In this document: piece by piece, positions 1 through 64,000 of the stretch | How positions within the stretch are numbered: position 1 is the first letter of the stretch | Layout: every line of letters starts with the position of its first letter | Notes under the pieces: model-generated | Seen by the model: only the letters and a program-made list of their open reading frames with translations | The model's database searches: none | Told to the model about the DNA's origin: nothing | Translations under genes and position numbers: made by a program | Source of the DNA: a virus | Direction: 5' to 3' (one strand) | IMG/VR virus record: IMGVR_UViG_3300030328_002321 | Span: 21,959-85,958 of that record | DNA length: 64,000 bases

Positions 1-1533
1 ATAATAATCTGCTAACATAAACAAATTTCTGTTATAATCATCTTGTGTATGTGGTCTTCCTACATATGATGCTACAATTATATCATCTGGTTGTGATAAA
101 TTGTTAGGTCTTTTTAATACATATGCTGATCCTAAAGATGTGCTATCTGCAGATTGATTTTGACCATAAGGGTCATGGCATATTACATATAAATTTACTG
201 GAACTTGTTGTTGTTCATTTCTATAAGGTGATTCATATATTACAACTGCCCCTGTTTTATCATCATCTTTTCTGTGTGGAAATTTAGTAATAGGTTTTAA
301 ATCACCATCTATTTTAAACTTAACTTCTCCTTTTTCGTTATGATATAATTTACCTGCAGTACCTATTGCTTGTAAATTTCTAGCTTTTACATTATTATAT
401 TGTTCTTGTAATGATGCAATATCAAATAGGTTAGCTGTTATTTGTAATGTAGCTTCTTGGGGAGAAAAGGGGTGCTCAGCTATATATTGGTCTAAAGATT
501 TTGCATCTGCAGCCCCTTTTTTCTTTTCCCTCATTGTTTCTTCATATTCTATAGCTTCTTGTTGCTTAGAATTACCGTCATCATCTATAAATCCATCTAA
601 ATTCTTTTGTATTGGAATAAAGTATCCACATCTTGTACCTAGTGCTCCTTCATCCCATATATTTTCATAATCCATACAATCATATGCTGCTGGATTATAA
701 AATATTTCTTCCATAGCTTCAAAATCAGATCCTTCTGTACCACCTGTACCAAAAGCTACCATCATTCCTAAAGTTTTAGCACCTTGTCTCATTGTTGGCA
801 TTGTTACCTCCCATGCTTTTAATAATCCTGGAAATGATCCTGCTTCTTCAAAGAAAACTAATTCACCTGCCTTACCCCTTACTTTATCTGGATTATCTTT
901 TAAAGATACCCCCATAATTTGAGACTTCATCCCCATTTCTATCTCCATTCCATTTATCTTTTTCTTATATCCAGACATTTTATGCATTTCTCTATCTCTT
1001 AACCGAGGTTGAGCCCAAGCAGTATGATCATCTATAAAAGATAAAAACTCCCAAGCTTTTGAGAGTAATCCATCACCAATTAAAAATTCTTTAGAGGATG
1101 CAAATACAAAGTTTTTACTATTCCTAACAAAAAAGTAATTTCTAGCAAGCATAGATCCGGCTTTATAGGAATATCCCTTACGCCTTGCTTTTAAAACTAT
1201 CATATGCTTATTTTCTGCTCTAGCTTTATCTATTTCATGAAAATATTCATAATCTCCATCATAAAATCTTGGGAATGTACGTTCACGTTTTGCTTGTATT
1301 GATCCATCAGGTAATACTTCATCTACAGCTCTATCGATAGGACAATAGTTTAAATAAAAGTAATGAAAACCTGTGATATGTAATTCATCTATAGTATACC
1401 CATACATACATCTATTTTGTTCTTCATCCCAGAACTCATAGTATTCTCTAGTTCCTGGAAGTGCAGATGTATAGTGTCCGTATTTTATAAAGTTAACGGC
1501 GGCAGGTCTGACTCTGTCTGTTTCTTTGAGCAT
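1..1533 (-). CDS. terL: Terminase large subunit (partial, C-terminus cut by window edge)
   Basis: This is the DNA-packaging motor: an ATPase plus nuclease that pumps and cuts the genome at the portal. The first 511 residues are visible and the frame is open at the window edge. The sequence shows a deviant Walker A-like stretch KARRKGYSYK (about 115-124) and a Walker B LVFFEEA (225-231). A coupling motif GTGGTEGSDF follows (262-271), and a nuclease-domain HDPYG begins near 453. The ATG at 1533 follows an in-frame TAA at 1534-1536 and overlaps the upstream gene by 49 bp in another frame. The motif order is typical of phage TerL, and the RGKAGELVFFEEAGSFPG-type core resembles crAss-like TerL proteins. 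It closes the minus-strand operon visible here; portal and capsid genes are expected further left. Confidence 0.93.
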   Translation of the reverse strand, partial: MLKETDRVRPAAVNFIKYGHYTSALPGTREYYEFWDEEQNRCMYGYTIDELHITGFHYFYLNYCPIDRAVDEVLPDGSIQAKRERTFPRFYDGDYEYFHEIDKARAENKHMIVLKARRKGYSYKAGSMLARNYFFVRNSKNFVFASSKEFLIGDGLLSKAWEFLSFIDDHTAWAQPRLRDREMHKMSGYKKKINGMEIEMGMKSQIMGVSLKDNPDKVRGKAGELVFFEEAGSFPGLLKAWEVTMPTMRQGAKTLGMMVAFGTGGTEGSDFEAMEEIFYNPAAYDCMDYENIWDEGALGTRCGYFIPIQKNLDGFIDDDGNSKQQEAIEYEETMREKKKGAADAKSLDQYIAEHPFSPQEATLQITANLFDIASLQEQYNNVKARNLQAIGTAGKLYHNEKGEVKFKIDGDLKPITKFPHRKDDDKTGAVVIYESPYRNEQQQVPVNLYVICHDPYGQNQSADSTSLGSAYVLKRPNNLSQPDDIIVASYVGRPHTQDDYNRNLFMLADYY

Positions 1534-1784
1534 TTATCTTTTATTTTAACTAATTCTGAACATTTTTCATATTCTTCTGTACTTGTAAAATATTCTATTA
1601 CAATATCTATTATATCTGGAGTTCTACCATCATCTATGATTGGATCAAAGGGTAAAGGAAAGCGATCTATGCTATCATTCTCTAAATCATAATAAATATC
1701 GTCAATAGTCTTTTTTTTAGTTATTATCATGTAAGCATTTTGCATTGCCTCATTATAAAGCTCTATATCTTCTAAATAATCCAT
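1485..1784 (-). CDS. Small acidic protein upstream of terL, unknown
   Basis: A 99-residue acidic protein of unknown function, rich in Asp, Glu and Ile, with no motif I recognise. Its start ATG abuts the stop of the 173-residue gene upstream (they share one base). Its 3' end overlaps terL by 49 bp, so it is probably co-translated with both. The tight packing and its place directly before terL suggest a packaging or head-assembly role, but that is inference from position only. The plus-strand frame overlapping this region is a shadow. Confidence 0.7.
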   Translation of the reverse strand: MDYLEDIELYNEAMQNAYMIITKKKTIDDIYYDLENDSIDRFPLPFDPIIDDGRTPDIIDIVIEYFTSTEEYEKCSELVKIKDKCSKKQTESDLPPLTL

Positions 1785-2305
1785 TACATACTATATTTAT
1801 TCACTTCTATTCCACCTCTATTTGTATTAGCGGCTTGTTCTTCTTTTTTAACTATTTCTTCTAAATTTCTAAGACCATCTACTACCTTACCCATTTTTTC
1901 TAAGTTATTAATTAGGTCTTTAGCATGAAAAATTGGTCGACCATTATCATCTATTAAAGTTAAATCTATATCTCTAAAATATTTTTCTAATTTTATTACA
2001 GATTCTCTTGCAGCTCTTAATAATCTAACTGCAGATGTTTCTATTAATTTATCATACTTTTTACACGCTGCTAATATTTTAGGGGTAGGTGTAAACTTAC
2101 TTTCTGCTCCAAATATACTATTTTTTACTTCAACTATACGCTGTTCCCATTCATAAACAGAAAAAGGTGATTTATGATCTGTTGTAAAGTATACAAAAGC
2201 AAGTTCTTTTGGTTTTAATTCTTTGAATTCTAATATAGTTAAAGCATATCCACTAAGAACAGCTTTATTATCTACTATGTGTATTAAATCATCTCTCAGA
2301 CTCAT
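1784..2305 (-). CDS. Conserved phage protein, candidate small terminase
   Basis: A 173-residue mostly helical protein with a charged, coiled-coil-like second half (about residues 85-155) and a polar C-terminus. I see no clear DNA-binding motif. It lies two genes upstream of terL, where many tailed phages encode the small terminase that recognises packaging-site DNA; that role is positional inference only. Its start overlaps the upstream gene by 17 bp and its stop touches the start of the next gene, so it is part of the same operon. It could equally be an unrelated crAss-type conserved protein. Confidence 0.7.
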   Translation of the reverse strand: MSLRDDLIHIVDNKAVLSGYALTILEFKELKPKELAFVYFTTDHKSPFSVYEWEQRIVEVKNSIFGAESKFTPTPKILAACKKYDKLIETSAVRLLRAARESVIKLEKYFRDIDLTLIDDNGRPIFHAKDLINNLEKMGKVVDGLRNLEEIVKKEEQAANTNRGGIEVNKYSM

Positions 2306-2555
2306 TTTCTTTTTTTAAATTTTCTAAAGCTTGTAATATTGTAGGAAATTGCATACAATAATCATATAATATCTTTTCATCTTCTGTATGCTTTTTCTTA
2401 TTGTTATGTATTAAAACATATTTAAATAAAGCTTCTATATTATTTTGTAACTGTTTTTCTTGATTACGTATTAGCATATATGCATCATAATCAATTTTCT
2501 TAGGTGCTCCATTAAGGAAAATTTTTTTCTTAGTTTTCTTTTGACTCTTTATCAT
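2289..2555 (-). CDS. Small lysine-rich protein, unknown
   Basis: An 88-residue basic protein that opens with a lysine-rich stretch (MIKSQKKTKKK) followed by a predicted helical body. No family is recognised. It overlaps the IHF-like gene upstream by 26 bp and the next gene by 17 bp, which argues for a real, translationally coupled gene. The basic N-terminus would suit nucleic-acid binding or nucleoid packing, but nothing in the sequence proves this. Confidence 0.68.
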   Translation of the reverse strand: MIKSQKKTKKKIFLNGAPKKIDYDAYMLIRNQEKQLQNNIEALFKYVLIHNNKKKHTEDEKILYDYCMQFPTILQALENLKKENESER

Positions 2556-2772
2556 TATTTTTTTTATTTTTTAAAGCAGTTAAATATTTAACTCTATTTG
2601 GATTCACAGAAAACTTACCAAAATAAGGAAGTCTTACCATTTCAAATTTTCCCTTTTTCATAACTTTCTCTACAAATTTAAACTGATGATTTACTATTTG
2701 TTCTATTTTTTGTAGAGGCAACTTATATTTAGTTGCTAGTAGCTGTATTATCGCCTTTTTGTCTTTGGCCAT
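2530..2772 (-). CDS. IHF/HU-like DNA-binding protein
   Basis: An 80-residue protein with the general plan of the HU/IHF family: an N-terminal helical dimerisation half, then a beta region carrying the block VRLPYFGKFSVNP (about 46-58). This corresponds to the strand that leads into the DNA-binding arm in HU/IHF. HU/IHF proteins bend DNA as dimers. Crassvirales are known to encode IHF-like subunits, some found in virions. The protein is slightly shorter than cellular HU (about 90 residues), so the arm may be reduced. Its place in the terminase operon suggests help with genome packaging or condensation. A second subunit, if heterodimeric, is not obvious in this window. Confidence 0.75.
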   Translation of the reverse strand: MAKDKKAIIQLLATKYKLPLQKIEQIVNHQFKFVEKVMKKGKFEMVRLPYFGKFSVNPNRVKYLTALKNKKNNDKESKEN

Positions 2773-3046
2773 CTAATATTTGTTTTTTCCATCTTTGTGG
2801 TTTATCTGGACATGTAGTTGTTTTCCACTTTGCTTTATGTTCTAATAAACATCCACATAATCCGCATCTCATCTGAGGCTTTAAAACATGTTCACAATTA
2901 TTACACGCTTCTAATCTTTGTACATAATCTTCTGTTGTTACATTTGGTGCTCCTTGTTTTACATATTCTTTTAGATCTCTTGCAAAAGAACTAATCATAT
3001 TAAATAATGAAGGCGGTTGTATCTTAGGATCTTCTGGATTATTCAT
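2729..3046 (-). CDS. Zinc-ribbon protein
   Basis: A 105-residue protein with cysteines at 48, 51, 61, 64, 66 and 79, arranged as CNNC ... CGLCGC ... CP. This is a zinc-ribbon-like pattern followed by a Trp-rich basic segment (KAKWK ... RWKKQ). The N-terminal 45 residues look helical and cysteine-free. Similar short cysteine-rich proteins occur in phages beside packaging genes, but the role is not established; nucleic-acid or protein binding is likely. It overlaps the IHF-like gene downstream by 44 bp and the 38-residue gene upstream by 8 bp. Confidence 0.75.
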   Translation of the reverse strand: MNNPEDPKIQPPSLFNMISSFARDLKEYVKQGAPNVTTEDYVQRLEACNNCEHVLKPQMRCGLCGCLLEHKAKWKTTTCPDKPQRWKKQILDGQRQKGDNTATSN

Positions 3047-3155
3047 AATAATTTATTTTAATCGTTAATAATTCTCCATTTCTATCTTGTAGTATTATTA
3101 TTTCCATATCTCCTATTTCAAAATAGGATGGAACTATTTCTTCGAATATTCTCAT
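3039..3155 (-). CDS. 38-residue small protein
   Basis: An ORF of 38 codons reading MRIFEEIVPSYFEIGDMEII and onward to NYYE. The ATG at 3155 overlaps the stop of the winged-helix gene by one base (TAATG arrangement), and the stop overlaps the start of the zinc-ribbon gene by 8 bp. It fills an otherwise empty gap exactly and has a coherent, beta-rich composition, so I treat it as a real small gene. No function is recognised. Confidence 0.6.
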   Translation of the reverse strand: MRIFEEIVPSYFEIGDMEIIILQDRNGELLTIKINYYE

Positions 3156-3502
3156 TAGTCTTTCTTTATTATTACTTCTACAAAAGAAGTATCTGGATTT
3201 AAAAAAGGATTTAACGAATATATATTATTATTTTTATTCAAAACTCCTTTATCCTTAAATCTTTTTACATAATTATTTAAAGTATTATAATCTTTTATTC
3301 CTACTATCCTTGCAACCTCTCTTTTATTTTTTACACTGCATATATTTTCTTCACTAGTAATATTCTGTACATCTATAAATGCAGATAGTATTTGCATACC
3401 TTTTTCCGTTAAATTAAAAATACCATTCCATAATTGTACGTATTTATACGTAGTATCTATATTAACAGTAATTTTTTTCCTATTTTCTTTTTTCTTTGTC
3501 AT
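3155..3502 (-). CDS. Winged-helix DNA-binding protein
   Basis: A 115-residue protein with a basic N-terminus (MTKKKENRKK). The segment VARIVGIKDYNTLNNYVKRF (about 66-85), followed by KDKGVL, looks like the recognition helix and wing of a winged helix-turn-helix. The middle (WNGIFNLTEKGMQILSAFI) resembles the first helices of such a domain. It may regulate the phage gene switch or act in replication initiation; the sequence cannot decide. It is part of the minus-strand operon, overlapping the gene upstream by 23 bp and touching the 38-residue gene downstream. Confidence 0.7.
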   Translation of the reverse strand: MTKKKENRKKITVNIDTTYKYVQLWNGIFNLTEKGMQILSAFIDVQNITSEENICSVKNKREVARIVGIKDYNTLNNYVKRFKDKGVLNKNNNIYSLNPFLNPDTSFVEVIIKKD

Positions 3503-3683
3503 TTTCTAGTATTTTAATAAGACCATTTTGTGTGTTTAACGGTCTTGAGTTTTTAAATGTACGGTATTCTTCAGGATTAAATATAAGTTTAACTTCTCTT
3601 ACTAATTTATTATCATCATATTTTACAATCCATCTATTTTTATAGTGCATTTTCTTTCTTTTCAACTGTGCTAAATAACTCAT
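3480..3683 (-). CDS. Small basic protein, unknown
   Basis: A 67-residue basic protein (many Lys/Arg, MSYLAQLKRKKMHYKNRWIV at the start) with no recognised domain. It overlaps the gene upstream by 4 bp (ATGA) and the winged-helix gene downstream by 23 bp, which supports real, coupled translation. The charge would fit nucleic-acid binding, but that is inference. Confidence 0.65.
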   Translation of the reverse strand: MSYLAQLKRKKMHYKNRWIVKYDDNKLVREVKLIFNPEEYRTFKNSRPLNTQNGLIKILENDKEKRK

Positions 3684-3919
3684 TTCTTTTGCATTTTAAC
3701 TGTTCCGTTTGTATCTATTTCAATAATAGAAGATTTAGATTGTTTATTAAACTCTGTAACATATGGGGCTATATCCGTACGAGTTACTAAAAATGATAAG
3801 AATACTTGTAATTCTTTTAATAATCTATCACTTTTTTCTTGTAACTCAATAGTTTTTATCTTAGCATCTAATAATGCATGATAATCTTCAAGTTTTAGAG
3901 TAACTTGGCCTTTTACCAC
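3680..3919 (-). CDS. Small coiled-coil-like protein, unknown
   Basis: A 79-residue protein. Residues about 8-45 have a heptad-like pattern (LEDYHALLDAKIKTIELQEK then SDRLLKELQ) suggesting a helix or short coiled coil. The C-terminal third is beta-like (SSIIEIDTNGTVKMQKK). No family is recognised. It overlaps the GroES-like gene by 7 bp and the next gene by 4 bp, so it is the second gene of the minus-strand operon. Confidence 0.66.
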   Translation of the reverse strand: MVKGQVTLKLEDYHALLDAKIKTIELQEKSDRLLKELQVFLSFLVTRTDIAPYVTEFNKQSKSSIIEIDTNGTVKMQKK

Positions 3920-4182
3920 TTTCCTAATATTTGATGTTCTGATATAATTAAATATAACTGACCATCAATCTCTGTTCTTGCAGCTTCTGATCTAGGATCT
4001 ACCATAACAGTATCCCCTTTTTCTACAAAATGACAATTAGGTCCAACAGCTAGCGCCTCCAAAACGTTTGATCGCTTTGCATTTTCCTTAGCTGTAGCCT
4101 CATCTAAGATTATTCCTGATTCTGTTTCTGTAATTACTGGGTCTGGAAGGACAACCCACGATCCACTTGGTTTAAAATTCAT
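3913..4182 (-). CDS. GroES-like co-chaperonin (Cpn10 family)
   Basis: An 89-residue protein with the layout of a 10-kDa co-chaperonin. It has an N-terminal strand ending in LPDPVI, then a mobile-loop region around TETESGIILDEATAKENA, where the hydrophobic GII corresponds to the tripeptide that docks onto GroEL. The core is VLEALAVGPN, with a second half KGDTVMVDPR ... YLIISEHQILG like the C-terminal strands of GroES. T4 gp31 and relatives replace GroES when the host chaperonin folds capsid protein; a similar role in head assembly is likely here. It is the first gene of the minus-strand operon and sits about 18 bp downstream of a good Bacteroidetes promoter (4200-4232). Confidence 0.78.
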   Translation of the reverse strand: MNFKPSGSWVVLPDPVITETESGIILDEATAKENAKRSNVLEALAVGPNCHFVEKGDTVMVDPRSEAARTEIDGQLYLIISEHQILGKW

Positions 4183-4199
4183 ATCTATATATTTTTATG

Positions 4200-4232
4200 C
4201 AAATATATAAACAAATTTTTTATAGTTCCAAA
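4200..4232 (-). promoter_or_regulatory. Bacteroidetes-type promoter for the GroES-terL operon
   Basis: On the minus strand there is TTTG (4229-4232), a 21-nt spacer, then TATATTTG (4200-4207). This matches the known Bacteroidetes primary-sigma consensus (TTTG about 19-21 nt before TAnnTTTG). The start of transcription would fall about 10 nt before the ATG of the GroES-like gene, leaving a very short leader. In DNA this AT-rich a chance match to the 8-mer is possible, but both boxes with correct spacing and position are suggestive. Confidence 0.5.
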
Positions 4233-4239
4233 TATTTTA

Positions 4240-4511
4240 AAGAAAAGTTTTAATACGAGAGAATTAGATATAACTCTCCCCCTTGAGGATTCTATTTCAA
4301 GTTGTGATTTCACTCTAGCAGTGCTCCGTTTTACGGGACCCAAGGATACTAAAACTGGTGTTAATTCACCGCACTTACCTGTGTGCATTGTATCCTAACT
4401 AGAGCTTATACGTTAACTCTTTTGCAACTACCGGAGAAAACTCTATCTCTATTTGAGACTACAATCCGATGTCTAATCCCTTTTTTGTTTACCGGGGGAT
4501 GATAATGTTGC
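4240..4511 (-). ncRNA. Candidate structured non-coding RNA (about 270 nt)
   Basis: A gene-free stretch that folds extensively on paper, read on the minus strand. An outer helix pairs UGCAAC (near 4510) with GUUGCA (near 4422). Next come AGAC/GUCU and UCUC/GAGA hairpins. A multibranched domain follows: CUCUAG/CUAGAG closing around GGAUAC/GUAUCC, with hairpins GCAC/GUGC, GGUG-AAUUAA-CACC and CCG-UAAAA-CGG. The 3' part has CUUGA/UCAAG and GAGAG/CUCUC hairpins before a U-rich run. A consensus promoter (4516-4546) would start transcription right at the first helix. I could not match it to tmRNA, RNase P, 6S RNA, tRNA or group I intron cores. Its function is unknown. The 67-codon frame inside it (4185-4388) looks incidental. 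Confidence 0.55.
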
Positions 4512-4515
4512 AGTG

Positions 4516-4546
4516 CAAAATTAATAAAAATATATTACAATGCAAA
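4516..4546 (-). promoter_or_regulatory. Bacteroidetes-type promoter for the structured RNA
   Basis: On the minus strand there is TTTG (4543-4546), a 19-nt spacer and TAATTTTG (4516-4523), an exact match to TTTG-N19-TAnnTTTG. Expected initiation falls near 4509-4511, at the first base-paired segment of the candidate RNA. A weaker second -7-like box (TATATTTG) lies at 4611-4618 without a clear upstream partner. Confidence 0.5.
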
Positions 4547-4705
4547 TAAAAACACACAAATCATTAATAAAATATATATGACAGGAGAAATATCAAATTT
4601 TTTCATACTACAAATATACCTACCCTGATCTCTAGGGATGTTAAGGAAATGTTAAATTTTAAAATAAAAAAAATTTTTTTTGATGGGTTTGTGAACGTGT
4701 GAACC

Positions 4706-4770
4706 AACACAATCAAAGACCCCCGCTATGCTACGCACTTAAAACACCCCGCATTGGGATTGTTAGTGTT
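4706..4770 (+). promoter_or_regulatory. Structured intergenic element I upstream of first plus-strand gene
   Basis: AACAC (4706-4710) and AATC (4711-4714) pair with GTGTT (4766-4770) and GATT (4758-4761), leaving a 4-nt bulge. Inside, ATGC (4728-4731) pairs with GCAT (4751-4754). It lies 17 bp before the first plus-strand ATG. It fits the pattern of closing stem plus inner hairpin seen in eight other plus-strand gaps, but is one of the weaker members. Confidence 0.4.
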
Positions 4771-4787
4771 AATACATAATTTGCCTT

Positions 4788-5042
4788 ATGGATAATCCAA
4801 TTTTAGCGACGTATATACGTCCAACTCAATCACTCAACCACGTAATGGTTGCGTATCAACCTAATATATTCTCTACTAATAAGATTATTGCTTATGTAAA
4901 GAATAGTGACTTTTTTAAATCCTTTGTTAAAGGACAAGAGTTTAAATTACCAGCTAATCCTCGTCCTGAATTTCGTTTCACCGAAGATGGAGAGAGATAT
5001 GAGTATTCTGATGGTACACCGCAAGTGTATTTAGAGTGGTAA
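4788..5042 (+). CDS. First plus-strand small protein, unknown
   Basis: An 84-residue soluble protein with no recognised family. It has a hydrophobic N-terminal half and a polar, Pro- and Tyr-rich C-terminal third (FRFTEDGERYEYSDG). It stands alone: a structured element precedes it and an intrinsic terminator follows 4 bp after the stop, so it is probably transcribed as a single-gene unit. First genes of a phage early region often encode host-takeover proteins; that is inference from position. Confidence 0.65.
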   Translation: MDNPILATYIRPTQSLNHVMVAYQPNIFSTNKIIAYVKNSDFFKSFVKGQEFKLPANPRPEFRFTEDGERYEYSDGTPQVYLEW

Positions 5043-5045
5043 GAT

Positions 5046-5066
5046 AAGGGACTTTGTCCCTTTTTT
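5046..5066 (+). terminator. Intrinsic terminator
   Basis: AAGGGAC (5046-5052), loop TTT, GTCCCTT (5056-5062), running into a T tract to 5066. The 7-bp stem and T-run are a textbook intrinsic terminator 4 bp after the stop of the preceding gene. Confidence 0.85.
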
Positions 5067-5088
5067 CTACCACAATCAAAACAATTAC

Positions 5089-5139
5089 GCACACACGGTC
5101 AACAGACCTTTGCTAAACTTCGCAAGTTTGTAAGTGTGC
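5089..5139 (+). ncRNA. Structured intergenic element H (three-way junction)
   Basis: GCACAC (5089-5094) pairs with GTGTGC (5134-5139). It encloses two perfect hairpins: GGTC-aaca-GACC (5097-5108) and AAACTT-cgc-AAGTTT (5115-5129). An alternative pairing of GACCT (5105-5109) with AGGTC (5145-5149) would compete and could make a switch or pseudoknot. The rest of the gap, 5150-5221, is AT-rich with nothing I recognise. The element lies between a terminator and the next gene. Confidence 0.5.
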
Positions 5140-5221
5140 AAGTCAGGTCGTATTCACCACTTTTTACCACAATCTGACACTCAATCAATTTAATCACATA
5201 ACATAATATAACATTAGTAAT

Positions 5222-5578
5222 ATGAAATACGTTAGAACACAACTAAAAGATGCTCACACTACAAGAGATGGTGTAGTATCTAAAATAGCTGACCTTACAA
5301 CTAGTCATTTAAATAACATTATAAAGTTTTGGACAATAAGAGCATATCATGGAGTATCAGTATCATATCCACCAATGGATGATGGTAAAGGAAATGTATG
5401 TGAAGATGGTGGCAAGCTTTATTATGACGGAGTAGCTATATTAAGAGAAATAAGTTTATTATCATACATTATAGAATACAATAAAAGAGATAATTGCTTT
5501 GCTGATTACAATGCAATATGTAAAGAAGTTGGCGGTAATGGTAGTATTCGTGATGAATATCCTTATGACTGGGATTAA
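5222..5578 (+). CDS. Small phage protein with TSHLxNxIKF motif, unknown
   Basis: A 118-residue protein. Residues about 25-36 read LTTSHLNNIIKF, which resembles a short motif I recall from small hypothetical proteins of Bacteroidetes phages (a T/S-H-L-x-N-x-I-K helix). The acidic C-terminus (RDEYPYDWD) may be disordered. No biochemical role is known to me. It is preceded by about 180 bp that contains a terminator and element H. It is followed after 26 bp by a small membrane protein gene, which probably shares its transcript. Confidence 0.68.
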   Translation: MKYVRTQLKDAHTTRDGVVSKIADLTTSHLNNIIKFWTIRAYHGVSVSYPPMDDGKGNVCEDGGKLYYDGVAILREISLLSYIIEYNKRDNCFADYNAICKEVGGNGSIRDEYPYDWD

Positions 5579-5604
5579 ATTATTAACTAAACATAAATAA
5601 AGAA

Positions 5605-5880
5605 ATGGAAACAATAGTATTTTTATTAGGCATTCTATCTGCCTACGCATTTGGCTTTATGTCAGGCATATTATTTGATAGATATAAATATAATAAATTA
5701 ATAGAAAAAGATATAAAACTGCAACAAGCAGAAGAATTATCTAAAACTAGAAAGAATAAAACTCCAAGACCTATTAGTAAAAAGATAGTCTATGATTTAA
5801 ATGATGATAGATTACCAACAGGTTTTGGCACATTTGGAACAGGGAACAGTAATGGTCCATCTAAAGAAGCAACAATATAA
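5605..5880 (+). CDS. Small single-pass membrane protein
   Basis: A 91-residue protein with a strongly hydrophobic N-terminal segment (residues about 3-24, with a GxxSAYAFGFMSG small-residue face). A basic, polar cytoplasmic-type tail follows (KTRKNKTPRPISKK) and then a Gly/Asn-rich end. The N-out, single-anchor layout suits a small inner-membrane phage protein. Roles such as superinfection exclusion or host membrane remodelling are possible but not shown. Element A begins immediately after its stop codon. Confidence 0.65.
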   Translation: METIVFLLGILSAYAFGFMSGILFDRYKYNKLIEKDIKLQQAEELSKTRKNKTPRPISKKIVYDLNDDRLPTGFGTFGTGNSNGPSKEATI

Positions 5881-5977
5881 TAACTATGAGTAGGGTTTTT
5901 GTTAATGTCAATCTTATTTAGTCGTAAACTTAGACATTATTTTTTGTTTTCATAATACTTGTTCCTACTCATAGTTA
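5881..5977 (+). ncRNA. Structured intergenic element A (14-bp closing stem)
   Basis: The 14-bp arm at 5881-5894 is perfectly complementary to 5964-5977 (TAACTATGAGTAGG / CCTACTCATAGTTA). Inside, TAATGTC (5903-5909) pairs with GACATTA (5933-5939). The element starts on the first base after the previous stop codon. There is no T tract right after the stem and the enclosed region is 69 nt, so it is not an ordinary terminator. Its 5' arm shares the core ATGAG(T/G)..GG with elements C, D and G. Confidence 0.65.
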
Positions 5978-5983
5978 CCTTTA

Positions 5984-6051
5984 AAAAGACTCACAAACTC
6001 TACTTATCATCACTACTTTGATAGATGATGGGAGTATGATAAGAGTCTTTT
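5984..6051 (+). ncRNA. Structured intergenic element B
   Basis: AAAAGACTC (5984-5992) pairs with GAGTCTTTT (6043-6051). After a one-sided 10-nt bulge, CTTATCAT (6003-6010) pairs with ATGATAAG (6036-6043, sharing one G with the outer helix). A CATC/GATG pair can extend it inside. It follows element A by only 6 bp, and together they fill most of the 241-bp gap before the 221-residue gene. The end of the stem is followed by TATCC, not a clear T run. Confidence 0.5.
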
Positions 6052-6107
6052 ATCCTTTAACAAGGTTTGTGATATACCTTTTTAAAATCACTAATTAATC
6101 CATTTAA

Positions 6108-6118
6108 AACCAATTAAA
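6108..6118 (+). promoter_or_regulatory. AACCAATTAAA leader motif
   Basis: AACCAATTAAA ends 3 nt before the ATG at 6122. The same or a near-identical motif precedes five other plus-strand genes. It replaces a Shine-Dalgarno sequence and may mark a translation-enhancing leader or a phage promoter element. Confidence 0.5.
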
Positions 6119-6121
6119 CAA

Positions 6122-6787
6122 ATGGCAAATCAATTAAACAGTGGTAGTCTTAACACTTTAAAATTAGACGAAACTTTACTATCTCATGTACAAAAAGCAG
6201 CTAATGATTCATATCAAGCTTGTTTTGTCGAGAGAATTGACCGTAATGGTACACCACCAACAGATTCAGATAATGATGAAATAGATGCATTATCTACTCT
6301 AAACTATGGTGATTCAAGATTTCAAAGAGGCAGTTTAACTTATGTGTATACAAGAATTACACCAGAGAGTATTGCTTTAATGAATATCAAGAATGCTGAC
6401 GGTTCAAACTTTGACCTTGATGCAGCTGAATTTTCAGCTAAAACTACAAAAGCAGGTAAAGTTGTACAAGCGTGTGATTTAAATATCTTAAATCCTACAA
6501 TTCAAGAATCTACTCATCCAGCAATGGGAATGAGATACAGAGTTAAGCTTGTAGAAACTCATGAGCCAACACAATGGCAGTTAGACAACAGTGCACATAA
6601 AATTAATCCTTCAACTAAAGAAGAATTAACTGTAACTGACCCAGCAACTGGTGAAGTTAAGAGAATTTATAGTGGACATAAAATGGTATTTGCTACAGCT
6701 AACCCTAAACATATGCTTATTGCACATGATAGAGTAGCAGTAACTAGTGAATCTAATGTTGTTCAAGAAGAAATGAGTATGATATAA
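6122..6787 (+). CDS. 221-residue soluble protein, unknown, probably highly expressed
   Basis: A 221-residue acidic, soluble protein with no signal peptide and no motif I recognise. It has a helical N-terminal part (KLDETLLSHVQKAANDS) and then beta-rich, Thr/Ala-rich sequence. It stands as a single-gene unit bracketed by structured elements A and B on the left and C on the right, and carries the AACCAATTAAA leader. Codon use appears comparatively rich in GCA/GCT and GGT codons. That, with the elaborate leader, hints at high expression. A ssDNA-binding, decoy or inhibitor role would be guesswork. Confidence 0.75.
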   Translation: MANQLNSGSLNTLKLDETLLSHVQKAANDSYQACFVERIDRNGTPPTDSDNDEIDALSTLNYGDSRFQRGSLTYVYTRITPESIALMNIKNADGSNFDLDAAEFSAKTTKAGKVVQACDLNILNPTIQESTHPAMGMRYRVKLVETHEPTQWQLDNSAHKINPSTKEELTVTDPATGEVKRIYSGHKMVFATANPKHMLIAHDRVAVTSESNVVQEEMSMI

Positions 6788-6814
6788 CAGATAAGGCAAT
6801 CTGTGTATTGATAT

Positions 6815-6883
6815 AAAATGAGGGAGGAAAATCTGGTTTGTACCTATAGGTGCTGTAATCTCAACCCAGTGCTCCCTTGTTTT
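6815..6883 (+). ncRNA. Structured intergenic element C
   Basis: AGGGAG (6821-6826) pairs with CTCCCT (6872-6877), extended by AAAA (6815-6818) with TTTT (6880-6883). Inside, CTGGTT (6833-6838) pairs with AACCCAG (6863-6869, one bulged C), capped by ACCTATAGGT (6842-6851), which is self-complementary. The 5' arm contains ATGAGGGAGG, alignable to the arms of A, D and G. It occupies the 118-bp gap between two plus-strand genes. Confidence 0.55.
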
Positions 6884-6905
6884 GTATTTAATTTAAAATA
6901 AGTTT

Positions 6906-7154
6906 ATGGCAAAAAGATATGATATAGAGATACCATCAGTTGTGGAAAGGACTGTGGTACACGAAGAAATTATTTTTAAAGGAAAGAAAATAATTAGAGA
7001 AAGAATTGTAAAGAAAATAAAACTACCTAAAATAATCACGAATGATTATAGTTATGAAATGTTAATGGGATTTAAGCCTGGTCTCCCAAGATATGGGAAT
7101 AAAACTACAGGAATAGAATCAGTTAGTGTCAACATAAATAATCATTCGATTTAA
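6906..7154 (+). CDS. Small basic protein, unknown
   Basis: An 82-residue basic protein with an alternating hydrophobic/charged, beta-rich N-terminal half (IPSVVERTVVHEEIIF then KGKKIIRERIVKK). The C-terminus is polar. No family is recognised. It opens a run of genes that continues without large gaps into the DNA polymerase gene, so it is probably co-transcribed with the polymerase. Confidence 0.62.
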   Translation: MAKRYDIEIPSVVERTVVHEEIIFKGKKIIRERIVKKIKLPKIITNDYSYEMLMGFKPGLPRYGNKTTGIESVSVNINNHSI

Positions 7155-7176
7155 TTTAGGATTTAAAAATTTAAAC

Positions 7177-7293
7177 ATGGAATTAGATACTACAAGAGAA
7201 ATAGTTATTAATGTAGCAGAGGTAAAATTATTATGGTTATGCTTAGGTATAATGTTAGGATATGTGCTCTGCGAAATAAAAAATAGACAATAA
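7177..7293 (+). CDS. 38-residue single-pass membrane protein
   Basis: ATG at 7177, stop 7291-7293. A short polar N-terminus (MELDTTREIVINVAEV) is followed by a hydrophobic stretch KLLWLCLGIMLGYVLC (about 17-32) and a charged tail (EIKNRQ). It is a plausible tiny transmembrane protein. Its stop overlaps the next ATG (TAATG) by one base, which supports coupled translation and hence a real gene. The function is unknown. Confidence 0.6.
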   Translation: MELDTTREIVINVAEVKLLWLCLGIMLGYVLCEIKNRQ

Positions 7294-7550
7294 TGGGACA
7301 AATGAAATGGATAGTTAGTCTTGCAGAAGATGGGAGACTAGAAGAATACATGAAAGTGTATTATGAAAATTTAGCTAATAACTGTGCTGGCTTTACATAT
7401 GATGGAAAGTTTTTAAGTATGATGAGAGCTACAGCGGTATTAAAGTTATTAAAAGAAGCTAGTTCAAAATATAATTCGTATCTTGAAGAGCGAGCTGAAC
7501 AAGAGCAAGCACAACGAATATATAATAACGAAATAGACGCAAGAAAATGA
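7293..7550 (+). CDS. Small helical protein preceding DNA polymerase
   Basis: An 85-residue, mostly helical, acidic protein starting MGQMKWIVSLAEDGRLEEYM. The C-terminal half is charged and helix-like (SYLEERAEQEQAQRIYNNE). No family is recognised. It overlaps the polymerase start by 4 bp (ATGA), a sign of translational coupling. An accessory role for the polymerase is possible but rests only on that arrangement. Confidence 0.66.
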   Translation: MGQMKWIVSLAEDGRLEEYMKVYYENLANNCAGFTYDGKFLSMMRATAVLKLLKEASSKYNSYLEERAEQEQAQRIYNNEIDARK

Positions 7551-9445
7551 TTTATTTAGTAGATGGGTCAGTAGAAACGATACCTTCTCCACATTATCAG
7601 TTGGCAACGATTGATGATGTGGTTAAGTATTGTGAGAACAAAGAAATACTTGGTGTAGACACGGAGACTGAAGGTTTTGACTTTACTTGTAAAAAGATGA
7701 TTATGTTTCAAATTGGTGACAATGAAAAACAATTTGTAATTGATACTCGTATTATAGGTATTGAACCTTTACGCCAAATACTAGAAAATAAAACAATCAC
7801 TAAAATATTTCATAACGCAAAGTTTGACTACAAATTTATTAAACGATGGTCTAATATAGATTGTGAAGGTATTTATGACACCTTTTTAACTGAGCGTGTT
7901 CTTAATTGTGGTAAAGATAAGTATGGATATGGATTGAAAGATGTATGCAAAAGATATTTGAATGTAGATTTAAATAAAGATGTGCGTAATCAGTTTATAG
8001 GACTTACAGGTCAACCATTTAAAGATGATCAAATTGTGTACGGTGCAAAAGATGTAGAATATCTTATTAAAATACGTACGCATCAACTACCTCTTATAGA
8101 TAAGTATAAACTACATAATGTAGTTGAACTTGAAAATAAAGTAGTATCCTCATTTGCAGATATAGAATACAATGGTTTAGAACTAGATGTAGAACAATGG
8201 TCAAAGTTAGAAGCTCTTAACACTGACAATGCTAATAAATTAGAACAAGATCTAGATACCATGATTAGAAATGATTACAGAGTTAAACACTTTGTATCTA
8301 AATATGTGCAAACAGATATGTTTACTCCAATTGAAGAAATTAGAGATATAGATATAAAATGGACATCACCTAAACAAGTGTTAGAAGTTTTTAAATGTCT
8401 TATTCCTAATCTTGACAATGTTAATGGTAAACAAATGTATAAATATAGATTTAAGTTTCCTCTTATTGATAAATATGTAAAATATAAGGAAGCTATGAAA
8501 TTATGTACATCTTATGGTGATGCATTCTTTAAAAATCTAGCAAGTGATAACAAAATACATACAAACTTTCATCAGATACTAGATACTGGTCGTGTAAGTA
8601 GTAGTAAGCCTAACATGCAACAGATACCTGCAGATAATATGTATAGAAATTGTTTTACAGCTCCAGATGATTGGAGTTTTGTAAGTTCTGACTACAGTTC
8701 ACAAGAATTGAATGTAATTGCATTTGGCTCTAAAGATCCTGTATGGCTAAAAGCTTTAGAACAAGAACAAGATCTACACTCAACATGTGCAGAGCTAGTT
8801 TATGGGGAAGAATGGATTAATGCAGCTGAAGACAATTGCCTTTATATGAGTAAAAAACAAAAGTGTAATTGTCCTTCACATAAAAAATTAAGAACAAATG
8901 TCAAAACTATTAATTTCGGGCTTGCTTATGGGATGGGCCCTAATAAGCTTTCTGATACTCTTAACATCAGTTTGGATGCAGCTAAAGAGCTCATCGAAAA
9001 GTATTTCCAAGCGTTCCCAGCAATCAAAGGGTTCCTAGATAAGCTAGGTAACTTTGGTAAGAAATTTGGATATATTAAAACATTTCCTCCATATAATAGG
9101 AAAAGATGGTTTAGTAATTGGTATCCAAAGATTTGGAACAATAAATCATCTATGATGGAGCTTGGTAGCATCGAGCGTGCTAGTAAGAATACACCTATAC
9201 AAGGTGCATCTGCAGATATGACTAAACTTGCACTTATACTAATGCGAGATTATATAAAAATAACTGATTGTCCTGTAAAACTAGTAATGACAGTGCACGA
9301 TCAGATAGATACTATATGTAAAAATGATTATATAGATACGTGGACAGTTAAAATGCAAGAATTGATGGAACTAGCTGCAAATCAAATAGTAACAAACAAT
9401 TTATTAAAAGCAGAAGTAACAGTTAGTAATTGTTGGGAAAAATAA
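7547..9445 (+). CDS. polA: Family A DNA polymerase with 3'-5' exonuclease
   Basis: A 632-residue replicative polymerase of the PolI/T7 family. The proofreading domain has ExoI LGVDTETEG (D38, E40), ExoII NAKFD (N90, D94) and ExoIII YGAKD (Y165, D169). The polymerase domain has the TGRVSSSKPNMQQIP block, motif A SSDYSSQEL (D382), motif B KTINFGLAYG (K453) and motif C MTVHDQID (D585). The catalytic Asp pair is intact. Motif C reads HDQ where HDE is usual. There is no N-terminal 5' nuclease; a separate FEN-type gene is at 22829. It ends a small operon, and element D's stem overlaps its stop codon. It would replicate the phage genome with the helicase, primase and SSB downstream. Confidence 0.95.
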   Translation: MIYLVDGSVETIPSPHYQLATIDDVVKYCENKEILGVDTETEGFDFTCKKMIMFQIGDNEKQFVIDTRIIGIEPLRQILENKTITKIFHNAKFDYKFIKRWSNIDCEGIYDTFLTERVLNCGKDKYGYGLKDVCKRYLNVDLNKDVRNQFIGLTGQPFKDDQIVYGAKDVEYLIKIRTHQLPLIDKYKLHNVVELENKVVSSFADIEYNGLELDVEQWSKLEALNTDNANKLEQDLDTMIRNDYRVKHFVSKYVQTDMFTPIEEIRDIDIKWTSPKQVLEVFKCLIPNLDNVNGKQMYKYRFKFPLIDKYVKYKEAMKLCTSYGDAFFKNLASDNKIHTNFHQILDTGRVSSSKPNMQQIPADNMYRNCFTAPDDWSFVSSDYSSQELNVIAFGSKDPVWLKALEQEQDLHSTCAELVYGEEWINAAEDNCLYMSKKQKCNCPSHKKLRTNVKTINFGLAYGMGPNKLSDTLNISLDAAKELIEKYFQAFPAIKGFLDKLGNFGKKFGYIKTFPPYNRKRWFSNWYPKIWNNKSSMMELGSIERASKNTPIQGASADMTKLALILMRDYIKITDCPVKLVMTVHDQIDTICKNDYIDTWTVKMQELMELAANQIVTNNLLKAEVTVSNCWEK

Positions 9446-9518
9446 GTATGAGTGAGGTCTAATTAATCGGGTGTTTAAGAGACATCCTTAATATTAAATG
9501 TTTGCCTCACTCATATTT
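9444..9518 (+). ncRNA. Structured intergenic element D (14-bp closing stem)
   Basis: TATGAGTGAGG (9447-9457) pairs perfectly with CCTCACTCATA (9505-9515). Three further pairs (AAG with TTT, one G-U) extend the stem to 9444 and 9518, so it takes in the last two bases of the polymerase stop codon. Inside, GGGTGT (9469-9474) pairs with ACATCC (9482-9487) around a 7-nt loop. Compared with element A, the arms differ but pairing is kept, as expected for a conserved RNA helix. No T tract follows. Confidence 0.62.
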
Positions 9519-9532
9519 AACAATACAAGTAA

Positions 9533-9621
9533 TTACGGCGGGACGGGCATAAAGAAAATAGAGCTGCACGAAGTGGTAACTAATTCATAACCCGTTAATA
9601 CTATTGTCCGTCCCGTGGTAA
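9533..9621 (+). ncRNA. Structured intergenic element E
   Basis: CGGGACGG (9539-9546) pairs perfectly with CCGTCCCG (9608-9615). TTAC (9533-9536) pairs with GTAA (9618-9621) across a small internal loop. This GC-rich helix stands out in very AT-rich surroundings. The enclosed 61 nt begins with GCATAAAG; element F has a similar ACGGGCATTA block later closed by GTCCG. It lies 14 bp after element D and 15 bp before the next ATG. Confidence 0.58.
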
Positions 9622-9636
9622 ATTAAATTTAAAATT

Positions 9637-9909
9637 ATGAAAGAAGAAACTAAATATTTTATAGAAGAACTAGAGCGTAGACAGCATCTAGAAGAATTAT
9701 ATAATCAAACTTATATTGAGTTTGATACTTATTTTAAAGATAGTGGTAAAATAGAAGTAAAAGCTAGAAATTATAGCTACGATGATACAAATTATAGTAA
9801 AATTGTTAAAGCTCCTGAAGAATATGTAGAGCCTCCAACACTTTTAACTATTAAAGAGGAGAATGATATGACTAAATATAAACTTAAAAAAGATAGAGTG
9901 GTATGGTAA
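9637..9909 (+). CDS. Small acidic protein, unknown
   Basis: A 90-residue acidic protein with a charged N-terminal helix (EETKYFIEELERRQHLEEL) and a Tyr-rich middle. No family is recognised. It overlaps the winged-helix gene downstream by 7 bp and so heads a three-gene set with that gene and the SF2 helicase. Two structured elements (D and E) fill the 190-bp gap before it. Confidence 0.62.
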   Translation: MKEETKYFIEELERRQHLEELYNQTYIEFDTYFKDSGKIEVKARNYSYDDTNYSKIVKAPEEYVEPPTLLTIKEENDMTKYKLKKDRVVW

Positions 9910-10166
9910 AGAAAATTAGACAGACTCAAGTAGAGTCTTTAAAAAAGACACAAAAAAATATAGGAGAAAAACAACAAACTGTTTACTCCGTAATAAAATC
10001 TAAAGGTGGGGCTACTAATAGAATGATTGCCAAGCATTTAGGATGGGACATTAATAGAGTCACAGGTAGAGTAACAGAACTTGTAAATATGGGAATGGTT
10101 ACAACTACAGGAACATTTAAAGATAAAGAAACTAATAGAACAGTTACATTATGGCAAGTGTTATGA
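9903..10166 (+). CDS. Small winged-helix DNA-binding protein
   Basis: An 87-residue protein with a basic N-terminal tail (VKKIRQTQVESLKKTQK) and a compact winged-helix domain. The first helix is around QQTVYSVIKSKGG, helix-turn-helix TNRMIAKHLGWDINRVTGRV (about 37-56), and the wing ELVNMGMVTTTG. MarR- and GntR-type domains share this layout. It is translated just before the SF2 helicase (ATGA overlap), suggesting either a regulator of this module or a DNA-binding partner of the helicase. Confidence 0.72.
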   Translation: MVKKIRQTQVESLKKTQKNIGEKQQTVYSVIKSKGGATNRMIAKHLGWDINRVTGRVTELVNMGMVTTTGTFKDKETNRTVTLWQVL

Positions 10167-11311
10167 GTAAAATAAATGCAATAAGAGATAAAGAACAAAA
10201 AGCTGCCTTAAATGCATGGGCTAAACAAAACTTTATTGGTTCTATAATTGCAGGTACAGGTTTTGGTAAGTCTAGATGTGGTGTATTAGCAGTAGAATAT
10301 GCACTTAAAGATGGAGGAAATGCTTTGATACTTGTCCCTACTGTACAATTGCAAGAACAATTTGTAGAAGAATTTGAGAAATGGGGTGTATCTACAGATA
10401 ATGTAGAAATACTTTGTTATCAAAGTGCATATAAATTAAAGCGTAAAAGTTACACTATAGTTGTATGTGATGAGATCCATTTAGGTTTATCTCCAGAATA
10501 TCGTAAATTCTTTGAAAATAATGCTTCTAAAATGCTATTGTGTATGACTGCAACTCTTCCAGAAGAGCAAGAATACAAAGATATACTTTCTAAAATGGCA
10601 CCAACAGCTTATAAAATTACATTAGATAGATGTGTAAAATTAGGATTTGTAAGTCCTTATAAGATTACTTGTATACCGGTTAAATTAACTAGCGAAGAAA
10701 AAGAAAATTATAAAAAAGTAAATAATTCTTTTGTTTATAATAAATATCAGCTGGGACAATTTGACGCTTTTAATGAGGCAAGTAGAATATTAAAAAGTAA
10801 AACTGCAACTGGTCCTCAAAAAAGAGCTGCAGTATTATTTTGGAAAGCTATTAGAGATCGTAAAGCTATTGTAGATTATGCAACAAATAAAATAAAAAAA
10901 TTTAAGAGCATTTATTATAAAAATACAGATAAGAAAATACTTGTATTTGGAGGTGCTAATGATTTTACAGATCAATTGTGTGATTCTATAGCTCCTTATG
11001 CAATGGCCTATCATTCTAAAAAGACTAAAAAACAAAGAGATGTGGCCCTTGAATTATTTAAAACAGGAGATATAAATGTACTTTGTTCAACAAAAGCTCT
11101 TAATCAAGGTTTTGATGTTCCTAATGCAAATATGGGTATAATTTGTGGTATTACAAGCAAAGCTTTATCTATGATACAGCGTGTTGGACGCCTTGTTAGA
11201 TTTCAGGAAGGCAAAATAGGGGAAATCATAATATTGTATGTTGCTGATTCTCAGGAAGAAAAGTGGTTAAAGAACGCTACAAAAACATTAAAGAATGTTG
11301 TGTGGAAATAA
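10163..11311 (+). CDS. Superfamily 2 DNA helicase (UvsW/XPB-like)
   Basis: A 382-residue helicase with the full SF2 set. Motif I is AGTGFGKS (30-37), motif II DEIH (103-106), motif III TAT (129-131), and a C-terminal RecA-like domain ends in QRVGRLVR (motif VI, about 339-346). I chose the ATG at 10163, which forms an ATGA overlap with the preceding stop; an upstream in-frame ATG (10151) would add four residues. T4 UvsW and similar phage enzymes unwind recombination intermediates, R-loops and stalled forks; a like role in recombination-coupled replication is probable. A promoter follows the stop, so this gene likely ends its transcription unit. Confidence 0.9.
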   Translation: MSKINAIRDKEQKAALNAWAKQNFIGSIIAGTGFGKSRCGVLAVEYALKDGGNALILVPTVQLQEQFVEEFEKWGVSTDNVEILCYQSAYKLKRKSYTIVVCDEIHLGLSPEYRKFFENNASKMLLCMTATLPEEQEYKDILSKMAPTAYKITLDRCVKLGFVSPYKITCIPVKLTSEEKENYKKVNNSFVYNKYQLGQFDAFNEASRILKSKTATGPQKRAAVLFWKAIRDRKAIVDYATNKIKKFKSIYYKNTDKKILVFGGANDFTDQLCDSIAPYAMAYHSKKTKKQRDVALELFKTGDINVLCSTKALNQGFDVPNANMGIICGITSKALSMIQRVGRLVRFQEGKIGEIIILYVADSQEEKWLKNATKTLKNVVWK

Positions 11312-11323
11312 TTATTTAAAATA

Positions 11324-11355
11324 TTTGTATATAATAACAGAATTTATTATATTTG
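11324..11355 (+). promoter_or_regulatory. Bacteroidetes-type promoter upstream of helicase operon
   Basis: TTTG (11324-11327), 20-nt spacer, TATATTTG (11348-11355), matching the host primary-sigma consensus. Transcription would start near 11360, giving a leader of about 45 nt before the ATG at 11408. A perfect inverted repeat, ATATAATAA (11329-11337) with TTATTATAT (11344-11352), overlaps the spacer and the -7 box and could be an operator. It is the only gap in the replication module where I find both boxes in order. Confidence 0.5.
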
Positions 11356-11407
11356 CTTTAGATTTTGAAAATAGTATAATAGAACTTTTTATAACCTTTA
11401 CTGCCAT

Positions 11408-11959
11408 ATGAATGTTGATATAGATTTTGAAGTGTTAGAGCAGACAGGAATGTCTGCAGACGATTTTCTATATCTTTATATAATACATAAGGAAAGTTAT
11501 ACTAAATTAATCAATCTTAATCTTAAACCAAATTTAGAGAAGTTACAAGAAGAAGGATATATTAAGCTAGGCGAAGCACCTGATCAACATTTTATTAGAC
11601 AAGAGTTTATAGATCTCTTTTCTTCTAATTTTGATCAGATGTTTGCTGAGCTTATAGGTACATATCCTATGAAAGTAATGACTACTGATAGAGGTATTAG
11701 AGTGTTACATGCTAAGGATCCAGATGCTAAGGCCAATGCTAAATGTAAAGCAAAGTACAAAAAGATTGTAGGAGAAAAAGTATATAAACATAGACATATA
11801 ATGAAATGTTTAGATACACAACTTACATTAGAAAAACATAATCTTGCATACATGCAAAACTTAGAAACATGGATTAATAACCATACTTGGGAAAAGTATG
11901 AAAACTTAGACGAAAATGACACAAAACAAGAAACTAACAGAATCACAAGATCCCTTTAA
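11408..11959 (+). CDS. Conserved replication-module protein, candidate helicase loader
   Basis: A 183-residue soluble protein, helical, with a DNA-binding-like N-terminal half (MSADDFLYLYIIHKE ... LEKLQEEGYIKLG resembles a winged-helix pattern). A basic central part (KANAKCKAKYKKI) and an aromatic C-terminal helix (YMQNLETWINNHTWEKY) follow. No catalytic motif is visible. It overlaps the DnaB-like helicase gene by 44 bp. Phage helicase loaders and replisome organisers commonly sit directly before the helicase, so that role is a reasonable inference, not a demonstrated one. Confidence 0.68.
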   Translation: MNVDIDFEVLEQTGMSADDFLYLYIIHKESYTKLINLNLKPNLEKLQEEGYIKLGEAPDQHFIRQEFIDLFSSNFDQMFAELIGTYPMKVMTTDRGIRVLHAKDPDAKANAKCKAKYKKIVGEKVYKHRHIMKCLDTQLTLEKHNLAYMQNLETWINNHTWEKYENLDENDTKQETNRITRSL

Positions 11960-12860
11960 GAACAAAGGGTTTAAAAGCATAAGAAAAGCAATTAGCGCAT
12001 CGCTACATCAAGTAGCAGATGGAATGAATGGTAAACGTCAAGTTTATCCTACTAAATGGACAAGACTAAATAAAAATTTATTAGGTGGTTTGCAGCCAGG
12101 TAAAATGTATGTAATAGCTGGTCGTCCAGGTGTAGGTAAATCAGCGTTTAGTAATCAATTAATTTTTGACTTATTAGATAAAAATATAGGTAAAAACCTA
12201 TTAGTATTATATTGGTCTTTTGAGATGCCGGGTTATCAGCAGATACTACGTGCAGGTTCAAAAGGTATAAATAAACAAGTAGGAGAATTATTATCTGTAG
12301 GTAAAAAATTAGAAAACGAAGCATACCAAAGATTTAAAGAAGAAGTTATGAAATATGGGAACTATCCTGTTTATTTTAACAATGTTCCAAGAGATATAGA
12401 ATTTATTAAAGAAGCTAATGTAGATATAGCTAACAGACGTCCAGACTCAGTTGTAGTTAATGTGTTTGACCACTCTCGATTAATTTTAAGTAATAGAGAT
12501 ATGGAATTACAAAAACTAAATGATGTGAGTAAAGGGTGTATGTGGATGCAAGCAAATTTAGGTTGTATTAATATATTATTATCTCAGCTTAATCGTAATA
12601 TAGAATCTGAACATAGAGCTAAAGCACAATATCAGCCTTTGTTAACAGATTTATTTGGTGGAGATAGTATTGGTCAAGATGCACATGTAGTAATGATGCT
12701 TCAACGGCCTAATGATTTGTATGGTATTACAGATAAATACTGTAATGAAGATCCAATAGGATTATTAGCTGTACATATAGAGAAGAATCGTGATGGTTTA
12801 TTAGGTATGATACCTTATCAAGCAGAAATGTCAACATTTACAATAAAAGAAAGATTATGA
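11916..12860 (+). CDS. DnaB-like replicative helicase
   Basis: A 314-residue RecA-fold ATPase matching the C-terminal domain of DnaB/T7 gp4-type helicases. Walker A is GRPGVGKS (69-76), followed by YWSFEMPG, the equivalent of the LxFSLEM segment in DnaB. A Walker B-type strand is SVVVNVFDHSRL and a glutamine sensor-like stretch is ILLSQLNR. A C-terminal HIEKNRDG corresponds to the arginine-finger region of DnaB (KxRxGxxG). There is no N-terminal DnaB domain, so primase contact must use another surface. It unwinds DNA ahead of the family A polymerase. The ATG overlaps the candidate loader and the stop overlaps the next ATG. Confidence 0.88.
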   Translation: MTQNKKLTESQDPFKNKGFKSIRKAISASLHQVADGMNGKRQVYPTKWTRLNKNLLGGLQPGKMYVIAGRPGVGKSAFSNQLIFDLLDKNIGKNLLVLYWSFEMPGYQQILRAGSKGINKQVGELLSVGKKLENEAYQRFKEEVMKYGNYPVYFNNVPRDIEFIKEANVDIANRRPDSVVVNVFDHSRLILSNRDMELQKLNDVSKGCMWMQANLGCINILLSQLNRNIESEHRAKAQYQPLLTDLFGGDSIGQDAHVVMMLQRPNDLYGITDKYCNEDPIGLLAVHIEKNRDGLLGMIPYQAEMSTFTIKERL

Positions 12861-13021
12861 TGTGGAGTAAATACTTATATGAACTATTTGTAAGAGAAAA
12901 TACAGATGAAAAATTATTAAAAAATATAGAAAAATATGAGCAAAAGAAACGGGAGGAACAAGATAAAATTAGGAGTCTTAAACGAAATAAATCAGATAGA
13001 CAAAAGAATGAAACGCTTTAA
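12857..13021 (+). CDS. 54-residue charged protein, unknown
   Basis: A 54-codon ORF beginning ATGATG at the helicase stop (ATGA overlap; either ATG may be used). It has a hydrophobic/aromatic N-terminus (WSKYLYELFV) followed by a very charged helix (KYEQKKREEQDKIRSLKR). The overlap with the helicase stop supports translation by coupling. It shares 86 bp with another small ORF in a different frame. The function is unknown. Confidence 0.5.
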   Translation: MMWSKYLYELFVRENTDEKLLKNIEKYEQKKREEQDKIRSLKRNKSDRQKNETL

Positions 13022-13097
13022 AAACGATGAAGATAAAGTTTCACAATTATTGTCTAGAAGAAATACTTTAAGATCTAAATTAAAAACTAAAAAATAA
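12936..13097 (+). CDS. 53-residue basic protein, overlapping frame
   Basis: A 53-codon ORF (MSKRNGRNKIKLGVLNEINQ at the start) in a different frame from the 12857 ORF, and rich in Lys/Arg with a helical centre. It ends 7 bp before the Sak4-like gene and fills the gap exactly. It may start internally at 13008. Either this or the 12857 ORF, or both, may be translated; overlapping dual coding would be unusual. The function is unknown. Confidence 0.45.
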   Translation: MSKRNGRNKIKLGVLNEINQIDKRMKRFKNDEDKVSQLLSRRNTLRSKLKTKK

Positions 13098-13104
13098 TAT
13101 ATAG

Positions 13105-13812
13105 ATGGAAATTATGGAATTACCAAAAGCAAAGGTTAAGGCGAGCCGTAAATCGCCTAAAAATATGATAATATATGGAGCACCTAAAATAGGTAAAACT
13201 ACTGTATTGTCAAAATTAGATAATTGTTTAATTATTGATTTGGAAGACGGATCAGACATGGTTGATGCTTTAAAAGTTAAAGCTCATAGTTTGAAAGACT
13301 TACAAGCTATTGGTTCAGCAATTATAAAAGAAGGACGACCATATAAATATATAGCTATTGACACTATTAGTAAATTAGAAGAATGGTGTGAAGGGCATGC
13401 TAAACAAATTTATATGAAAACTCCTATGGGTAAAAACTTTGATAAAAATAATCCTGGAGCATCAGTTCTATCATTGCCAAATGGCGCAGGCTACTTATAC
13501 TTAAGATTAGCATATAAAGAATGGATAGACAAACTGAATAAACTTGCGGATCACGTAATCTTAGTTGGACATCTAAAAGATAAAATGCTTGAAAAGAAAG
13601 GTAAAGAGGTTGCTGTTAAGGATCTTGATTTAACTGGAAAAATTAAGCAAATTACTTGCACTAATTCAGATGCTATTGGTTATATTTACAGGGAAGGAAC
13701 AGATACTATGATTTCTTTCGATTCCCTAGATGATATAGCTGCTGGTACTAGATGTGCACACTTAAAAGGTAAGGCCATGCCTTTAAAATGGTCAGAAATT
13801 TTTATAGACTAA
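13105..13812 (+). CDS. Sak4-like RecA-fold ATPase (AAA_24 type)
   Basis: A 235-residue single-domain ATPase with Walker A GAPKIGKT (25-32) and Walker B-like YIAIDTIS (D86). The late strand HVILVGHLKDK is typical of phage Sak4/AAA_24 proteins. Members of this family work with an SSB in single-strand annealing or strand exchange in lactococcal and other phages. Here an SSB-like gene lies close downstream (14225), in line with that pairing. The start at 13105 is the first ATG after the small ORFs; a second ATG at 13114 (codon 4) is possible. Confidence 0.83.
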   Translation: MEIMELPKAKVKASRKSPKNMIIYGAPKIGKTTVLSKLDNCLIIDLEDGSDMVDALKVKAHSLKDLQAIGSAIIKEGRPYKYIAIDTISKLEEWCEGHAKQIYMKTPMGKNFDKNNPGASVLSLPNGAGYLYLRLAYKEWIDKLNKLADHVILVGHLKDKMLEKKGKEVAVKDLDLTGKIKQITCTNSDAIGYIYREGTDTMISFDSLDDIAAGTRCAHLKGKAMPLKWSEIFID

Positions 13813-13823
13813 TTATTAATTAA

Positions 13824-13834
13824 AACCAATTTAA
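13824..13834 (+). promoter_or_regulatory. AACCAATTTAA leader motif (variant)
   Basis: A variant of the AACCAATTAAA leader ends one base before the ATG at 13836, closer to the start codon than in the other copies. Confidence 0.35.
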
Positions 13835-13835
13835 C

Positions 13836-14204
13836 ATGATTGAAGCAAATGAACCAACTAATGGCACAGTTGTAAAACAAGCAACGCCACCAAAGATTAC
13901 CACTACACAGATTATAGAAGATCTAGAAAATGGAATAAATAGAGATGGAATCAAAGAAAAGTATAGTTTAGAAACTTGGATGGTTACACAAATGTTTCAG
14001 CATCCTACATTAAAAGGTAGAAAAGCTAAGAAAGTTAGAACATTACCTTTTGAGTTTGTAGATGATACTGAAAACACTATAGAGACTAGAATGAAGGAAA
14101 CTGGTACAATTATAGATAGTAATCAAACTAGTATTCCTGTAGAAACAGTAGAAACAGTAGAAACTATAGAAGATACTACAAATACACAATTTACACAATT
14201 TTAA
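13836..14204 (+). CDS. Small protein between Sak4 and SSB, unknown
   Basis: A 122-residue protein. The middle (TTQIIEDLENGINRDGIKEK ... SLETWMVTQMFQHPTLKGRKAKK) looks like a small helical DNA-binding-type domain ending in a basic patch. The C-terminal third is acidic and low-complexity with a short ETV repeat (PVETVETVETIEDT), and ends in FTQF. An acidic tail with a terminal Phe resembles the partner-binding tip of SSB proteins. The position between the Sak4-like ATPase and SSB suggests a recombination accessory factor, by inference. Confidence 0.66.
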   Translation: MIEANEPTNGTVVKQATPPKITTTQIIEDLENGINRDGIKEKYSLETWMVTQMFQHPTLKGRKAKKVRTLPFEFVDDTENTIETRMKETGTIIDSNQTSIPVETVETVETIEDTTNTQFTQF

Positions 14205-14205
14205 T

Positions 14206-14216
14206 AACCAATAAAT
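14206..14216 (+). promoter_or_regulatory. AACCAATAAAT leader motif (variant)
   Basis: A variant of the leader motif ends 8 nt before the ATG of the SSB-like gene at 14225. Confidence 0.35.
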
Positions 14217-14224
14217 AAATAATT

Positions 14225-14998
14225 ATGGCAATACAAAGTAATGCAAGTACCGAAGAGGTATCAGGAGGAGGAAGAGAATTCTACTCTGGTTTAACAAATA
14301 TGAATGTTGTAGCGGTTAATCCTACAATGGCAGAATTACATGCACTAGATGTGAATGTAAAACAAGAACCTGCATATTCAGGAACTAGTAACGATCAAGC
14401 TTGGAATAAAGTAACATTTTGGCTAGCAAATGAAGATGGTAAATTTAAATTAGATTTGTTTTTAAAGAATAATCACAAAGAATCTCAAACTGGAAAGTTT
14501 TTATGGCTAAATAATGTAGGTCAATCTACATGGTCAACTGATGCACCAACTTATGACTGGTGGAAATCAGAAGGTCAAAGAAAAGCTTATGATGGTGAAA
14601 GAGAATTAATTGAATTTACTAAAGCTTGGGCTAATGTTGCTGCTGGCGGATCTGTATTTTATGATACAATGGCAGATATTGTAAATGGTAATGTAACAGA
14701 GATTAAAACTCTTGCTGCAGCGCTTAAAAGCAATCAACTTCGAGTATTAGTGGGTGTTAAAGATGATAAATATCAAGGTATTTATACTGGATATTTTGGC
14801 AGAGTTAAACCTCAAAGAGATGATTTATTTATTAAAGCGCTTAATGATGAGTATACTCAGTTCAAGAATCATGATTTTAATGCAGACCTTAAATGGGGTA
14901 AGCATGTATCAACAGCTAGTCTAGTTACACCGGACACTATTGATGAAAATGAAGATTGGACAGTTCCTGCAGATCCTCAAGAAGACGCTCCCTTCTAA
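14225..14998 (+). CDS. ssb: Single-stranded DNA-binding protein
   Basis: A 257-residue protein with a beta-rich core (WNKVTFWLANEDGKFKLDLF ... LRVLVGVKDDKYQGIYTGYF) of the OB-fold type. A long acidic tail ends in DPQEDAPF, like the DDIPF tip through which SSBs recruit replication proteins. Large phage SSBs of this form are common in replication modules with family A polymerases. Its neighbours, the Sak4-like ATPase and the primase, fit. The stop overlaps the primase ATG (TAATG). The tail region also carries an in-frame upstream extension of the primase frame (from 14956), which I reject as a start. Confidence 0.8.
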   Translation: MAIQSNASTEEVSGGGREFYSGLTNMNVVAVNPTMAELHALDVNVKQEPAYSGTSNDQAWNKVTFWLANEDGKFKLDLFLKNNHKESQTGKFLWLNNVGQSTWSTDAPTYDWWKSEGQRKAYDGERELIEFTKAWANVAAGGSVFYDTMADIVNGNVTEIKTLAAALKSNQLRVLVGVKDDKYQGIYTGYFGRVKPQRDDLFIKALNDEYTQFKNHDFNADLKWGKHVSTASLVTPDTIDENEDWTVPADPQEDAPF

Positions 14999-15999
14999 TG
15001 GCTATTGATCGTAGAGATAGTAACGATCACCTACATACCGATGTCATACTTAGTAAAATTACTGAGTATGACATTTTTAGGTATTATTGTCCCAGTTTTA
15101 AAATACTTGGTAAGAAATTTAAAAGTGATCTTAGAGAAGATAAATCACCTACGGTTTCTATAATACCTTACAATGGCAAATTATTGTATAAAGATTTTGG
15201 TTCTTCTGATCATACTTTTGATTGTTTTAACTATGTAAAATTTAAATACAATTGTGATTTCTACTCTGCGCTAAACATTATTGACAATGATTTTAATCTT
15301 AACCTCAGTTCTAAAAAAGCTGGTATAAAATTTACTATGGGTCTTATGGCTTATAGACAAAATAAAGTACCATCTTATACTAAGTCTGAGGTTATTATTA
15401 AAAAGAAACGTCGACAATGGACTAGAGATGATGCAAAGTTTTGGGTTCAATATTTGGTTAGTAAGAAAATATTAACTATGTTTGGAGTCGAACCTATAAG
15501 TCATTTCTGGGTAAACAGTACTAGATTTACTTGTAAATCAATTACTTACGCTTTTAGATTCAAAAATCGATATAAAATTTATTCTCCTTATGAAGAAACA
15601 AATAAGTGGTTAAGCAATACAAAAAAGACAGATGTTCAAGGCTATGACCAACTCCCGTATAAAGGTGAGAGACTTATCATTACTTCATCTCTTAAAGATG
15701 TTATGTGTTTGTATGCAGCAGGCTATAATGCTATTGCGCTACAAAGTGAGATGCAAATACCTTCAGAAAAATTAGTAAAAGATTTAAAAGATAGATTTAC
15801 TATAATAGATATTTTATACGACAATGATTTCGACAAAGTAACAAATCCAGGCCAGACAATGGCTAAAAAGATTTGTGACTTATATGGTTTTAATAATATC
15901 TGCATACCTGATTATTATCAGTCTAAAGATCCATCAGACTTAATTAAACAGATGTGTAGTTTTAATGAACTTAAAAACATATTAAATGAATCGAGATGA
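14998..15999 (+). CDS. DnaG-type primase with Toprim domain
   Basis: A 333-residue primase-like protein. The N-terminal half (about 20-100) has the GKLLYKDFGS ... FDCFNYV pattern typical of phage DnaG-like proteins but lacks the CHC2 zinc cysteines. The C-terminal half has a Toprim fold: ERLIITSSLKDVMCLYAAG (about 224-242) with the SL in place of the usual EG(E), then IDILYDNDFD (about 270-279), the DxD metal motif, and a KDPSDLIK end. It would make RNA primers for the replisome. The missing canonical Toprim Glu is worth checking. The start at 14998 (TAATG) is preferred over 14956. Confidence 0.82.
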   Translation: MAIDRRDSNDHLHTDVILSKITEYDIFRYYCPSFKILGKKFKSDLREDKSPTVSIIPYNGKLLYKDFGSSDHTFDCFNYVKFKYNCDFYSALNIIDNDFNLNLSSKKAGIKFTMGLMAYRQNKVPSYTKSEVIIKKKRRQWTRDDAKFWVQYLVSKKILTMFGVEPISHFWVNSTRFTCKSITYAFRFKNRYKIYSPYEETNKWLSNTKKTDVQGYDQLPYKGERLIITSSLKDVMCLYAAGYNAIALQSEMQIPSEKLVKDLKDRFTIIDILYDNDFDKVTNPGQTMAKKICDLYGFNNICIPDYYQSKDPSDLIKQMCSFNELKNILNESR

Positions 16000-17155
16000 A
16001 ATTATTGAAAAATTTAGAAAACAAAAAGGGTGGTTAAAAAAAGGAGCGCAATGGTTAGCTGATAAATGGGAAGTAGATATTGCTATTATTAAAGATTGTA
16101 AAAAAATTGTATCTTCTGAAGAATGGGTACAAGAACGCATGAATAATGATAATGGTCATGAGCTTAGTCAAAGTCAAGCTTTTTCAAAACATTTACTAGA
16201 TAATGGTTTAACAATGGCAGATGTAAAGTCTGTTAAGTTTTGGCAAAATTTTAACGGGGAACAACGTTACAGTATAGTAACACACAATCAGTGGCATGAA
16301 CAGCCCCAAGTTAAAGAAGAATTGCTAAACTATATTAAATCTATATCACATAAAGTACCTAAATATAAATGGAAAAAAGCTAAAGATCCTATATGCTATG
16401 AAATATCTTTACCAGATATACATTATGGTAAAATTACAGATGAATCACCTGATGCATTAGAAAAACATTATATGCAAGCTATTGTAGATCTACATAGAAA
16501 AGCAGATGGTCTTGATATAGAAAGATTTTTATTGCCAATAGGTAATGATGGTCTAAATTCAGAAGGTTATTCACGAGCTACAACTAAAGGCACACCTCAA
16601 CAAGATAGTATGCTATGGCGTCAGTCTTTTAGAGGTTATTGGCATTTAGTTACCAAAGCTATTGATTATTTAACACAATTTGCCCCGGTAGACGTTGTTG
16701 TAGTACAAGGTAATCATGACTTTGAACGTATGTTTTATGCTGGAGAAGTTTTAGCTGCAGTATATAACAATAATAAAAACGTTACTGTAGATAATGGTTT
16801 AGATGCACGTAAATACTACGAGTATGGAACAAATATGATAATGTTTACACATGGGGACAAAGAAAAAGCGCAAGAGTTACCACTTTTGATTGCTACAGAA
16901 CAACCTGAAATGTGGAGTAGATGTAAAATTAGAGAAGTACACTGTGGACATAAGCATAAAGAAATGCTTAATGAGTACATGGGTACTAAAGTTAGATTTA
17001 TACCATCTATTTGTGCTAACGACGCTTGGCATAAAACAAAAGGTTATGTAGGGACACTTAGATGCGGACAAGCATTTATTTGGAATAAGAATAGAGGTCT
17101 GGAAGGGTACCTACAAACAAATATTATGAGCTATGGCTTGGAAGAGACGAAGTAA
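15986..17155 (+). CDS. Calcineurin-like metallophosphoesterase
   Basis: A 389-residue protein with the ordered metal-binding motifs of the calcineurin/Mre11 fold. They are DIH (D144, H146), GND (186-188), GNHD (242-245), THGD (about 288-291) and GHKH (321-324). The N-terminal 15-45 region (WLKKGAQWLADKWEVDIAII) looks like a helix-turn-helix. Phage relatives are often annotated as SbcD/Mre11-like nucleases or phosphatases. Placed between the primase and a DUF1064-like nuclease, a DNA-end or RNA processing role is likely. It overlaps the primase end by 14 bp. Confidence 0.86.
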   Translation: MNRDEIIEKFRKQKGWLKKGAQWLADKWEVDIAIIKDCKKIVSSEEWVQERMNNDNGHELSQSQAFSKHLLDNGLTMADVKSVKFWQNFNGEQRYSIVTHNQWHEQPQVKEELLNYIKSISHKVPKYKWKKAKDPICYEISLPDIHYGKITDESPDALEKHYMQAIVDLHRKADGLDIERFLLPIGNDGLNSEGYSRATTKGTPQQDSMLWRQSFRGYWHLVTKAIDYLTQFAPVDVVVVQGNHDFERMFYAGEVLAAVYNNNKNVTVDNGLDARKYYEYGTNMIMFTHGDKEKAQELPLLIATEQPEMWSRCKIREVHCGHKHKEMLNEYMGTKVRFIPSICANDAWHKTKGYVGTLRCGQAFIWNKNRGLEGYLQTNIMSYGLEETK

Positions 17156-17573
17156 ATCTAAAACTAAAGTTAAAAATGCTAAAAAGTCTACATATAAAGG
17201 TTTAGATTTTAAATCTAACTTAGAATTACACTGTTATAAGAAATTAGAAACAGCTAAAATTGAAGTTAAATATGAAGAAGAAACCTTTACAATTTTTCCA
17301 GCAACAATTTACCCACAAGCATGCTATGAAGGTACCTCTAAAAAGCTTTACAATAAAGGTAGTAAGATTAGACCAATTACTTACACACCGGATTTTGTAG
17401 ATCCAAAAGGTAAATTTATTATAGAAACAAAAGGCTATGCCAATGAGTCTTTTCCTTTAAGATGGAAGTTATTTAAAAAACATCTTAAAGATAATAATCA
17501 TCACTATGTGCTTTTTATGCCAAGAAACAAAAAGCAAGTAGATGAGGTTGTAGAATTAATAAAACAGTTATAG
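17133..17573 (+). CDS. DUF1064-like PD-(D/E)xK endonuclease
   Basis: A 146-residue basic protein with the restriction-fold core TYTPDFVDPKGKFIIETKG. D87 and the E98-x-K100 pair form the PD...ExK site, and E31 in the first helix may complete it. DUF1064 and T7 endonuclease I relatives cleave branched DNA, so Holliday-junction or replication-intermediate resolution is likely. The lysine-rich N-terminus (KRRSKSKTKVKNAKK) should bind DNA. It overlaps the metallophosphoesterase gene by 23 bp. The stop codon lies inside the 5' arm of element F. Confidence 0.78.
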   Translation: MAWKRRSKSKTKVKNAKKSTYKGLDFKSNLELHCYKKLETAKIEVKYEEETFTIFPATIYPQACYEGTSKKLYNKGSKIRPITYTPDFVDPKGKFIIETKGYANESFPLRWKLFKKHLKDNNHHYVLFMPRNKKQVDEVVELIKQL

Positions 17574-17672
17574 AGTAAACCTAGGTGGTTACCCCTAGAC
17601 GGGCATTATAGCGAATGATTGACAAAACAACGAGTTATATTCCGGTTATATGTAAGTCCGCGTTTATTCTAT
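17570..17672 (+). ncRNA. Structured intergenic element F
   Basis: ATAGAGTAAAC (17570-17580) pairs with GTTTATTCTAT (17662-17672): 11 bp with one G-U, including the TAG stop of the nuclease gene. Directly inside, CTAGG (17581-17585) pairs with CCTAG (17594-17598) around 8 nt. CGGGC further on can pair with GTCCG before the closing arm, making a multi-branched fold. ACGGGCATTA resembles a block in element E. It occupies most of the 126-bp gap. Confidence 0.55.
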
Positions 17673-17677
17673 TTATT

Positions 17678-17688
17678 AACCAATTAAA
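17678..17688 (+). promoter_or_regulatory. AACCAATTAAA leader motif
   Basis: An exact copy ending 11 nt before the ATG at 17700, just after element F. Confidence 0.5.
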
Positions 17689-17699
17689 CACTTTAAATT

Positions 17700-17900
17700 A
17701 TGGCTGAAACCGTTAGCCCTTGCTGTGGCTATGAATACAGCGAAGTAACATTTCCATGTGGATGCGAAATGTACCAATGTAACAATCCCAAATGTAACGA
17801 TCATTTTGATGAGCCTATAGATGACTATGAATATAGACAACAAAGGCTTGATGAAATTGCAGAAGCACGTGCAGATGAAGCTCGTGATATGGGATACTAA
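17700..17900 (+). CDS. Small zinc-finger protein
   Basis: A 66-residue protein with Cys at 8, 9, 20, 22, 27 and 32 and His at 35, in the order CCGYEY ... PCGCEMYQCNNPKCNDH. This is a compact zinc-ribbon, followed by an acidic helical tail (QQRLDEIAEARADEARDMG). It carries the AACCAATTAAA leader and precedes rIIA by 25 bp, so both probably share a transcript. Such small zinc proteins can bind nucleic acids or host polymerase; no specific role is evident. Confidence 0.72.
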   Translation: MAETVSPCCGYEYSEVTFPCGCEMYQCNNPKCNDHFDEPIDDYEYRQQRLDEIAEARADEARDMGY

Positions 17901-17904
17901 TATA

Positions 17905-17915
17905 AACCAATTAAA
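17905..17915 (+). promoter_or_regulatory. AACCAATTAAA leader motif (decides rIIA start)
   Basis: An exact copy ending 10 nt before the ATG at 17926. It supports that ATG as the start of the rIIA-like gene rather than the in-frame ATG at 17821, which lies inside the preceding gene. Confidence 0.5.
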
Positions 17916-17925
17916 CACAAATTTT

Positions 17926-20670
17926 ATGAGTATTAAAACTATTGATAAGCCTATGCAAGGTAGCGCCGGCATAGCAAAGAAAATTAACAAAGGCGCTGAG
18001 AAGATGGTATTTGACATTCTTCAATCTACACAATATTCTATGCCAATTCAGTCTACTATTAGAGAACTTGTTACCAATGCATGTGACTCTCAGCGAGAAA
18101 AAGAAGTAGCAATAGAAATATTGACAGGTAAAAAGAAAGTTGAAGACTATTACATAGAACGCCATGGTGCGCAGTATGAAGATAGTAATTTTAATAAAAA
18201 TTATTATAATCTAGCACATTTACAACATGATAAAAATCATATTGATTTATTATATACACAAAATGAAGGTGTTGGATATTGTGATATATTTTCAGTTACT
18301 GATTATGGTGTAGGTATTGGATCAAGACGTTTAGAAGGTATATTGGAACTGGGTTATTCTACGAAAAGAAATACCAGTGAAAATTTTGGTGCCTTTGGTC
18401 TTGGAGCAAAAGCTGCATTATCAACCGGTGTAGATTTCTATACTATAGAAACTATATACAATGGTATGAGATTTAAATGCAACTGTTATAATTACAAAAC
18501 TGATTTTATTATACCAGCTTTTAATATAAAAACAGGAATGCAGAATAAATTTATAACTTTTAGTGACGGTAGTAAAGTATATTATGAGCATTCTAATGAA
18601 GTAAATCAAACTACTATATCATTTGGTGTAAAACGTCACAATCGTAATAAGTTTGAAGAAGCTATTGAAGAACAATTAATGTATTTTGACAACGTTAATT
18701 TTAATATTAAGTATGAGGGTGGTGAGTCTAGAGAAATGCATTTTAAAACTGAAGTACTTTACAACTCTAAAAACATAATAATTGGTGACAGTTACTATTT
18801 TAGTAAACCACATATTGTTCTTGTTAAAGATACAGATGCTTCTACAGGTATTAACTATGGTTTTATTGATTTTAAAGAACTAGAAATGCAACAAATGTAT
18901 GGTTGTGTTGCTTTCAAATGTCCTGCTAGACAAGTGGTCACTAATGAAGACGGTACAGAAACTGTATTACAAGAAGGTGTAGATGTTACTCCATCTCGTG
19001 AGAAAGTTATATGGAACGAAGCTACTAAAAAATACATTAAAAGTGTAATTGAGTCAGCTGCTCAAGAAGCTAGTGATATGGTGGAAGAGCAATTGGAAGA
19101 AACTGATTTCTTGAAATGGATTGATAAATGTAGATCTATTATATCTGGGGACTCTGGTGAAAATAAAATCTTAAGTAAGATTGCGCGGATTATTGATAAA
19201 GACTTAATTAAACCTAAGTTTGGTCCTGATCCTAGAATTAAATATAGTTCTATAACTAAATTATTTGATGGTCTAAAACTTATGAGACCAGTTTTAATAA
19301 ATAGTACTATGGAACGAGAACCAGTAAAAGATTGGGGTGGATTTGATGCTAAACATTTTTATGAAAGAAGAGAACAGTTTAGTAAATATAAAGATTCTTA
19401 TTTACAACAATTAGATATAGAAGATTCTTATCTATCTAATAAAGTTTGTACTTACACTTTAGAGGATTTAAACTCTAGATTTAGTGAGTCTATACTTAAA
19501 GCTACAGGTGATGCACAAGTTAAACTTTTGAATGAAAAAGCTAGAGTAACAGCTAAAAGAACAGCAGTTCTTAAGTTTATTGAAGCTTCTGAATGGTATA
19601 AAAACTATGATGAAGTAGAAGTACCTGAAGAGTTTATTACAAAATGTAAAGATATAGAAGAAGAGCAATTAGAAAAAGCTAAATATAATAATTTAACAGC
19701 TGCAGAGCGCCGTGAGATAGAAAAGCGGATGGTAGCATATACTGTTAGATGGGATGATCGTAAAGATGATAGGCTTACATTAGAAAAAATTGAGCCTAAA
19801 GCTAAAGATCTTATGGGTAGCTCTAATAGCATTTATTATTGTACTAAAGAAGATGAAGATAAAATGAAAGCTGCTGCTTTATTACTTAAAGAAGTTGTTC
19901 CACATTTTAAAGAAGTTTATCCAAATGCTAGTTGGCATGATAATGGTAATCAAAGAGAGTCTTCAAGTTATCCTATTTATTGGTATGAACATCCGCCAGT
20001 TAGATTTTTACAGTGGCAGCACAAAGGTGAGTATTATGAATGGGCTAATCCTAAACAAGGATGGGATACACCACAATTAATACGTGTTAGTCAAAATAAG
20101 GTTAAGTTTATTACACAAAACCCTAATGTTAAACACATTGACGAACTATTTTTACAATTAACAGATAATAACGGATATACTATGGACAATTCACTTATTA
20201 AATATTACACAGCACATAAATTAGAGAAAATAAATAAATTTAGATTTATGCAAGGTTTAAAATGTATACACCCTGAATTACAAGAAGATTATTGTGAACT
20301 CATGGATTTGAGGAATAATAATTATTCAGAATGGGAATACAGAGAGGTACGCAAAATGGCTCCCTCTATAATTAAGCATATGGATAAATTATATGAATTT
20401 CAAAAGTTTATAACAGACTGTGATGATTCAGATTTAATAGAAGAAAAGTCTAAAGAACTGTTTGTTTTGTCAGATATTAGTGAGGCTAAAGCTGCTGATT
20501 TGAATATATTAGCTAAGTATGATAATATAGTAGAATTTGCAGAAGAAGTTAAACCGCTATTAGATGAATTATCGTGTCTTGAGAGTAGAGAATGTGATAT
20601 GTCTCCTGAACTTGAGAAAGAGGTTAGAGTTTATTTAAGAGCTAAATCTAGAGAAGTATGGGAAGATTAA
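17926..20670 (+). CDS. rIIA: RIIA-like GHKL ATPase
   Basis: A 914-residue protein with an N-terminal Bergerat (GHKL/HSP90-type) ATP-binding fold. The N-box is ELVTNACDS (E47, N51, D54), G1 is DYGVGIG (126-132), and the lid and G2 region is GAFGLGAKAAL (about 155-165). A long helical, acidic C-terminal part follows. T4 rIIA is the classical phage member; with rIIB it protects against lambda Rex exclusion, by an unclear mechanism. An rIIB-like gene lies two genes downstream, which supports this identity. Start chosen at 17926 because of the leader motif and to avoid overlap. It is longer than T4 rIIA (about 725 residues). Confidence 0.82.
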   Translation: MSIKTIDKPMQGSAGIAKKINKGAEKMVFDILQSTQYSMPIQSTIRELVTNACDSQREKEVAIEILTGKKKVEDYYIERHGAQYEDSNFNKNYYNLAHLQHDKNHIDLLYTQNEGVGYCDIFSVTDYGVGIGSRRLEGILELGYSTKRNTSENFGAFGLGAKAALSTGVDFYTIETIYNGMRFKCNCYNYKTDFIIPAFNIKTGMQNKFITFSDGSKVYYEHSNEVNQTTISFGVKRHNRNKFEEAIEEQLMYFDNVNFNIKYEGGESREMHFKTEVLYNSKNIIIGDSYYFSKPHIVLVKDTDASTGINYGFIDFKELEMQQMYGCVAFKCPARQVVTNEDGTETVLQEGVDVTPSREKVIWNEATKKYIKSVIESAAQEASDMVEEQLEETDFLKWIDKCRSIISGDSGENKILSKIARIIDKDLIKPKFGPDPRIKYSSITKLFDGLKLMRPVLINSTMEREPVKDWGGFDAKHFYERREQFSKYKDSYLQQLDIEDSYLSNKVCTYTLEDLNSRFSESILKATGDAQVKLLNEKARVTAKRTAVLKFIEASEWYKNYDEVEVPEEFITKCKDIEEEQLEKAKYNNLTAAERREIEKRMVAYTVRWDDRKDDRLTLEKIEPKAKDLMGSSNSIYYCTKEDEDKMKAAALLLKEVVPHFKEVYPNASWHDNGNQRESSSYPIYWYEHPPVRFLQWQHKGEYYEWANPKQGWDTPQLIRVSQNKVKFITQNPNVKHIDELFLQLTDNNGYTMDNSLIKYYTAHKLEKINKFRFMQGLKCIHPELQEDYCELMDLRNNNYSEWEYREVRKMAPSIIKHMDKLYEFQKFITDCDDSDLIEEKSKELFVLSDISEAKAADLNILAKYDNIVEFAEEVKPLLDELSCLESRECDMSPELEKEVRVYLRAKSREVWED

Positions 20671-21521
20671 TAACTAAAGATATAAGAAAAACATTTAAGA
20701 TTCGTGCTTCTGGACGATCTACAGATTTTATATCTCCTAGTTTTGGACATGGCTGTTTATATAATTGTTCTTATTGTTATATGAAACGTCATAAAGATAA
20801 AGGTTTGTCTATTGCTGTAAATACCGGTGATATATTAACAGCGATTAATAATCATGTATATTTTACAACAGTAGATAAACCTAATCAAACTCATGCAGAA
20901 TACACCACTTATGATATTAGCTGTAACGAAGATTTTGCGTTGCATGCTAAATATCATGATTGGAAAAGAATATTTGAATTCTTTAGAGATCATCCTATAG
21001 CTATGGGCAGTTTTGCAACAAAATTTGTAAATCCTGACTTAATTAACTTTGATCCTCAAGGTAAAATACGTATTAGATTTAGTTTAATGCCTCAGCATAA
21101 AGCAGATCTACACGAACGAGGTACTAGTAAAATAATAGATAGAATAAAAGCTATTGATGCATTTATTGATGCTGGATACGATGTACATGTTAATTATAGC
21201 CCTATTATAGTATATGATGGATGGCTAAAAGATTACAAATATGTATTTGATATGATGAACGATTATGTTACATATAAAGATCAAGTTTTAGCAGAATGTA
21301 TATTTTTAACTCACAATTTTAAGAAGCATGTTATAAATTTAGGTAGACACCCAGATACAGAAGTAGATTTATGGGTTCTAGACAAACAAGAAATAAAGCG
21401 CTCTCAATATGGAGGAGAAAATATTAGATATAAACTAGGAATGAAATCTGAATATATAAAACAATTTACAAAATTACATGAAGCAACAATACCGTGGAAT
21501 ACAATACGGTATATTTTTTAA
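20658..21521 (+). CDS. Spore photoproduct lyase-like radical SAM protein
   Basis: A 287-residue radical SAM enzyme with the 4Fe-4S motif CLYNCSYC (C33, C37, C40; CxxxCxxC). The body matches the SplB/DNA-repair-photolyase type: ATKFVN, RFSLMPQ, HERGTSKIIDRIKAIDAFID, then AGYDVHVNYSPIIVYDGW. SplB family enzymes reverse the spore photoproduct (a thymine dimer) by a SAM radical, without light. It sits between rIIA (13-bp overlap) and rIIB, so it shares their transcript. It may repair or modify thymine in phage or host DNA. Substrate is inferred from family only. Confidence 0.83.
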   Translation: MGRLITKDIRKTFKIRASGRSTDFISPSFGHGCLYNCSYCYMKRHKDKGLSIAVNTGDILTAINNHVYFTTVDKPNQTHAEYTTYDISCNEDFALHAKYHDWKRIFEFFRDHPIAMGSFATKFVNPDLINFDPQGKIRIRFSLMPQHKADLHERGTSKIIDRIKAIDAFIDAGYDVHVNYSPIIVYDGWLKDYKYVFDMMNDYVTYKDQVLAECIFLTHNFKKHVINLGRHPDTEVDLWVLDKQEIKRSQYGGENIRYKLGMKSEYIKQFTKLHEATIPWNTIRYIF

Positions 21522-21530
21522 CCAATTAAA
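21520..21530 (+). promoter_or_regulatory. AACCAATTAAA leader motif
   Basis: An exact copy ending 8 nt before the ATG of the rIIB-like gene. Its first two bases overlap the stop codon of the radical SAM gene. Confidence 0.45.
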
Positions 21531-21538
21531 TTTAAATT

Positions 21539-22705
21539 ATGATTACAATTAATGTTATTGAAAACAAAATCTGTGGAAGTTATGGTGATACGCCATTCAC
21601 AGTTGATTACAGTAAAGAACTGTATGATAGTATGAATGCCCTAGCAGTAGCTAGTGCTACAGTAGATACAATAGAAGAATACAATGAAATATTGGCTGCA
21701 TTTGCGCCTTTATGCGTTGTAGATTATACTAAAACTATTGAAACACAATGTGAATATATTCACGTTAATAAGGTTACAGGAGAATTCTTTCTTAAGCATA
21801 ATGGAGTGGTATCAACGATACCTATGCCACAAGCGTTAGTAGATAGAATATTTGATTCCTTAGATAAAGATCTAGACTTTATGCCTTTAATTAAAATGTG
21901 GACTAGATGGTTGCGTAACCCAATCTTGTGGAGAAAAATGAAGCAAGGTCATGGGAACGATTTCTGTGAGAGGTTCTTTAATTTTGTAAATATGCAATAT
22001 GTGCATCCAAAATATAAAGATGAGCTTATAGAACAAGGTCTTACTGATGAAGCAGCTTCTAAACGAGCAACAATGTACCAGATGAAAATCACCCATGAGG
22101 GATTACTAAATGGTTATAAAGTCTCAAGAGAAGTGCTTCATAAGTATGACGCAGAAACCGGTGAACAAATTGATCGTTACAAAAGAACGTTTAATGTTGA
22201 TACTGGTGAAATAGAAGGCAATGGATTACCAGAGCACGTAGAAGATAGATTGTTTGAACCAGCTGTTATGGGTAACGGTGGTGATGCATTTTTCTGTGAA
22301 GGTGCAAACGGTTACGCAAATCCAGGGCATTTTATTAAAGTAGGTTGTACCCATAGACTTGCAGATTGGAGTCAAGTTAACGTTAATGATACAGTATCTT
22401 GCGTTAAAGGTCTTCATATCGGTGGGTTAAAATATATTGCTTGGTATAGTGGAGAAATTCACAATATCTTTGTAGATCCTATGCATATCGGGGCAGTGCC
22501 TTGTGATGAAGACGGAGCTATTAGATGTAAGCAATATTTTGTTCATTCTTCCCTAGTGGGTGTGAATGGATCTATTTACCACAGCTCTAGCTATGCAGCT
22601 ATGACAGACGCTGAATGGGATGACATGCGCGCAAAAGCAGTGCAAGAAAGGTCTGAACGTAAAGCTCAAAGTGACAGGGAAGTTGCAGAGATCAATGCTC
22701 TGTAG
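21539..22705 (+). CDS. rIIB: RIIB-like protein
   Basis: A 388-residue protein whose C-terminal half has the RIIB layout: a helical KMWTRWLRNPILW ... FCERFFNFV region (about 120-145) and a later domain with DTVSCVKGLHIGGLKYI (about 282-298). It ends with IFVDPMHIGAVPCDEDGAIRCKQYFV-like strands, as in the T4 rIIB C-terminus (a GLH block, then strand-rich sequence with VVSIP and RCxxY elements). T4 RIIB works with RIIA in blocking Rex-type exclusion. Pairing with the rIIA-like gene makes this the second member. The N-terminal 110 residues are less like T4. Element G follows the stop. Confidence 0.75.
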   Translation: MITINVIENKICGSYGDTPFTVDYSKELYDSMNALAVASATVDTIEEYNEILAAFAPLCVVDYTKTIETQCEYIHVNKVTGEFFLKHNGVVSTIPMPQALVDRIFDSLDKDLDFMPLIKMWTRWLRNPILWRKMKQGHGNDFCERFFNFVNMQYVHPKYKDELIEQGLTDEAASKRATMYQMKITHEGLLNGYKVSREVLHKYDAETGEQIDRYKRTFNVDTGEIEGNGLPEHVEDRLFEPAVMGNGGDAFFCEGANGYANPGHFIKVGCTHRLADWSQVNVNDTVSCVKGLHIGGLKYIAWYSGEIHNIFVDPMHIGAVPCDEDGAIRCKQYFVHSSLVGVNGSIYHSSSYAAMTDAEWDDMRAKAVQERSERKAQSDREVAEINAL

Positions 22706-22723
22706 CTAGTGTTTAATTGGTAA

Positions 22724-22805
22724 GATATGAGGGGAGGTTAGTAATTTAATTAATAACTTTCAGCGGTTATACTTTGTGATAATTACAATTCCTCCCCTTT
22801 ATATC
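22724..22805 (+). ncRNA. Structured intergenic element G
   Basis: AGGGGAGG (22730-22737) pairs with CCTCCCCT (22791-22798), and GATAT (22724-22728) with ATATC (22801-22805), separated by a small internal loop. Inside are GTAATT (22741-22746) with AATTAC (22781-22786), then ATAAC (22753-22757) with GTTAT (22766-22770). This makes a long, repeatedly bulged hairpin. The 5' arm ATGAGGGGAGG aligns with elements A, C and D. It fills most of the 123-bp gap before the 5' exonuclease gene. Confidence 0.62.
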
Positions 22806-22828
22806 GTTTACCTTAAAATTTAAAAAAA

Positions 22829-23581
22829 ATGACTAGAGATGAAAAAACGGCTTTAATTGATGGAGATAGTCTTATATATTATGAGATGAATAAATCAACA
22901 TTAGAAGAGGCTATAGATGGTATAGATATGAGAATTATTCAAATGCTTAATATAACTGGATGTACACACTACGCAGGTTTTCTAACCCAAGGTAAATGCT
23001 TTAGATACAACATAGCAACTACAAGACCATATAAATATAATAGAAAACGTGGTGATAAACCAATTATATTTCCAGCACTTAAAGAATATTTAAAACAAAA
23101 ATGGAAGTTTACATATATTCCTGAACTAGAAGCGGATGATTTAGTATCAGTATATCATGATCCTTTAAAGACTGTGATATGCAGTCCAGATAAAGATGTG
23201 TTATATCAAAATAAAGTACATAATTATAATTATGGTAAAGCAGAATTTGCAACTATAGATGAGAATGAATCTTTAAGTTTTTTATGGAAACAAGTACTAA
23301 TGGGAGACTCGACAGATGGAATAACCGGTATACCTAAAGTAGGTACGAAAACTGCAGAAGCATGGTTAGAAAATTTACTACCTGTAGAAATGCCTACATT
23401 TGTATTAAATAAATATATAGAAAAATTTGGATATTCTGAAGGAATTCATAGATTTACAGAAACATTTAAACTTATTTATATACTAAAAACTAAACAAGAT
23501 GTATTAAGAGAGACCGGTATAGAATTACCAGAGCTTGAAATACATAAAGTTGAACTTACAAATCAAGAAGAATTATGGTAA
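22829..23581 (+). CDS. FEN-type 5'-3' exonuclease
   Basis: A 250-residue flap-endonuclease/RNase H-type nuclease. Acidic residues appear in the usual order: DGD (D11, D13), ELEADD (E101, D103, D104), SPDKD (D121, D123) and MGDSTDG (D160, D163). A helix-hairpin-helix GIPKVGTKTA follows (167-176). It supplies the 5' nuclease missing from the family A polymerase, to remove RNA primers and flaps. It heads a three-gene set with overlapping ends (7 bp into the next gene). Confidence 0.9.
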   Translation: MTRDEKTALIDGDSLIYYEMNKSTLEEAIDGIDMRIIQMLNITGCTHYAGFLTQGKCFRYNIATTRPYKYNRKRGDKPIIFPALKEYLKQKWKFTYIPELEADDLVSVYHDPLKTVICSPDKDVLYQNKVHNYNYGKAEFATIDENESLSFLWKQVLMGDSTDGITGIPKVGTKTAEAWLENLLPVEMPTFVLNKYIEKFGYSEGIHRFTETFKLIYILKTKQDVLRETGIELPELEIHKVELTNQEELW

Positions 23582-24348
23582 TACAATGTGATGAACTAAT
23601 ATATACGCCTGTAAATGCTTTAACATTTAAAATTACAGGAAACACTGTATGTTTAAAGCCTGTATACAAAAATAAAAAAATAGTTGCATTACAAGGGCCT
23701 GATAATATACTCCTTGATTTAGGTATAACTGTACTAGTTAAAAAATTAAAATACAAAGTTAATATTATAGAGAGAATTCCTAATGAGGTTCTCTCTATAA
23801 CTAACAAAGTAGAATATCATATATCGATGGCTAAAAGAACTAAAGCTTCTACATTTCTTATGCCTATGCTGCCAGGAAGTAAAAAACTTTATTTTTGGAA
23901 TAAATTATTTATGAATTGCTTTATAGCAACAGATGAAGATCACGATTGTATTGCTTTACTTTTTAGATGGTCTTCAGATTTAAGATTTATTAAATTTGAA
24001 AAATTACTTTCAACATTTAAAATGTTTAGACGTAGATATGATCCAAGCCCAAATCTTGTAATGTTTATTTTTGATATACCAAAAGGTTATAGAAGAGATT
24101 ATAGAGCATTTAGATTAGGTAAATATTCTAAATTGTCACGAGAATATAAAATAGATATTTTAGATTTTCATGACGCTGATATACAAGACGAAGTAGGACA
24201 AATATTGTTTAAAAGCGCTAAACGTAGAGAATTACTCGAAGCAAAATTAGATGCAGAGCTTCCAGAAGACTCGGAACTATTGAGTATTTTAGACGTTAAA
24301 ACAGAAACATATGATCCTAAAGTTTATAAATTAAAAAAATTATTATGA
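23575..24348 (+). CDS. 257-residue protein, unknown
   Basis: A 257-residue basic protein with no catalytic motif I recognise. It has a beta-rich N-terminal third and a central helical part (KYSKLSREYKIDILDFHD, about 184-201). The C-terminal helices are charged (SAKRRELLEAKLDAELPED). The KYSKxS..YK..IL.FH stretch recalls short motifs in other phage hypothetical proteins, without known function. It overlaps the 5' exonuclease by 7 bp and the next gene by 4 bp (ATGA), so it is co-translated in the same operon. Confidence 0.72.
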   Translation: MVIQCDELIYTPVNALTFKITGNTVCLKPVYKNKKIVALQGPDNILLDLGITVLVKKLKYKVNIIERIPNEVLSITNKVEYHISMAKRTKASTFLMPMLPGSKKLYFWNKLFMNCFIATDEDHDCIALLFRWSSDLRFIKFEKLLSTFKMFRRRYDPSPNLVMFIFDIPKGYRRDYRAFRLGKYSKLSREYKIDILDFHDADIQDEVGQILFKSAKRRELLEAKLDAELPEDSELLSILDVKTETYDPKVYKLKKLL

Positions 24349-24824
24349 AAATAGATGAAATAGTAAAATTAATAAGACATTCAAATTCTAGTACTAGAGG
24401 TGTTATAGGAAATAGATATAAAATAGTAGAACTTAAAAAAACAGAAGTTAAACTTTGTAGTGAAGAGACTGATGATCACTGTTTTTATACTCATCCTGAT
24501 AATGTAGAGCCTTTAGTACAATGTACCATTCCAGATTGGGTAGAAACACGTACGAGTACTTTACTAGAAGGCTCTTTTGAGGATAAATTAGATGAGGCCT
24601 CTAGTAATATTATAGAATTATTGAAAAGTAAAAACAAAGCTTATGGTAACACTGCATTAAATCCTGTTAAAATATTTAGTAGGCTTGATGCTACAGAAGC
24701 TTTATGTGCACGTATCGACGATAAAATTATGCGTATAAAAAATAAAGGTATTAATGATCAAACTGAAGATACAGTTGATGATCTTATAGGTTATTTACTT
24801 TTATTAAAAATGAGTATGCAATAA
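24345..24824 (+). CDS. DUF1599-like (Nmad1-type) protein with extra N-terminal domain
   Basis: A 159-residue protein. Residues about 88-156 fit the DUF1599 / nucleotide-modification-associated domain 1 pattern: KNKAYGNTALNPVKIFSRLD, then CARIDDKIMRIKN, then EDTVDDLIGYLLLLK. This all-alpha domain is related to MazG-type dNTP pyrophosphatases and is often found in phages with altered nucleotide pools. Residues 1-60 form a small beta-rich unit (RGVIGNRYKIVELKKTEVKL). It may sanitise or shape the dNTP pool. It is the last plus-strand gene, 29 bp before the terminator. Confidence 0.75.
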   Translation: MKIDEIVKLIRHSNSSTRGVIGNRYKIVELKKTEVKLCSEETDDHCFYTHPDNVEPLVQCTIPDWVETRTSTLLEGSFEDKLDEASSNIIELLKSKNKAYGNTALNPVKIFSRLDATEALCARIDDKIMRIKNKGINDQTEDTVDDLIGYLLLLKMSMQ

Positions 24825-24853
24825 TGGGTATTGTTATATGGCCATCATAAATT

Positions 24854-24880
24854 AAAAGAGGGGGCAATTCCCCCTTTTTT
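24854..24880. terminator. Convergent (bidirectional) intrinsic terminator
   Basis: AAAAGAGGGGG-CAATT-CCCCCTTTTTT: a 5-bp G-C core extended by A/T pairs, flanked by an A run on one side and a T run on the other. It can therefore stop transcription from both sides. It lies between the converging plus-strand (ends 24824) and minus-strand (ends 24892) modules. Confidence 0.88.
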
Positions 24881-24891
24881 ACAGCCCCCTT

Positions 24892-25455
24892 TTACTCTTT
24901 TATTTTTATTTCTATATCATGTGGAGCATATTCATTCCCCCCAAAATATGGATATAAATAGTACCGCCTTATTAAACCCCAATAACCTTCTGGTCTTCTT
25001 CTAACCATTGTAGTATCACCATCTATAATTATAACATAGTAAAATGTTGTTATATCTATTACCGCATTATAAATTACATTTGGTTCTATAGTTCTTATTG
25101 TGGCAGAACTGTGTCTACCTTCTTCGTGCCTCAACCAACAAAGCTCTAATTCATTATTTAAATACCTCCAACCAAGACGTATAGAATAGTTTTGATGTCT
25201 TACACCAAAATCACTCATGCCGTATATTTTATTTACATCGTGTTGGTTTTCTGGGATCTCTGAAGTATAGATTGCAGATTCAGTTAATATAAAATCAAAT
25301 TTTATTTTTGAATTAGTAGGATGACCAATAAAAGAACCAGAACTATGCTTGCCTTGCGGTATAGTATAAGTTCTAAACCCTAAATCATCTACCTCTTTTT
25401 TACACGATGTAAAAGTTAAAATGAATACTAACGCTAATCTAACGTAGTAAACCAT
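24892..25455 (-). CDS. Phage-encoded lipoprotein
   Basis: A 187-residue protein starting MVYYVRLALVFILTFTSCKK: a hydrophobic signal with a lipobox ending at C18, followed by a charged KKEVDD segment. The mature part is beta-rich and ends with a YPYFGGNEYAPHDIEIKI block, which I associate with Bacteroidetes lipoproteins. It should sit in the outer membrane or periplasmic face. It is the last gene of the late operon and overlaps the giant upstream gene by 22 bp. Phage lipoproteins elsewhere (such as T5 Llp) block superinfection by masking receptors; that role is inference. It could also be a host-derived moron. Confidence 0.75.
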   Translation of the reverse strand: MVYYVRLALVFILTFTSCKKEVDDLGFRTYTIPQGKHSSGSFIGHPTNSKIKFDFILTESAIYTSEIPENQHDVNKIYGMSDFGVRHQNYSIRLGWRYLNNELELCWLRHEEGRHSSATIRTIEPNVIYNAVIDITTFYYVIIIDGDTTMVRRRPEGYWGLIRRYYLYPYFGGNEYAPHDIEIKIKE

Positions 25456-28400
25456 TTATATGCTTCTTGTGGTGTTTGTGATTTAGTTAGTCCCCTAAAT
25501 ATAGGTAATAAGTCTTCAAAATCTTTTCTTATCTTACGATCTCCTTTTTCGTATCTACCTGTCTTTCTTTGATAAAAAATTTCTTTTTGGTCCCCTAGCC
25601 CTATTGCATATGCTCCTTCACTTAATAGTTGTGATAATAATTCTCCACCTTTTAGGATTGGTCTAGCTGTTGCTGTAGGAGACTGTAGTATTCTAAATGC
25701 TTCTTTTGTACCTACCAGCGGTGTCCATTGCATAATTTCTGTTTCATATCTTTTAGCTTGGTATAGTGCAAAATTAGATAGCCATGTTTCATCTTCATCG
25801 TCGAGATCTGCTAAGAATCCTACTAACACCATAGCTCCTAATAAAGATGATAGTTCTACTGCAGTTCTTTTAACGTTTTGCTGTTCCATTTCAGTCATTC
25901 TGTTATAAGCAAAAGACTTATCTTCTATACTTTCTTGTATAAGATTCCAAAAAGATACATACATACCTTGTGTAACTGCTCCAAGTTCTTCGTCTATATG
26001 TATAGTAGAACCTCCTAGGCCCCCATGTCCGTATCTTCTTCTAAATCCAGGTACCATCCAGTTACGGAATAACATAAACAATTTACCCCACCATCTTCTT
26101 TGTAGCATGTTAGTATGCATTTTACTCTTTATCTGGTTAGTTCTTCTACTTAATCCTTGCAGTTTCATTATAAAATCTAATCTACTAAAGTTAGCTACTC
26201 TAGGATCTACAGACATTTTACCTGTCTTTTCATCTATTATAAGTAAATCATATAAATTAGCCGGTTTACCATTTTCATTCATAATAACATTTCCGTCACT
26301 GTCTTCTAATTTACCTTCTAAATTTTTCATTAATGCTAGCATTCTTGTAGCAGATAATTCATGTTCAGCAGCTTGTTGTAAAAATAATAGATTACCACTA
26401 CTTGCAAGTTTTCTAGTTTTACCACCAACAATTTGATTGCCTTCAGTGTCTGTAAATTCTGTCAATGCATCAAAAAATTCTACTGCTTTTCCTATTTTAC
26501 TTTTTGGATCAAATCTACCTATATCTGTAACAGCCATCCCTGAACTCCAATATTCTCCTTTAGCCCATGCAAGATCTCCTTTTGACATAAATTGTCCCGC
26601 AACACTTTCTTGCATCATCATCATATTATCTAATATAGACTGGTTAGCACCTTGTAATAAGTTAAAAGATAAAGTACTTATTGCAGTAAAAGCATTTAAC
26701 GTTCCTACTGCTTCATTAGCAGAAAATGTTTTACCAAATACTGTAAAGTCTTTTTGTAGATTAGTTTGTCCAAACATTACAGAATCAAGCCATTCTTGTA
26801 CATGTTTAAAATTATAACTTTCTCCTTCTTTTAATTTAGCCAGAGGTATACCCATCTGCTTTGCGGCTTTTTGTAGTATTTGTATTCCTGCAGAGTTAGT
26901 TTCTAAAGTTTTTCTATTTTTTAAAATATCTTGGAAAAGCATAACCTGTCCAACAATTTCACTTTTAGCTTTAAAATTGTGTGCCATATGTCTAAATCTA
27001 TACAAACTACTAGCAACATCTTTAGAAACTTCCGAAGCTGGTACTCTATTAACTGCATAAATTGGGACCCTTTTTTCTACATCTCTATTATTTTCATTAT
27101 AAGTATAATAATCATGATTAGTGTCCTGTATAGTAAATCCATCCTTTAGTTTATCATCTATTGTATTCCAAATACCTTTTTCTTTTAATCTATCAACATC
27201 TTCTTTTCTATACGTTGGCATTAAATACGAGTATTTGTCCCACCCATTTTTATCCATTTGCTTAAGGCCAATCATTCTTTGCGCTGTTTGAAACTCTTGT
27301 ATTATAAAGTCATAGTATTCTTTTAGTCTAGGATCATTTTGGATAGCTGTATATCTTTCGTTTGTATATTTAGAAACTTTAGGTCTAATCCAATCCCCAG
27401 CTGGTTTCTCATTTATAAGATTTTTATTTAAAATTCCTTCTAATGTATTTTTACGAGTACGCGCATTTGCTAAAGCTTCTGATGTAAGATCTTTTTTAGC
27501 TTTTAATTCTGAAATAATGCTAGCTTGTATTTTAATTTCTTTTTTTATTTGATCACGCTCTTTTTGCCATCCCGGAATAGGTTCTGTATTTTCTTGGTTC
27601 CATTCAGATAATTTTTGGTAATATCTACCTCCTTTAGACTCATTATTTCCCCAACTGTTTAAATCTTTCTTAAAAGATGCATAATTAACTTCTCCTTTAT
27701 CATTAGTATAATCTTCTTTTCTAGGAATACCATATTGTTCTCCTAATCTAATTTTTTCTTCTTCTAAATCTTTATAATATCTTTCACTGTCAATTGGATT
27801 AACTAGTGCTAATCTTTTCATACCATTTACTTCTACAACTTCTAAAACTGGATCATTTAACTCTTCTACATTTGACTCATTTTGACCGGCTGCAAATCTT
27901 TCATATATAGGTGCTAACTTAGATTTTAAATCTAATGTCATATCGTTTGATTCTAAATTAGCTTGCTGTACTGCTTTAACTAATAACTGTATTCCTCGAT
28001 CACTAGAGTATACAATTGGATCAAAATAATAAGAAGCGGCACTTTTATCTTTATGCGCAGCTCTTAGTTCAACAACAAGATCTTTATAGTTTTTAAGGTC
28101 TTTTTGTTTTAATTGTTCAATATATAATTTTGATTTCTTAAGTTTAAATTCTTCTTTTGTAAATTCTCCCTTTCTATATCTATCTTGAAGTTCTATATAC
28201 TTTAAATCCGTTGGATCAATTCCTTTAGATCTAGTAAATTCTCTTGCATTATCTATCTTTTTTTGTATATCTGCTGATAAATCTTTATGTGTAAATCCAA
28301 TTAAACTTTGCGCTAACATAGGAAGAACGTTATCACTAAATTCAAGATCTAGTGATTTTGCTTCGTCTAAAATTGCATTTACTCTTTCTTCTAAAGTATT

Positions 28401-29855
28401 AAACTTTTCTATAGAACGTATCTCATCTGCAGATTTTTTTGCTTTTCTTCTTTTAGTAATTAATAAATCTTTTATACTTTGAAACATTTCTAAACTATCT
28501 AATTGTTTCTTAAGCTCCCACATTTTTTGTAGATTTTGTGTAGTACCTCTTTCATCTTCAGGTATTGACATAATCTCTTCATACTTACGTTCTGTTCTAT
28601 TGAAAGCATCTCCCATAGCATTTACAAGATCTAATAAATCTTCTACTTGTGAAACTCTTGTTAAACTATTTTCTAGTCTTCGTAATGTTGTTAATTGATC
28701 TTCATCAATTTGATCTTCAGGTAATTTTTGTAATTCAAATAACTCTTGTTTTATTCTAACACGAGCATTGTCAACTAATTCTTGTAGCTTGATTTCTTCT
28801 TTACTAGCTTGAACATACGGACTTAAAGGATTTATCATACCTTCAGCTCTTAATTTTCCTGCAAACATTTCTTCTGCAAGTATTGCAGCTGTATTAGGAC
28901 TAACTCCAAATAATTTACCTATAGCTCTAAATAATTTATTAAGTAATCTTTGTAGCTTGTTAGGATTTTTTCTAACAATTTTAGCTCCTTCTAGTCCAAT
29001 TGCAGTAGCTAATACTTCTTTATCTAACATTTCTCCTTGTAATTCAGGATACCTTTGCTCTACTTGTTTATATAAATCTGTATCTCTTAGTTCTAGTATA
29101 GCTTGCGCAACAACAGGATCACTTACACCTAATAAATCTATGTATATATGTCCAAACTCATGATATGTTGTATCTTTTTTAACTTTTTCTGGATTAATTC
29201 TTATTGTAGGATTTTGGCCTTCTACATAAGCATCAACTTGTCCAATATTCTCTATACTAGTATCAAATTCTACTTCAACTGTAATTCCTGCTTTAGCAAA
29301 TGATTCTTGTAATTCTCCCGCTACTCTATATGCATTTTTAAGTTCTTCCTCTTCTAAGTTAGAAAATTTACTATTACTAGTATTTTCTCTTCTTGCTAAT
29401 TCATCTAAAAATGCATCATCACGTTCTGCTCCTGGGACTTGTTCTGGAGCTACAAACCTTAAGTACTGATCTATTTCTGTTTGATTATCACTAGTAATAT
29501 CTGCATTATTTGGACCTTCAGCAGGTATCTCTTTTAAAAGCGCTTCATTTATAGTTAATACATGTAACTCTGCCGCTGGAGAATAAATTGTTTGAGGAGT
29601 CATTTTTACATACTCTGTAGAAATTAATCCTGGATACTTATTATTTATTCTTTTAATATCTCTAAGCGCAGATCTAAAATTACTTTGTTGTACATAAATT
29701 GTACCTTTATGTTTTTTAGTAGCTATATTATGGTCTCTTAATATTCTATGTAGATTGTTTACAGTTTTCTTTTCTGGCGCAGTAGTATCCATATACCCAA
29801 ATAAATCTGTGTATAATTTACTTTCAACTCCGTTTAAATAATATTTACATGCCAT
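25434..29855 (-). CDS. Giant virion cargo-type protein with HExxH metalloprotease motif
   Basis: A 1473-residue protein. Residues 232-236 read HEFGH in the context TTYHEFGHIYIDLLG, a zincin (HExxH) motif within a domain of about 190-340. Long charged helical and coiled-coil stretches follow (about 340-820). A C-terminal region has helical segments and one strongly hydrophobic stretch, LSSLLGAMVLVGFLAD. It starts 3 bp after the virion RNA polymerase gene. crAss-like phages carry very large proteins next to the polymerase that are packed in the virion. The protease motif suggests processing of cargo or host envelope, by inference. The third zinc ligand was not identified with certainty. Confidence 0.75.
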   Translation of the reverse strand: MACKYYLNGVESKLYTDLFGYMDTTAPEKKTVNNLHRILRDHNIATKKHKGTIYVQQSNFRSALRDIKRINNKYPGLISTEYVKMTPQTIYSPAAELHVLTINEALLKEIPAEGPNNADITSDNQTEIDQYLRFVAPEQVPGAERDDAFLDELARRENTSNSKFSNLEEEELKNAYRVAGELQESFAKAGITVEVEFDTSIENIGQVDAYVEGQNPTIRINPEKVKKDTTYHEFGHIYIDLLGVSDPVVAQAILELRDTDLYKQVEQRYPELQGEMLDKEVLATAIGLEGAKIVRKNPNKLQRLLNKLFRAIGKLFGVSPNTAAILAEEMFAGKLRAEGMINPLSPYVQASKEEIKLQELVDNARVRIKQELFELQKLPEDQIDEDQLTTLRRLENSLTRVSQVEDLLDLVNAMGDAFNRTERKYEEIMSIPEDERGTTQNLQKMWELKKQLDSLEMFQSIKDLLITKRRKAKKSADEIRSIEKFNTLEERVNAILDEAKSLDLEFSDNVLPMLAQSLIGFTHKDLSADIQKKIDNAREFTRSKGIDPTDLKYIELQDRYRKGEFTKEEFKLKKSKLYIEQLKQKDLKNYKDLVVELRAAHKDKSAASYYFDPIVYSSDRGIQLLVKAVQQANLESNDMTLDLKSKLAPIYERFAAGQNESNVEELNDPVLEVVEVNGMKRLALVNPIDSERYYKDLEEEKIRLGEQYGIPRKEDYTNDKGEVNYASFKKDLNSWGNNESKGGRYYQKLSEWNQENTEPIPGWQKERDQIKKEIKIQASIISELKAKKDLTSEALANARTRKNTLEGILNKNLINEKPAGDWIRPKVSKYTNERYTAIQNDPRLKEYYDFIIQEFQTAQRMIGLKQMDKNGWDKYSYLMPTYRKEDVDRLKEKGIWNTIDDKLKDGFTIQDTNHDYYTYNENNRDVEKRVPIYAVNRVPASEVSKDVASSLYRFRHMAHNFKAKSEIVGQVMLFQDILKNRKTLETNSAGIQILQKAAKQMGIPLAKLKEGESYNFKHVQEWLDSVMFGQTNLQKDFTVFGKTFSANEAVGTLNAFTAISTLSFNLLQGANQSILDNMMMMQESVAGQFMSKGDLAWAKGEYWSSGMAVTDIGRFDPKSKIGKAVEFFDALTEFTDTEGNQIVGGKTRKLASSGNLLFLQQAAEHELSATRMLALMKNLEGKLEDSDGNVIMNENGKPANLYDLLIIDEKTGKMSVDPRVANFSRLDFIMKLQGLSRRTNQIKSKMHTNMLQRRWWGKLFMLFRNWMVPGFRRRYGHGGLGGSTIHIDEELGAVTQGMYVSFWNLIQESIEDKSFAYNRMTEMEQQNVKRTAVELSSLLGAMVLVGFLADLDDEDETWLSNFALYQAKRYETEIMQWTPLVGTKEAFRILQSPTATARPILKGGELLSQLLSEGAYAIGLGDQKEIFYQRKTGRYEKGDRKIRKDFEDLLPIFRGLTKSQTPQEAYKWFTTLD

Positions 29856-29858
29856 ATA

Positions 29859-32800
29859 TTAACACTTTTTAATTATTGTATCTCCTTCTTCTACTTTTTG
29901 ATCTTCTGTTTGCTGTTCAAAGAAAAAAGTATTTGGTAATCTTTCTGTGTTGGTAGCACTTAGATTAAAATCAAAGACACTTTTATTTTCTATTTTTGTT
30001 GTTCCTACTTCTAAAAGTTTATTAGGAACTCCTAAAGGTGATAATTGTTGATAGGTAGAATCTCCTATATATACATACAATAAATCAGTTCCTTTTGCAT
30101 TAAAATATTGTAAATATCTTCCACCTGTAAATACTTTAGGATCTTCTGGGCTAAACTGTACCTTTCCTTCTGCTACATCTCTTGCCTTTATTTTTACTGC
30201 AGGTACAATAGGTTTTCCACCAATTAGTCTAGTACCATAGTTTCTTACAAACTCGTGTGTAAAGTTACTAAAACCTGAGTAATTAGGATCAACTAATTGC
30301 TGAATTTCTTGTTCAAAAAATTCTACAGGTGAGCCTTGGCCCGGATTTAATATATCTGTTGTAAATACTTCTGATGGTATTAAGTCTATATAACTACCAT
30401 ATGTAGGAGAAAATCCATTTGTTAAAAATTGGTTTGCTACTAAAAGTTTTCCAAAACTACTTATTTTAGGTATTGGACTATTTATCATCATAAGTAATCC
30501 ATTACTAAGTTCATTTTTATCAGCTGTAGATAAATCTGTACCAGTATCTAATATTATACGTGCTATTTTTGTTTCTGGATTAGTAGAATCTTCTCTTAAT
30601 AATCTATAAAATGGATTATTATTTAGTTCTGGATATTGTAATCCTAAAGATCTCATTAATAGTACTATGTTGTTTGGATTACTAGGAGTATATAAATTTG
30701 ATATAACTCCTCTAGAAAGTAAACCTACTTTTTCTCCTCGTTCTATCATTAAAGGACTGTGCGGTTGAGTCATAATAGATAAGTTTAATGCTCTATCTAT
30801 AAATTTATGTTGAGCTGCAGTAAGAATATCTATGTGTAGTGCTTCTCTAATTTTGTCTTTAGCTTCTTTAAAAGAATTGCTATTTTGTATAAAACCTAAA
30901 GTACTCATATTGTCTAGTACAATATCAAGAATTCCTCTGTATGCAACTCCTGTGTGATTTTGTGGTTCTGAAGTTCCTTGTTGATGTAATATATAGTCTT
31001 TTGCTCCTCGTACAAGACTTTCTCTCCCTAAATAAAAAGATTCTGTGTCTAAATGATTATTAATAGAAGAGATTTCATTAAGATTATCTAGATTTCCAGG
31101 TGTAATTATTTTATTTACCTTTTGTAAATGTTTACCTGCCATATAAAATTTTGCAAAATTTATTAAAAGTCTATTATCAGGAATACTGTTTGATGTTAAA
31201 GAATCAAAAGTCATATTAGTTACTACTTCATCTTTCATATCTATAGAGTCTAATAATTTATTTTCCGAAGTATCTTGTCTAAAACCATCTCTAACTAATT
31301 TTACAATTGCTGGCTGAGTTAAAAACTCTACTACTGTTGGAATTGGTACACCAACCATTAGCATTAATCCTGCAACAGGTATTGTATATTTATTATCATT
31401 TATATCTAATTGTATAGGAGATTTTGAAGCGTCTACAGCGGCAGATAAATACTCAGAAATATTTGCATCAGTATATTTACCTTCTAAATCTTTTGTTACA
31501 ATTTCAGACATTGTTACCCCATCAATAATAGGAGAAAACGTTCCTTCTATTCCTAAGACTCCTAATACTTCTGCTACATTTCTACCTGCAAGCATGTTTG
31601 ACCACAGACCTCTACCTGCAATACCTACTTTGTTTCTAGTTTCCATTCGTAGTTCTGATAAAGGATCGTTATAGTCTACAGCTTTACTAGATGTAGCTAA
31701 TCTATCTAGTGTAGTATTTGACACAGGAGTCATAACTTCTTCTAAATGCTTTTTATCTAAAAGTATAGTCTTAAATACATTATATATAATGTTATTTCTT
31801 TCTTGTCTTTCACTAAGTTTACCTGTTTCTTTAAATATAAGATGTAATTTATCTATATCAAAATCACTACCTTGTTGTATAGTTAAGGCCCCAGGAACCA
31901 TAATAGCTTTTTCATACTCTTGTGGTAAAAAGTCTACAACTCTAAATACCATTGCAGAGCTCTTACCTTGTTGTGGTATACGATACCCTATAAACTCTAA
32001 TCTAGGATCTCCTTCAAAGTCTGCAGGTGTTGCCTCTCTAGGGTTGCCTTCTTCATCTTTAAAACTTTCTAGTTCTTTTTTTGTAAATCCAAGAGTGCTA
32101 GCTTTTATTCTTACTTCTGCTCCTCCATTACTACCATTATACATTTGTAGTTCTCCACTACTAGCAAATCCTCCTAGTTCTGCTACTTGTACTGCTTCTA
32201 CGCCTTTTAAATTTTGATTATAAATTTCTTTACGGAATATTCCTGCAACCATTGTTTCAAACTTAGATGTAAAGTTTGGAAAACTTAGTGGTATTCTAAA
32301 TTTGTAATCAAATGGACCATTAGGCACTATATCTAACCCATCTAAATAGTTTTGAGGCAGGTCTTTATCTTTAATTTCTTGTTCTATCCTACTTCTAAGT
32401 TTCTGTAAATGTTCTAACTTAGCTTCTTTATGTTCTATACTTTCTTTATTTTGTATATTTAGTACTTTAGTTATCCCTAATTCTCTTTTTACTCTTTGTG
32501 TATCTTGCTTTATGTTTTCTGCTATAGCTTCCCCAAACAGTTCTTGTAGCATAGCCCCCGATATATTCTTTCCTTCATAAGAATACATTTCATTCTGAAA
32601 CACGTTAGTAATAATATTTTTTCTTATTTGTCTATTAAATACAACCTCATTCTTTTTTTCTGTAGGTATCATTTGTGGAAACCTAAGCTTAGTAGAATCC
32701 ATAACCATTGGATTAGAAGTATCTAATATTTTAGAATTTTGAAAGTCTTGTATATTAATTCTTGCTCCTTTTGTAGCAGTTTCTGTATGTACTACATGTA

Positions 32801-35800
32801 TATTATCTTTTGATTTAAATGCTTTAAGAATTTCAGATAAATATATATCGTTTTTTGCAAGTTGTGGAGTTACTACCATATATGAATTTTTATCCATATG
32901 CATAGTACTAAGATTATCTTTTACATTTGCTTGCTCATGATATGGCTTTAAAGGTATAACTGGTCTATTAAAATCACCACCTTCTTGGTATATTTTATAT
33001 GCAGCTTCATCTAAATTCATGTCCCATTTACCCATACCCATCATAATCCCGCGGTACATTTCTACACTAATAAAAGATTGAGCATCTGATTTAACTGTAT
33101 TTGCATATAACTCAGCTAGTTCTCTTTGTAGTCCATTATTAATTAAAGTTTGTACAAAAGCATCTGATTGTTCTCTGTCTGTATAGTTAAAATCTCTTAT
33201 TACTAATGCATTATATTGTGGCATCATACCATACTGCGTATTGTTTTGATCAAAACCTTGTATAGCTAGTTTGTTTCCAGGTGTATTTACAAGCCCCATA
33301 CGCTTATAAAAATCTGCATCGTTTTTTGCAAATGAATATCCACCTCTTATAAATTTAGTTATTTCTATTCTACTTACAAAGTCTTGAAAAACAAATTCTT
33401 TTATAAACTCACGTTGAGTATTGTTACTATTTAGATCATTACTAACATCTTGTTGTAAATTAATATTATATTCTTTTATAGCTTCCTCTAGTTGAGTTTC
33501 ATACTCTTTTAGTTTGCCTTTAACATATTGAACCTGTTCTGCTAATAATTTATTAAATGCTCTTAAATCTGTTTTATTTGTATCTACGTTTGGATCATTC
33601 TTACTTAAAAAATTCTCTAGTAAACTAGACATTCTATCACCATTTACTTCTATATCTTGTAGTCCATATATTTGTGTCATAGTAAAAGCAGAACCATCTG
33701 CAGCATAAGGAGAACTTCCTTTTTTATAATGATAACCTTCTATTAACTTTGAAAAATTATCTTCTTTTCTAGCTTGTTGTATTTGTTTATGTGCTTGGTC
33801 TATTCTAGCAAGATCTTGTATTATAAGTGCTTCTATTATTTCATCATTTTTTAAAGTAATTCCAAATTGTTTTAGTTTATTTATTTTAGCTATTTGTGTA
33901 AAACTTAAATTTGGACGATCCGCTTGTATGTGTAAAGCAGATAAAGAAAAATTACTACCTTTATTTAAAAATCCTATAAGTCTTCCTACTAAAGAATCTC
34001 TAGAATTTTGATCTTCATAGTCTTTGGCTTTAAATGTGTTTGATTTATATGAGTCTAATATGTAATTTACAAAATTTTCTTTAGCATTTCCTTTAGACGT
34101 TAGTAAAGTTTGAAGTAATAAAGATCTATATTTATTGTTTTCAGGTCTATTATCAGGTACAAATAAAGGGTCTTTTTGTAAATTGTTTAAATAGCTATTT
34201 AATTCTTCTCTTTGTTGAGGATCATTAATTAATTCGACAAGTTCATCTAAAGAAGTTGGTGTGTTAATAGGATAGTAAGCTTTGTTTGTACCGCTAATAA
34301 AAGTTCCAAAAGGTTTACTGTCAAATAGTATAGACAATTCAGCAAGTTTTTTAATTATAGTAGTTTCTTCTATATGAAAGTTTTCATTAGGTGCATTTTC
34401 TAAATATAATAAGAGTTTACCTAAATTTTGATTAGGGCTAAACACAAGCTCAGAAAAAAGATCTCTTCCAGTAAGTCCTACTTCATTACCATTTTCATAA
34501 TATAGTTTTAAATTTTCTCTTGTAGAGTCTAGAGTAGGTCCATAGTTTATTCCTAATTCCCATAAATATGTTCCTAAAGCATCTATTTGTGCATCGCTCC
34601 ATTCAGATAAACTACCTTGCGCTTGTTTTACAACATTCCAAGCATTTTTAATACGGTCTAGTTTTTCAGGTTTAACTGTAAGCACTCCATTAATTTCTTT
34701 ATATGGAGCTCTTTGGTTTTCTGTTATATATTCTACAGAATTATTTCTAAAATCTTTTTGAGATCTTTTTGTAACACTACTTTGATTAGAATTAATAATT
34801 AAGTTTTTAAAAGAACCGTCTTCTTGTTTTACTTTTTTAAACATTACAAATGTTTTATAAGTATTTTTAAAAGCTGTAAATATAGCAGCCTTTTGTCCTG
34901 AATTTAATCCTACTAGTCTTTCTGTAATTGCTTTTACTTCAGGTTTGTATACTGAATAATAATCTAGCTTAGATACCATAGCTTCAAAATTTGGTTGGCC
35001 AACCGCTGCTTCTGAGATAATAGCTACTACTCTAGATAAAGGAAGAGTTTCAGGGTATCCTAAAATGTTAGTTCCTACTTTAATATTTGTTAAAATGCTT
35101 TTAGCTCTAGAAGATAGTTTCTTTTTAGGATCTTCTTGTACTTTAGATATATTATAGACTCTTATAAACTCTTCGTCTATTTCTTCTATAAGAGAACTTT
35201 CATCTCTTATTTTTAAATTTTGTGAAGATAAACTGTCTTTTAAAAGGTCCTGTACTCCTACTGTTTGTATATTTCCTAATGCATCATATTTAGTGTCCCA
35301 TTGATCGTATGCACTTACAAAAACATCCCAACTTTGCCCTAATTCTATATTTTCATCTTCTATCTTTTTTATAAATTTATCATAGCCGTTTTCTCCTGAT
35401 GTTAGAGTGTCATACAATTCTTTTGCTTTTTCTATAGTAATACTATTATTAAATGCTGCTAGCAAAGTTTTGTTTTTTATAGCAGTAATTAAATTACCAC
35501 CCATTTTATATCCTACTTTTGTCTGTATACTATTTGCAAATCCCACTAAAGTATTTAGCAGTGCAGATTGTATCTCCATATTTTCTTTTTCAGATCTATT
35601 TAAATCAAGAATTTTATTTTTTTGTTTATTTGCTAAAGCTACATAAAATGATTTTTGCTCAATATTTATAAACTCGTATGTACCTATACCCTGAAATAAT
35701 TTAGGCTCATTATTTTCATCTAAGTTATTAGAAAATTGTTCTATTTGAGTTATACCTTCTTTTTCAAAGTCAAATTTATAAAACTTTTTAAACTCTTCTC

Positions 35801-35927
35801 CATATATACTTTCATACACAGCTTCTGCTTGTGCATTAGATCCTAAAGCATCTCTTAAATCTTTTAAAAGTTTTGAATCTTTACCATTAGGTAATATGGC
35901 TCTACCGTTTTCTATTCTACAACTCAT
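29859..35927 (-). CDS. crAss-like virion RNA polymerase
   Basis: A 2022-residue protein with GSDFDIDKL at 1353-1361, so the aspartates are D1355, D1357 and D1359. This matches the DxDxD metal site of the single-chain, multisubunit-like RNA polymerases of crAss-like phages (for example phi14:2 gp66, of similar size). Just before it are YRIPQQGKSSAMVFRVV and PGALTIQQ, which fit the surrounding double-psi beta-barrel. Such polymerases are packaged in the virion, enter the cell with the DNA and transcribe early genes. It lies between two giant cargo-type genes, sharing one base with the gene upstream. It is probably translated late and packaged. Confidence 0.9.
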   Translation of the reverse strand: MSCRIENGRAILPNGKDSKLLKDLRDALGSNAQAEAVYESIYGEEFKKFYKFDFEKEGITQIEQFSNNLDENNEPKLFQGIGTYEFINIEQKSFYVALANKQKNKILDLNRSEKENMEIQSALLNTLVGFANSIQTKVGYKMGGNLITAIKNKTLLAAFNNSITIEKAKELYDTLTSGENGYDKFIKKIEDENIELGQSWDVFVSAYDQWDTKYDALGNIQTVGVQDLLKDSLSSQNLKIRDESSLIEEIDEEFIRVYNISKVQEDPKKKLSSRAKSILTNIKVGTNILGYPETLPLSRVVAIISEAAVGQPNFEAMVSKLDYYSVYKPEVKAITERLVGLNSGQKAAIFTAFKNTYKTFVMFKKVKQEDGSFKNLIINSNQSSVTKRSQKDFRNNSVEYITENQRAPYKEINGVLTVKPEKLDRIKNAWNVVKQAQGSLSEWSDAQIDALGTYLWELGINYGPTLDSTRENLKLYYENGNEVGLTGRDLFSELVFSPNQNLGKLLLYLENAPNENFHIEETTIIKKLAELSILFDSKPFGTFISGTNKAYYPINTPTSLDELVELINDPQQREELNSYLNNLQKDPLFVPDNRPENNKYRSLLLQTLLTSKGNAKENFVNYILDSYKSNTFKAKDYEDQNSRDSLVGRLIGFLNKGSNFSLSALHIQADRPNLSFTQIAKINKLKQFGITLKNDEIIEALIIQDLARIDQAHKQIQQARKEDNFSKLIEGYHYKKGSSPYAADGSAFTMTQIYGLQDIEVNGDRMSSLLENFLSKNDPNVDTNKTDLRAFNKLLAEQVQYVKGKLKEYETQLEEAIKEYNINLQQDVSNDLNSNNTQREFIKEFVFQDFVSRIEITKFIRGGYSFAKNDADFYKRMGLVNTPGNKLAIQGFDQNNTQYGMMPQYNALVIRDFNYTDREQSDAFVQTLINNGLQRELAELYANTVKSDAQSFISVEMYRGIMMGMGKWDMNLDEAAYKIYQEGGDFNRPVIPLKPYHEQANVKDNLSTMHMDKNSYMVVTPQLAKNDIYLSEILKAFKSKDNIHVVHTETATKGARINIQDFQNSKILDTSNPMVMDSTKLRFPQMIPTEKKNEVVFNRQIRKNIITNVFQNEMYSYEGKNISGAMLQELFGEAIAENIKQDTQRVKRELGITKVLNIQNKESIEHKEAKLEHLQKLRSRIEQEIKDKDLPQNYLDGLDIVPNGPFDYKFRIPLSFPNFTSKFETMVAGIFRKEIYNQNLKGVEAVQVAELGGFASSGELQMYNGSNGGAEVRIKASTLGFTKKELESFKDEEGNPREATPADFEGDPRLEFIGYRIPQQGKSSAMVFRVVDFLPQEYEKAIMVPGALTIQQGSDFDIDKLHLIFKETGKLSERQERNNIIYNVFKTILLDKKHLEEVMTPVSNTTLDRLATSSKAVDYNDPLSELRMETRNKVGIAGRGLWSNMLAGRNVAEVLGVLGIEGTFSPIIDGVTMSEIVTKDLEGKYTDANISEYLSAAVDASKSPIQLDINDNKYTIPVAGLMLMVGVPIPTVVEFLTQPAIVKLVRDGFRQDTSENKLLDSIDMKDEVVTNMTFDSLTSNSIPDNRLLINFAKFYMAGKHLQKVNKIITPGNLDNLNEISSINNHLDTESFYLGRESLVRGAKDYILHQQGTSEPQNHTGVAYRGILDIVLDNMSTLGFIQNSNSFKEAKDKIREALHIDILTAAQHKFIDRALNLSIMTQPHSPLMIERGEKVGLLSRGVISNLYTPSNPNNIVLLMRSLGLQYPELNNNPFYRLLREDSTNPETKIARIILDTGTDLSTADKNELSNGLLMMINSPIPKISSFGKLLVANQFLTNGFSPTYGSYIDLIPSEVFTTDILNPGQGSPVEFFEQEIQQLVDPNYSGFSNFTHEFVRNYGTRLIGGKPIVPAVKIKARDVAEGKVQFSPEDPKVFTGGRYLQYFNAKGTDLLYVYIGDSTYQQLSPLGVPNKLLEVGTTKIENKSVFDFNLSATNTERLPNTFFFEQQTEDQKVEEGDTIIKKC

Positions 35928-38900
35928 TATTTACAATTCTTTTTATTAAATTTATCTTTAAAATTTTGTGGAGCAATCTCTTTTGGATCTTTAGCTGCTG
36001 GACCTTCTGTAGATGTTTCTAGTTTAGACTCTTCAATAACCTCTTGTGCAGTTTTACCCATTATATTTCCTTTTTCAAAAACAACTTTAGGATTATTAAA
36101 TAGACTTTCATTTATACTTACAGTATCTACACTTAATATAGAATAATGCCCTTCTCCTTGTACTCTATCTCCAACTTCGCTAGGAGCAAATAAATAGTCT
36201 TGGTATGTAGGAAATCTTGCTCCTGTAACAGGACTAATATATTCCTCTGTAGTATTAGCTAATCCTCTATCTACGTGATACTTTTTATTATCTAAAAAAG
36301 CACTAAAATCTTCTTTAAGATTAAATTTTGAAGCTTCTGTATCTCTTTTTCCTTTAGATGTAAAACCATCTTCAGATGGTTCAACAATGCTGTACACAGC
36401 TTTTTGATCATTTAAAGCTTTAATCATTTCACTTTCTGTAACCCTTATTGTCTTTTCTAAATTTGGACTGTAATATACTAAATATTTTTCTCCACCTTTA
36501 AAGGAATCAAAAAATAAAAAGCTTGGATTTTTATCTGCATTTTGGGTTTGAGTGCTTACTGCTACTATTTTTGCAGCTTCATCATAGTTTTTATTCTTTA
36601 TTAACTCTTCAACTTTTTTCTTAGCTTTTTCAGATAAATTTGCTGTACTAGTTAGTATGATTCTAGGCTTACCTCCAGGCACATTTTCAGGCCTTGCAAT
36701 TACTGCTATTTGATCAATTCTACCTTCAGTTTGTTCTGTCTGTACAGCTGTTTTTATTTTAGGTAAATCTTTTTGGTTTTTATCAGGACTTACTTCACTT
36801 ACTTGCCACTGTATTATATCTGTCTCTCCAGGTACTCCTGCAGTAAATGCTAATAATATATTGTTTGTACTACCACCTCCAACTTCTTCTTGTATATTAT
36901 AAAAATAACTTGTGTTTGTTGCATCTGACAATACAGCATTATTATAATTATTAGCAATTACTTCAGATATTTTTGTAGTTACTTTTTCACCAGCTTTTAG
37001 TTTTTCTAATATTGCTGCTCTTTCTGCACTAGGGCCTGCTGGGAGTTTTCCTATAAGTTCGCCTTCTAATCTTATATATATAGGAGTTTGACTATTTTCA
37101 GTAGATTTACCTTTATGCTCTTTTACAAAGAAATCATTTTCTATAATTTCAAAAGTTACTTCTTTTCCTACAACGTCCCCAAGTAATACACTTTGATTAA
37201 TAACAATAGGTTTTCCATCAAGTGTGTCTTCTTCTTGTAAGTTAGGAACTCCGTTTCCATCTACTCCTACTTTCTTTTTATTAGTTACCCATAGAGTAGG
37301 ATTTTCTTTTAAACCAATACTTAACACTGGAGTTTCTTCTTGATCTTCCATTGGTAATACGTCCTCAAGACTTAATTGTGCAGGGTCTGAGTCTGGTTTT
37401 ACTTTAATTTCTCTTTTTGGAGGAGCGTCTTCTATTTCTACATTTTTTAAATCTTGTACTGGTTCTTCATCTTCTTTAGTTTTTTCTTTTGCAATCTCTT
37501 CTGGATTTTTTTCTTCATACTCTAATTCTTCAATTGCTTTAGTTAAACCTGCAAGCTCAGTTTCTGAAAGGTCTGCATGATCAATACTTTTAAGATTTGT
37601 AAGACGCACATCTAGAGGAAGATCTTCATTTAATTTTAAGTATCTATTTTTAGCTTCATCTTCTTTTTCTTTAAGCTCTTTTTTCTTTATTTCTGCATCA
37701 ACTTTTGTTTCTCCTTCAGCATCTTTTGCATTATTTTTAATGTCTTCTTCTGTTTTTGCATCTCTAACTGCTTGTTTATCTTTAAGATCTTTTGCTGCTT
37801 TAGCAGCTGCTGCTTCTCTTTCTTTCCTTCTTTTTTGATATTGCTGTTGGAAGTATTCGTCTGAGCTAAGTTTTTTGTAAGCTTCTACAGCTACATTATT
37901 ATTTGATAGTAATTGTATATAATCATTTGCCATATTTGCAAATTCTTTAACTTTAATAGGATCTGCATTTCTTTTTATTAAAGTACTTAATATTTCTTGA
38001 AGCTTACCTTTAACTTTATCTACTTCTTCTTTAGCATTATATTTTGCAGGATCACCTTCAATTTCAGGCATATTGTATAAACTAAGAACTCCGTCTCTCA
38101 TAGGAACCCCATTTACAAGATCAACCATTTCTGACATAAGATCATTCATGTTATCCTCTATTGATTTCATTCTACGATTACGATCTTTAATACCAAATAA
38201 ACCTAAAGTAAGATCTGTTCTAAGCGCGTATTGTTCACCAAGCATTTCTTGCTCTGCTTTTACTTCTTCTTCAGACATTCTAGTTTTACTAAGCCCTTGT
38301 TTTGCTGGTATAGGAGGAAAAGCGTCATTTATATCTTGATAAGTTTTTTTAAAAGTTTTCATCTTGTCTTTATGCTTATCAATTATTTCTTGTTTAGTCA
38401 GTCCTGTTTGTTCTTTTATACTTTGCTCAGGATTATACCCAAACTGTTTAGCAAATTCAGCGTCTTCCATTTGTGCTGCATCGTCTAGTTTTTGTAGATA
38501 TACATCATAGCCTCCATTTTCTAATACATCAAAAGCACCAATTGCTATTAAATCATTCTGTGCGTCTTTGTATGCTTTGTGATTACCTTCGAGTTTAGCT
38601 TTTTGCATTCTTGCTAAAGCATATATTTGGGCATTATAAGAAGCTCCTCTTCTTTGAGCATTTTGCATAAAACCTCCATTAAGTAAATCTGCTAAGTATT
38701 GAGCATTCTTTTTTCTTTGTGCATAAGGTTTACTTAATATACTTCCTCCGCCTCCCATTCCTGTCCCTACAATAGCTCCTACAAGCATAGACTCTAGTCC
38801 TTCTTGTGTTCCAAACGTTTGTGAAAGGCCTTTATACAGAGAGGAAAGCATATCTTCAGATCCTCCATCAAAATATTTATTTGTGTGATAATCTGTTGTT

Positions 38901-40048
38901 CCTATTTTAGCGGCAAATTGCATTCCTTCTTGAAATGCTTCTGTAAGAGAGCTTTTGCCAGCAGGTGTTAATCTTGATAGCCCATTTCTAAACATTCCTC
39001 TTGCTCCTAATTGGCTTATTGCTTTACCAGCTGCGTCTAAAACTACATCCTCATTTTGTTTTAATGCTGCTCTATATCCAGAAACTCTTTTTCCAAACAT
39101 AAGTAAATTTGTAGGAGCTAATACAGCTATATTCGCTAGAAAGTCTGCGTTACCTGCATCATAAGATGCTTCTCTAATATCAGCTAGTATTTTTTCTCCT
39201 AATTGATATTCACTTTGTAAACCTCTTTCTTCTAACTCTTTAGCAACTAAAGAATCGTATGCATTTCTTTGTGTTTCTCTTGCCTCTACAGAAGATTCTG
39301 CTAAAGACATATATATTCCCACTTCTGCTGTATTTAACGCATTAAGTAATCTTTTACCTTTACTTGCTTTAAAAGCTTTATCTGCTAATTGTGTACCAGT
39401 TGTCATAGCTTTTGATAAATCATACATTTTTTTCATCTTAGAAGCTTTTCCTACTAAACTAACTCCTTTCGCCATCATCCCTACTCCTCCGGTTAAATAA
39501 ACTGTAGCTAAAGAACCTATACTATATCCAAATCCATTAGCTACAGTATCTGCCCAAAAATTAGCTGTTCCAAGTTTTTGACCAATATGCATGTCATTTT
39601 CTGCTTGAGTTCTATAATTAGGCATAACCTCACGCATCCATTCATTTCCTTTATCTATACTTTTACCAACAAAATTATCATAGTATGCTCCTCCTGTAGC
39701 TAGCTCTCCTAGTCCAGCAATAACTCCTACTGTATTTTCTACCAAAGCTCCTACAGTTGTAACTAATGCTTTACTTATACCATTACGCCATTTTTCTCCC
39801 GTACTTTGAAGCCTTGCTCTTTGCTCATCCCAATTAAAATGTCTAGTAGTAGGAACATTGTACTTTTTATATTTACTTAAATCATCTGTATAAATATTTG
39901 TAAAATTTATAGAGTCATAAGGATCTATATTTCGCTTAATTATTGGAAGTCCTTCTATGTCTTCTGTTCTAATTTGAAAGCCTTTTTGCTTAGGTAGATT
40001 AGTTTTACTATCTAAATCTACATCGTTAGTCTGTAGTTGTATAGCCAT
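35927..40048 (-). CDS. Giant virion cargo-type protein with hydrophobic segments
   Basis: A 1373-residue protein. Hydrophobic Gly/Ala-rich segments lie at about 93-120, 172-200 and 417-438. A highly charged coiled-coil part spans about 690-900 (runs such as RKEREAAAAKAAKDLKDKQ), and the C-terminal part is beta-rich. This combination is typical of internal virion proteins that are ejected and insert in or cross the cell envelope. In crAss-like phages such proteins are packed with the polymerase. No enzyme motif is seen. Its stop shares a base with the polymerase start; the ATG is 3 bp after the preceding gene. Confidence 0.72.
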   Translation of the reverse strand: MAIQLQTNDVDLDSKTNLPKQKGFQIRTEDIEGLPIIKRNIDPYDSINFTNIYTDDLSKYKKYNVPTTRHFNWDEQRARLQSTGEKWRNGISKALVTTVGALVENTVGVIAGLGELATGGAYYDNFVGKSIDKGNEWMREVMPNYRTQAENDMHIGQKLGTANFWADTVANGFGYSIGSLATVYLTGGVGMMAKGVSLVGKASKMKKMYDLSKAMTTGTQLADKAFKASKGKRLLNALNTAEVGIYMSLAESSVEARETQRNAYDSLVAKELEERGLQSEYQLGEKILADIREASYDAGNADFLANIAVLAPTNLLMFGKRVSGYRAALKQNEDVVLDAAGKAISQLGARGMFRNGLSRLTPAGKSSLTEAFQEGMQFAAKIGTTDYHTNKYFDGGSEDMLSSLYKGLSQTFGTQEGLESMLVGAIVGTGMGGGGSILSKPYAQRKKNAQYLADLLNGGFMQNAQRRGASYNAQIYALARMQKAKLEGNHKAYKDAQNDLIAIGAFDVLENGGYDVYLQKLDDAAQMEDAEFAKQFGYNPEQSIKEQTGLTKQEIIDKHKDKMKTFKKTYQDINDAFPPIPAKQGLSKTRMSEEEVKAEQEMLGEQYALRTDLTLGLFGIKDRNRRMKSIEDNMNDLMSEMVDLVNGVPMRDGVLSLYNMPEIEGDPAKYNAKEEVDKVKGKLQEILSTLIKRNADPIKVKEFANMANDYIQLLSNNNVAVEAYKKLSSDEYFQQQYQKRRKEREAAAAKAAKDLKDKQAVRDAKTEEDIKNNAKDAEGETKVDAEIKKKELKEKEDEAKNRYLKLNEDLPLDVRLTNLKSIDHADLSETELAGLTKAIEELEYEEKNPEEIAKEKTKEDEEPVQDLKNVEIEDAPPKREIKVKPDSDPAQLSLEDVLPMEDQEETPVLSIGLKENPTLWVTNKKKVGVDGNGVPNLQEEDTLDGKPIVINQSVLLGDVVGKEVTFEIIENDFFVKEHKGKSTENSQTPIYIRLEGELIGKLPAGPSAERAAILEKLKAGEKVTTKISEVIANNYNNAVLSDATNTSYFYNIQEEVGGGSTNNILLAFTAGVPGETDIIQWQVSEVSPDKNQKDLPKIKTAVQTEQTEGRIDQIAVIARPENVPGGKPRIILTSTANLSEKAKKKVEELIKNKNYDEAAKIVAVSTQTQNADKNPSFLFFDSFKGGEKYLVYYSPNLEKTIRVTESEMIKALNDQKAVYSIVEPSEDGFTSKGKRDTEASKFNLKEDFSAFLDNKKYHVDRGLANTTEEYISPVTGARFPTYQDYLFAPSEVGDRVQGEGHYSILSVDTVSINESLFNNPKVVFEKGNIMGKTAQEVIEESKLETSTEGPAAKDPKEIAPQNFKDKFNKKNCK

Positions 40049-40051
40049 AAA

Positions 40052-42604
40052 TTAATATAAATATTTTGCGTAGGTATCTCCTTCATTATTAATTGGTTGG
40101 TCTAGTAGCCCTTCAAGAATTTTTAAACCTTCTGCTTTCGCGTGTGCCGTAGTAGTTATAACGCCCTCACTATTCATACTAGTAATTATAATAGGTTTAG
40201 AATTTTCTGAACCATTATCATTTTGATATTTAAATTCAACTTTACTACTTTCTTCTCCTTTAGGTCCTACTGTAAATATTTCTGGAGACCAGCTAGTTAC
40301 ATTATGCGCTAAGCCTTCTGCATATAATCTATTTACTTTAAATCCTGTACTATTTACGTGGTTATCTATTGTAGAGTCTCCGTCAGTATAAGCATTTATT
40401 TCTGATGCTGGTATAAATATATATTCAGTATCTCCTATATCTTTATCGTTTTTCTTTACTTTACTCTTTATAGAAACTGCAATCATAGGAACACCGCTTG
40501 GATTAGCTACATTTACAAGACCTGTTTGAGCTACATTTATTTCTACAACATCTCCTTCTCCATATGTTTCTCTTATATATTGCTTATACCCTATTTTCTC
40601 TTCACCTGCCATAGTAATAACAGCTATGTTATCATTAAGGCCTTCTTTAATTGCATTGTTTATAGCTGTTTTTGTTTCGTCTGTTGTATCTCCATAACTA
40701 GTATCTACAAGACCATCAAACTTAATAGTATCATTTTTTAAAGTAGTTTCTATTATGTCTCTATCTGACTGCATTGTTCGTCTAAACTCTTGTACAACAT
40801 TACCTAAAAATTTATTTCTTGCTTTTAATATATTTGGATCAACTTCTCCTTCGTCTCCATATAATGCATTTACAAACTCTCCATACCCTCGTCTTTTTAT
40901 TGTAGTTCCAGTACCCCCAGTAGGAGCGTAACTAACAGCTACATCACTTTCTCCTGTAAATGCTTCTTGACCTTCAAGGTAAGCTAAAGCATCATATAGT
41001 GTTGCACCTTCTTCAAGTGCCCCTGCTTTAATCAACCCTGCTAATATATCTTCACGCGATAAGTACTGATTCTGTTCTTTATACGGGAGAGTTGTTCCAG
41101 GTAATCTTTCAGGTTCTACAAGATCTTTAGATTTACGTTCTTTATAAGCTTGCTCAGTTTCACCATCTTTATATACTGAATTTTTTGCTTCGTTTAATCT
41201 AATATTTGCAAGAGTTTGTTTGTCTCTTGCTCTTCTAAGATTTTTAATATCTCCAATTAAAGTTTCTTTACCAACTTTGTTATCTTCAGGCATTAAAGCT
41301 AAAATTTCTTCTATTTCTGCATCTGTATCTGCATTGTATAATAGCTCAGCTGAAACATTTCTATCTGCATATTCTGTTGTAGTTTTATCTATGATTGAAA
41401 CTTGTTCAGCTAAATGCTTTTGTATTTGTGGTGTAGTAGTACCACCAATAACTACAGAAGTCATAGCACCGCTAACGCCTGTATTAAAAAATACTTGTGG
41501 TTTATCTTTATTGCTACCACCTGATCCTACACCATCTTCATCTAATACACTTGGAGTTTCTGAATAAGCTTCGTTTCTATAAACATATTTATTTTGTGCA
41601 TCTTTTAAATATTCTTTCTTTAAGTCATCATGAGTTACACCAACTAAAGTATTTCTAGCTCCGTTTGTTTCAACATTTTTTAGAATTCTTTCTTTATAGT
41701 CTTCATAGTATTGTACTGTTTCTGCTCTTTTCTCATCTGATAGATCTTTATCAGCAATTGTTTCATCTATTTTAGAATCTATACTAGCTAAAGAATTATT
41801 TATTTTTTCTTGTGCTTCTTCATCAGTAAGCATATAAGTACTAAGATCTGCTTCTTGTCTAAGATATGCGTGTACATCATCTCTTTTTAATACTGCATTA
41901 GTTACGTTTGCAACTAAGTTTGAATCTACTTCTCCTAGTATTTTTTTTCCTTTTTTAACTAGCCATACAGGATTTCCTGCTTTACTTTTTTCTACACCAT
42001 CTAAAGGGTATCTATCTAAAACTATTTCAAAGTCACCATCACGAAGTTCATATCCTTCATACTCACCTTCTCTTGCTACAACATCTTTCATAGCTTTAGC
42101 AAACTCAGCATTTACATCTACATAGTGAGCAACATTTTCTCCTTTAAAATAAGAGTCTCGATCTACAGTTCCTGAAGGAGTATACTGAATACCTTTATAT
42201 TTAGATTTAGATTGTGCTAATTTTCTGTCTTTTATTGAAGTTGTTATCAATCCTTTATTTACTTTCTCTTTTAGCATATTTTCATACGCAGTATATAAAT
42301 CTTTACTTTTTTTAATAGGAGTATAGTCTTTAATAAATGACATAGCATCTCTATGAATAGTCATACCTAAATTTTCATAATCTGTTCTTTGAGCTCTTTC
42401 ATCAATACCAGCATTGTATTTATCCGCTAAAGAATATAATGTTTCACTATCTTCTTCTAAAGCTTCCATATTCATAACAGATGTAGCTAGCGCATTATCT
42501 GCTTGCATATTAGCCATGTACTCTTTTCTTTTTAGCTCGTTAACTTGTACTGACCCAGTGTCTCTGTACATTGATTGTATTGGTTGTAAATCGTATTTTG
42601 CCAT
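40052..42604 (-). CDS. Large virion cargo-type protein, unknown
   Basis: An 850-residue acidic protein, mostly helical in the first third, with beta-rich and Gly/Thr-rich segments later (SYAPTGGTGTTIKRRGYGEF near the middle). There are no membrane segments and no enzyme motif that I can see. Its place in the string of large genes between the muzzle and the polymerase, with only 3 bp to the next gene, marks it as a virion or cargo component of the crAss type. The exact role is unknown. Confidence 0.68.
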   Translation of the reverse strand: MAKYDLQPIQSMYRDTGSVQVNELKRKEYMANMQADNALATSVMNMEALEEDSETLYSLADKYNAGIDERAQRTDYENLGMTIHRDAMSFIKDYTPIKKSKDLYTAYENMLKEKVNKGLITTSIKDRKLAQSKSKYKGIQYTPSGTVDRDSYFKGENVAHYVDVNAEFAKAMKDVVAREGEYEGYELRDGDFEIVLDRYPLDGVEKSKAGNPVWLVKKGKKILGEVDSNLVANVTNAVLKRDDVHAYLRQEADLSTYMLTDEEAQEKINNSLASIDSKIDETIADKDLSDEKRAETVQYYEDYKERILKNVETNGARNTLVGVTHDDLKKEYLKDAQNKYVYRNEAYSETPSVLDEDGVGSGGSNKDKPQVFFNTGVSGAMTSVVIGGTTTPQIQKHLAEQVSIIDKTTTEYADRNVSAELLYNADTDAEIEEILALMPEDNKVGKETLIGDIKNLRRARDKQTLANIRLNEAKNSVYKDGETEQAYKERKSKDLVEPERLPGTTLPYKEQNQYLSREDILAGLIKAGALEEGATLYDALAYLEGQEAFTGESDVAVSYAPTGGTGTTIKRRGYGEFVNALYGDEGEVDPNILKARNKFLGNVVQEFRRTMQSDRDIIETTLKNDTIKFDGLVDTSYGDTTDETKTAINNAIKEGLNDNIAVITMAGEEKIGYKQYIRETYGEGDVVEINVAQTGLVNVANPSGVPMIAVSIKSKVKKNDKDIGDTEYIFIPASEINAYTDGDSTIDNHVNSTGFKVNRLYAEGLAHNVTSWSPEIFTVGPKGEESSKVEFKYQNDNGSENSKPIIITSMNSEGVITTTAHAKAEGLKILEGLLDQPINNEGDTYAKYLY

Positions 42605-42614
42605 AGTTTATTTT

Positions 42615-44561
42615 TTAGTCTCCTTGTGGAGTTTCAAACAGTCCAGATGCTATAAGAGCAATGTCTTGATCTGTATAATTCTGTCCGGTCTTTGGATTAA
42701 TTTTACCGCTTAGTAATGTTTTAAGTCTATCTCTTTCGTATATACCATATAAGCCTTGTGCTCGAGCTAGTCTTTCATCTGCTTTATATTGCATTGTATC
42801 TCCCATTACTGTTCCTACACCTTGAGCTAAAGTATTTAAAATATTCATTCTATTAGAAATCTTTTCATTCTCTTTCATGTTTCTTAATTGAATATTAGCA
42901 TTATCAACTGCTGCTCTTCTATCCGCTTCTTTTTGAATCAGTTGAGCATTTGTAGTTGCAGCTGTTAATTCATTTTGTACATTTCTAAGATTTGCTTGTT
43001 CTTCACTTTTCTTAGTTAGATTTTCAGCTGTTATTGCATCTTTAGATTCTTGTGCTCCTAACGTTCCTTCAGCTGCTATTTTTCTAGCAAATAGAGCTTG
43101 TCTATTAGACATAGTTGCGGCCCCTCCACCTGATGTGTCTAAAAATCTTTGCTCTCCTGTATAAGCACTAGCTAATCTAGCTCTTGCTTCATTTTGAGTA
43201 GGTGCTTCATATTTTAAACCTTTAACTCTTCCTGCTACAATAGGACTAGTAAATCCAGGAGTATATGTAAATTCTTCTGGATCTTTTTGCTTTGTAAGCA
43301 TTGCTCCAATAGTTGGTATAAATTGAGCGCCTAATCCTATTTTTGATTCTAAAGGCATTCCTGGGTTCATAACTTGATTACGTAACTTATCAAGAAGTTT
43401 TTGTTGTTCTGCTAGTTCTGTAGCTTTTTGTTCAGCTTCTTCTGGATATAACTTTGCAAACGCTTCAGGATTAGTTTGTTCTACAATTGCTTTTGTATCA
43501 AATCCATCTGGATCATCTGCTTCTACGTCCTGATCCATCCAGTCTGTATTATACATTGCGCTAAGTTGATCATATTGTATTTGTTGTTCTCCAGTAAGCT
43601 CTCTTCCTTGATCTACAAATAATTGTAAATTTTGTAACATTCTTCTTTCTCCCTCTTCTTCAGAAGGTCTTCTTTCATTCATTCTTCTTCTTCTTTCGTC
43701 TTTATAAGCTTCGGTATTTTTTTGTAAGTTTAATATTTCTCGACCATAATTAGGATATTGCCTCATAATTTCTTCTAGATCCATACGGCCTCCTTCTTCA
43801 TATTTCATAACACCCCCAAGTTTAGCTACTTGATTAGGATCTCTTCCTGCAGCTTTCTCTTGCATCTTTGCTAACATATTAACTTCTTCTTGTCCTCCTC
43901 CATTTTGTAATATATTTTTATGCATATCAGCATAAGATACTCCATCTTTCTTTAAATGTGAAGAAAAGAAATAATCTCTTTTACCCCCTGTTTTAGCCAT
44001 ATTTACTTGATCCATAGTTTCACCATCTTCTACTTCTGTATTTGCATCCACCATAATACCGCTATCTGATCCCATACCTGATTCATCATGCTGATTACCC
44101 ATAAACTCTACAGCATCACTTCCTGGTATAGGACTCATTATACCACCCGGCAAAGGTATTCCACCTGTTTGAAACATACTAGTTTTATTAGCCCATACAG
44201 AAGGTGTATGTTCTTTAACTAATCCTCCTGATGGTATAAATTGTGCTGTACTATCTCCACCTCCAAACTTATCACTTCCTTCTACATAGTTAGGGTTTTG
44301 TGTATATCCAGCTCTACCTCCTGAATATTCTTGTCCCTCTTTATACATTCCGTATAATGATGATGTAATTGCAACTGGAGCTACAGATCTACCTAAACCT
44401 GCCAAAAATCCAGAACCTGGTCCTGTTAGACTTGATGCAACTCTTGTTAATCCTTGCTTAATACCTTCCCCTACTCCTTTTTCACCAACCATTGTAGCTA
44501 AGTCTGTAAGTCCTCCTTTATTATATTTTTTACTTAATTTTTTTAGTATACTATTTTTCAT
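42615..44561 (-). CDS. Virion cargo-type protein with PIPGSDAV block
   Basis: A 648-residue protein. It has a basic N-terminus (KKLSKKYNKGG) and a Gly/Ser-rich region with a hydrophobic segment (GFLAGLGRSVAPVAITSSLY). A compact block follows (about 140-250): GGIMSPIPGSDAVEFMGNQH ... EVEDGETMDQVNMAKTGGK ... FFSSHLK. I associate this block with virion proteins of crAss-like phages, though from memory rather than a search. The C-terminal half is charged and helical. Packed in order with other large genes, it is probably an internal or tail-associated cargo protein. No enzymatic motif is seen. Confidence 0.7.
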   Translation of the reverse strand: MKNSILKKLSKKYNKGGLTDLATMVGEKGVGEGIKQGLTRVASSLTGPGSGFLAGLGRSVAPVAITSSLYGMYKEGQEYSGGRAGYTQNPNYVEGSDKFGGGDSTAQFIPSGGLVKEHTPSVWANKTSMFQTGGIPLPGGIMSPIPGSDAVEFMGNQHDESGMGSDSGIMVDANTEVEDGETMDQVNMAKTGGKRDYFFSSHLKKDGVSYADMHKNILQNGGGQEEVNMLAKMQEKAAGRDPNQVAKLGGVMKYEEGGRMDLEEIMRQYPNYGREILNLQKNTEAYKDERRRRMNERRPSEEEGERRMLQNLQLFVDQGRELTGEQQIQYDQLSAMYNTDWMDQDVEADDPDGFDTKAIVEQTNPEAFAKLYPEEAEQKATELAEQQKLLDKLRNQVMNPGMPLESKIGLGAQFIPTIGAMLTKQKDPEEFTYTPGFTSPIVAGRVKGLKYEAPTQNEARARLASAYTGEQRFLDTSGGGAATMSNRQALFARKIAAEGTLGAQESKDAITAENLTKKSEEQANLRNVQNELTAATTNAQLIQKEADRRAAVDNANIQLRNMKENEKISNRMNILNTLAQGVGTVMGDTMQYKADERLARAQGLYGIYERDRLKTLLSGKINPKTGQNYTDQDIALIASGLFETPQGD

Positions 44562-44573
44562 TCTTTTATATTT

Positions 44574-45632
44574 TTAATTACCGTATCTTGGAATTCCTAA
44601 TCTTAATCCTCCAAGTTTAGCGTTTATTCCTAGATCATATCCAGAAATAGTTTTACTTTTTAATTCTGAAGCTCTAGCACTTGCCCGTGCCGTTAAATAC
44701 TTTGATCTTTGTTTAGTTTCATAATTAGATATTTTTTTATCTCTTTGTGCAGTTAATCGTTTTTGTTCTCTTCTAGCTTTACCTCTTGAAAGAAGCCCTT
44801 TTCCTAAACCATATATTGCTCCTAATGCACCTCCTATTAAGGTTCCTGCTGGACCTAATGTAGATCCTGCAAGCATAGCTGCAGTTGCTGCTGCTCCAAT
44901 ACCGGTTCCAATTCCTGATAAAGTAGCTCCTGCTCCTTCACCAAAATTCAAAGTTGTAGCATCATCATCATCAGATAATTTAGTTACACCTGCTCCAGCT
45001 AAAGCAGCAATTGTTCCTATACCCGCTCCAGATTTAGCAAAACTACCAAGACCTTGTCCTAAAGATGTTAATCCTGCTTTACCTGCAGTACCCGCAGAAC
45101 TTGCCATTAATTGTCCAGATTTAATAGCTTGGTTAGTTGCTCTCTGAGCTTTATAAGCTTGACCGGCCTTTTTAAATGCTCCAAATAAAGAAGTACCTTT
45201 TCCTCCAATTCCTTGTTTTACAAAATCGTTAGTTGCAGGATCCCATATAATAGGATTACTTCCGGTCGCTCCAGTCCCTATTTTAGTAATATCTGTTTTC
45301 TCTTCTGGTTTTATAAATTGTTTAGCAATTTGTTTTGTTCCGCTTACAATAGCATCAGCTTGAGCGTCACTTTGCGCTGCTACACTTTCTATTTGTTGAT
45401 TTGCTGTTACCTCATCTTGTGCTATTTCCTCAGAAACATTTTGAGATTCCTCTTGTAAATTAAGAGTTGTTTGTTTTAATTTTTCTTCTTTAGCCTCTAA
45501 AACCTCTGGATTGCTTTCTTCTCGTACAAGATTAGTTGTATTAAGCCCAGGAGGTATTGTATTACTGTACATACCTCCAGCTGTATAAATTTTTCTTTTA
45601 GCTTTTTTCTTTTTAAGTTTTTTTAGTGCCAT
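44574..45632 (-). CDS. Gly/Ala-rich cargo-type protein with membrane-active segment
   Basis: A 352-residue protein with a very basic start (MALKKLKKKKAKRK) and a Gln/Glu-rich coiled stretch (about 50-100). A long small-residue hydrophobic region rich in GxxxG steps follows (GAGVTKL ... GTGIGAAATAAMLAGS ... GGALGAIYGLGKGL), and the C-terminus is basic. Such glycine-zipper proteins can insert into membranes, for example in phage ejection. I place the start at the ATG 45632, one base after the muzzle stop. The longer frame would begin at a GTG (45656) inside the muzzle gene. Confidence 0.68.
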   Translation of the reverse strand: MALKKLKKKKAKRKIYTAGGMYSNTIPPGLNTTNLVREESNPEVLEAKEEKLKQTTLNLQEESQNVSEEIAQDEVTANQQIESVAAQSDAQADAIVSGTKQIAKQFIKPEEKTDITKIGTGATGSNPIIWDPATNDFVKQGIGGKGTSLFGAFKKAGQAYKAQRATNQAIKSGQLMASSAGTAGKAGLTSLGQGLGSFAKSGAGIGTIAALAGAGVTKLSDDDDATTLNFGEGAGATLSGIGTGIGAAATAAMLAGSTLGPAGTLIGGALGAIYGLGKGLLSRGKARREQKRLTAQRDKKISNYETKQRSKYLTARASARASELKSKTISGYDLGINAKLGGLRLGIPRYGN

Positions 45633-45633
45633 A

Positions 45634-48600
45634 TTATCTAGATACTTTTCGTGCACCTACGGATGTAGAATACAAATTTAATAAATTATTTTGTTTATTG
45701 TCACATATTAGGCGTATTCCTAACCATTTATCTGTAAATTTCCTCTGTTTATCCCAAGTTTTAGCCATATTTAAGTATAATGGATTTGGAGTTTCTACCA
45801 TACCTGCTACGTCAAACATAGTATTTGTAGAAGAAGTTGTTACAGTTCCCGTGTTAGTTCCCCCTAAAATGTTAGTGCTAGCTGACATATAATAAGAATT
45901 AGTATTAGTACTTAATGCTGCCATATCTCTAAACTTGTTAATAGTCCAGCTATTACCTACTCTCCTAGTATTTATTAAATATTCTATTTCAGTAGTTCCT
46001 GTAGCTTGTAATGTATTATATAAAAAGAAATCAGTAAATCCATGTTCTAATATATTAACATTAGCTTGATTAAATGTTTCTGATACATAACTTATATTAG
46101 AAATTAAAGTGTCTGTAGATTTATTTTCATTGTGAATAAACTCAATTTCAAAATCTACATATAAAGTACTAGCAGCACCACCTGCTCCTACAGTTCCTGT
46201 TCCTCCTTCTTGGTATAATATACCTCTATTAGCAGATGAATTATGTCTCCATATACCAGCATTACCAAACGTTGTATCAAATAATGTAGAGTTTACAGGT
46301 CTTGGATATTTATCTGTTAAAGAATAAAAATCTGTAGAAGTATTAAAATATATATAAGGTATGTAATCATGAAAGCTGGTCCAAGTACTTGCTTCTGGAG
46401 AATAAGATATAGTCCAACCTCCTTGATTAAAATATTGTTGATTTGTCCATTCTAACCTAGCCCCTGTAGAAATAATTTTAAATTTACTCATAGTAGGATC
46501 AAAAACAATGTCTGAACTATTTGAAATAAAATGTGGAGTAGGTTCATATTCTCTTTTAGTAAGAACAATTCTTCTGTTTTTAGGATCCCAAATAGAGGTA
46601 TATCCAAATCCAAATATAGGATTGTCATAAGTATTTATAAATCCATATTGTTCTAGAACAAATTTAAGATTAGTTTTAAACCAATCTTCCATACCTATTG
46701 CACTTATTTCTTGCAATTGTTCCCCCATTAAAAATACTTTTCTTGCTTTAGAGTCTACAAAAAAGTATCCGTATCTTGTTGTTAAGGCTGCCCACTGTGA
46801 GCTACTACCTGCATATCCTCCTTCTGTTTGTATCATCTCATCTGGCTCTTGTGCAAATATATCTCCACTACCTACAAAAGATTCACTACCATCTTTCATT
46901 TGTAACGATTGTTTACCTTTAGCAGCAAATAAACTTTCTTCCATATGGAAATACAATAGATTATTAAAAGTAGACAGATTCCAAAGTTCTCCTCTATTTT
47001 TAGGTAAATCTTTAAATTGATTTGCTAAGAATATTCTATAATTATCTATTAAACTAGTAGTATCTGCTTTAGCACTTCTTATTGTTCGTGTAGGAAAATC
47101 GTCTTGTAATACCTGTTTTAAAGGTAGAGGAAAAGCAGTTCTTAAATTATTAAGTTCTGAATAATTATCATTATATCTAGTATTTTCTTTATTAGTAAAA
47201 TCTTTAATTCCTATATATTCTAATACTTTTGTAGCAGGAGTTCCTGGAAAATACATACTATCAGAATCTTGTGTATGTCTAAAGTTTATATTATCTGTAC
47301 TTTCTACAATATGATAATGAATAGCTCTTTCTGGATTTGAATCTTGAGTTGGATTACTAGCTTTTAAAGCAGTACTTATCCCATATCTACAAAGATATGT
47401 ATCTCCTCCAAATATACCTTCATGTACTTCTCCATTAACTGTAGATAAATCATTTGTTTTAAAGTGTGCGTTAGTATTACTTATTTTAAAATATTCTAAA
47501 TCATCTCCTAATACTTCAAATCCTGTCCATATTAAATCTTGACTATCAATAGATTTATAAACATCTGTTTTAAAAGCTTTAAGATTTATAATAAGATCAT
47601 TACTTTTTACATTACCTCCAGTTCCTGTCCATGGTAGTGGATTTGTTAATATAGGTTCTCCTAATCCTACCTGTCCATATTCTCCTGCATTAGGAAAATT
47701 ACTTCCAACCCATCCTGCTGATTTATTATAAGGCCTACTTTGAGCGAATACAACAGGAATTTCATGATTATCTTTTAATGCAAATAGTATAGAAGTTTCT
47801 CCAAACTCATTAAATAATTTACCTCCAAATCCTAAAGCCTCTCCTTCAAAAATTGAATCTCCTGGTAAGTATGTTTTAGCTTTTTGATTTAATATTCTTG
47901 GCTGCATTGTATTAGAAATACTATCATATTGTTTTCCTATTAAAATAGCAGATTTAATATCTTGTGGATAACAATTAAATTCTGTATCCCATCCCCAATC
48001 TTCTACAAGACTGTCAGGAGTGGTAGTAGTATCAAGAAGAGTAACCATCTTTTTTTCTTGCTCAATCTTAGCTCCATTCCATGCTAAGTTTCTAACTTTA
48101 TATTGAACATCAATATGTGTAGCAGAAGATAAACTATTACGAGTTCTTAATAGATTAAAATCATGAAAACTAAATACTTTATATCCTTGAGTATCACTAT
48201 ATATAGTATTAGCATTATAATGCATTTGAGGATATGTTCCATACTCTGTAATACTTTTAGTAAAAGGTTCTATATTCCAAAAGTTTTCATCTTCATTTTT
48301 TAAAGTTTGTAATACTTCTAATGCGGTTCCTGAGTTTCCACCTGTTATAGCTTCTTTACATACTCCTATTTGAGCTATTTTAGGAGTAGAAGGAATTCCT
48401 ACAGACTGCCCTAAAATTGTTTTATCTGCATGATCTCTCTTTGCATAGTATATTCTAAATCCTTGAATTTTATCTTCAATCTCTTGTGGTATTCTTAAGT
48501 CATTTAATTCAAATCCTAATATATTAACATCATGAGAAATTTTTGCATCATTATAATCTTGTTGTGGAATACTAGCTGCAGTACTATTTACTCTAAAAGA

Positions 48601-50949
48601 TATAAAACTTTTACAAATAATTTTTTCATAAGAACCACCAAAAGTAGGGATTTGCAAGCAATCCCATTCTGGAGGAAGATATTCATTAGAACCAGCGTTA
48701 CAGTGTATAATACCACCATTTACCTCATCAGGCATATTAGATTGATAAGCTTTATCATTTCCATTACCTGAAGTTAACATATAACTTTCTAACCAAATGC
48801 TTTCTCCTGGCTCTAAAAGAACAGTCATAGTATCGTGCCTATTATAATCATCTCTAGTCCCTGCACACATATCATTTCCAAATGATTGTATTGTATCATC
48901 ACCTAATGTATGAATACCAGGACCTAAACTACTAGCATCAGTCTTACATTTTGTTTGTACGTCTTTAATAGATGCAATTGTACCAACTAAACGTTGATGA
49001 AACCAAACATTAAATATAACATCTACTGTCATTTGTTGATCAGCTGTAAATGTATCATTACTAGTAAAAAGATTATTAACTGCTTGCTCATGAACTGGCG
49101 TTATAATATTATTATTACTCCAATATCCTAAACTAAAACTAGTAGGCGGATATTTAGGTTTAATACTTCCGTTAAATCTATATCTAGTCCCTCCGCTTGT
49201 TACTTGTCTTACATCAGTAACATCTTCATCCCACTGCCAAACTAATTCTAGATTATTGTAGGTAAGTGGTAAATTAGGTGTTAGCATAGATCCAGCTGTT
49301 TCACAGTTATCTGCAGTAATACTTTTACGAGAACTGTTTTTATTAGACGGAAAATGATGATGTCTAACTCTTTTACCTTTTAATGTTCCAGATATTGTAC
49401 TACCATTGTGTATATCATAATCATCTGTATTAGGATATAATTCAGTAGCATTTTGCCAAAAATTCATTTGCCTATGGTCATTCCATGAGGCAGCTGGGTG
49501 TAAAGCTGTTCTATCTAAAAAATGAAAATTCTTTGTATATTTTCTATTTAACTTATAAAGGTCTGACCATAACCCTCCATTTAAACCTCCTCCTGCAGTT
49601 CTTAATTCTTCTGTTAATCCTTCTCTTCCTGGTATATGATAAGCATAAGACATACTACCATCTTTAAGTATAAATGCTATATAAAAAGCATATACTTCAT
49701 CTCGCATATATCCTTTGTATTTAAATATATTAGGTTGGTATCTATATGATTTTGTATTATCTACAGCTTGTTCTGAACCATCATATTCATCTACTCTAGT
49801 ATTATTAAACCCTGTATTTAAACCGTCTATTGTAGCATAATACTCATCAAAATTATCTATAACTTTAGTTACAGAGTGTAGCTTTATATCGTTTGCATAT
49901 TTTTGGTATCCTAAATCTTGATTACTAGTTACATTTCCTAAATATAAAACATTATCTAATTGTTGGATTGTTTTAGCAGTACTATAAGAAGCTGTGTCAA
50001 TAATAACATCATCTACTGAGGCAGGGCTAGAACCTTCTATACCACTAAAAGTTACATTTAAATTTGATGCAGATATTTCTACATCATTTAATCTAAACCC
50101 TTCTGTAGCATCTCCCATTTTTCTAATAACTACAGGCTTTAAATATTTATAATCTGTATTAAGATTATTAATTTTCCATTTAATAGATTTAGTTGTTTGA
50201 CTACCTTCTTTAGCTCCATCTTTTTTAGTGGTAGGTCTAGTATGATCAAACTCATCTACAATAGAAATAGGATTAGATACTGTTACAAAGTTAGTGGCTA
50301 CAAAATCATCATCTACATAAGCTAATGCTAAATAATAAACAGCTGTTAATAGTCCTCCACCTTCAATAACAGAAGATTGATGTGTAACTACAGAATCTAA
50401 TTCTACATGAGGAATATCTCCTGAATGTGGAAATAAATTTAATAGCTCTATATCATTTATTGTAGTCCCATATAATTGAGTAACTGCAGTACTTTCTCGC
50501 TGCTGTCTGTCTACATTAAAAGCTCTAGGAGGGTTTAAATCATCTGTAAAATATATAACTAAATCTCCTTTAGAATCTATTTTAAATGTACCTTCAATTG
50601 GATTACTTTCTTGAAAATTTAAATCTGTAGGTAAGTTAGGATTAAACAATATTGTATAAGTATCATTTTCCCAGATACCTATCTCGCTTCTACCAGGAGA
50701 ATTTACAACATCTTTTACAAAAAGAATTACTCTATTATTATTAACTTCTATTTTACCAAGTACTTTATCATCTTGAGCTCCTGTAGTAGGATTAGCCCCT
50801 AGGTGTCCAGCAATCTCTGTGCCTCCTTCATTAGAGATAGAGCCTTTTTTGTTGTTAGTAATAGCATTTTTAGCATACCTCCACGAGCCTTCTGGCTGAT
50901 CGATGTGTGCTGTATCTTTAAATAATCCTTTTATAAATCGTTTATCCAT
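45634..50949 (-). CDS. crAss-type muzzle / tail stabilisation protein
   Basis: A 1771-residue beta-rich protein starting MDKRFIKGLFKDTAHIDQPE, a start I recognise from large tail proteins of crAss-like phages (annotated as stabilisation or muzzle protein). It has no signal peptide and many Tyr/Asn/Asp-rich strands. In the solved crAssvirus tail, the muzzle is a large protein complex at the tip through which cargo and DNA leave. Its neighbours are a ring-type protein upstream and cargo-type proteins downstream, in line with that. Its ATG shares a base with the previous stop. Identification rests on remembered sequence similarity, not a search. Confidence 0.78.
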   Translation of the reverse strand: MDKRFIKGLFKDTAHIDQPEGSWRYAKNAITNNKKGSISNEGGTEIAGHLGANPTTGAQDDKVLGKIEVNNNRVILFVKDVVNSPGRSEIGIWENDTYTILFNPNLPTDLNFQESNPIEGTFKIDSKGDLVIYFTDDLNPPRAFNVDRQQRESTAVTQLYGTTINDIELLNLFPHSGDIPHVELDSVVTHQSSVIEGGGLLTAVYYLALAYVDDDFVATNFVTVSNPISIVDEFDHTRPTTKKDGAKEGSQTTKSIKWKINNLNTDYKYLKPVVIRKMGDATEGFRLNDVEISASNLNVTFSGIEGSSPASVDDVIIDTASYSTAKTIQQLDNVLYLGNVTSNQDLGYQKYANDIKLHSVTKVIDNFDEYYATIDGLNTGFNNTRVDEYDGSEQAVDNTKSYRYQPNIFKYKGYMRDEVYAFYIAFILKDGSMSYAYHIPGREGLTEELRTAGGGLNGGLWSDLYKLNRKYTKNFHFLDRTALHPAASWNDHRQMNFWQNATELYPNTDDYDIHNGSTISGTLKGKRVRHHHFPSNKNSSRKSITADNCETAGSMLTPNLPLTYNNLELVWQWDEDVTDVRQVTSGGTRYRFNGSIKPKYPPTSFSLGYWSNNNIITPVHEQAVNNLFTSNDTFTADQQMTVDVIFNVWFHQRLVGTIASIKDVQTKCKTDASSLGPGIHTLGDDTIQSFGNDMCAGTRDDYNRHDTMTVLLEPGESIWLESYMLTSGNGNDKAYQSNMPDEVNGGIIHCNAGSNEYLPPEWDCLQIPTFGGSYEKIICKSFISFRVNSTAASIPQQDYNDAKISHDVNILGFELNDLRIPQEIEDKIQGFRIYYAKRDHADKTILGQSVGIPSTPKIAQIGVCKEAITGGNSGTALEVLQTLKNEDENFWNIEPFTKSITEYGTYPQMHYNANTIYSDTQGYKVFSFHDFNLLRTRNSLSSATHIDVQYKVRNLAWNGAKIEQEKKMVTLLDTTTTPDSLVEDWGWDTEFNCYPQDIKSAILIGKQYDSISNTMQPRILNQKAKTYLPGDSIFEGEALGFGGKLFNEFGETSILFALKDNHEIPVVFAQSRPYNKSAGWVGSNFPNAGEYGQVGLGEPILTNPLPWTGTGGNVKSNDLIINLKAFKTDVYKSIDSQDLIWTGFEVLGDDLEYFKISNTNAHFKTNDLSTVNGEVHEGIFGGDTYLCRYGISTALKASNPTQDSNPERAIHYHIVESTDNINFRHTQDSDSMYFPGTPATKVLEYIGIKDFTNKENTRYNDNYSELNNLRTAFPLPLKQVLQDDFPTRTIRSAKADTTSLIDNYRIFLANQFKDLPKNRGELWNLSTFNNLLYFHMEESLFAAKGKQSLQMKDGSESFVGSGDIFAQEPDEMIQTEGGYAGSSSQWAALTTRYGYFFVDSKARKVFLMGEQLQEISAIGMEDWFKTNLKFVLEQYGFINTYDNPIFGFGYTSIWDPKNRRIVLTKREYEPTPHFISNSSDIVFDPTMSKFKIISTGARLEWTNQQYFNQGGWTISYSPEASTWTSFHDYIPYIYFNTSTDFYSLTDKYPRPVNSTLFDTTFGNAGIWRHNSSANRGILYQEGGTGTVGAGGAASTLYVDFEIEFIHNENKSTDTLISNISYVSETFNQANVNILEHGFTDFFLYNTLQATGTTEIEYLINTRRVGNSWTINKFRDMAALSTNTNSYYMSASTNILGGTNTGTVTTSSTNTMFDVAGMVETPNPLYLNMAKTWDKQRKFTDKWLGIRLICDNKQNNLLNLYSTSVGARKVSR

Positions 50950-51833
50950 TAGCTTCTATATAAATCCTCTCTAGTATTTAATTGTTCAAATCCTACATCG
51001 TGTCTATTTATGTTAGGAATAAGTCTTACCCACTGATTCATGAAAGATTCATATCTATCTATGTCTGGATAGTTTGCAGCATTTCTAGCTTGTGTACAAT
51101 AGTACTTCCACTGCTGTTCTGCAAAAGTATAGTTAATACCATTCTTTTTAAAATCAGGTCTAGATAATAAAATCTTTTTATACACATACCAAAAAAGTGC
51201 TTCAGAAAAGCTTATATCGTCCGGTACTAGTGGGTAACAATCTTCATCAGTAGGAAATGCCATATAACTTAAACATATTTTTCCACTTTCAAAAGATGTT
51301 TTTATGTAATCATTATCTATAATATATGTATCTTCATAATTTATATTTTCATTTATACAATCATCACAATGCATACTTCTATGAAAAGTACTTGCCCCAT
51401 ATTGTAAAGGTTGCATATGATCACTACTTTTAAAATATATATTTTCTAATACAACAATTCTACTATTAATATCGTTTAATACAGATGTTGTACTTGAGTA
51501 TTCTAAACCGTCTGCTTGTGCATCAGCTATTTCGTCTTTTAATTCTTTTACTTTATCTATTAATGTATCTAGTTCTTTAGAAGAAACTGGAGATACTGAG
51601 TTATTTATAGCTACTTGATTAATGTAATATAAATCTGTAGGCAGTAGTACTTTATGATTTGCTACAGTTAATACACATTGTTTTTGTAGTAATTGTGTAG
51701 CAGAGCCTATATGTTCTAAAGCTTCTCCTACCCATTCAATAGCATCATCAATCCAATTATCATCTTGAGGTTTTAAATCTCTAAAGATCTTTCTTATTAT
51801 AGTCTTACTAGATTTTGTTTTATATACTGCCAT
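50949..51833 (-). CDS. Tail ring/adaptor-type structural protein
   Basis: A 294-residue protein with a helical N-terminal part (TIIRKIFRDLKPQDDNWIDD, then WVGEALEHIGS) and a central coiled stretch (about 88-125, LDTLIDKVKELKDEIADAQ). The second half is mixed, with a CDDC element (about 156-159). The layout recalls head-tail connector and ring proteins of short-tailed phages. It sits between another short structural gene and the muzzle in the crAss order. It is probably one of the collar/tail rings; the specific ring cannot be told by eye. Confidence 0.68.
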   Translation of the reverse strand: MAVYKTKSSKTIIRKIFRDLKPQDDNWIDDAIEWVGEALEHIGSATQLLQKQCVLTVANHKVLLPTDLYYINQVAINNSVSPVSSKELDTLIDKVKELKDEIADAQADGLEYSSTTSVLNDINSRIVVLENIYFKSSDHMQPLQYGASTFHRSMHCDDCINENINYEDTYIIDNDYIKTSFESGKICLSYMAFPTDEDCYPLVPDDISFSEALFWYVYKKILLSRPDFKKNGINYTFAEQQWKYYCTQARNAANYPDIDRYESFMNQWVRLIPNINRHDVGFEQLNTREDLYRS

Positions 51834-51834
51834 G

Positions 51835-52311
51835 TTAGTGCTTTTTAAATTTTAAATAAGCTAAATCATCTTGTTTTAAAAGAGTAATTAACTTTTCTTT
51901 ATTTCCTTTTACGCCACGAGTAGTGTCAAATCTATACACTGATTTATTTGGTATTTTGCATTTACCTTTCCTCCAATAGTATTTGCAATAAAATTCATCA
52001 GTGTGATAGATATGCCACTTAACTCCTTTACCCGTTTCCGAGTTATATAACAATTGACCCTCTTCTAGGAGTTCTTTCTTATATTTATTACTCTCTCCCC
52101 AATCTAATCTTGGTGATCTAGGATCTCTATCCCTTCTAATGATAGATAACGTAGAAAGATTATTTCCCATATTAAATTCTTTCCCGTCTAAAATATACTC
52201 CATGATCATAATATTAAACTCTTGTATTATATCTGTATACAGAGCTTTATTTATATCTTCATCGTACTCTTTTTTATAATCTATGTATATGTCTTTAAGA
52301 GTATAATGCAT
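51835..52311 (-). CDS. Conserved crAss-type protein upstream of ring proteins
   Basis: A 158-residue basic protein with the middle block EFNMGNNLSTLSIIRRDRD followed by WGESNKYKKELLEEGQ, and a Trp/Tyr-rich basic C-terminal half (YYWRKGKCKIPNKSVYRF). I recall similar proteins at this place in crAss-like phages, without known function. The basic, aromatic composition would fit DNA or virion assembly contacts. It is separated by 1 bp from each neighbour, so it is part of the late operon. Confidence 0.68.
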   Translation of the reverse strand: MHYTLKDIYIDYKKEYDEDINKALYTDIIQEFNIMIMEYILDGKEFNMGNNLSTLSIIRRDRDPRSPRLDWGESNKYKKELLEEGQLLYNSETGKGVKWHIYHTDEFYCKYYWRKGKCKIPNKSVYRFDTTRGVKGNKEKLITLLKQDDLAYLKFKKH

Positions 52312-52312
52312 T

Positions 52313-52465
52313 CTATAAATCGTCTAAATTTGGTGTTTTAGGCTCTATAGCAAATCCTCCTGTTTTATACATCATCATTTTTTTACCTCCACCTTTCATT
52401 TTTTTCTTACCTCCTTTCTTATAGGTTACTTTTTCTTCTTTTTTATTTTTCTTTTTTAAGTTCAT
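52313..52465 (-). CDS. 50-residue Lys/Gly-rich small protein
   Basis: A 50-codon ORF, ATG at 52465 and TAG at 52313-52315, one base before the next ATG. A lysine-rich start (MNLKKKNKKEEK) leads into KKGGKKKMKGGGKKMMMYKTGG and an acidic end. Short Lys/Gly-rich proteins like this occur in late operons of crAss-like phages and may pack with DNA or virion proteins; this is recollection plus inference. It fits the 170-bp gap. Confidence 0.58.
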   Translation of the reverse strand: MNLKKKNKKEEKVTYKKGGKKKMKGGGKKMMMYKTGGFAIEPKTPNLDDL

Positions 52466-52481
52466 AGTATTATTTTATTAT

Positions 52482-53171
52482 TTATTTTTTAGGTCGTGCT
52501 TGTGTAACATCCTGCATACGATCATTAGTTGTATCACTCTTTGTACTAGACAAGAGTGCTAACTCTCCACTCAAAATACCTTGATTAATTTGACTTAACA
52601 TATCCATAGGAATTGGATAATCTGTAGCGCTGTCATCATAACATTGTTGACCATCACAGTCTCCAAATTTTGACACTACTTCCGGATCTTCAAATACTCC
52701 TCTAACGTTAATATATTCTAATCCTTCTGCGTTGTAAATATACAAATAATTTTCAATCATATAAGCTTTCATTTTTTTATTTGTATACTTATCATAAGGT
52801 AAAAATTGTATAGTATTAGATCCTACCATAGGTATTGTTCCAGTACCTGTTACATCTCCTACATATGTAATAGCCTCTTCAAAATTATATCTTATTGTTT
52901 TAGGTATAGCATCTACTCCTTGAGACACAATACATTCAGAAGGTAAGCTACAACATTTAGTAGCATCTACTCTTTGTAATTTAATACATCCTAAATCTTG
53001 TTCTACATGTCTACTAACAAAACCGTTTTTAGTATAGTCTCTTCTTATAAACATTGCTCTATAATGTTTAATGTTAAATTTAATTTGATCTAAAGATATA
53101 TTTTCATCATTATGTGATCTACCTCCTCTAACAAGATTAAGTAAATTGTAAGCTATTTCATTTAAAGTCAT
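52482..53171 (-). CDS. crAss-type tail/ring structural protein
   Basis: A 229-residue protein starting MTLNEIAYNLLNLVRGGRSH, with KFNIKHYRAMFIRRDY (about 31-46), RHVEQDLGCI and RYNFEEAITYVGDVTG downstream. This series of blocks I associate with a conserved structural protein of crAss-like phages, probably a ring or connector in the neck. Cysteines occur in CCSLPSEC and CDGQQC. It shares one base with the holin-like gene upstream. Moderate confidence in the exact role, higher that it is a virion neck/tail component. Confidence 0.72.
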   Translation of the reverse strand: MTLNEIAYNLLNLVRGGRSHNDENISLDQIKFNIKHYRAMFIRRDYTKNGFVSRHVEQDLGCIKLQRVDATKCCSLPSECIVSQGVDAIPKTIRYNFEEAITYVGDVTGTGTIPMVGSNTIQFLPYDKYTNKKMKAYMIENYLYIYNAEGLEYINVRGVFEDPEVVSKFGDCDGQQCYDDSATDYPIPMDMLSQINQGILSGELALLSSTKSDTTNDRMQDVTQARPKK

Positions 53172-53563
53172 TATTTTTTTCTTTTTTCAAATGACCTTCC
53201 CCCAAAATAGGCTCCAATCACTGTTATTAGTACTAACTGTAAAAGATCTACATATGAGTCTTTTACATTAAAGCGTAAATGTCCTGAATCTATAAATATT
53301 ATTAATACAGTACATATAACTAAAAATATTAAAACCATTGGTCTAACATTTTTACTTAACCATGAATCAGAATTCATATCTGCTTCCCATCGAGATGTTA
53401 CATTTTTTTCCATCTCTGTTTCATAGTTAGCTATTATTTCTTTTATTTTTCTTTGGGCCTCTAACTTCTCTTCTTTTGATGTAGTTAAATTATCTAAAAC
53501 CCCTCCAACATTCTTAACAAGCTCTCCAGCCCCTGAACTAAATATTTTACTTAAAACTCCCAT
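53171..53563 (-). CDS. Holin-like membrane protein (3TM/GTA holin type)
   Basis: A 130-residue protein. It has an amphipathic Gly/Ser-rich start, a charged helical middle (SKEEKLEAQRKIKEIIANYE), then SWLSKNVRPMVLIFLVICTVLIIFI (first clear membrane segment, about 68-92). A second lies near the C-terminus (YVDLLQLVLITVIGAYFGGR). The RPxxLxxLxx membrane entry and the basic end FEKRKK are typical of the phage 3TM holin family. Such holins pierce the inner membrane at lysis. It starts immediately at the stop of the other small membrane gene. Confidence 0.72.
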   Translation of the reverse strand: MGVLSKIFSSGAGELVKNVGGVLDNLTTSKEEKLEAQRKIKEIIANYETEMEKNVTSRWEADMNSDSWLSKNVRPMVLIFLVICTVLIIFIDSGHLRFNVKDSYVDLLQLVLITVIGAYFGGRSFEKRKK

Positions 53564-53775
53564 TATTTCTTAGCAAATTTTTCTAAACCACTTATACCAA
53601 AACATCCAAGAACTACAAATACAAATGAATCATATACAAATTCATTAATTGCTAAATCTCTTCCTAACCATCCTGTTATAAGGTCTACTATCATTATTAA
53701 ACACATTATTGCAAAAGCTATAAAACCTATTATAGACTTTTCATTCCACTCATTATTATCTTTAAATATTTCCAT
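53563..53775 (-). CDS. Small two-helix membrane protein, holin-like
   Basis: A 70-residue protein with two hydrophobic segments (IIGFIAFAIMCLIMIVDLITG, interrupted by a short polar link, and FVYDSFVFVVLGCFGISGL) and a basic tail (EKFAKK). Size and topology fit class II holins. It lies directly before the 3TM holin-type gene (one shared base), so the pair may act as holin and regulator (antiholin). This is inferred from topology and position. Confidence 0.66.
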   Translation of the reverse strand: MEIFKDNNEWNEKSIIGFIAFAIMCLIMIVDLITGWLGRDLAINEFVYDSFVFVVLGCFGISGLEKFAKK

Positions 53776-53787
53776 TATCTTTCTTGT

Positions 53788-54165
53788 TTAAAATTCTTGT
53801 TCAAAATTTATTATTACGTCAACTGTACTGTCTGCATCATTTAATTGCAACATTAAACTAAATTCTTTTGCATTATAATCAACTTCTCTAGGTTCTAAAA
53901 TTAATGTATTATTAGGAGTAATTTCTAAATCTCTCATTATATATAGAGTAGTAATATCAGCTGCTACTGCGTCCCAATTTCCATCTTTTCCAGGAGTATG
54001 AAAAGATTCATTTATTCTTTTTAAATATAAATCTACATATGTAGAATCTGTTGCATGATTATTACATATTGTTAATCCTCTAATATCAATATCTTTTTTT
54101 ATATTTCTTTCTACTAATGTTTGCTCAGTAGTTCCTGTTATATTTTTATGTATATACTCTTTCAT
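53788..54165 (-). CDS. Beta-rich virion appendage protein, unknown
   Basis: A 125-residue beta-rich protein. The strands RGLTICNNHATDSTYVDLYL and, near the C-terminus, STVDVIINFEQEF give a jelly-roll-like impression. There is no signal peptide. It lies between fibre genes and the holin pair, so it is probably a small virion appendage or capsid decoration protein. No family is recognised by name. Confidence 0.62.
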   Translation of the reverse strand: MKEYIHKNITGTTEQTLVERNIKKDIDIRGLTICNNHATDSTYVDLYLKRINESFHTPGKDGNWDAVAADITTLYIMRDLEITPNNTLILEPREVDYNAKEFSLMLQLNDADSTVDVIINFEQEF

Positions 54166-54177
54166 TATTATTATATA

Positions 54178-54420
54178 TTAATCACTTGTTGTATCTTCTA
54201 TATACCATTCACCGTTTACATTATTTAATATTTCTAATATTTCTTCGTAAGTATATTGTGTTTTACCATCTAAAAAGCTAGGCGTATCTCCCGTAAACTT
54301 TACAAAAGTTTTTGTATTGTCTTTGTTCCATCTTAATGTATCTGCAGATGTTTCTTCTACTTTAGAAAAATCTACAGAACTTACATCGCTACTTGTTATT
54401 ATTACGTATTTTCTTGCCAT
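54178..54420 (-). CDS. Small protein between fibre genes, unknown
   Basis: An 80-residue acidic protein with alternating polar and beta segments (KYVIITSSDVSSVDFSKVEE; TFVKFTGDTPSF) and an acidic end. No family is recognised. It starts one base after the LamG-domain fibre gene and ends 12 bp before the next gene. It could be a chaperone or small subunit for the fibre upstream, by position only. Confidence 0.6.
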   Translation of the reverse strand: MARKYVIITSSDVSSVDFSKVEETSADTLRWNKDNTKTFVKFTGDTPSFLDGKTQYTYEEILEILNNVNGEWYIEDTTSD

Positions 54421-54421
54421 A

Positions 54422-55345
54422 TTACGGTGTATCTGAACTATCTATATCTTCAGTGTTATTTATTCTTAATGTTTTGCTATTACCTGAATCATCTGTTAGT
54501 GTAGAATCTTCGTCACTATAAGCTTCCATAGTATAATAAGCTATTAAACCAGAATGTGATTCTTCATCTGCTGGTGATCCTGAATTATATATTGCTGTAA
54601 CTTCAGAAGAAGTTAGTACATCACTAAAGAAAGCTATATCACTCATATGACCATTAAAATAAGCATTACTTTGTATATCGTTTCTACCAATAATAAAACC
54701 AGCATGACCACTTGCATCTGACCAAGTATTACCTATGGCATCTGAATCTGTTTGTGATCCGTCTATATATAATCTAACTATATTATTAGCAGATGTTTTA
54801 GAACCAGATTCCCACGTCATTACAACATGATGCCAAGTATCATCGTTTTCTAAACCGCCTCCAGAGTCAACAACATTTGCAGTACCACCAAACTTAACAT
54901 TACCTCTTATTCTTGCGGCTGCATTATTCCAAAGTAATATAATTTGATTATCAGTACCTTCTTCTGCTTTTATTTGCCATATAAATCCGTTGGCAGACAT
55001 TGAGTCTAATTTAACCCATAAACTAATAGATCCTATAGCCTCTAAATCAGTACCTATATTTCCTGATTGGAAATCTAAATAATCATTAGTACCATCAAAG
55101 TCAAAACTTTTACTGTCAGTGAAAGAAGTAAGATCATGATCATAAGCATAAAACTCAGACATTGCGTGCGGTGTACTACCATCAGGTCTATCACTAGAAG
55201 CGTTAGCTGTGTTAATAGTTGCTACACTGCCATCAGAGCAGTCTCCTAAACTGGCAGTTGTTGTTGCACTAGCATTATATGTATTAGTAGCTAACTCTGC
55301 TCTAATACCAGCTAAACTTAATGTACCACTACTTGGAACAGCCAT
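54422..55345 (-). CDS. LamG/concanavalin-like fibre protein
   Basis: A 307-residue protein. The N-terminal segment (about 1-75, SSGTLSLAGIRAEL ... SDRPDGSTPHAMSEFYAYDH) is the kind seen in marine phage appendage proteins. Then comes a concanavalin/LamG-type jelly roll (about 80-290): SISLWVKLDSMS, TWHHVVMTWESG, RLYIDGSQTDS, MSDIAFFSDVLTSSEVTAIY. Such domains bind carbohydrates, so it is likely a receptor-binding part of the virion. It overlaps the S74 fibre gene by 17 bp. Confidence 0.8.
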   Translation of the reverse strand: MAVPSSGTLSLAGIRAELATNTYNASATTTASLGDCSDGSVATINTANASSDRPDGSTPHAMSEFYAYDHDLTSFTDSKSFDFDGTNDYLDFQSGNIGTDLEAIGSISLWVKLDSMSANGFIWQIKAEEGTDNQIILLWNNAAARIRGNVKFGGTANVVDSGGGLENDDTWHHVVMTWESGSKTSANNIVRLYIDGSQTDSDAIGNTWSDASGHAGFIIGRNDIQSNAYFNGHMSDIAFFSDVLTSSEVTAIYNSGSPADEESHSGLIAYYTMEAYSDEDSTLTDDSGNSKTLRINNTEDIDSSDTP

Positions 55346-57884
55346 TACACATTTCTTTTAATTCATCAATTTGTTTTTGTTGGTCTTTAATAGCTTCTAT
55401 TAAATAGCCTACTAAGTTACCATAAGCAACTCCTTTATAGTTACCATCATCTATAACTAACTCTGGAGCAACTTTTTCTATCTCTTGTGCTATAACACCA
55501 GAACTAGCTTTACCTGTATCTATACGGTCAAAACTAACACCTCGCATTTCTAAAACTTTTTTACCATCTAAAGTTTTAACATTTTCTTTTAGTTTTTCAT
55601 CAGAATAAGCTATTACATCTGCAGAACCTGTTATTGTACCTGCAGCAGTTAAAAGACCTTGTACAGCTGTAACTGATGCTGCACCTCTTCCTATCTCTAC
55701 ATCAACCTCATTATCAACGCTACCACCAGTTAATTTAAGACCAGTATTTTGACCACCATCATGACTAGCTACAACAAAGTTCATTTGCCCAGATTCTTGA
55801 CCAGAGGTTGCATCATGTATTTCTGTTAGTATTTTACCGTATATCTGTTCGCTTGGTGTACCATCGTCATAACCCCAAAATTCTATTTCACCAATATTAT
55901 CTCCATCTACCGCATCTACGCCTCTATGTTTTTTAAATGTAAGTCTCGCTCCTTGAGCATCGTTTGTAGTGTTTTGAATAATTACATTTGGATCATCAGC
56001 ATTAGCAGAGGAAAAAGTAACAGTATCTCCATTTACTGTTAAGTCACCAGTTATAGTTTTATTACCAGATGTTAAAGCTGTAGCAGTTGCAGCATTACCA
56101 GTAGTATTCTGATTACCTTCAGCATTTACACCTGGAAGAGTAATATTACCAGTTCCATCAAAACTTACACCACCAATAGTTCTAGCTGTTGCTAATGCAG
56201 TAGCAGTAGCAGCCTTTCCAGAATAACCAGCAGATGTTATTGTTCCTAATGAAGAACCAGCATCTGCAAACGTAATTGTACCACCATCAGCGTTAAGTTC
56301 TATATTACCATCTACATCTAAAGTAAAATGAGCGGCAGCAGCGGCCGCATCAACAGTTGTAAGAGTAGTTGCACCGTGTGTAGTTACGCTTATATCACAG
56401 TAATCACTAGAAGAATCACCACCGTCTTCAAATAGTCTAAAACCAGTACTACCACCACTTTCAGCATAAAAATGAGCATAAGTAGCAGTACCATTTTTAA
56501 AAGAAGTATATTCTCCGTCCTCCATTTCAATATTAACACCAGCCGCAGCATCTAATGTAATATTACCATCAGCGGCTACTTCAAAGTGACCAAGGGCCCC
56601 ACCACCATCAGTTGTAGTAAGAGTTGTTGCTCCATTTGCACCAGTAACTATAGTAAACGTATCACTAGTATCACCTGTTATTGTCAGTGTTTTAGCATTA
56701 AGATTAATATCATCAACTGTTAAAGCAGTAAGAGTTCCTAATGATGTTATATTTGTTTGTGCTGCAGTAGCTAACGTTCCTGTAATGTTATTAGCAAATG
56801 TCCAAGTCTCATCGTCTAAAGCATTTTTTAAAGCTGTCATAGTAGTAACACCAGTACCACCATTACCAACTGCTAAAGTACCTGTAACACCAGGAGTACA
56901 ATTAGCAGCTCCAGTAAAACCAGCTGTACTTGTACTTGCTAGATTTGTTCGGAAAGTTCTTGATGTAGCTAATGCAGTTGCTGTACTAGCATTACCTGCA
57001 AAAGTATCACATGTTAAAGTAGCAGTACTTGGATTATAAAGAAGATCACCGTCAGTCTCTAGACCTAAATTACCACCATCTGTATCACCACCTGCAACAA
57101 ATACAAGTGGATTAGTTTCATTAGTACTTTCGTTATCTGTAATTGTAACTGTAGTTGCTACAGAAGCTGTACCTACAAGATCTCCAGTAAATCTAGTTGA
57201 TGTTAGATTACCATTTGAAGGATTATAAGTAAGACCCGTATCAGTTTCAATACCTTGAGTTCCTGTAGCACCATCAACAAACGTTGGGTATACAGTTTCG
57301 TTTGTGCTATTATTAGCCGATGCAGTAACGTTAGTTGCCTCAGTTGCAGTAGCAGCGTTACCAGTGCAAGAGCCTGATGATCCGGAAGCGTTTCCTGTTA
57401 CATCTCCTGTTATATCTCCTACAAAAGTAGCAGCTAGATTACCACCAGCAACAGTTAAAGTATTACTACTATGTGTTAAGGTAACATCACCATTATTAAA
57501 GTTAACAACACTGCCTGATGCTAAAAAAAGATCAGACCACATTTTACTTGTAGATCCAAGAGCAACACCATCACTAGTTCCGGGTATAGCAGGAACATTA
57601 AACTCACATTTAGAGCTGTCCATAGTTATCCTAGTGCTACCAGCTGTTCTTAAAGATAAATCAGAATTACCACCAACAATTAAGTGATTACCACTTGTAG
57701 CACCTTCAATAACAGAGTTAGTGTGGCCAAAAGTTATTGTGTAGTCTGCTTTCATTACTAGACTATCAGCTCCATTTACCCTATATGTTATTTGATTATC
57801 TGTAGTAAAATCTAAAAGATTATCTGCGTCTCTACCAAACTTAATAGTACCAAGAAGATTACTTAAATACTTTATTGTACTCAT
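55329..57884 (-). CDS. Tail fibre with C-terminal S74 self-cleaving chaperone
   Basis: An 851-residue fibre. A phage-tail-like repeat region (about 130-640) has modules such as GNASGSSGSCTGNAATATE, ATALATARTIGGVSFDGTGN and TITDNESTNETNPLVF. The C-terminus (about 760-851) is a peptidase S74 intramolecular chaperone: SDEKLKENVKTLDGKKVLEM, SGVIAQEIEKVAPE, then GVAYGNLVGYLIEAIKDQQK. Such chaperones trimerise the fibre and then cut themselves off at a Ser near SDEKLKE. It is probably a side or tip fibre for host recognition. It shares modules with the fibre at 58227-60800. Confidence 0.88.
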   Translation of the reverse strand: MSTIKYLSNLLGTIKFGRDADNLLDFTTDNQITYRVNGADSLVMKADYTITFGHTNSVIEGATSGNHLIVGGNSDLSLRTAGSTRITMDSSKCEFNVPAIPGTSDGVALGSTSKMWSDLFLASGSVVNFNNGDVTLTHSSNTLTVAGGNLAATFVGDITGDVTGNASGSSGSCTGNAATATEATNVTASANNSTNETVYPTFVDGATGTQGIETDTGLTYNPSNGNLTSTRFTGDLVGTASVATTVTITDNESTNETNPLVFVAGGDTDGGNLGLETDGDLLYNPSTATLTCDTFAGNASTATALATSRTFRTNLASTSTAGFTGAANCTPGVTGTLAVGNGGTGVTTMTALKNALDDETWTFANNITGTLATAAQTNITSLGTLTALTVDDINLNAKTLTITGDTSDTFTIVTGANGATTLTTTDGGGALGHFEVAADGNITLDAAAGVNIEMEDGEYTSFKNGTATYAHFYAESGGSTGFRLFEDGGDSSSDYCDISVTTHGATTLTTVDAAAAAAHFTLDVDGNIELNADGGTITFADAGSSLGTITSAGYSGKAATATALATARTIGGVSFDGTGNITLPGVNAEGNQNTTGNAATATALTSGNKTITGDLTVNGDTVTFSSANADDPNVIIQNTTNDAQGARLTFKKHRGVDAVDGDNIGEIEFWGYDDGTPSEQIYGKILTEIHDATSGQESGQMNFVVASHDGGQNTGLKLTGGSVDNEVDVEIGRGAASVTAVQGLLTAAGTITGSADVIAYSDEKLKENVKTLDGKKVLEMRGVSFDRIDTGKASSGVIAQEIEKVAPELVIDDGNYKGVAYGNLVGYLIEAIKDQQKQIDELKEMCNGCSK

Positions 57885-57898
57885 TTAATTTTTTTTAA

Positions 57899-58201
57899 TT
57901 ACACATCGGTCATTGAATCGTAGTCAGACAAAGTCTTCATATTATTATAAGATTGTCTTACAAGGTTTTGCCCCGCAGTGTTCGCAACTGAGGGGGTAAA
58001 TATAAATTCTTTTTGATCATAATTATTATTAGGATCTGCATTATAAACAGCCTCATCTTTGTAGAATTTTACTAAGTATTGAGCTGATAAAGTTTTTACT
58101 CCCTCTGCACTATAATCAGCATAGTGAATTGCCCTTACAATAACAGCATGTGCTTCACCAATTGTTATTCCTTTATGTGTTAATTCTCCTTTTAAAGCCA
58201 T
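57899..58201 (-). CDS. Small virion-associated protein between fibres
   Basis: A 100-residue protein, beta-rich in the first half (GELTHKGITIGEAHAVIVRA) and polar later. There is no signal peptide and no family I can name. It is placed between two long fibre genes, 14 bp from the downstream one, which makes a fibre accessory or adaptor role plausible. Confidence 0.64.
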   Translation of the reverse strand: MALKGELTHKGITIGEAHAVIVRAIHYADYSAEGVKTLSAQYLVKFYKDEAVYNADPNNNYDQKEFIFTPSVANTAGQNLVRQSYNNMKTLSDYDSMTDV

Positions 58202-58226
58202 TTTAATTTTTATTTAGTTAAACTTA

Positions 58227-60800
58227 TTAGTCTACTTTAGTTATTAATACTGTTATGTCACCAGATGCTGCAGCCGCGTTAGTATCGATTGTAACAGTAT
58301 TTGCATCTGTTCTAACTACTTGTGCATAAACAGTTTCATAAGAACTTGAATCATATAATTGTACAATAACATCTCTTGTTCCTAAACTGTGTGTAACAGC
58401 TATGTCTAAATCACTACCATCACCGATTGTAGTTTTATAACTTCTAGCAGCTAAGTTACCTGGAGTAAGAACTACTGTGTCACTTGATCCAGCTAATGCT
58501 TCAGCATCAGAAGCGTAAGCAACTCCTAAATTTGTTCTTGCATCAGCAGCGCTTGAAGCTCCCGTACCACCATGAGCTACTGCAACATCAGTTGCTGCCC
58601 AAGTACCAGTTGTAATTGTACCTGTTGTAACAAGTGAAGTATTACCTGCTGTAGGTCCAACTCCTATACTTGTTCTTAACGTTGCACCACTTTCTGCTAC
58701 AGGATCTGTAGTTCCATCTCCAACAATCATTTCACCATCTGCTAAAACAGCCATTGCTGTTACAGCCCCAGTTCCAGATCCTAATAGTATACCACCATCT
58801 GTTAGAGATGTTGCGCCTGTACCACCTTTAGCTACAGTTACTGTATCAGATAAGGTAGATCCTGCAGCTGTTACCGTAATATTTCCGGTTCCATCAAAAC
58901 TAACTCCATTTATATTTCTGGCAGTAGCCAAAGCTGTAGCCGTAGCTGCATTTCCAGAAGTATCTTGACTACCTGAAGTGTTTACACCTGGTAAATTAAT
59001 ATTCCCTGTACCATCAAATGATACGCCTCCAATATTTCTTGCAGTTGCCAAGGCTGTTGCTGTATCTGCATTACCAGTTAAATCACCAGTTACATCTCCT
59101 GTAAGAGTTCCTAATCTAAGATTACCATAAGTAAATCCTGATGATGTATCTACTGTAGTTGTTGGAGCTGCATGACTATTACCAGATGTTGCAAATAATT
59201 TCCAAGTATTAGAATCACTAGCATCTCTAAAGAGTCCAGTGTATTTAGCTCCAGATGATGTATATTTTGCATAGAAACCAACATCCACAGAATCAGCACC
59301 ATTTCCACTAGCTAATACAATTAAAGGATCTTCTACACTTAATGTAGCAGTATTAACTGTAGTTGTATCTCCTGATACAATTAAATCTCCAGTTACTGTT
59401 AAGTCATTACCTATTGTTACTACATCATTACTATCACCAATAGTTACTGCATTAGATCCAAAACCACCAGCTAAAGCTGTTTTTAGATTTGCAACAGAAA
59501 CATCGTCGTTAGCAGTACCAGCTATTGAGATACCTCCATCTGAATTTGTTATTGTAATATTTGAGCCAGCTGTTAAAGTTGCAACTGCTGGACCTGAAGA
59601 GCCACCAATTAATAGTTGACCACTAGTTGTCATAGCTACTGCAGCTAAAGTATCTGTTCCACTGTCTTGTGTTATAATAACAGATTTGTCTGCAAAAGAA
59701 GTAGCTCCAGTACCACCTTTTGCAACTGTAACTGTATCACTTAAAGTAGAACCAGCGGCTGTAACTGTAATATTACCAGTACCATCGAAAGAAACTCCGT
59801 TTATGTTTCTACCGGTAGCTAGTGCCGTAGCGGTTGCTGCATTACCTGTACATGAACCTGAAGACCCAGAAGCATTACCTGTAACGTTACCTGTTAAATT
59901 ACCAGCAAAAGCCGTTGCTGTTATTTTTCCTGTTGAAGGGTTATAGTGTGCATTGCCATCTGTTTCTAATCCTAAGTTACCACCATCAACATCACCGCCT
60001 GCGACGAATACAATTGGATTATCTTCATCTGTAGATTCATTATCAGTAATTGTTACTGTTGTTGCCACTGTAGCTGTTGATGCAGTTCCTGTTACGTTAC
60101 CTGTTAAGTTACCTGTGAATGCTGTTGCTGCTAAAGTACCAGAAGACGGGTTGTAAGTTAAATCACCATCAGATTCTAATCCTAAATTACCTCCAGTTTT
60201 AGCACCTCCAGCAGTAAAAATTACCGCGTTAGTTTCATTTGTGCTTTCATTATCTGTAATAGTTACAGTTGTAGCAACAGTTGCAGTATCCGCATTACCT
60301 TCTAATGCTCCATCAAACTTAGTAGCTTCTATTTCCCCTGATGCTTTAAATACTACACCATCATTAGCGCTTACTCTAAAAGTTATTTCATTATCAGTAC
60401 CAAACTTAATTAAATTATCATTTCCTCTACCAATATTTAAACTAGTGTTTGTTATAGATGTAATACCAGTTTGTGCCGCTGTTACAGCTACGTCATTTGT
60501 ATTGACTGTTATACCAGTACCAGCCCCAACAGTTACAGTTGCGGATCCAGAAGTTGCACCGCCTGTTAAACCATTACCTGCAACTACAGCAGTAATGTCA
60601 CCGGATGCTGATGAGAAAGTAACCCAATCTGATCCATCATAAAACTTTACTACATTACTTGAACTGTTATAGTATAATTGTCCTTCAACACCTGTTGGAT
60701 CTGAACTTAAGTGTTGTAGCTTCATATTAAGAAGCTGATTATCGTTTAGATCTATGTTACCACTTACATCTAAATCTACTAAAAATTTTAATTCTGCCAT
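58227..60800 (-). CDS. Long tail fibre with phage-tail repeats
   Basis: An 857-residue fibre. The N-terminal part (about 1-60, LDVSGNIDLNDNQLLNMKLQ and GQLYYNSSSNVVKFYDGSDW) is the common attachment segment of marine phage fibres. Repeat modules such as GNADTATALATARNIGGVSF and TVAKGGTGATS recur several times (about 160-760). The C-terminal domain (about 790-857) contains TIGDGSDLDIAVTHSLGTRD and ends VTIDTNAAAASGDITVLITK, a tip domain also seen in the gene at 60828. Function: host binding. Long plus-strand frames opposite the repeats are shadows. Confidence 0.84.
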   Translation of the reverse strand: MAELKFLVDLDVSGNIDLNDNQLLNMKLQHLSSDPTGVEGQLYYNSSSNVVKFYDGSDWVTFSSASGDITAVVAGNGLTGGATSGSATVTVGAGTGITVNTNDVAVTAAQTGITSITNTSLNIGRGNDNLIKFGTDNEITFRVSANDGVVFKASGEIEATKFDGALEGNADTATVATTVTITDNESTNETNAVIFTAGGAKTGGNLGLESDGDLTYNPSSGTLAATAFTGNLTGNVTGTASTATVATTVTITDNESTDEDNPIVFVAGGDVDGGNLGLETDGNAHYNPSTGKITATAFAGNLTGNVTGNASGSSGSCTGNAATATALATGRNINGVSFDGTGNITVTAAGSTLSDTVTVAKGGTGATSFADKSVIITQDSGTDTLAAVAMTTSGQLLIGGSSGPAVATLTAGSNITITNSDGGISIAGTANDDVSVANLKTALAGGFGSNAVTIGDSNDVVTIGNDLTVTGDLIVSGDTTTVNTATLSVEDPLIVLASGNGADSVDVGFYAKYTSSGAKYTGLFRDASDSNTWKLFATSGNSHAAPTTTVDTSSGFTYGNLRLGTLTGDVTGDLTGNADTATALATARNIGGVSFDGTGNINLPGVNTSGSQDTSGNAATATALATARNINGVSFDGTGNITVTAAGSTLSDTVTVAKGGTGATSLTDGGILLGSGTGAVTAMAVLADGEMIVGDGTTDPVAESGATLRTSIGVGPTAGNTSLVTTGTITTGTWAATDVAVAHGGTGASSAADARTNLGVAYASDAEALAGSSDTVVLTPGNLAARSYKTTIGDGSDLDIAVTHSLGTRDVIVQLYDSSSYETVYAQVVRTDANTVTIDTNAAAASGDITVLITKVD

Positions 60801-60827
60801 TGTTTTTTTATTTTATATTTTATATTT

Positions 60828-61073
60828 TTAATTAAAGAAAGCTTTTCCTGAGAAAGAACCTTCAAAGTCTAGTGTAACTTGGTTGTCACTGTTATATGTA
60901 ACTTGACCTATTACCACTTCATTAGCGGAGTTAATAACTGTCACAGAACATTTTTTATTTAAATTATGTGTTACAACCCATTGTGCAGCCGGTGAACCTT
61001 GTGTGTGCACATAATTTGCATCTGTAGTATAAATATTATTTGTTAGCTTCTGCTGTTTAATCCACTTTGCCAT
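60828..61073 (-). CDS. Small fibre-tip domain protein
   Basis: An 81-residue protein almost entirely made of one beta domain: AAQWVVTHNLNKKCSVTVIN, then a turn and QVTLDFEGSFSGKAFFN. The plan (aromatic-xVxHNLxxxxxVxV ... VTxxFxxxxSGxAxxN) is a fibre-tip fold common in marine phages and repeats the C-terminal domain of the long fibre next to it. It may add to the fibre tip or act as a stand-alone decoration. It lies 1 bp from the DUF5675-like gene upstream. Confidence 0.7.
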   Translation of the reverse strand: MAKWIKQQKLTNNIYTTDANYVHTQGSPAAQWVVTHNLNKKCSVTVINSANEVVIGQVTYNSDNQVTLDFEGSFSGKAFFN

Positions 61074-61074
61074 C

Positions 61075-61536
61075 TTAATCTAAGTCTATATATTGTATTG
61101 TTACTCCTTCATTTTCTACTGCTTCTGCTATAGAAGGATAAATTCTTTTATAGGCATTGCCAGAGCTACCTATAAATCCATTTTTGTTTATTTGGTTATT
61201 TTCCTGACTATCACCCACAAGTAAACACCCTGCAGTATGCTCATCAGAATTGCCAACATGAATGAGAATGTACTCAAAACCAGGTACATCAATGATATGC
61301 AGCATACCCCTATGAATACTAGAATATTTCTTACCATATCTTTTATTGAATCCTCCTTCATTTCTTAATTTTATAGTATACGTTCCAGCTGGTATTCTAG
61401 TTTCTTTACTTTTTTTAGTTTCTCTGTACTCATCTTCTAAAGTATAAGCAAGAAACTTTATACCATCTGTTACATCTAATAATAGTCCATTAGTAGAATC
61501 AGACTCACTACTGAATCTTAATACTTGTAATTTCAT
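61075..61536 (-). CDS. DUF5675-like protein, candidate peptidoglycan-active enzyme
   Basis: A 153-residue protein fitting DUF5675: YTLEDEYRETKKSKETRIPAGTYTIKLRN in pieces, FEYILIHVGNSDEHTAGCLLVG (His, then H-T-A-G-C with Cys about 119), then a C-terminal helix. The HxxxGC(L/I)xxG arrangement recalls L,D-transpeptidase-type active sites. Many phages carry this domain among tail or lysis genes. It may act on peptidoglycan during entry or lysis, but the family function is not established. Confidence 0.7.
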   Translation of the reverse strand: MKLQVLRFSSESDSTNGLLLDVTDGIKFLAYTLEDEYRETKKSKETRIPAGTYTIKLRNEGGFNKRYGKKYSSIHRGMLHIIDVPGFEYILIHVGNSDEHTAGCLLVGDSQENNQINKNGFIGSSGNAYKRIYPSIAEAVENEGVTIQYIDLD

Positions 61537-61538
61537 AT

Positions 61539-61901
61539 TTATGCTTTTTTCCAGTATGCGTACTCTACATTACAAGTAGCAGTATCTGCTCTAGCTTCTA
61601 AACCAGCTCCGTCATTTATAGCAAAGAAAGTAAATTCTCCTGGACCTACTCTAGCATATTGTACACTAGCTGTAGTTTGAAGAACAACGAAATTTGTTGC
61701 ATCTAAATTTTTAAAGTAAAAATAGAATACTCCACTTGTTCCTTCATCTACTAATTCTTGGTTGTCAGCTGTTGTTATTGCTGTTCTAGACAATCCTACA
61801 CTAGGCGTAGTTGTTGACGCAGTATTTGTAACAGTAAGATTTAAAGCATCGCTTGAAATATTACTACTAGATAATGTTAATTTTGCTGTTAATGTTGCCA
61901 T
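61539..61901 (-). CDS. Small beta-rich virion protein
   Basis: A 120-residue, Thr/Ser/Ala-rich beta protein (TAKLTLSSSNISSDALNLTV; FYFYFKNLDATNFVVLQTTA) ending in YAYWKKA. It resembles short decoration or appendage proteins of marine phages and has no signal peptide. It begins the run of genes after the long GC-repeat protein, 9 bp after its stop. Role unknown beyond probable virion structure. Confidence 0.64.
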   Translation of the reverse strand: MATLTAKLTLSSSNISSDALNLTVTNTASTTTPSVGLSRTAITTADNQELVDEGTSGVFYFYFKNLDATNFVVLQTTASVQYARVGPGEFTFFAINDGAGLEARADTATCNVEYAYWKKA

Positions 61902-61910
61902 AATTTTTAT

Positions 61911-64000
61911 TTATTTATTTTTAATTATTATTTTTCTTTTTACGCTTCCATCATCATACATATAAAATAGAAGTCTATTGTTAATTTTATTTACAGGTCT
62001 ACCTAATAAATCTGTAATTCCAATTAAATTTTTATCTGTCCTTTTAGGTAAAGGTCCTGACCAATTATCATTACAATGATCATATGTTAATTGACATATG
62101 TTATCCCAACTATTATTACAACAATATTCATCTACATCGATAACCCATGCATAACAAACATCGTTTAACCAATAAGGGTTACCTGGACCTGTAATACATC
62201 CTGCATCATATAAGCAAGATAAAGAATCATCTACATTAGCGAACGCATCATAGTTATAAGCATTTGCATCCATGCATCCTTCAATCGCAGTAATACATGA
62301 GCCATTATCTGTGTTAGCTGTTGAATCATAATTAATAGCCAAAGAATCAGTGCACCCATAAATAAAAGGAATGCAGCTAAAATCTTCAGTATTAGCCATT
62401 GGATCATAGTTGATACTATTAGGATTAGTACAACCAAATATAAAAGGAATACAACTTCCGTTATCAACATTTGCTAAAGGATTATAGTTAAACATAGTAC
62501 TATCTGTACAACCATATATAGGTAATATACAGGAGAAATCATCCGTATTTGCAAGTGGATCATAATTAAGTGCTACCGGATTAGTGCATCCATATATATA
62601 AGGTACACATGTTCCATTATCTACGTTTGCTAACGGATCGTAATTAAACATTGTACTGTCTGTGCATCCGTAGATTGGCAATATACAACTAAAATCATCA
62701 GTATTTGCATTAGGATCATAATTTAATGCACTAGGATTTGTACATCCTAATATTACCGGTACACAACTACCATTGTCTACATTTGCTAATGGATCATAAT
62801 TAAAGGCTGTTGAATCCATACACCCATAAATTGGTATTATACAAGAAAAGTCATCTGTATTTGCATTTGGATTATAATTTAAAGCCACTGGATTAGTACA
62901 TCCTAAAACAACTGGGATACATGTTCCGTTGTCTAAATTTGCTAACGGATTATAGTTAAAAGCAGTAGAGTCCATACATCCATATATAGGAAGTATACAA
63001 CTAAAATCGTCTGTATTTGCCGTTGCATCAAAATTTAATGCTATAGGATTTGTACACCCATAAATAAAAGGGACACAAGATCCGTTATCTACATTTGCTA
63101 ATGGATTGTAATTATACATAAGAGAGTCAGTACATCCATAAAGTATTGTTATACATGATCCATCATCAGTATTAGCATTTGCATCGTAATTTAAAGAAGT
63201 TGGATTTGTACATCCATATATATAAGGTATACAAGAACCGTTATCTGTATTAGCTAATGGATCGTAATTAAATTGTGTTGAATCAGTACATCCATAAATA
63301 AATGGAATACAACTACCATTATCTGTATTAGCAAAAACATCATAATTCCACATAAAAGGATCTGTACACCCATATATAAATGGAATACAAGAACCATCGT
63401 CCGTATTTGCTAATGGGTCAAAATTCCACATTGTTAAATCTATACAACCTAAAACTACAGGTATACAAGACCCATCATCGGTATTAGCTAAACTGTCATA
63501 ATTAAATGCAATTGGACTTGTACATCCATAAACAAATGGTATACAGCTTCCATCATCTATATTAGCAGCGCTATTATAATTAAACATTGTATTATCCATA
63601 CATCCATATACTACAGGTACGCATGACGCTGAATCATTAACATTAGCTAATGGATTATAATTAAATGCTGTACTATCCATACATCCAACAATAGTAGTTA
63701 CACATCCACCATCATCAACTGTAGCTAATGAATCATAGTTAAATGCAAGTGGGTTCATACAACCTAATATAATAGGTATGCATGTCCCATCATCTACATT
63801 AGCAGAGTCAGCGTAATTTAATGCCGTTGAATCTGTACATCCATAAACTATTTCTATGCAATTATCACCACAATAAGGTGTTGCATCATATATCATATAT
63901 TCAGGTGCTTCAAAGTTTTGCAGTGCACCTTGTCCATTATTATAAAATGGATTTGTTCCTTCAGCCATTAAAGTATCACCATAATCATTCACGAGTGTAA
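61911..64000 (-). CDS. Cys-repeat surface protein with type IX-like C-terminal tail (5' end cut)
   Basis: At least 693 residues; the frame stays open to the right edge, and the apparent start at 63992 is a GTG with coding-like sequence before it, so the true N-terminus lies outside. About 21 tandem repeats of 26-30 residues follow the pattern YGCTDSTxFNYDPLANxDxG then SC. Then comes a DVDEYCCNNSWDNICQL block found in Bacteroidetes surface proteins. The last residues (ITDLLGRPVNKINNRLLFYM, then YDDGSVKRKIIIKN) look like a type IX secretion sorting tail. It may be a phage fibre with host-derived domains or a protein sent to the host surface. Confidence 0.78.
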   Translation of the reverse strand, partial: TLVNDYGDTLMAEGTNPFYNNGQGALQNFEAPEYMIYDATPYCGDNCIEIVYGCTDSTALNYADSANVDDGTCIPIILGCMNPLAFNYDSLATVDDGGCVTTIVGCMDSTAFNYNPLANVNDSASCVPVVYGCMDNTMFNYNSAANIDDGSCIPFVYGCTSPIAFNYDSLANTDDGSCIPVVLGCIDLTMWNFDPLANTDDGSCIPFIYGCTDPFMWNYDVFANTDNGSCIPFIYGCTDSTQFNYDPLANTDNGSCIPYIYGCTNPTSLNYDANANTDDGSCITILYGCTDSLMYNYNPLANVDNGSCVPFIYGCTNPIALNFDATANTDDFSCILPIYGCMDSTAFNYNPLANLDNGTCIPVVLGCTNPVALNYNPNANTDDFSCIIPIYGCMDSTAFNYDPLANVDNGSCVPVILGCTNPSALNYDPNANTDDFSCILPIYGCTDSTMFNYDPLANVDNGTCVPYIYGCTNPVALNYDPLANTDDFSCILPIYGCTDSTMFNYNPLANVDNGSCIPFIFGCTNPNSINYDPMANTEDFSCIPFIYGCTDSLAINYDSTANTDNGSCITAIEGCMDANAYNYDAFANVDDSLSCLYDAGCITGPGNPYWLNDVCYAWVIDVDEYCCNNSWDNICQLTYDHCNDNWSGPLPKRTDKNLIGITDLLGRPVNKINNRLLFYMYDDGSVKRKIIIKNK
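62211..63845 (-). repeat. About 21 tandem Cys repeats (78-90 bp units)
   Basis: Units of roughly 26-30 codons, each with two cysteines in the frame GC(T/M) ... NY ... AN.D(D/N)xSC. From about the tenth unit two types alternate (TDST..FNY.PLANVDNGSC and TNP.ALNYDPNANTDDFSC), so copying seems to have occurred in two-unit steps. Likely prone to copy-number change. Confidence 0.8.

What the first reader, a model, noticed from the sequence alone, without database searches (positions are those of the whole stretch)
61911..64000. Phage gene with a type IX secretion-like C-terminal tail and Bacteroidetes Cys repeats
The protein ends with ITDLLGRPV ... LLFYMYDDGSVKRKIIIKN, the form of a T9SS type A sorting tail of Flavobacteriia, after about 21 Cys repeats and a CCNNSWDNIC block common in host surface proteins. 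If functional, the phage would send this protein through the host's own secretion system onto the cell surface, for example to shield receptors. If not, it shows capture of a host adhesin as a virion fibre.
Basis: partly seen in the sequence, partly recalled or inferred. Interest (0 to 1): 0.72.

Follow-up and report, generated by a model that had tools for sequence, protein, structure and literature searches.

The report
Phage-encoded host surface protein with export tags
A crAss-like phage of Bacteroidota carries a gene for a large disulfide-rich protein with the address labels its host uses to put proteins on the cell surface, and well over a hundred related phage contigs carry the same gene next to a phage-only outer-membrane protein, so infected cells probably get a phage-made coat or adhesin.

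Summary
Confirmed, and larger than reported. The 695-residue ORF (61911-63998, minus) has 21 Cys repeats, a CC..WD..C module and a 36-38-residue C-terminal tail; its 5' end is off the contig. No Pfam or NCBIfam T9SS model matches the window protein, but 188 viral stretches encode relatives. Of 67 complete ones, 65 start with a signal peptide. Thirty end in a textbook type A CTD (TIGR04183, YPNPT) and 37 in the window's tail. That tail is a host signal: a profile built only from bacterial proteins hits the window ORF at E=2.9e-15, and 178 of 299 genomes of one Flavobacteriales order carry it on unrelated secreted enzymes. The two tail types swap repeatedly on the phage tree. The gene is linked to a phage-only outer-membrane beta-barrel (same strand 119/119; within 4 kb 117/119) and usually a CxxC-less thioredoxin-like protein. 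The phage is crAss-like. Best reading: a Sec/T9SS-exported surface protein made during infection, not a virion fibre. The benefit (receptor masking, adhesion) is unproven. Phage T9SS cargo was reported before (PMC7468147, PMC6949934); the dedicated module and short tail class are new relative to the papers I could search.

The parts
61911..63998 (-). Partial ORF (695 aa) of the phage T9SS-type cargo protein; 5' end, with the signal peptide expected from relatives and roughly 430 residues, lies beyond the contig end
62208..63845 (-). 21 tandem 26-residue Cys repeats (typical unit YGCTDSTAFNYDPLANVDNGSCIP)
   Evidence: count and spacing; repeat search of own genome
62073..62198 (-). CC..WD..C module (CITGPGNPYWLNDVCYAWVIDVDEYCCNNSWDNICQLTYDHC), also found in tandem in Flavobacteriales secreted proteins with type A-like tails (L093)
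61914..62030 (-). Short C-terminal sorting-like tail ('tail b', 36-38 aa); AlphaFold2 gives three strands at pLDDT about 70
61539..61901 (-). Gene directly downstream (120 aa, unknown); relatives in 40 of the 80 cargo-seeded loci

Best explanation
The gene encodes a secreted, disulfide-rich, repeat-built surface protein of a crAss-like phage. It is made in the infected host, exported by Sec (signal peptide), oxidised in the periplasm, and carried across the outer membrane by the host's type IX secretion system using a host-type C-terminal signal. Sister phages use either the canonical type A CTD or this short three-strand tail, interchangeably. The protein is then held on, or released from, the cell surface. 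It works as part of a conserved phage surface module with a phage-only outer-membrane beta-barrel and usually a thioredoxin-like periplasmic protein. Most likely benefit: altering the infected cell's surface, either blocking further phage adsorption (superinfection exclusion) or making infected cells sticky. Shown here: the sequence signals, their conservation, the linkage and the tail swapping. Inferred: actual export, surface location and the benefit.
For: 65 of 67 complete relatives start with a signal peptide; 30 end in a type A tail, 37 in tail b. TIGR04183 is over its cut-off in 26 of 50 contigs and PF18962 matches 23 of 40 proteins. Tail-bearing ORFs have a signal peptide in 116 of 119 cases against 185 of 903 other ORFs (p=2e-65, hydropathy proxy). 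All 130 tail hits are C-terminal, none internal. Tail b is on SP-bearing bacterial arylsulfotransferase, PHB-depolymerase-like, multicopper oxidase, LRR and laminin-G proteins, in 178/299 genomes of one order. Tail type changes 16 times by parsimony on the barrel tree, at least 5 on strongly supported branches. Linkage to the barrel. MAM domain in 7 of 40.
Against: No secretion experiment. The window protein's own signal peptide is not seen (contig end). Profile-profile comparison of tail b with type A tails is weak (hhalign probability 3.5%, P=0.012), so homology of the two tails is not shown. T9SS co-occurrence is uninformative because 292/299 genomes of that order have SprA; 3 of the 178 tail-b genomes show no SprA hit. 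No signal-peptide program was available; a hydropathy rule was used.
Confidence: 0.76

Rival explanations
1. Virion fibre or decoration: a captured host adhesin that is part of the particle; the tail is a relic.
For: The gene lies in the late/structural half of the genome near tail-fibre-like ORFs, and a second Cys-repeat protein (1527 aa, no signal peptide) sits in the structural gene run.
Against: Signal peptide kept in 65/67 and a functional-type tail in all; tails are exchanged for canonical CTDs rather than decaying. Tailed phage particles assemble in the cytoplasm, where an exported protein is not available (general knowledge).
Confidence: 0.1
2. The barrel, the single-TM 93-aa protein and the cargo form an envelope-breaking (lysis) set, with the cargo helping to open the outer membrane.
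For: The 93-aa protein has one TM and a coiled-coil-like tail; a holin (phrog_3427, E=1.7e-30) and a DUF5675 protein lie in the same genome region; the barrel often starts with a lipobox-like signal.
Against: A repeat-rich protein of 600-1,500 residues with a T9SS tag and sometimes a MAM domain is unlike any known lysis factor; the holin family is not always near (31 of 80 cargo-seeded loci).
Confidence: 0.12
3. Host contamination or mis-assembly: a bacterial gene in a viral bin.
For: All parts of the protein (repeats, CC..WD..C module, tail) have bacterial counterparts.
Against: Same phage gene order on both sides in independent contigs; crAss-type capsid in 20 of 50 records including the window's own; linkage to a barrel not found in 299 bacterial genomes.
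Confidence: 0.02

Closest known systems
Cryophage T9SS cargo proteins (PMC7468147)
   Same: Phage-encoded proteins with type A sorting domains, proposed to use the host T9SS, possibly for superinfection exclusion
   Different: Those are an endoglucanase, a GH39 protein and a PA14 protein that vary between variants of one phage. Here one body plan is shared by many contigs, with a linked phage-only barrel and a short tail class.
crAss-BACON cluster 2 ORFs with T9SS sorting domains (PMC6949934)
   Same: crAss-like contigs with T9SS-domain proteins near the head genes
   Different: BACON domains, gut contigs, no barrel or short tail described in the passages read
Short CTDs of Prevotella intermedia (PMC11969387)
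   Same: 40-55 aa C-terminal T9SS signals with motifs B, D and E, predicted as one three-stranded sheet
   Different: Tail b lacks the G of the GxY motif D and occurs in Flavobacteriales and phages; that paper calls P. intermedia the only species reported with both lengths. The second secreted protein of this phage (contig 69-587) looks closer to that type.
Type B CTD / PorP-SprF shuttle pairs (PMC12618676)
   Same: Cargo gene paired with a gene for an outer-membrane protein
   Different: The phage cargo tails are type A or short, not type B; the barrel gave no Pfam match to PorP/SprF, and no T9SS shuttle is named among its 50 best fold matches, which are other outer-membrane barrels with NanC first

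Membership tests
T9SS type A cargo (TIGR04183 / PF18962) | N-terminal Sec signal peptide | tested here: met
   65 of 67 complete relatives; not visible in the window protein itself because its 5' end is missing
T9SS type A cargo (TIGR04183 / PF18962) | C-terminal type A domain over the model cut-off: window protein | tested here: not met
   No match; hhalign of its tail family with the type A tails is weak
T9SS type A cargo (TIGR04183 / PF18962) | C-terminal type A domain over the model cut-off: sister proteins with the same body | tested here: met
   26 of 50 contigs over the TIGR04183 cut-off; PF18962 in 23 of 40
Short CTD T9SS signal (Prevotella intermedia kind) | About 40-55 aa tail, three strands, conserved Gly plus basic residue (motif B), GxY (motif D), terminal basic motif E | tested here: inconclusive
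   Length, three strands, G-R/K and the late Lys conserved; the GxY glycine is absent; no P. intermedia sequences compared
T9SS cargo (any class) | T9SS-dependent secretion | not testable with these tools
   Needs a reporter in wild type and sprA/porV mutants
Type B cargo with PorP/SprF shuttle | Linked barrel belongs to PorP/SprF | tested here: not met
   No relevant Pfam, PHROG or PDB sequence match for the barrel; best fold hits are NanC-type and other barrels
Crassvirales | crAss-type major capsid protein | tested here: met
   PF23898 E=3.9e-80 in the window's own genome

The most novel reading that the evidence does not exclude
These phages carry their own surface-display system: the phage-only outer-membrane barrel is the dedicated receiver or anchor of the T9SS cargo, the CxxC-less thioredoxin-like protein its periplasmic partner, and tail b is an uncatalogued short T9SS signal class of Flavobacteriales that phages exchange freely with the canonical one.
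Probability: 0.3. Interest if true: 0.87.

Novelty: new variant of a known kind. Interest (0 to 1): 0.7.

Why it matters
It shows that phage use of the host's type IX secretion is a conserved, linked strategy across many uncultured crAss-like phages rather than a curiosity. It gives a testable route to how these phages change the surface of infected Bacteroidota, and it exposes a short sorting tail in Flavobacteriales that current family libraries do not recognise.

Tried and rejected
Foldseek of the C-terminal piece found nothing (mean pLDDT 56). Tail b versus type A by hhalign too weak to claim homology. SprA co-occurrence has no power. Barrel as PorV/SprF-type shuttle: not supported by sequence or fold. 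INPHARED holds only one weak match to the cargo (MH319765, marine single-cell virus, 11% of the query) and none to the barrel, so no cultured model was found. LysM_RLK, SufB and similar weak family hits to the repeats were set aside as Cys-repeat composition matches. Literature searches cover open-licence papers only.

Full report
What is there. The minus-strand ORF 61911-63998 (695 aa, 5'-open) was confirmed. The window is the right-hand 64 kb of an 85,958-bp virus record. The ORF has 21 Cys repeats at a 26-residue spacing, a CC..WD..C module and a C-terminal tail LIGITDLLGRPVNKINNRLLFYMYDDGSVKRKIIIKNK. The T9SS models of Pfam and NCBIfam do not match it.

The missing N-terminus. The relative L012 (up to 77% identity, 69-kb contig) has the genes of both ends of the window's contig in one run: a thioredoxin-like gene, then the cargo gene, then the 120-aa, DUF5675 and 81-aa genes. 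The contig is therefore most simply a circular permutation broken inside the gene. L012 and L017 start with signal peptides (MKKLLLILLLLPFIGLGQ). The window protein's own signal peptide is inferred, not seen. In the window's genome an extra 172-aa gene (contig 69-587, minus) lies between the thioredoxin-like gene and the junction.

Relatives. A scan of viral contigs confirmed 188 relatives, 80 of which were fetched. Of 67 complete proteins, 65 begin with a signal peptide; 30 end in a type A tail with YPNP(T) and 37 in the window's tail. TIGR04183 is over its cut-off in 26 of 50 of these contigs and PF18962 matches 23 of 40 proteins; 7 carry a MAM domain, best E=2.6e-24. Among 2,580 ORFs of 160 loci, 130 carry one of the two tails, always at the C-terminus. 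Among complete ORFs of at least 150 aa, 116 of 119 with a tail have a hydrophobic signal-peptide-like start, against 185 of 903 without (the rule is a hydropathy proxy, not a signal-peptide program). The two seed sets share some contigs, so the loci are not all independent.

The window's tail is a host signal. In 299 genomes of the order of a Flavobacteriales MAG (UBA6165), the tail profile matches 178, with up to 22 copies per genome. In a phylum-wide draw it matches 2 of 297. The bacterial bearers are unrelated in body: arylsulfotransferase, PHB-depolymerase-like hydrolase, multicopper oxidase, LRR and laminin-G proteins. Those read in full from a start codon have a signal peptide. None of ten was matched by a T9SS model. 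A profile made only from bacterial tails hits the window ORF at E=2.9e-15 and nothing else of 955 ORFs significantly. The bacterial set was first gathered with the phage profile, so it is not fully independent.

Are the tails equivalent? On a tree of the neighbouring barrel protein (99 loci) tail type changes 16 times by parsimony, at least 5 times on strongly supported branches, against about 32 in shuffles. So the tail is inherited but repeatedly exchanged, as expected if both do the same job. Sequence homology of the two tails is not shown. AlphaFold2 gives three strands for the tail (pLDDT about 70), which fits the short CTDs described for Prevotella intermedia: 40-55 residues, three strands equivalent to strands 3, 6 and 7 of long CTDs, with experimental cleavage sites for five of them (PMC11969387). 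That paper says P. intermedia is the only species reported with both lengths. It also cites work in which the last 22 residues of Hbp35 were what secretion and attachment of GFP absolutely required.

The module. A 352-aa protein in the same genome (contig 1853-2911, minus) has relatives in 68 of the 80 cargo loci. Its family (51 sequences, A5) has no meaningful Pfam, PHROG or PDB sequence match, at least 564 viral relatives, none in INPHARED and none in 299 genomes of the bacterial order (no positive control there). Its model (pLDDT 74, pTM 0.67) matches outer-membrane beta-barrels, NanC first (E=3.4e-6, TM 0.51 on the target). Cargo and barrel are on one strand in 119 of 119 cases, within 4 kb in 117 and touching in 22. 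Starting from the barrel, 36 of 37 loci with at least 5 kb on both sides have a tail-bearing protein, and the exception (L181) is a contig whose cargo gene runs off the end in L053. A thioredoxin-like protein with a signal-like start lies on the same strand in 117 of 117 loci and directly upstream in 48; 134 of 136 family members lack CxxC.

The phage. The crAss-type capsid is at E=3.9e-80 in the window's genome and present in 20 of 50 records. It also has a family A DNA polymerase and a DnaB-like helicase. Hosts are inferred to be Flavobacteriales from the tail alone; no spacer or culture evidence was available. Habitat metadata were not seen; the only named relative in INPHARED is a seawater single-cell virus.

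Mechanism. Shown: conserved signals at both ends, host-type tail, tail exchange, linkage to a phage-only barrel. Inferred: Sec export, T9SS passage, surface exposure. Speculative: the benefit. Superinfection exclusion and adhesion both fit a repeat-built, sometimes MAM-bearing surface protein; I lean slightly to altered adsorption. A virion fibre is unlikely because an exported protein is not available to cytoplasmic assembly and because a separate, signal-less Cys-repeat protein (1527 aa) sits in the structural gene run.

Prior art. Phage T9SS cargo was reported for Cryophage, with superinfection exclusion suggested (PMC7468147), and for crAss-BACON cluster 2 contigs (PMC6949934). What I did not find described is the conserved module, the short tail in Flavobacteriales and phages, and the tail exchange.

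Noticed in passing
L001:69-587 (contig 69-587, minus): Second secreted protein of the same phage: 172 aa, signal peptide, ends NNIYDINGKVITNLKNNTIYIRKNKKFIRL, which looks like a Prevotella-type short CTD; relatives with the same kind of tail in L023, L155, L160 and L195.
   Followed up: partly
L001:724-1053 (minus): Thioredoxin-fold protein with signal-like start but no CxxC (WNDANK where WCGPCK would be expected), kept beside the cargo in most loci; 134 of 136 relatives lack CxxC.
   Followed up: partly
L001:4822-9405 (minus): 1527-aa protein without signal peptide in the structural gene run that carries the same Cys repeats (E=4.5e-14); could pair with the secreted protein.
   Followed up: no
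L001:1053-1334 (minus): 93-aa protein with one TM segment and a charged coiled-coil-like tail, conserved in 130 loci; spanin-like layout, no family match.
   Followed up: no
window 20658-21521: Spore photoproduct lyase-like protein (PF20903, E=2.7e-28) in a phage genome.
   Followed up: no
window 17821-20670: 949-aa protein with an HSP90/gyrase-type ATPase match (PF13589, E=2.2e-6).
   Followed up: no
L092: A 3.8-kb contig binned in a Nitrosopelagicus MAG encodes the same CC..WD..C module at 71% identity; probably a misbinned phage fragment.
   Followed up: no
L093:4230-6654: Two Flavobacteriales proteins made of tandem CC..WD..C modules with signal peptide and a type A-like tail, a possible source of that module.
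   Followed up: no
Flavobacteriales genomes: Annotation gap: the 36-38-aa tail is frequent (up to 22 per genome) but unknown to Pfam and NCBIfam.
   Followed up: partly
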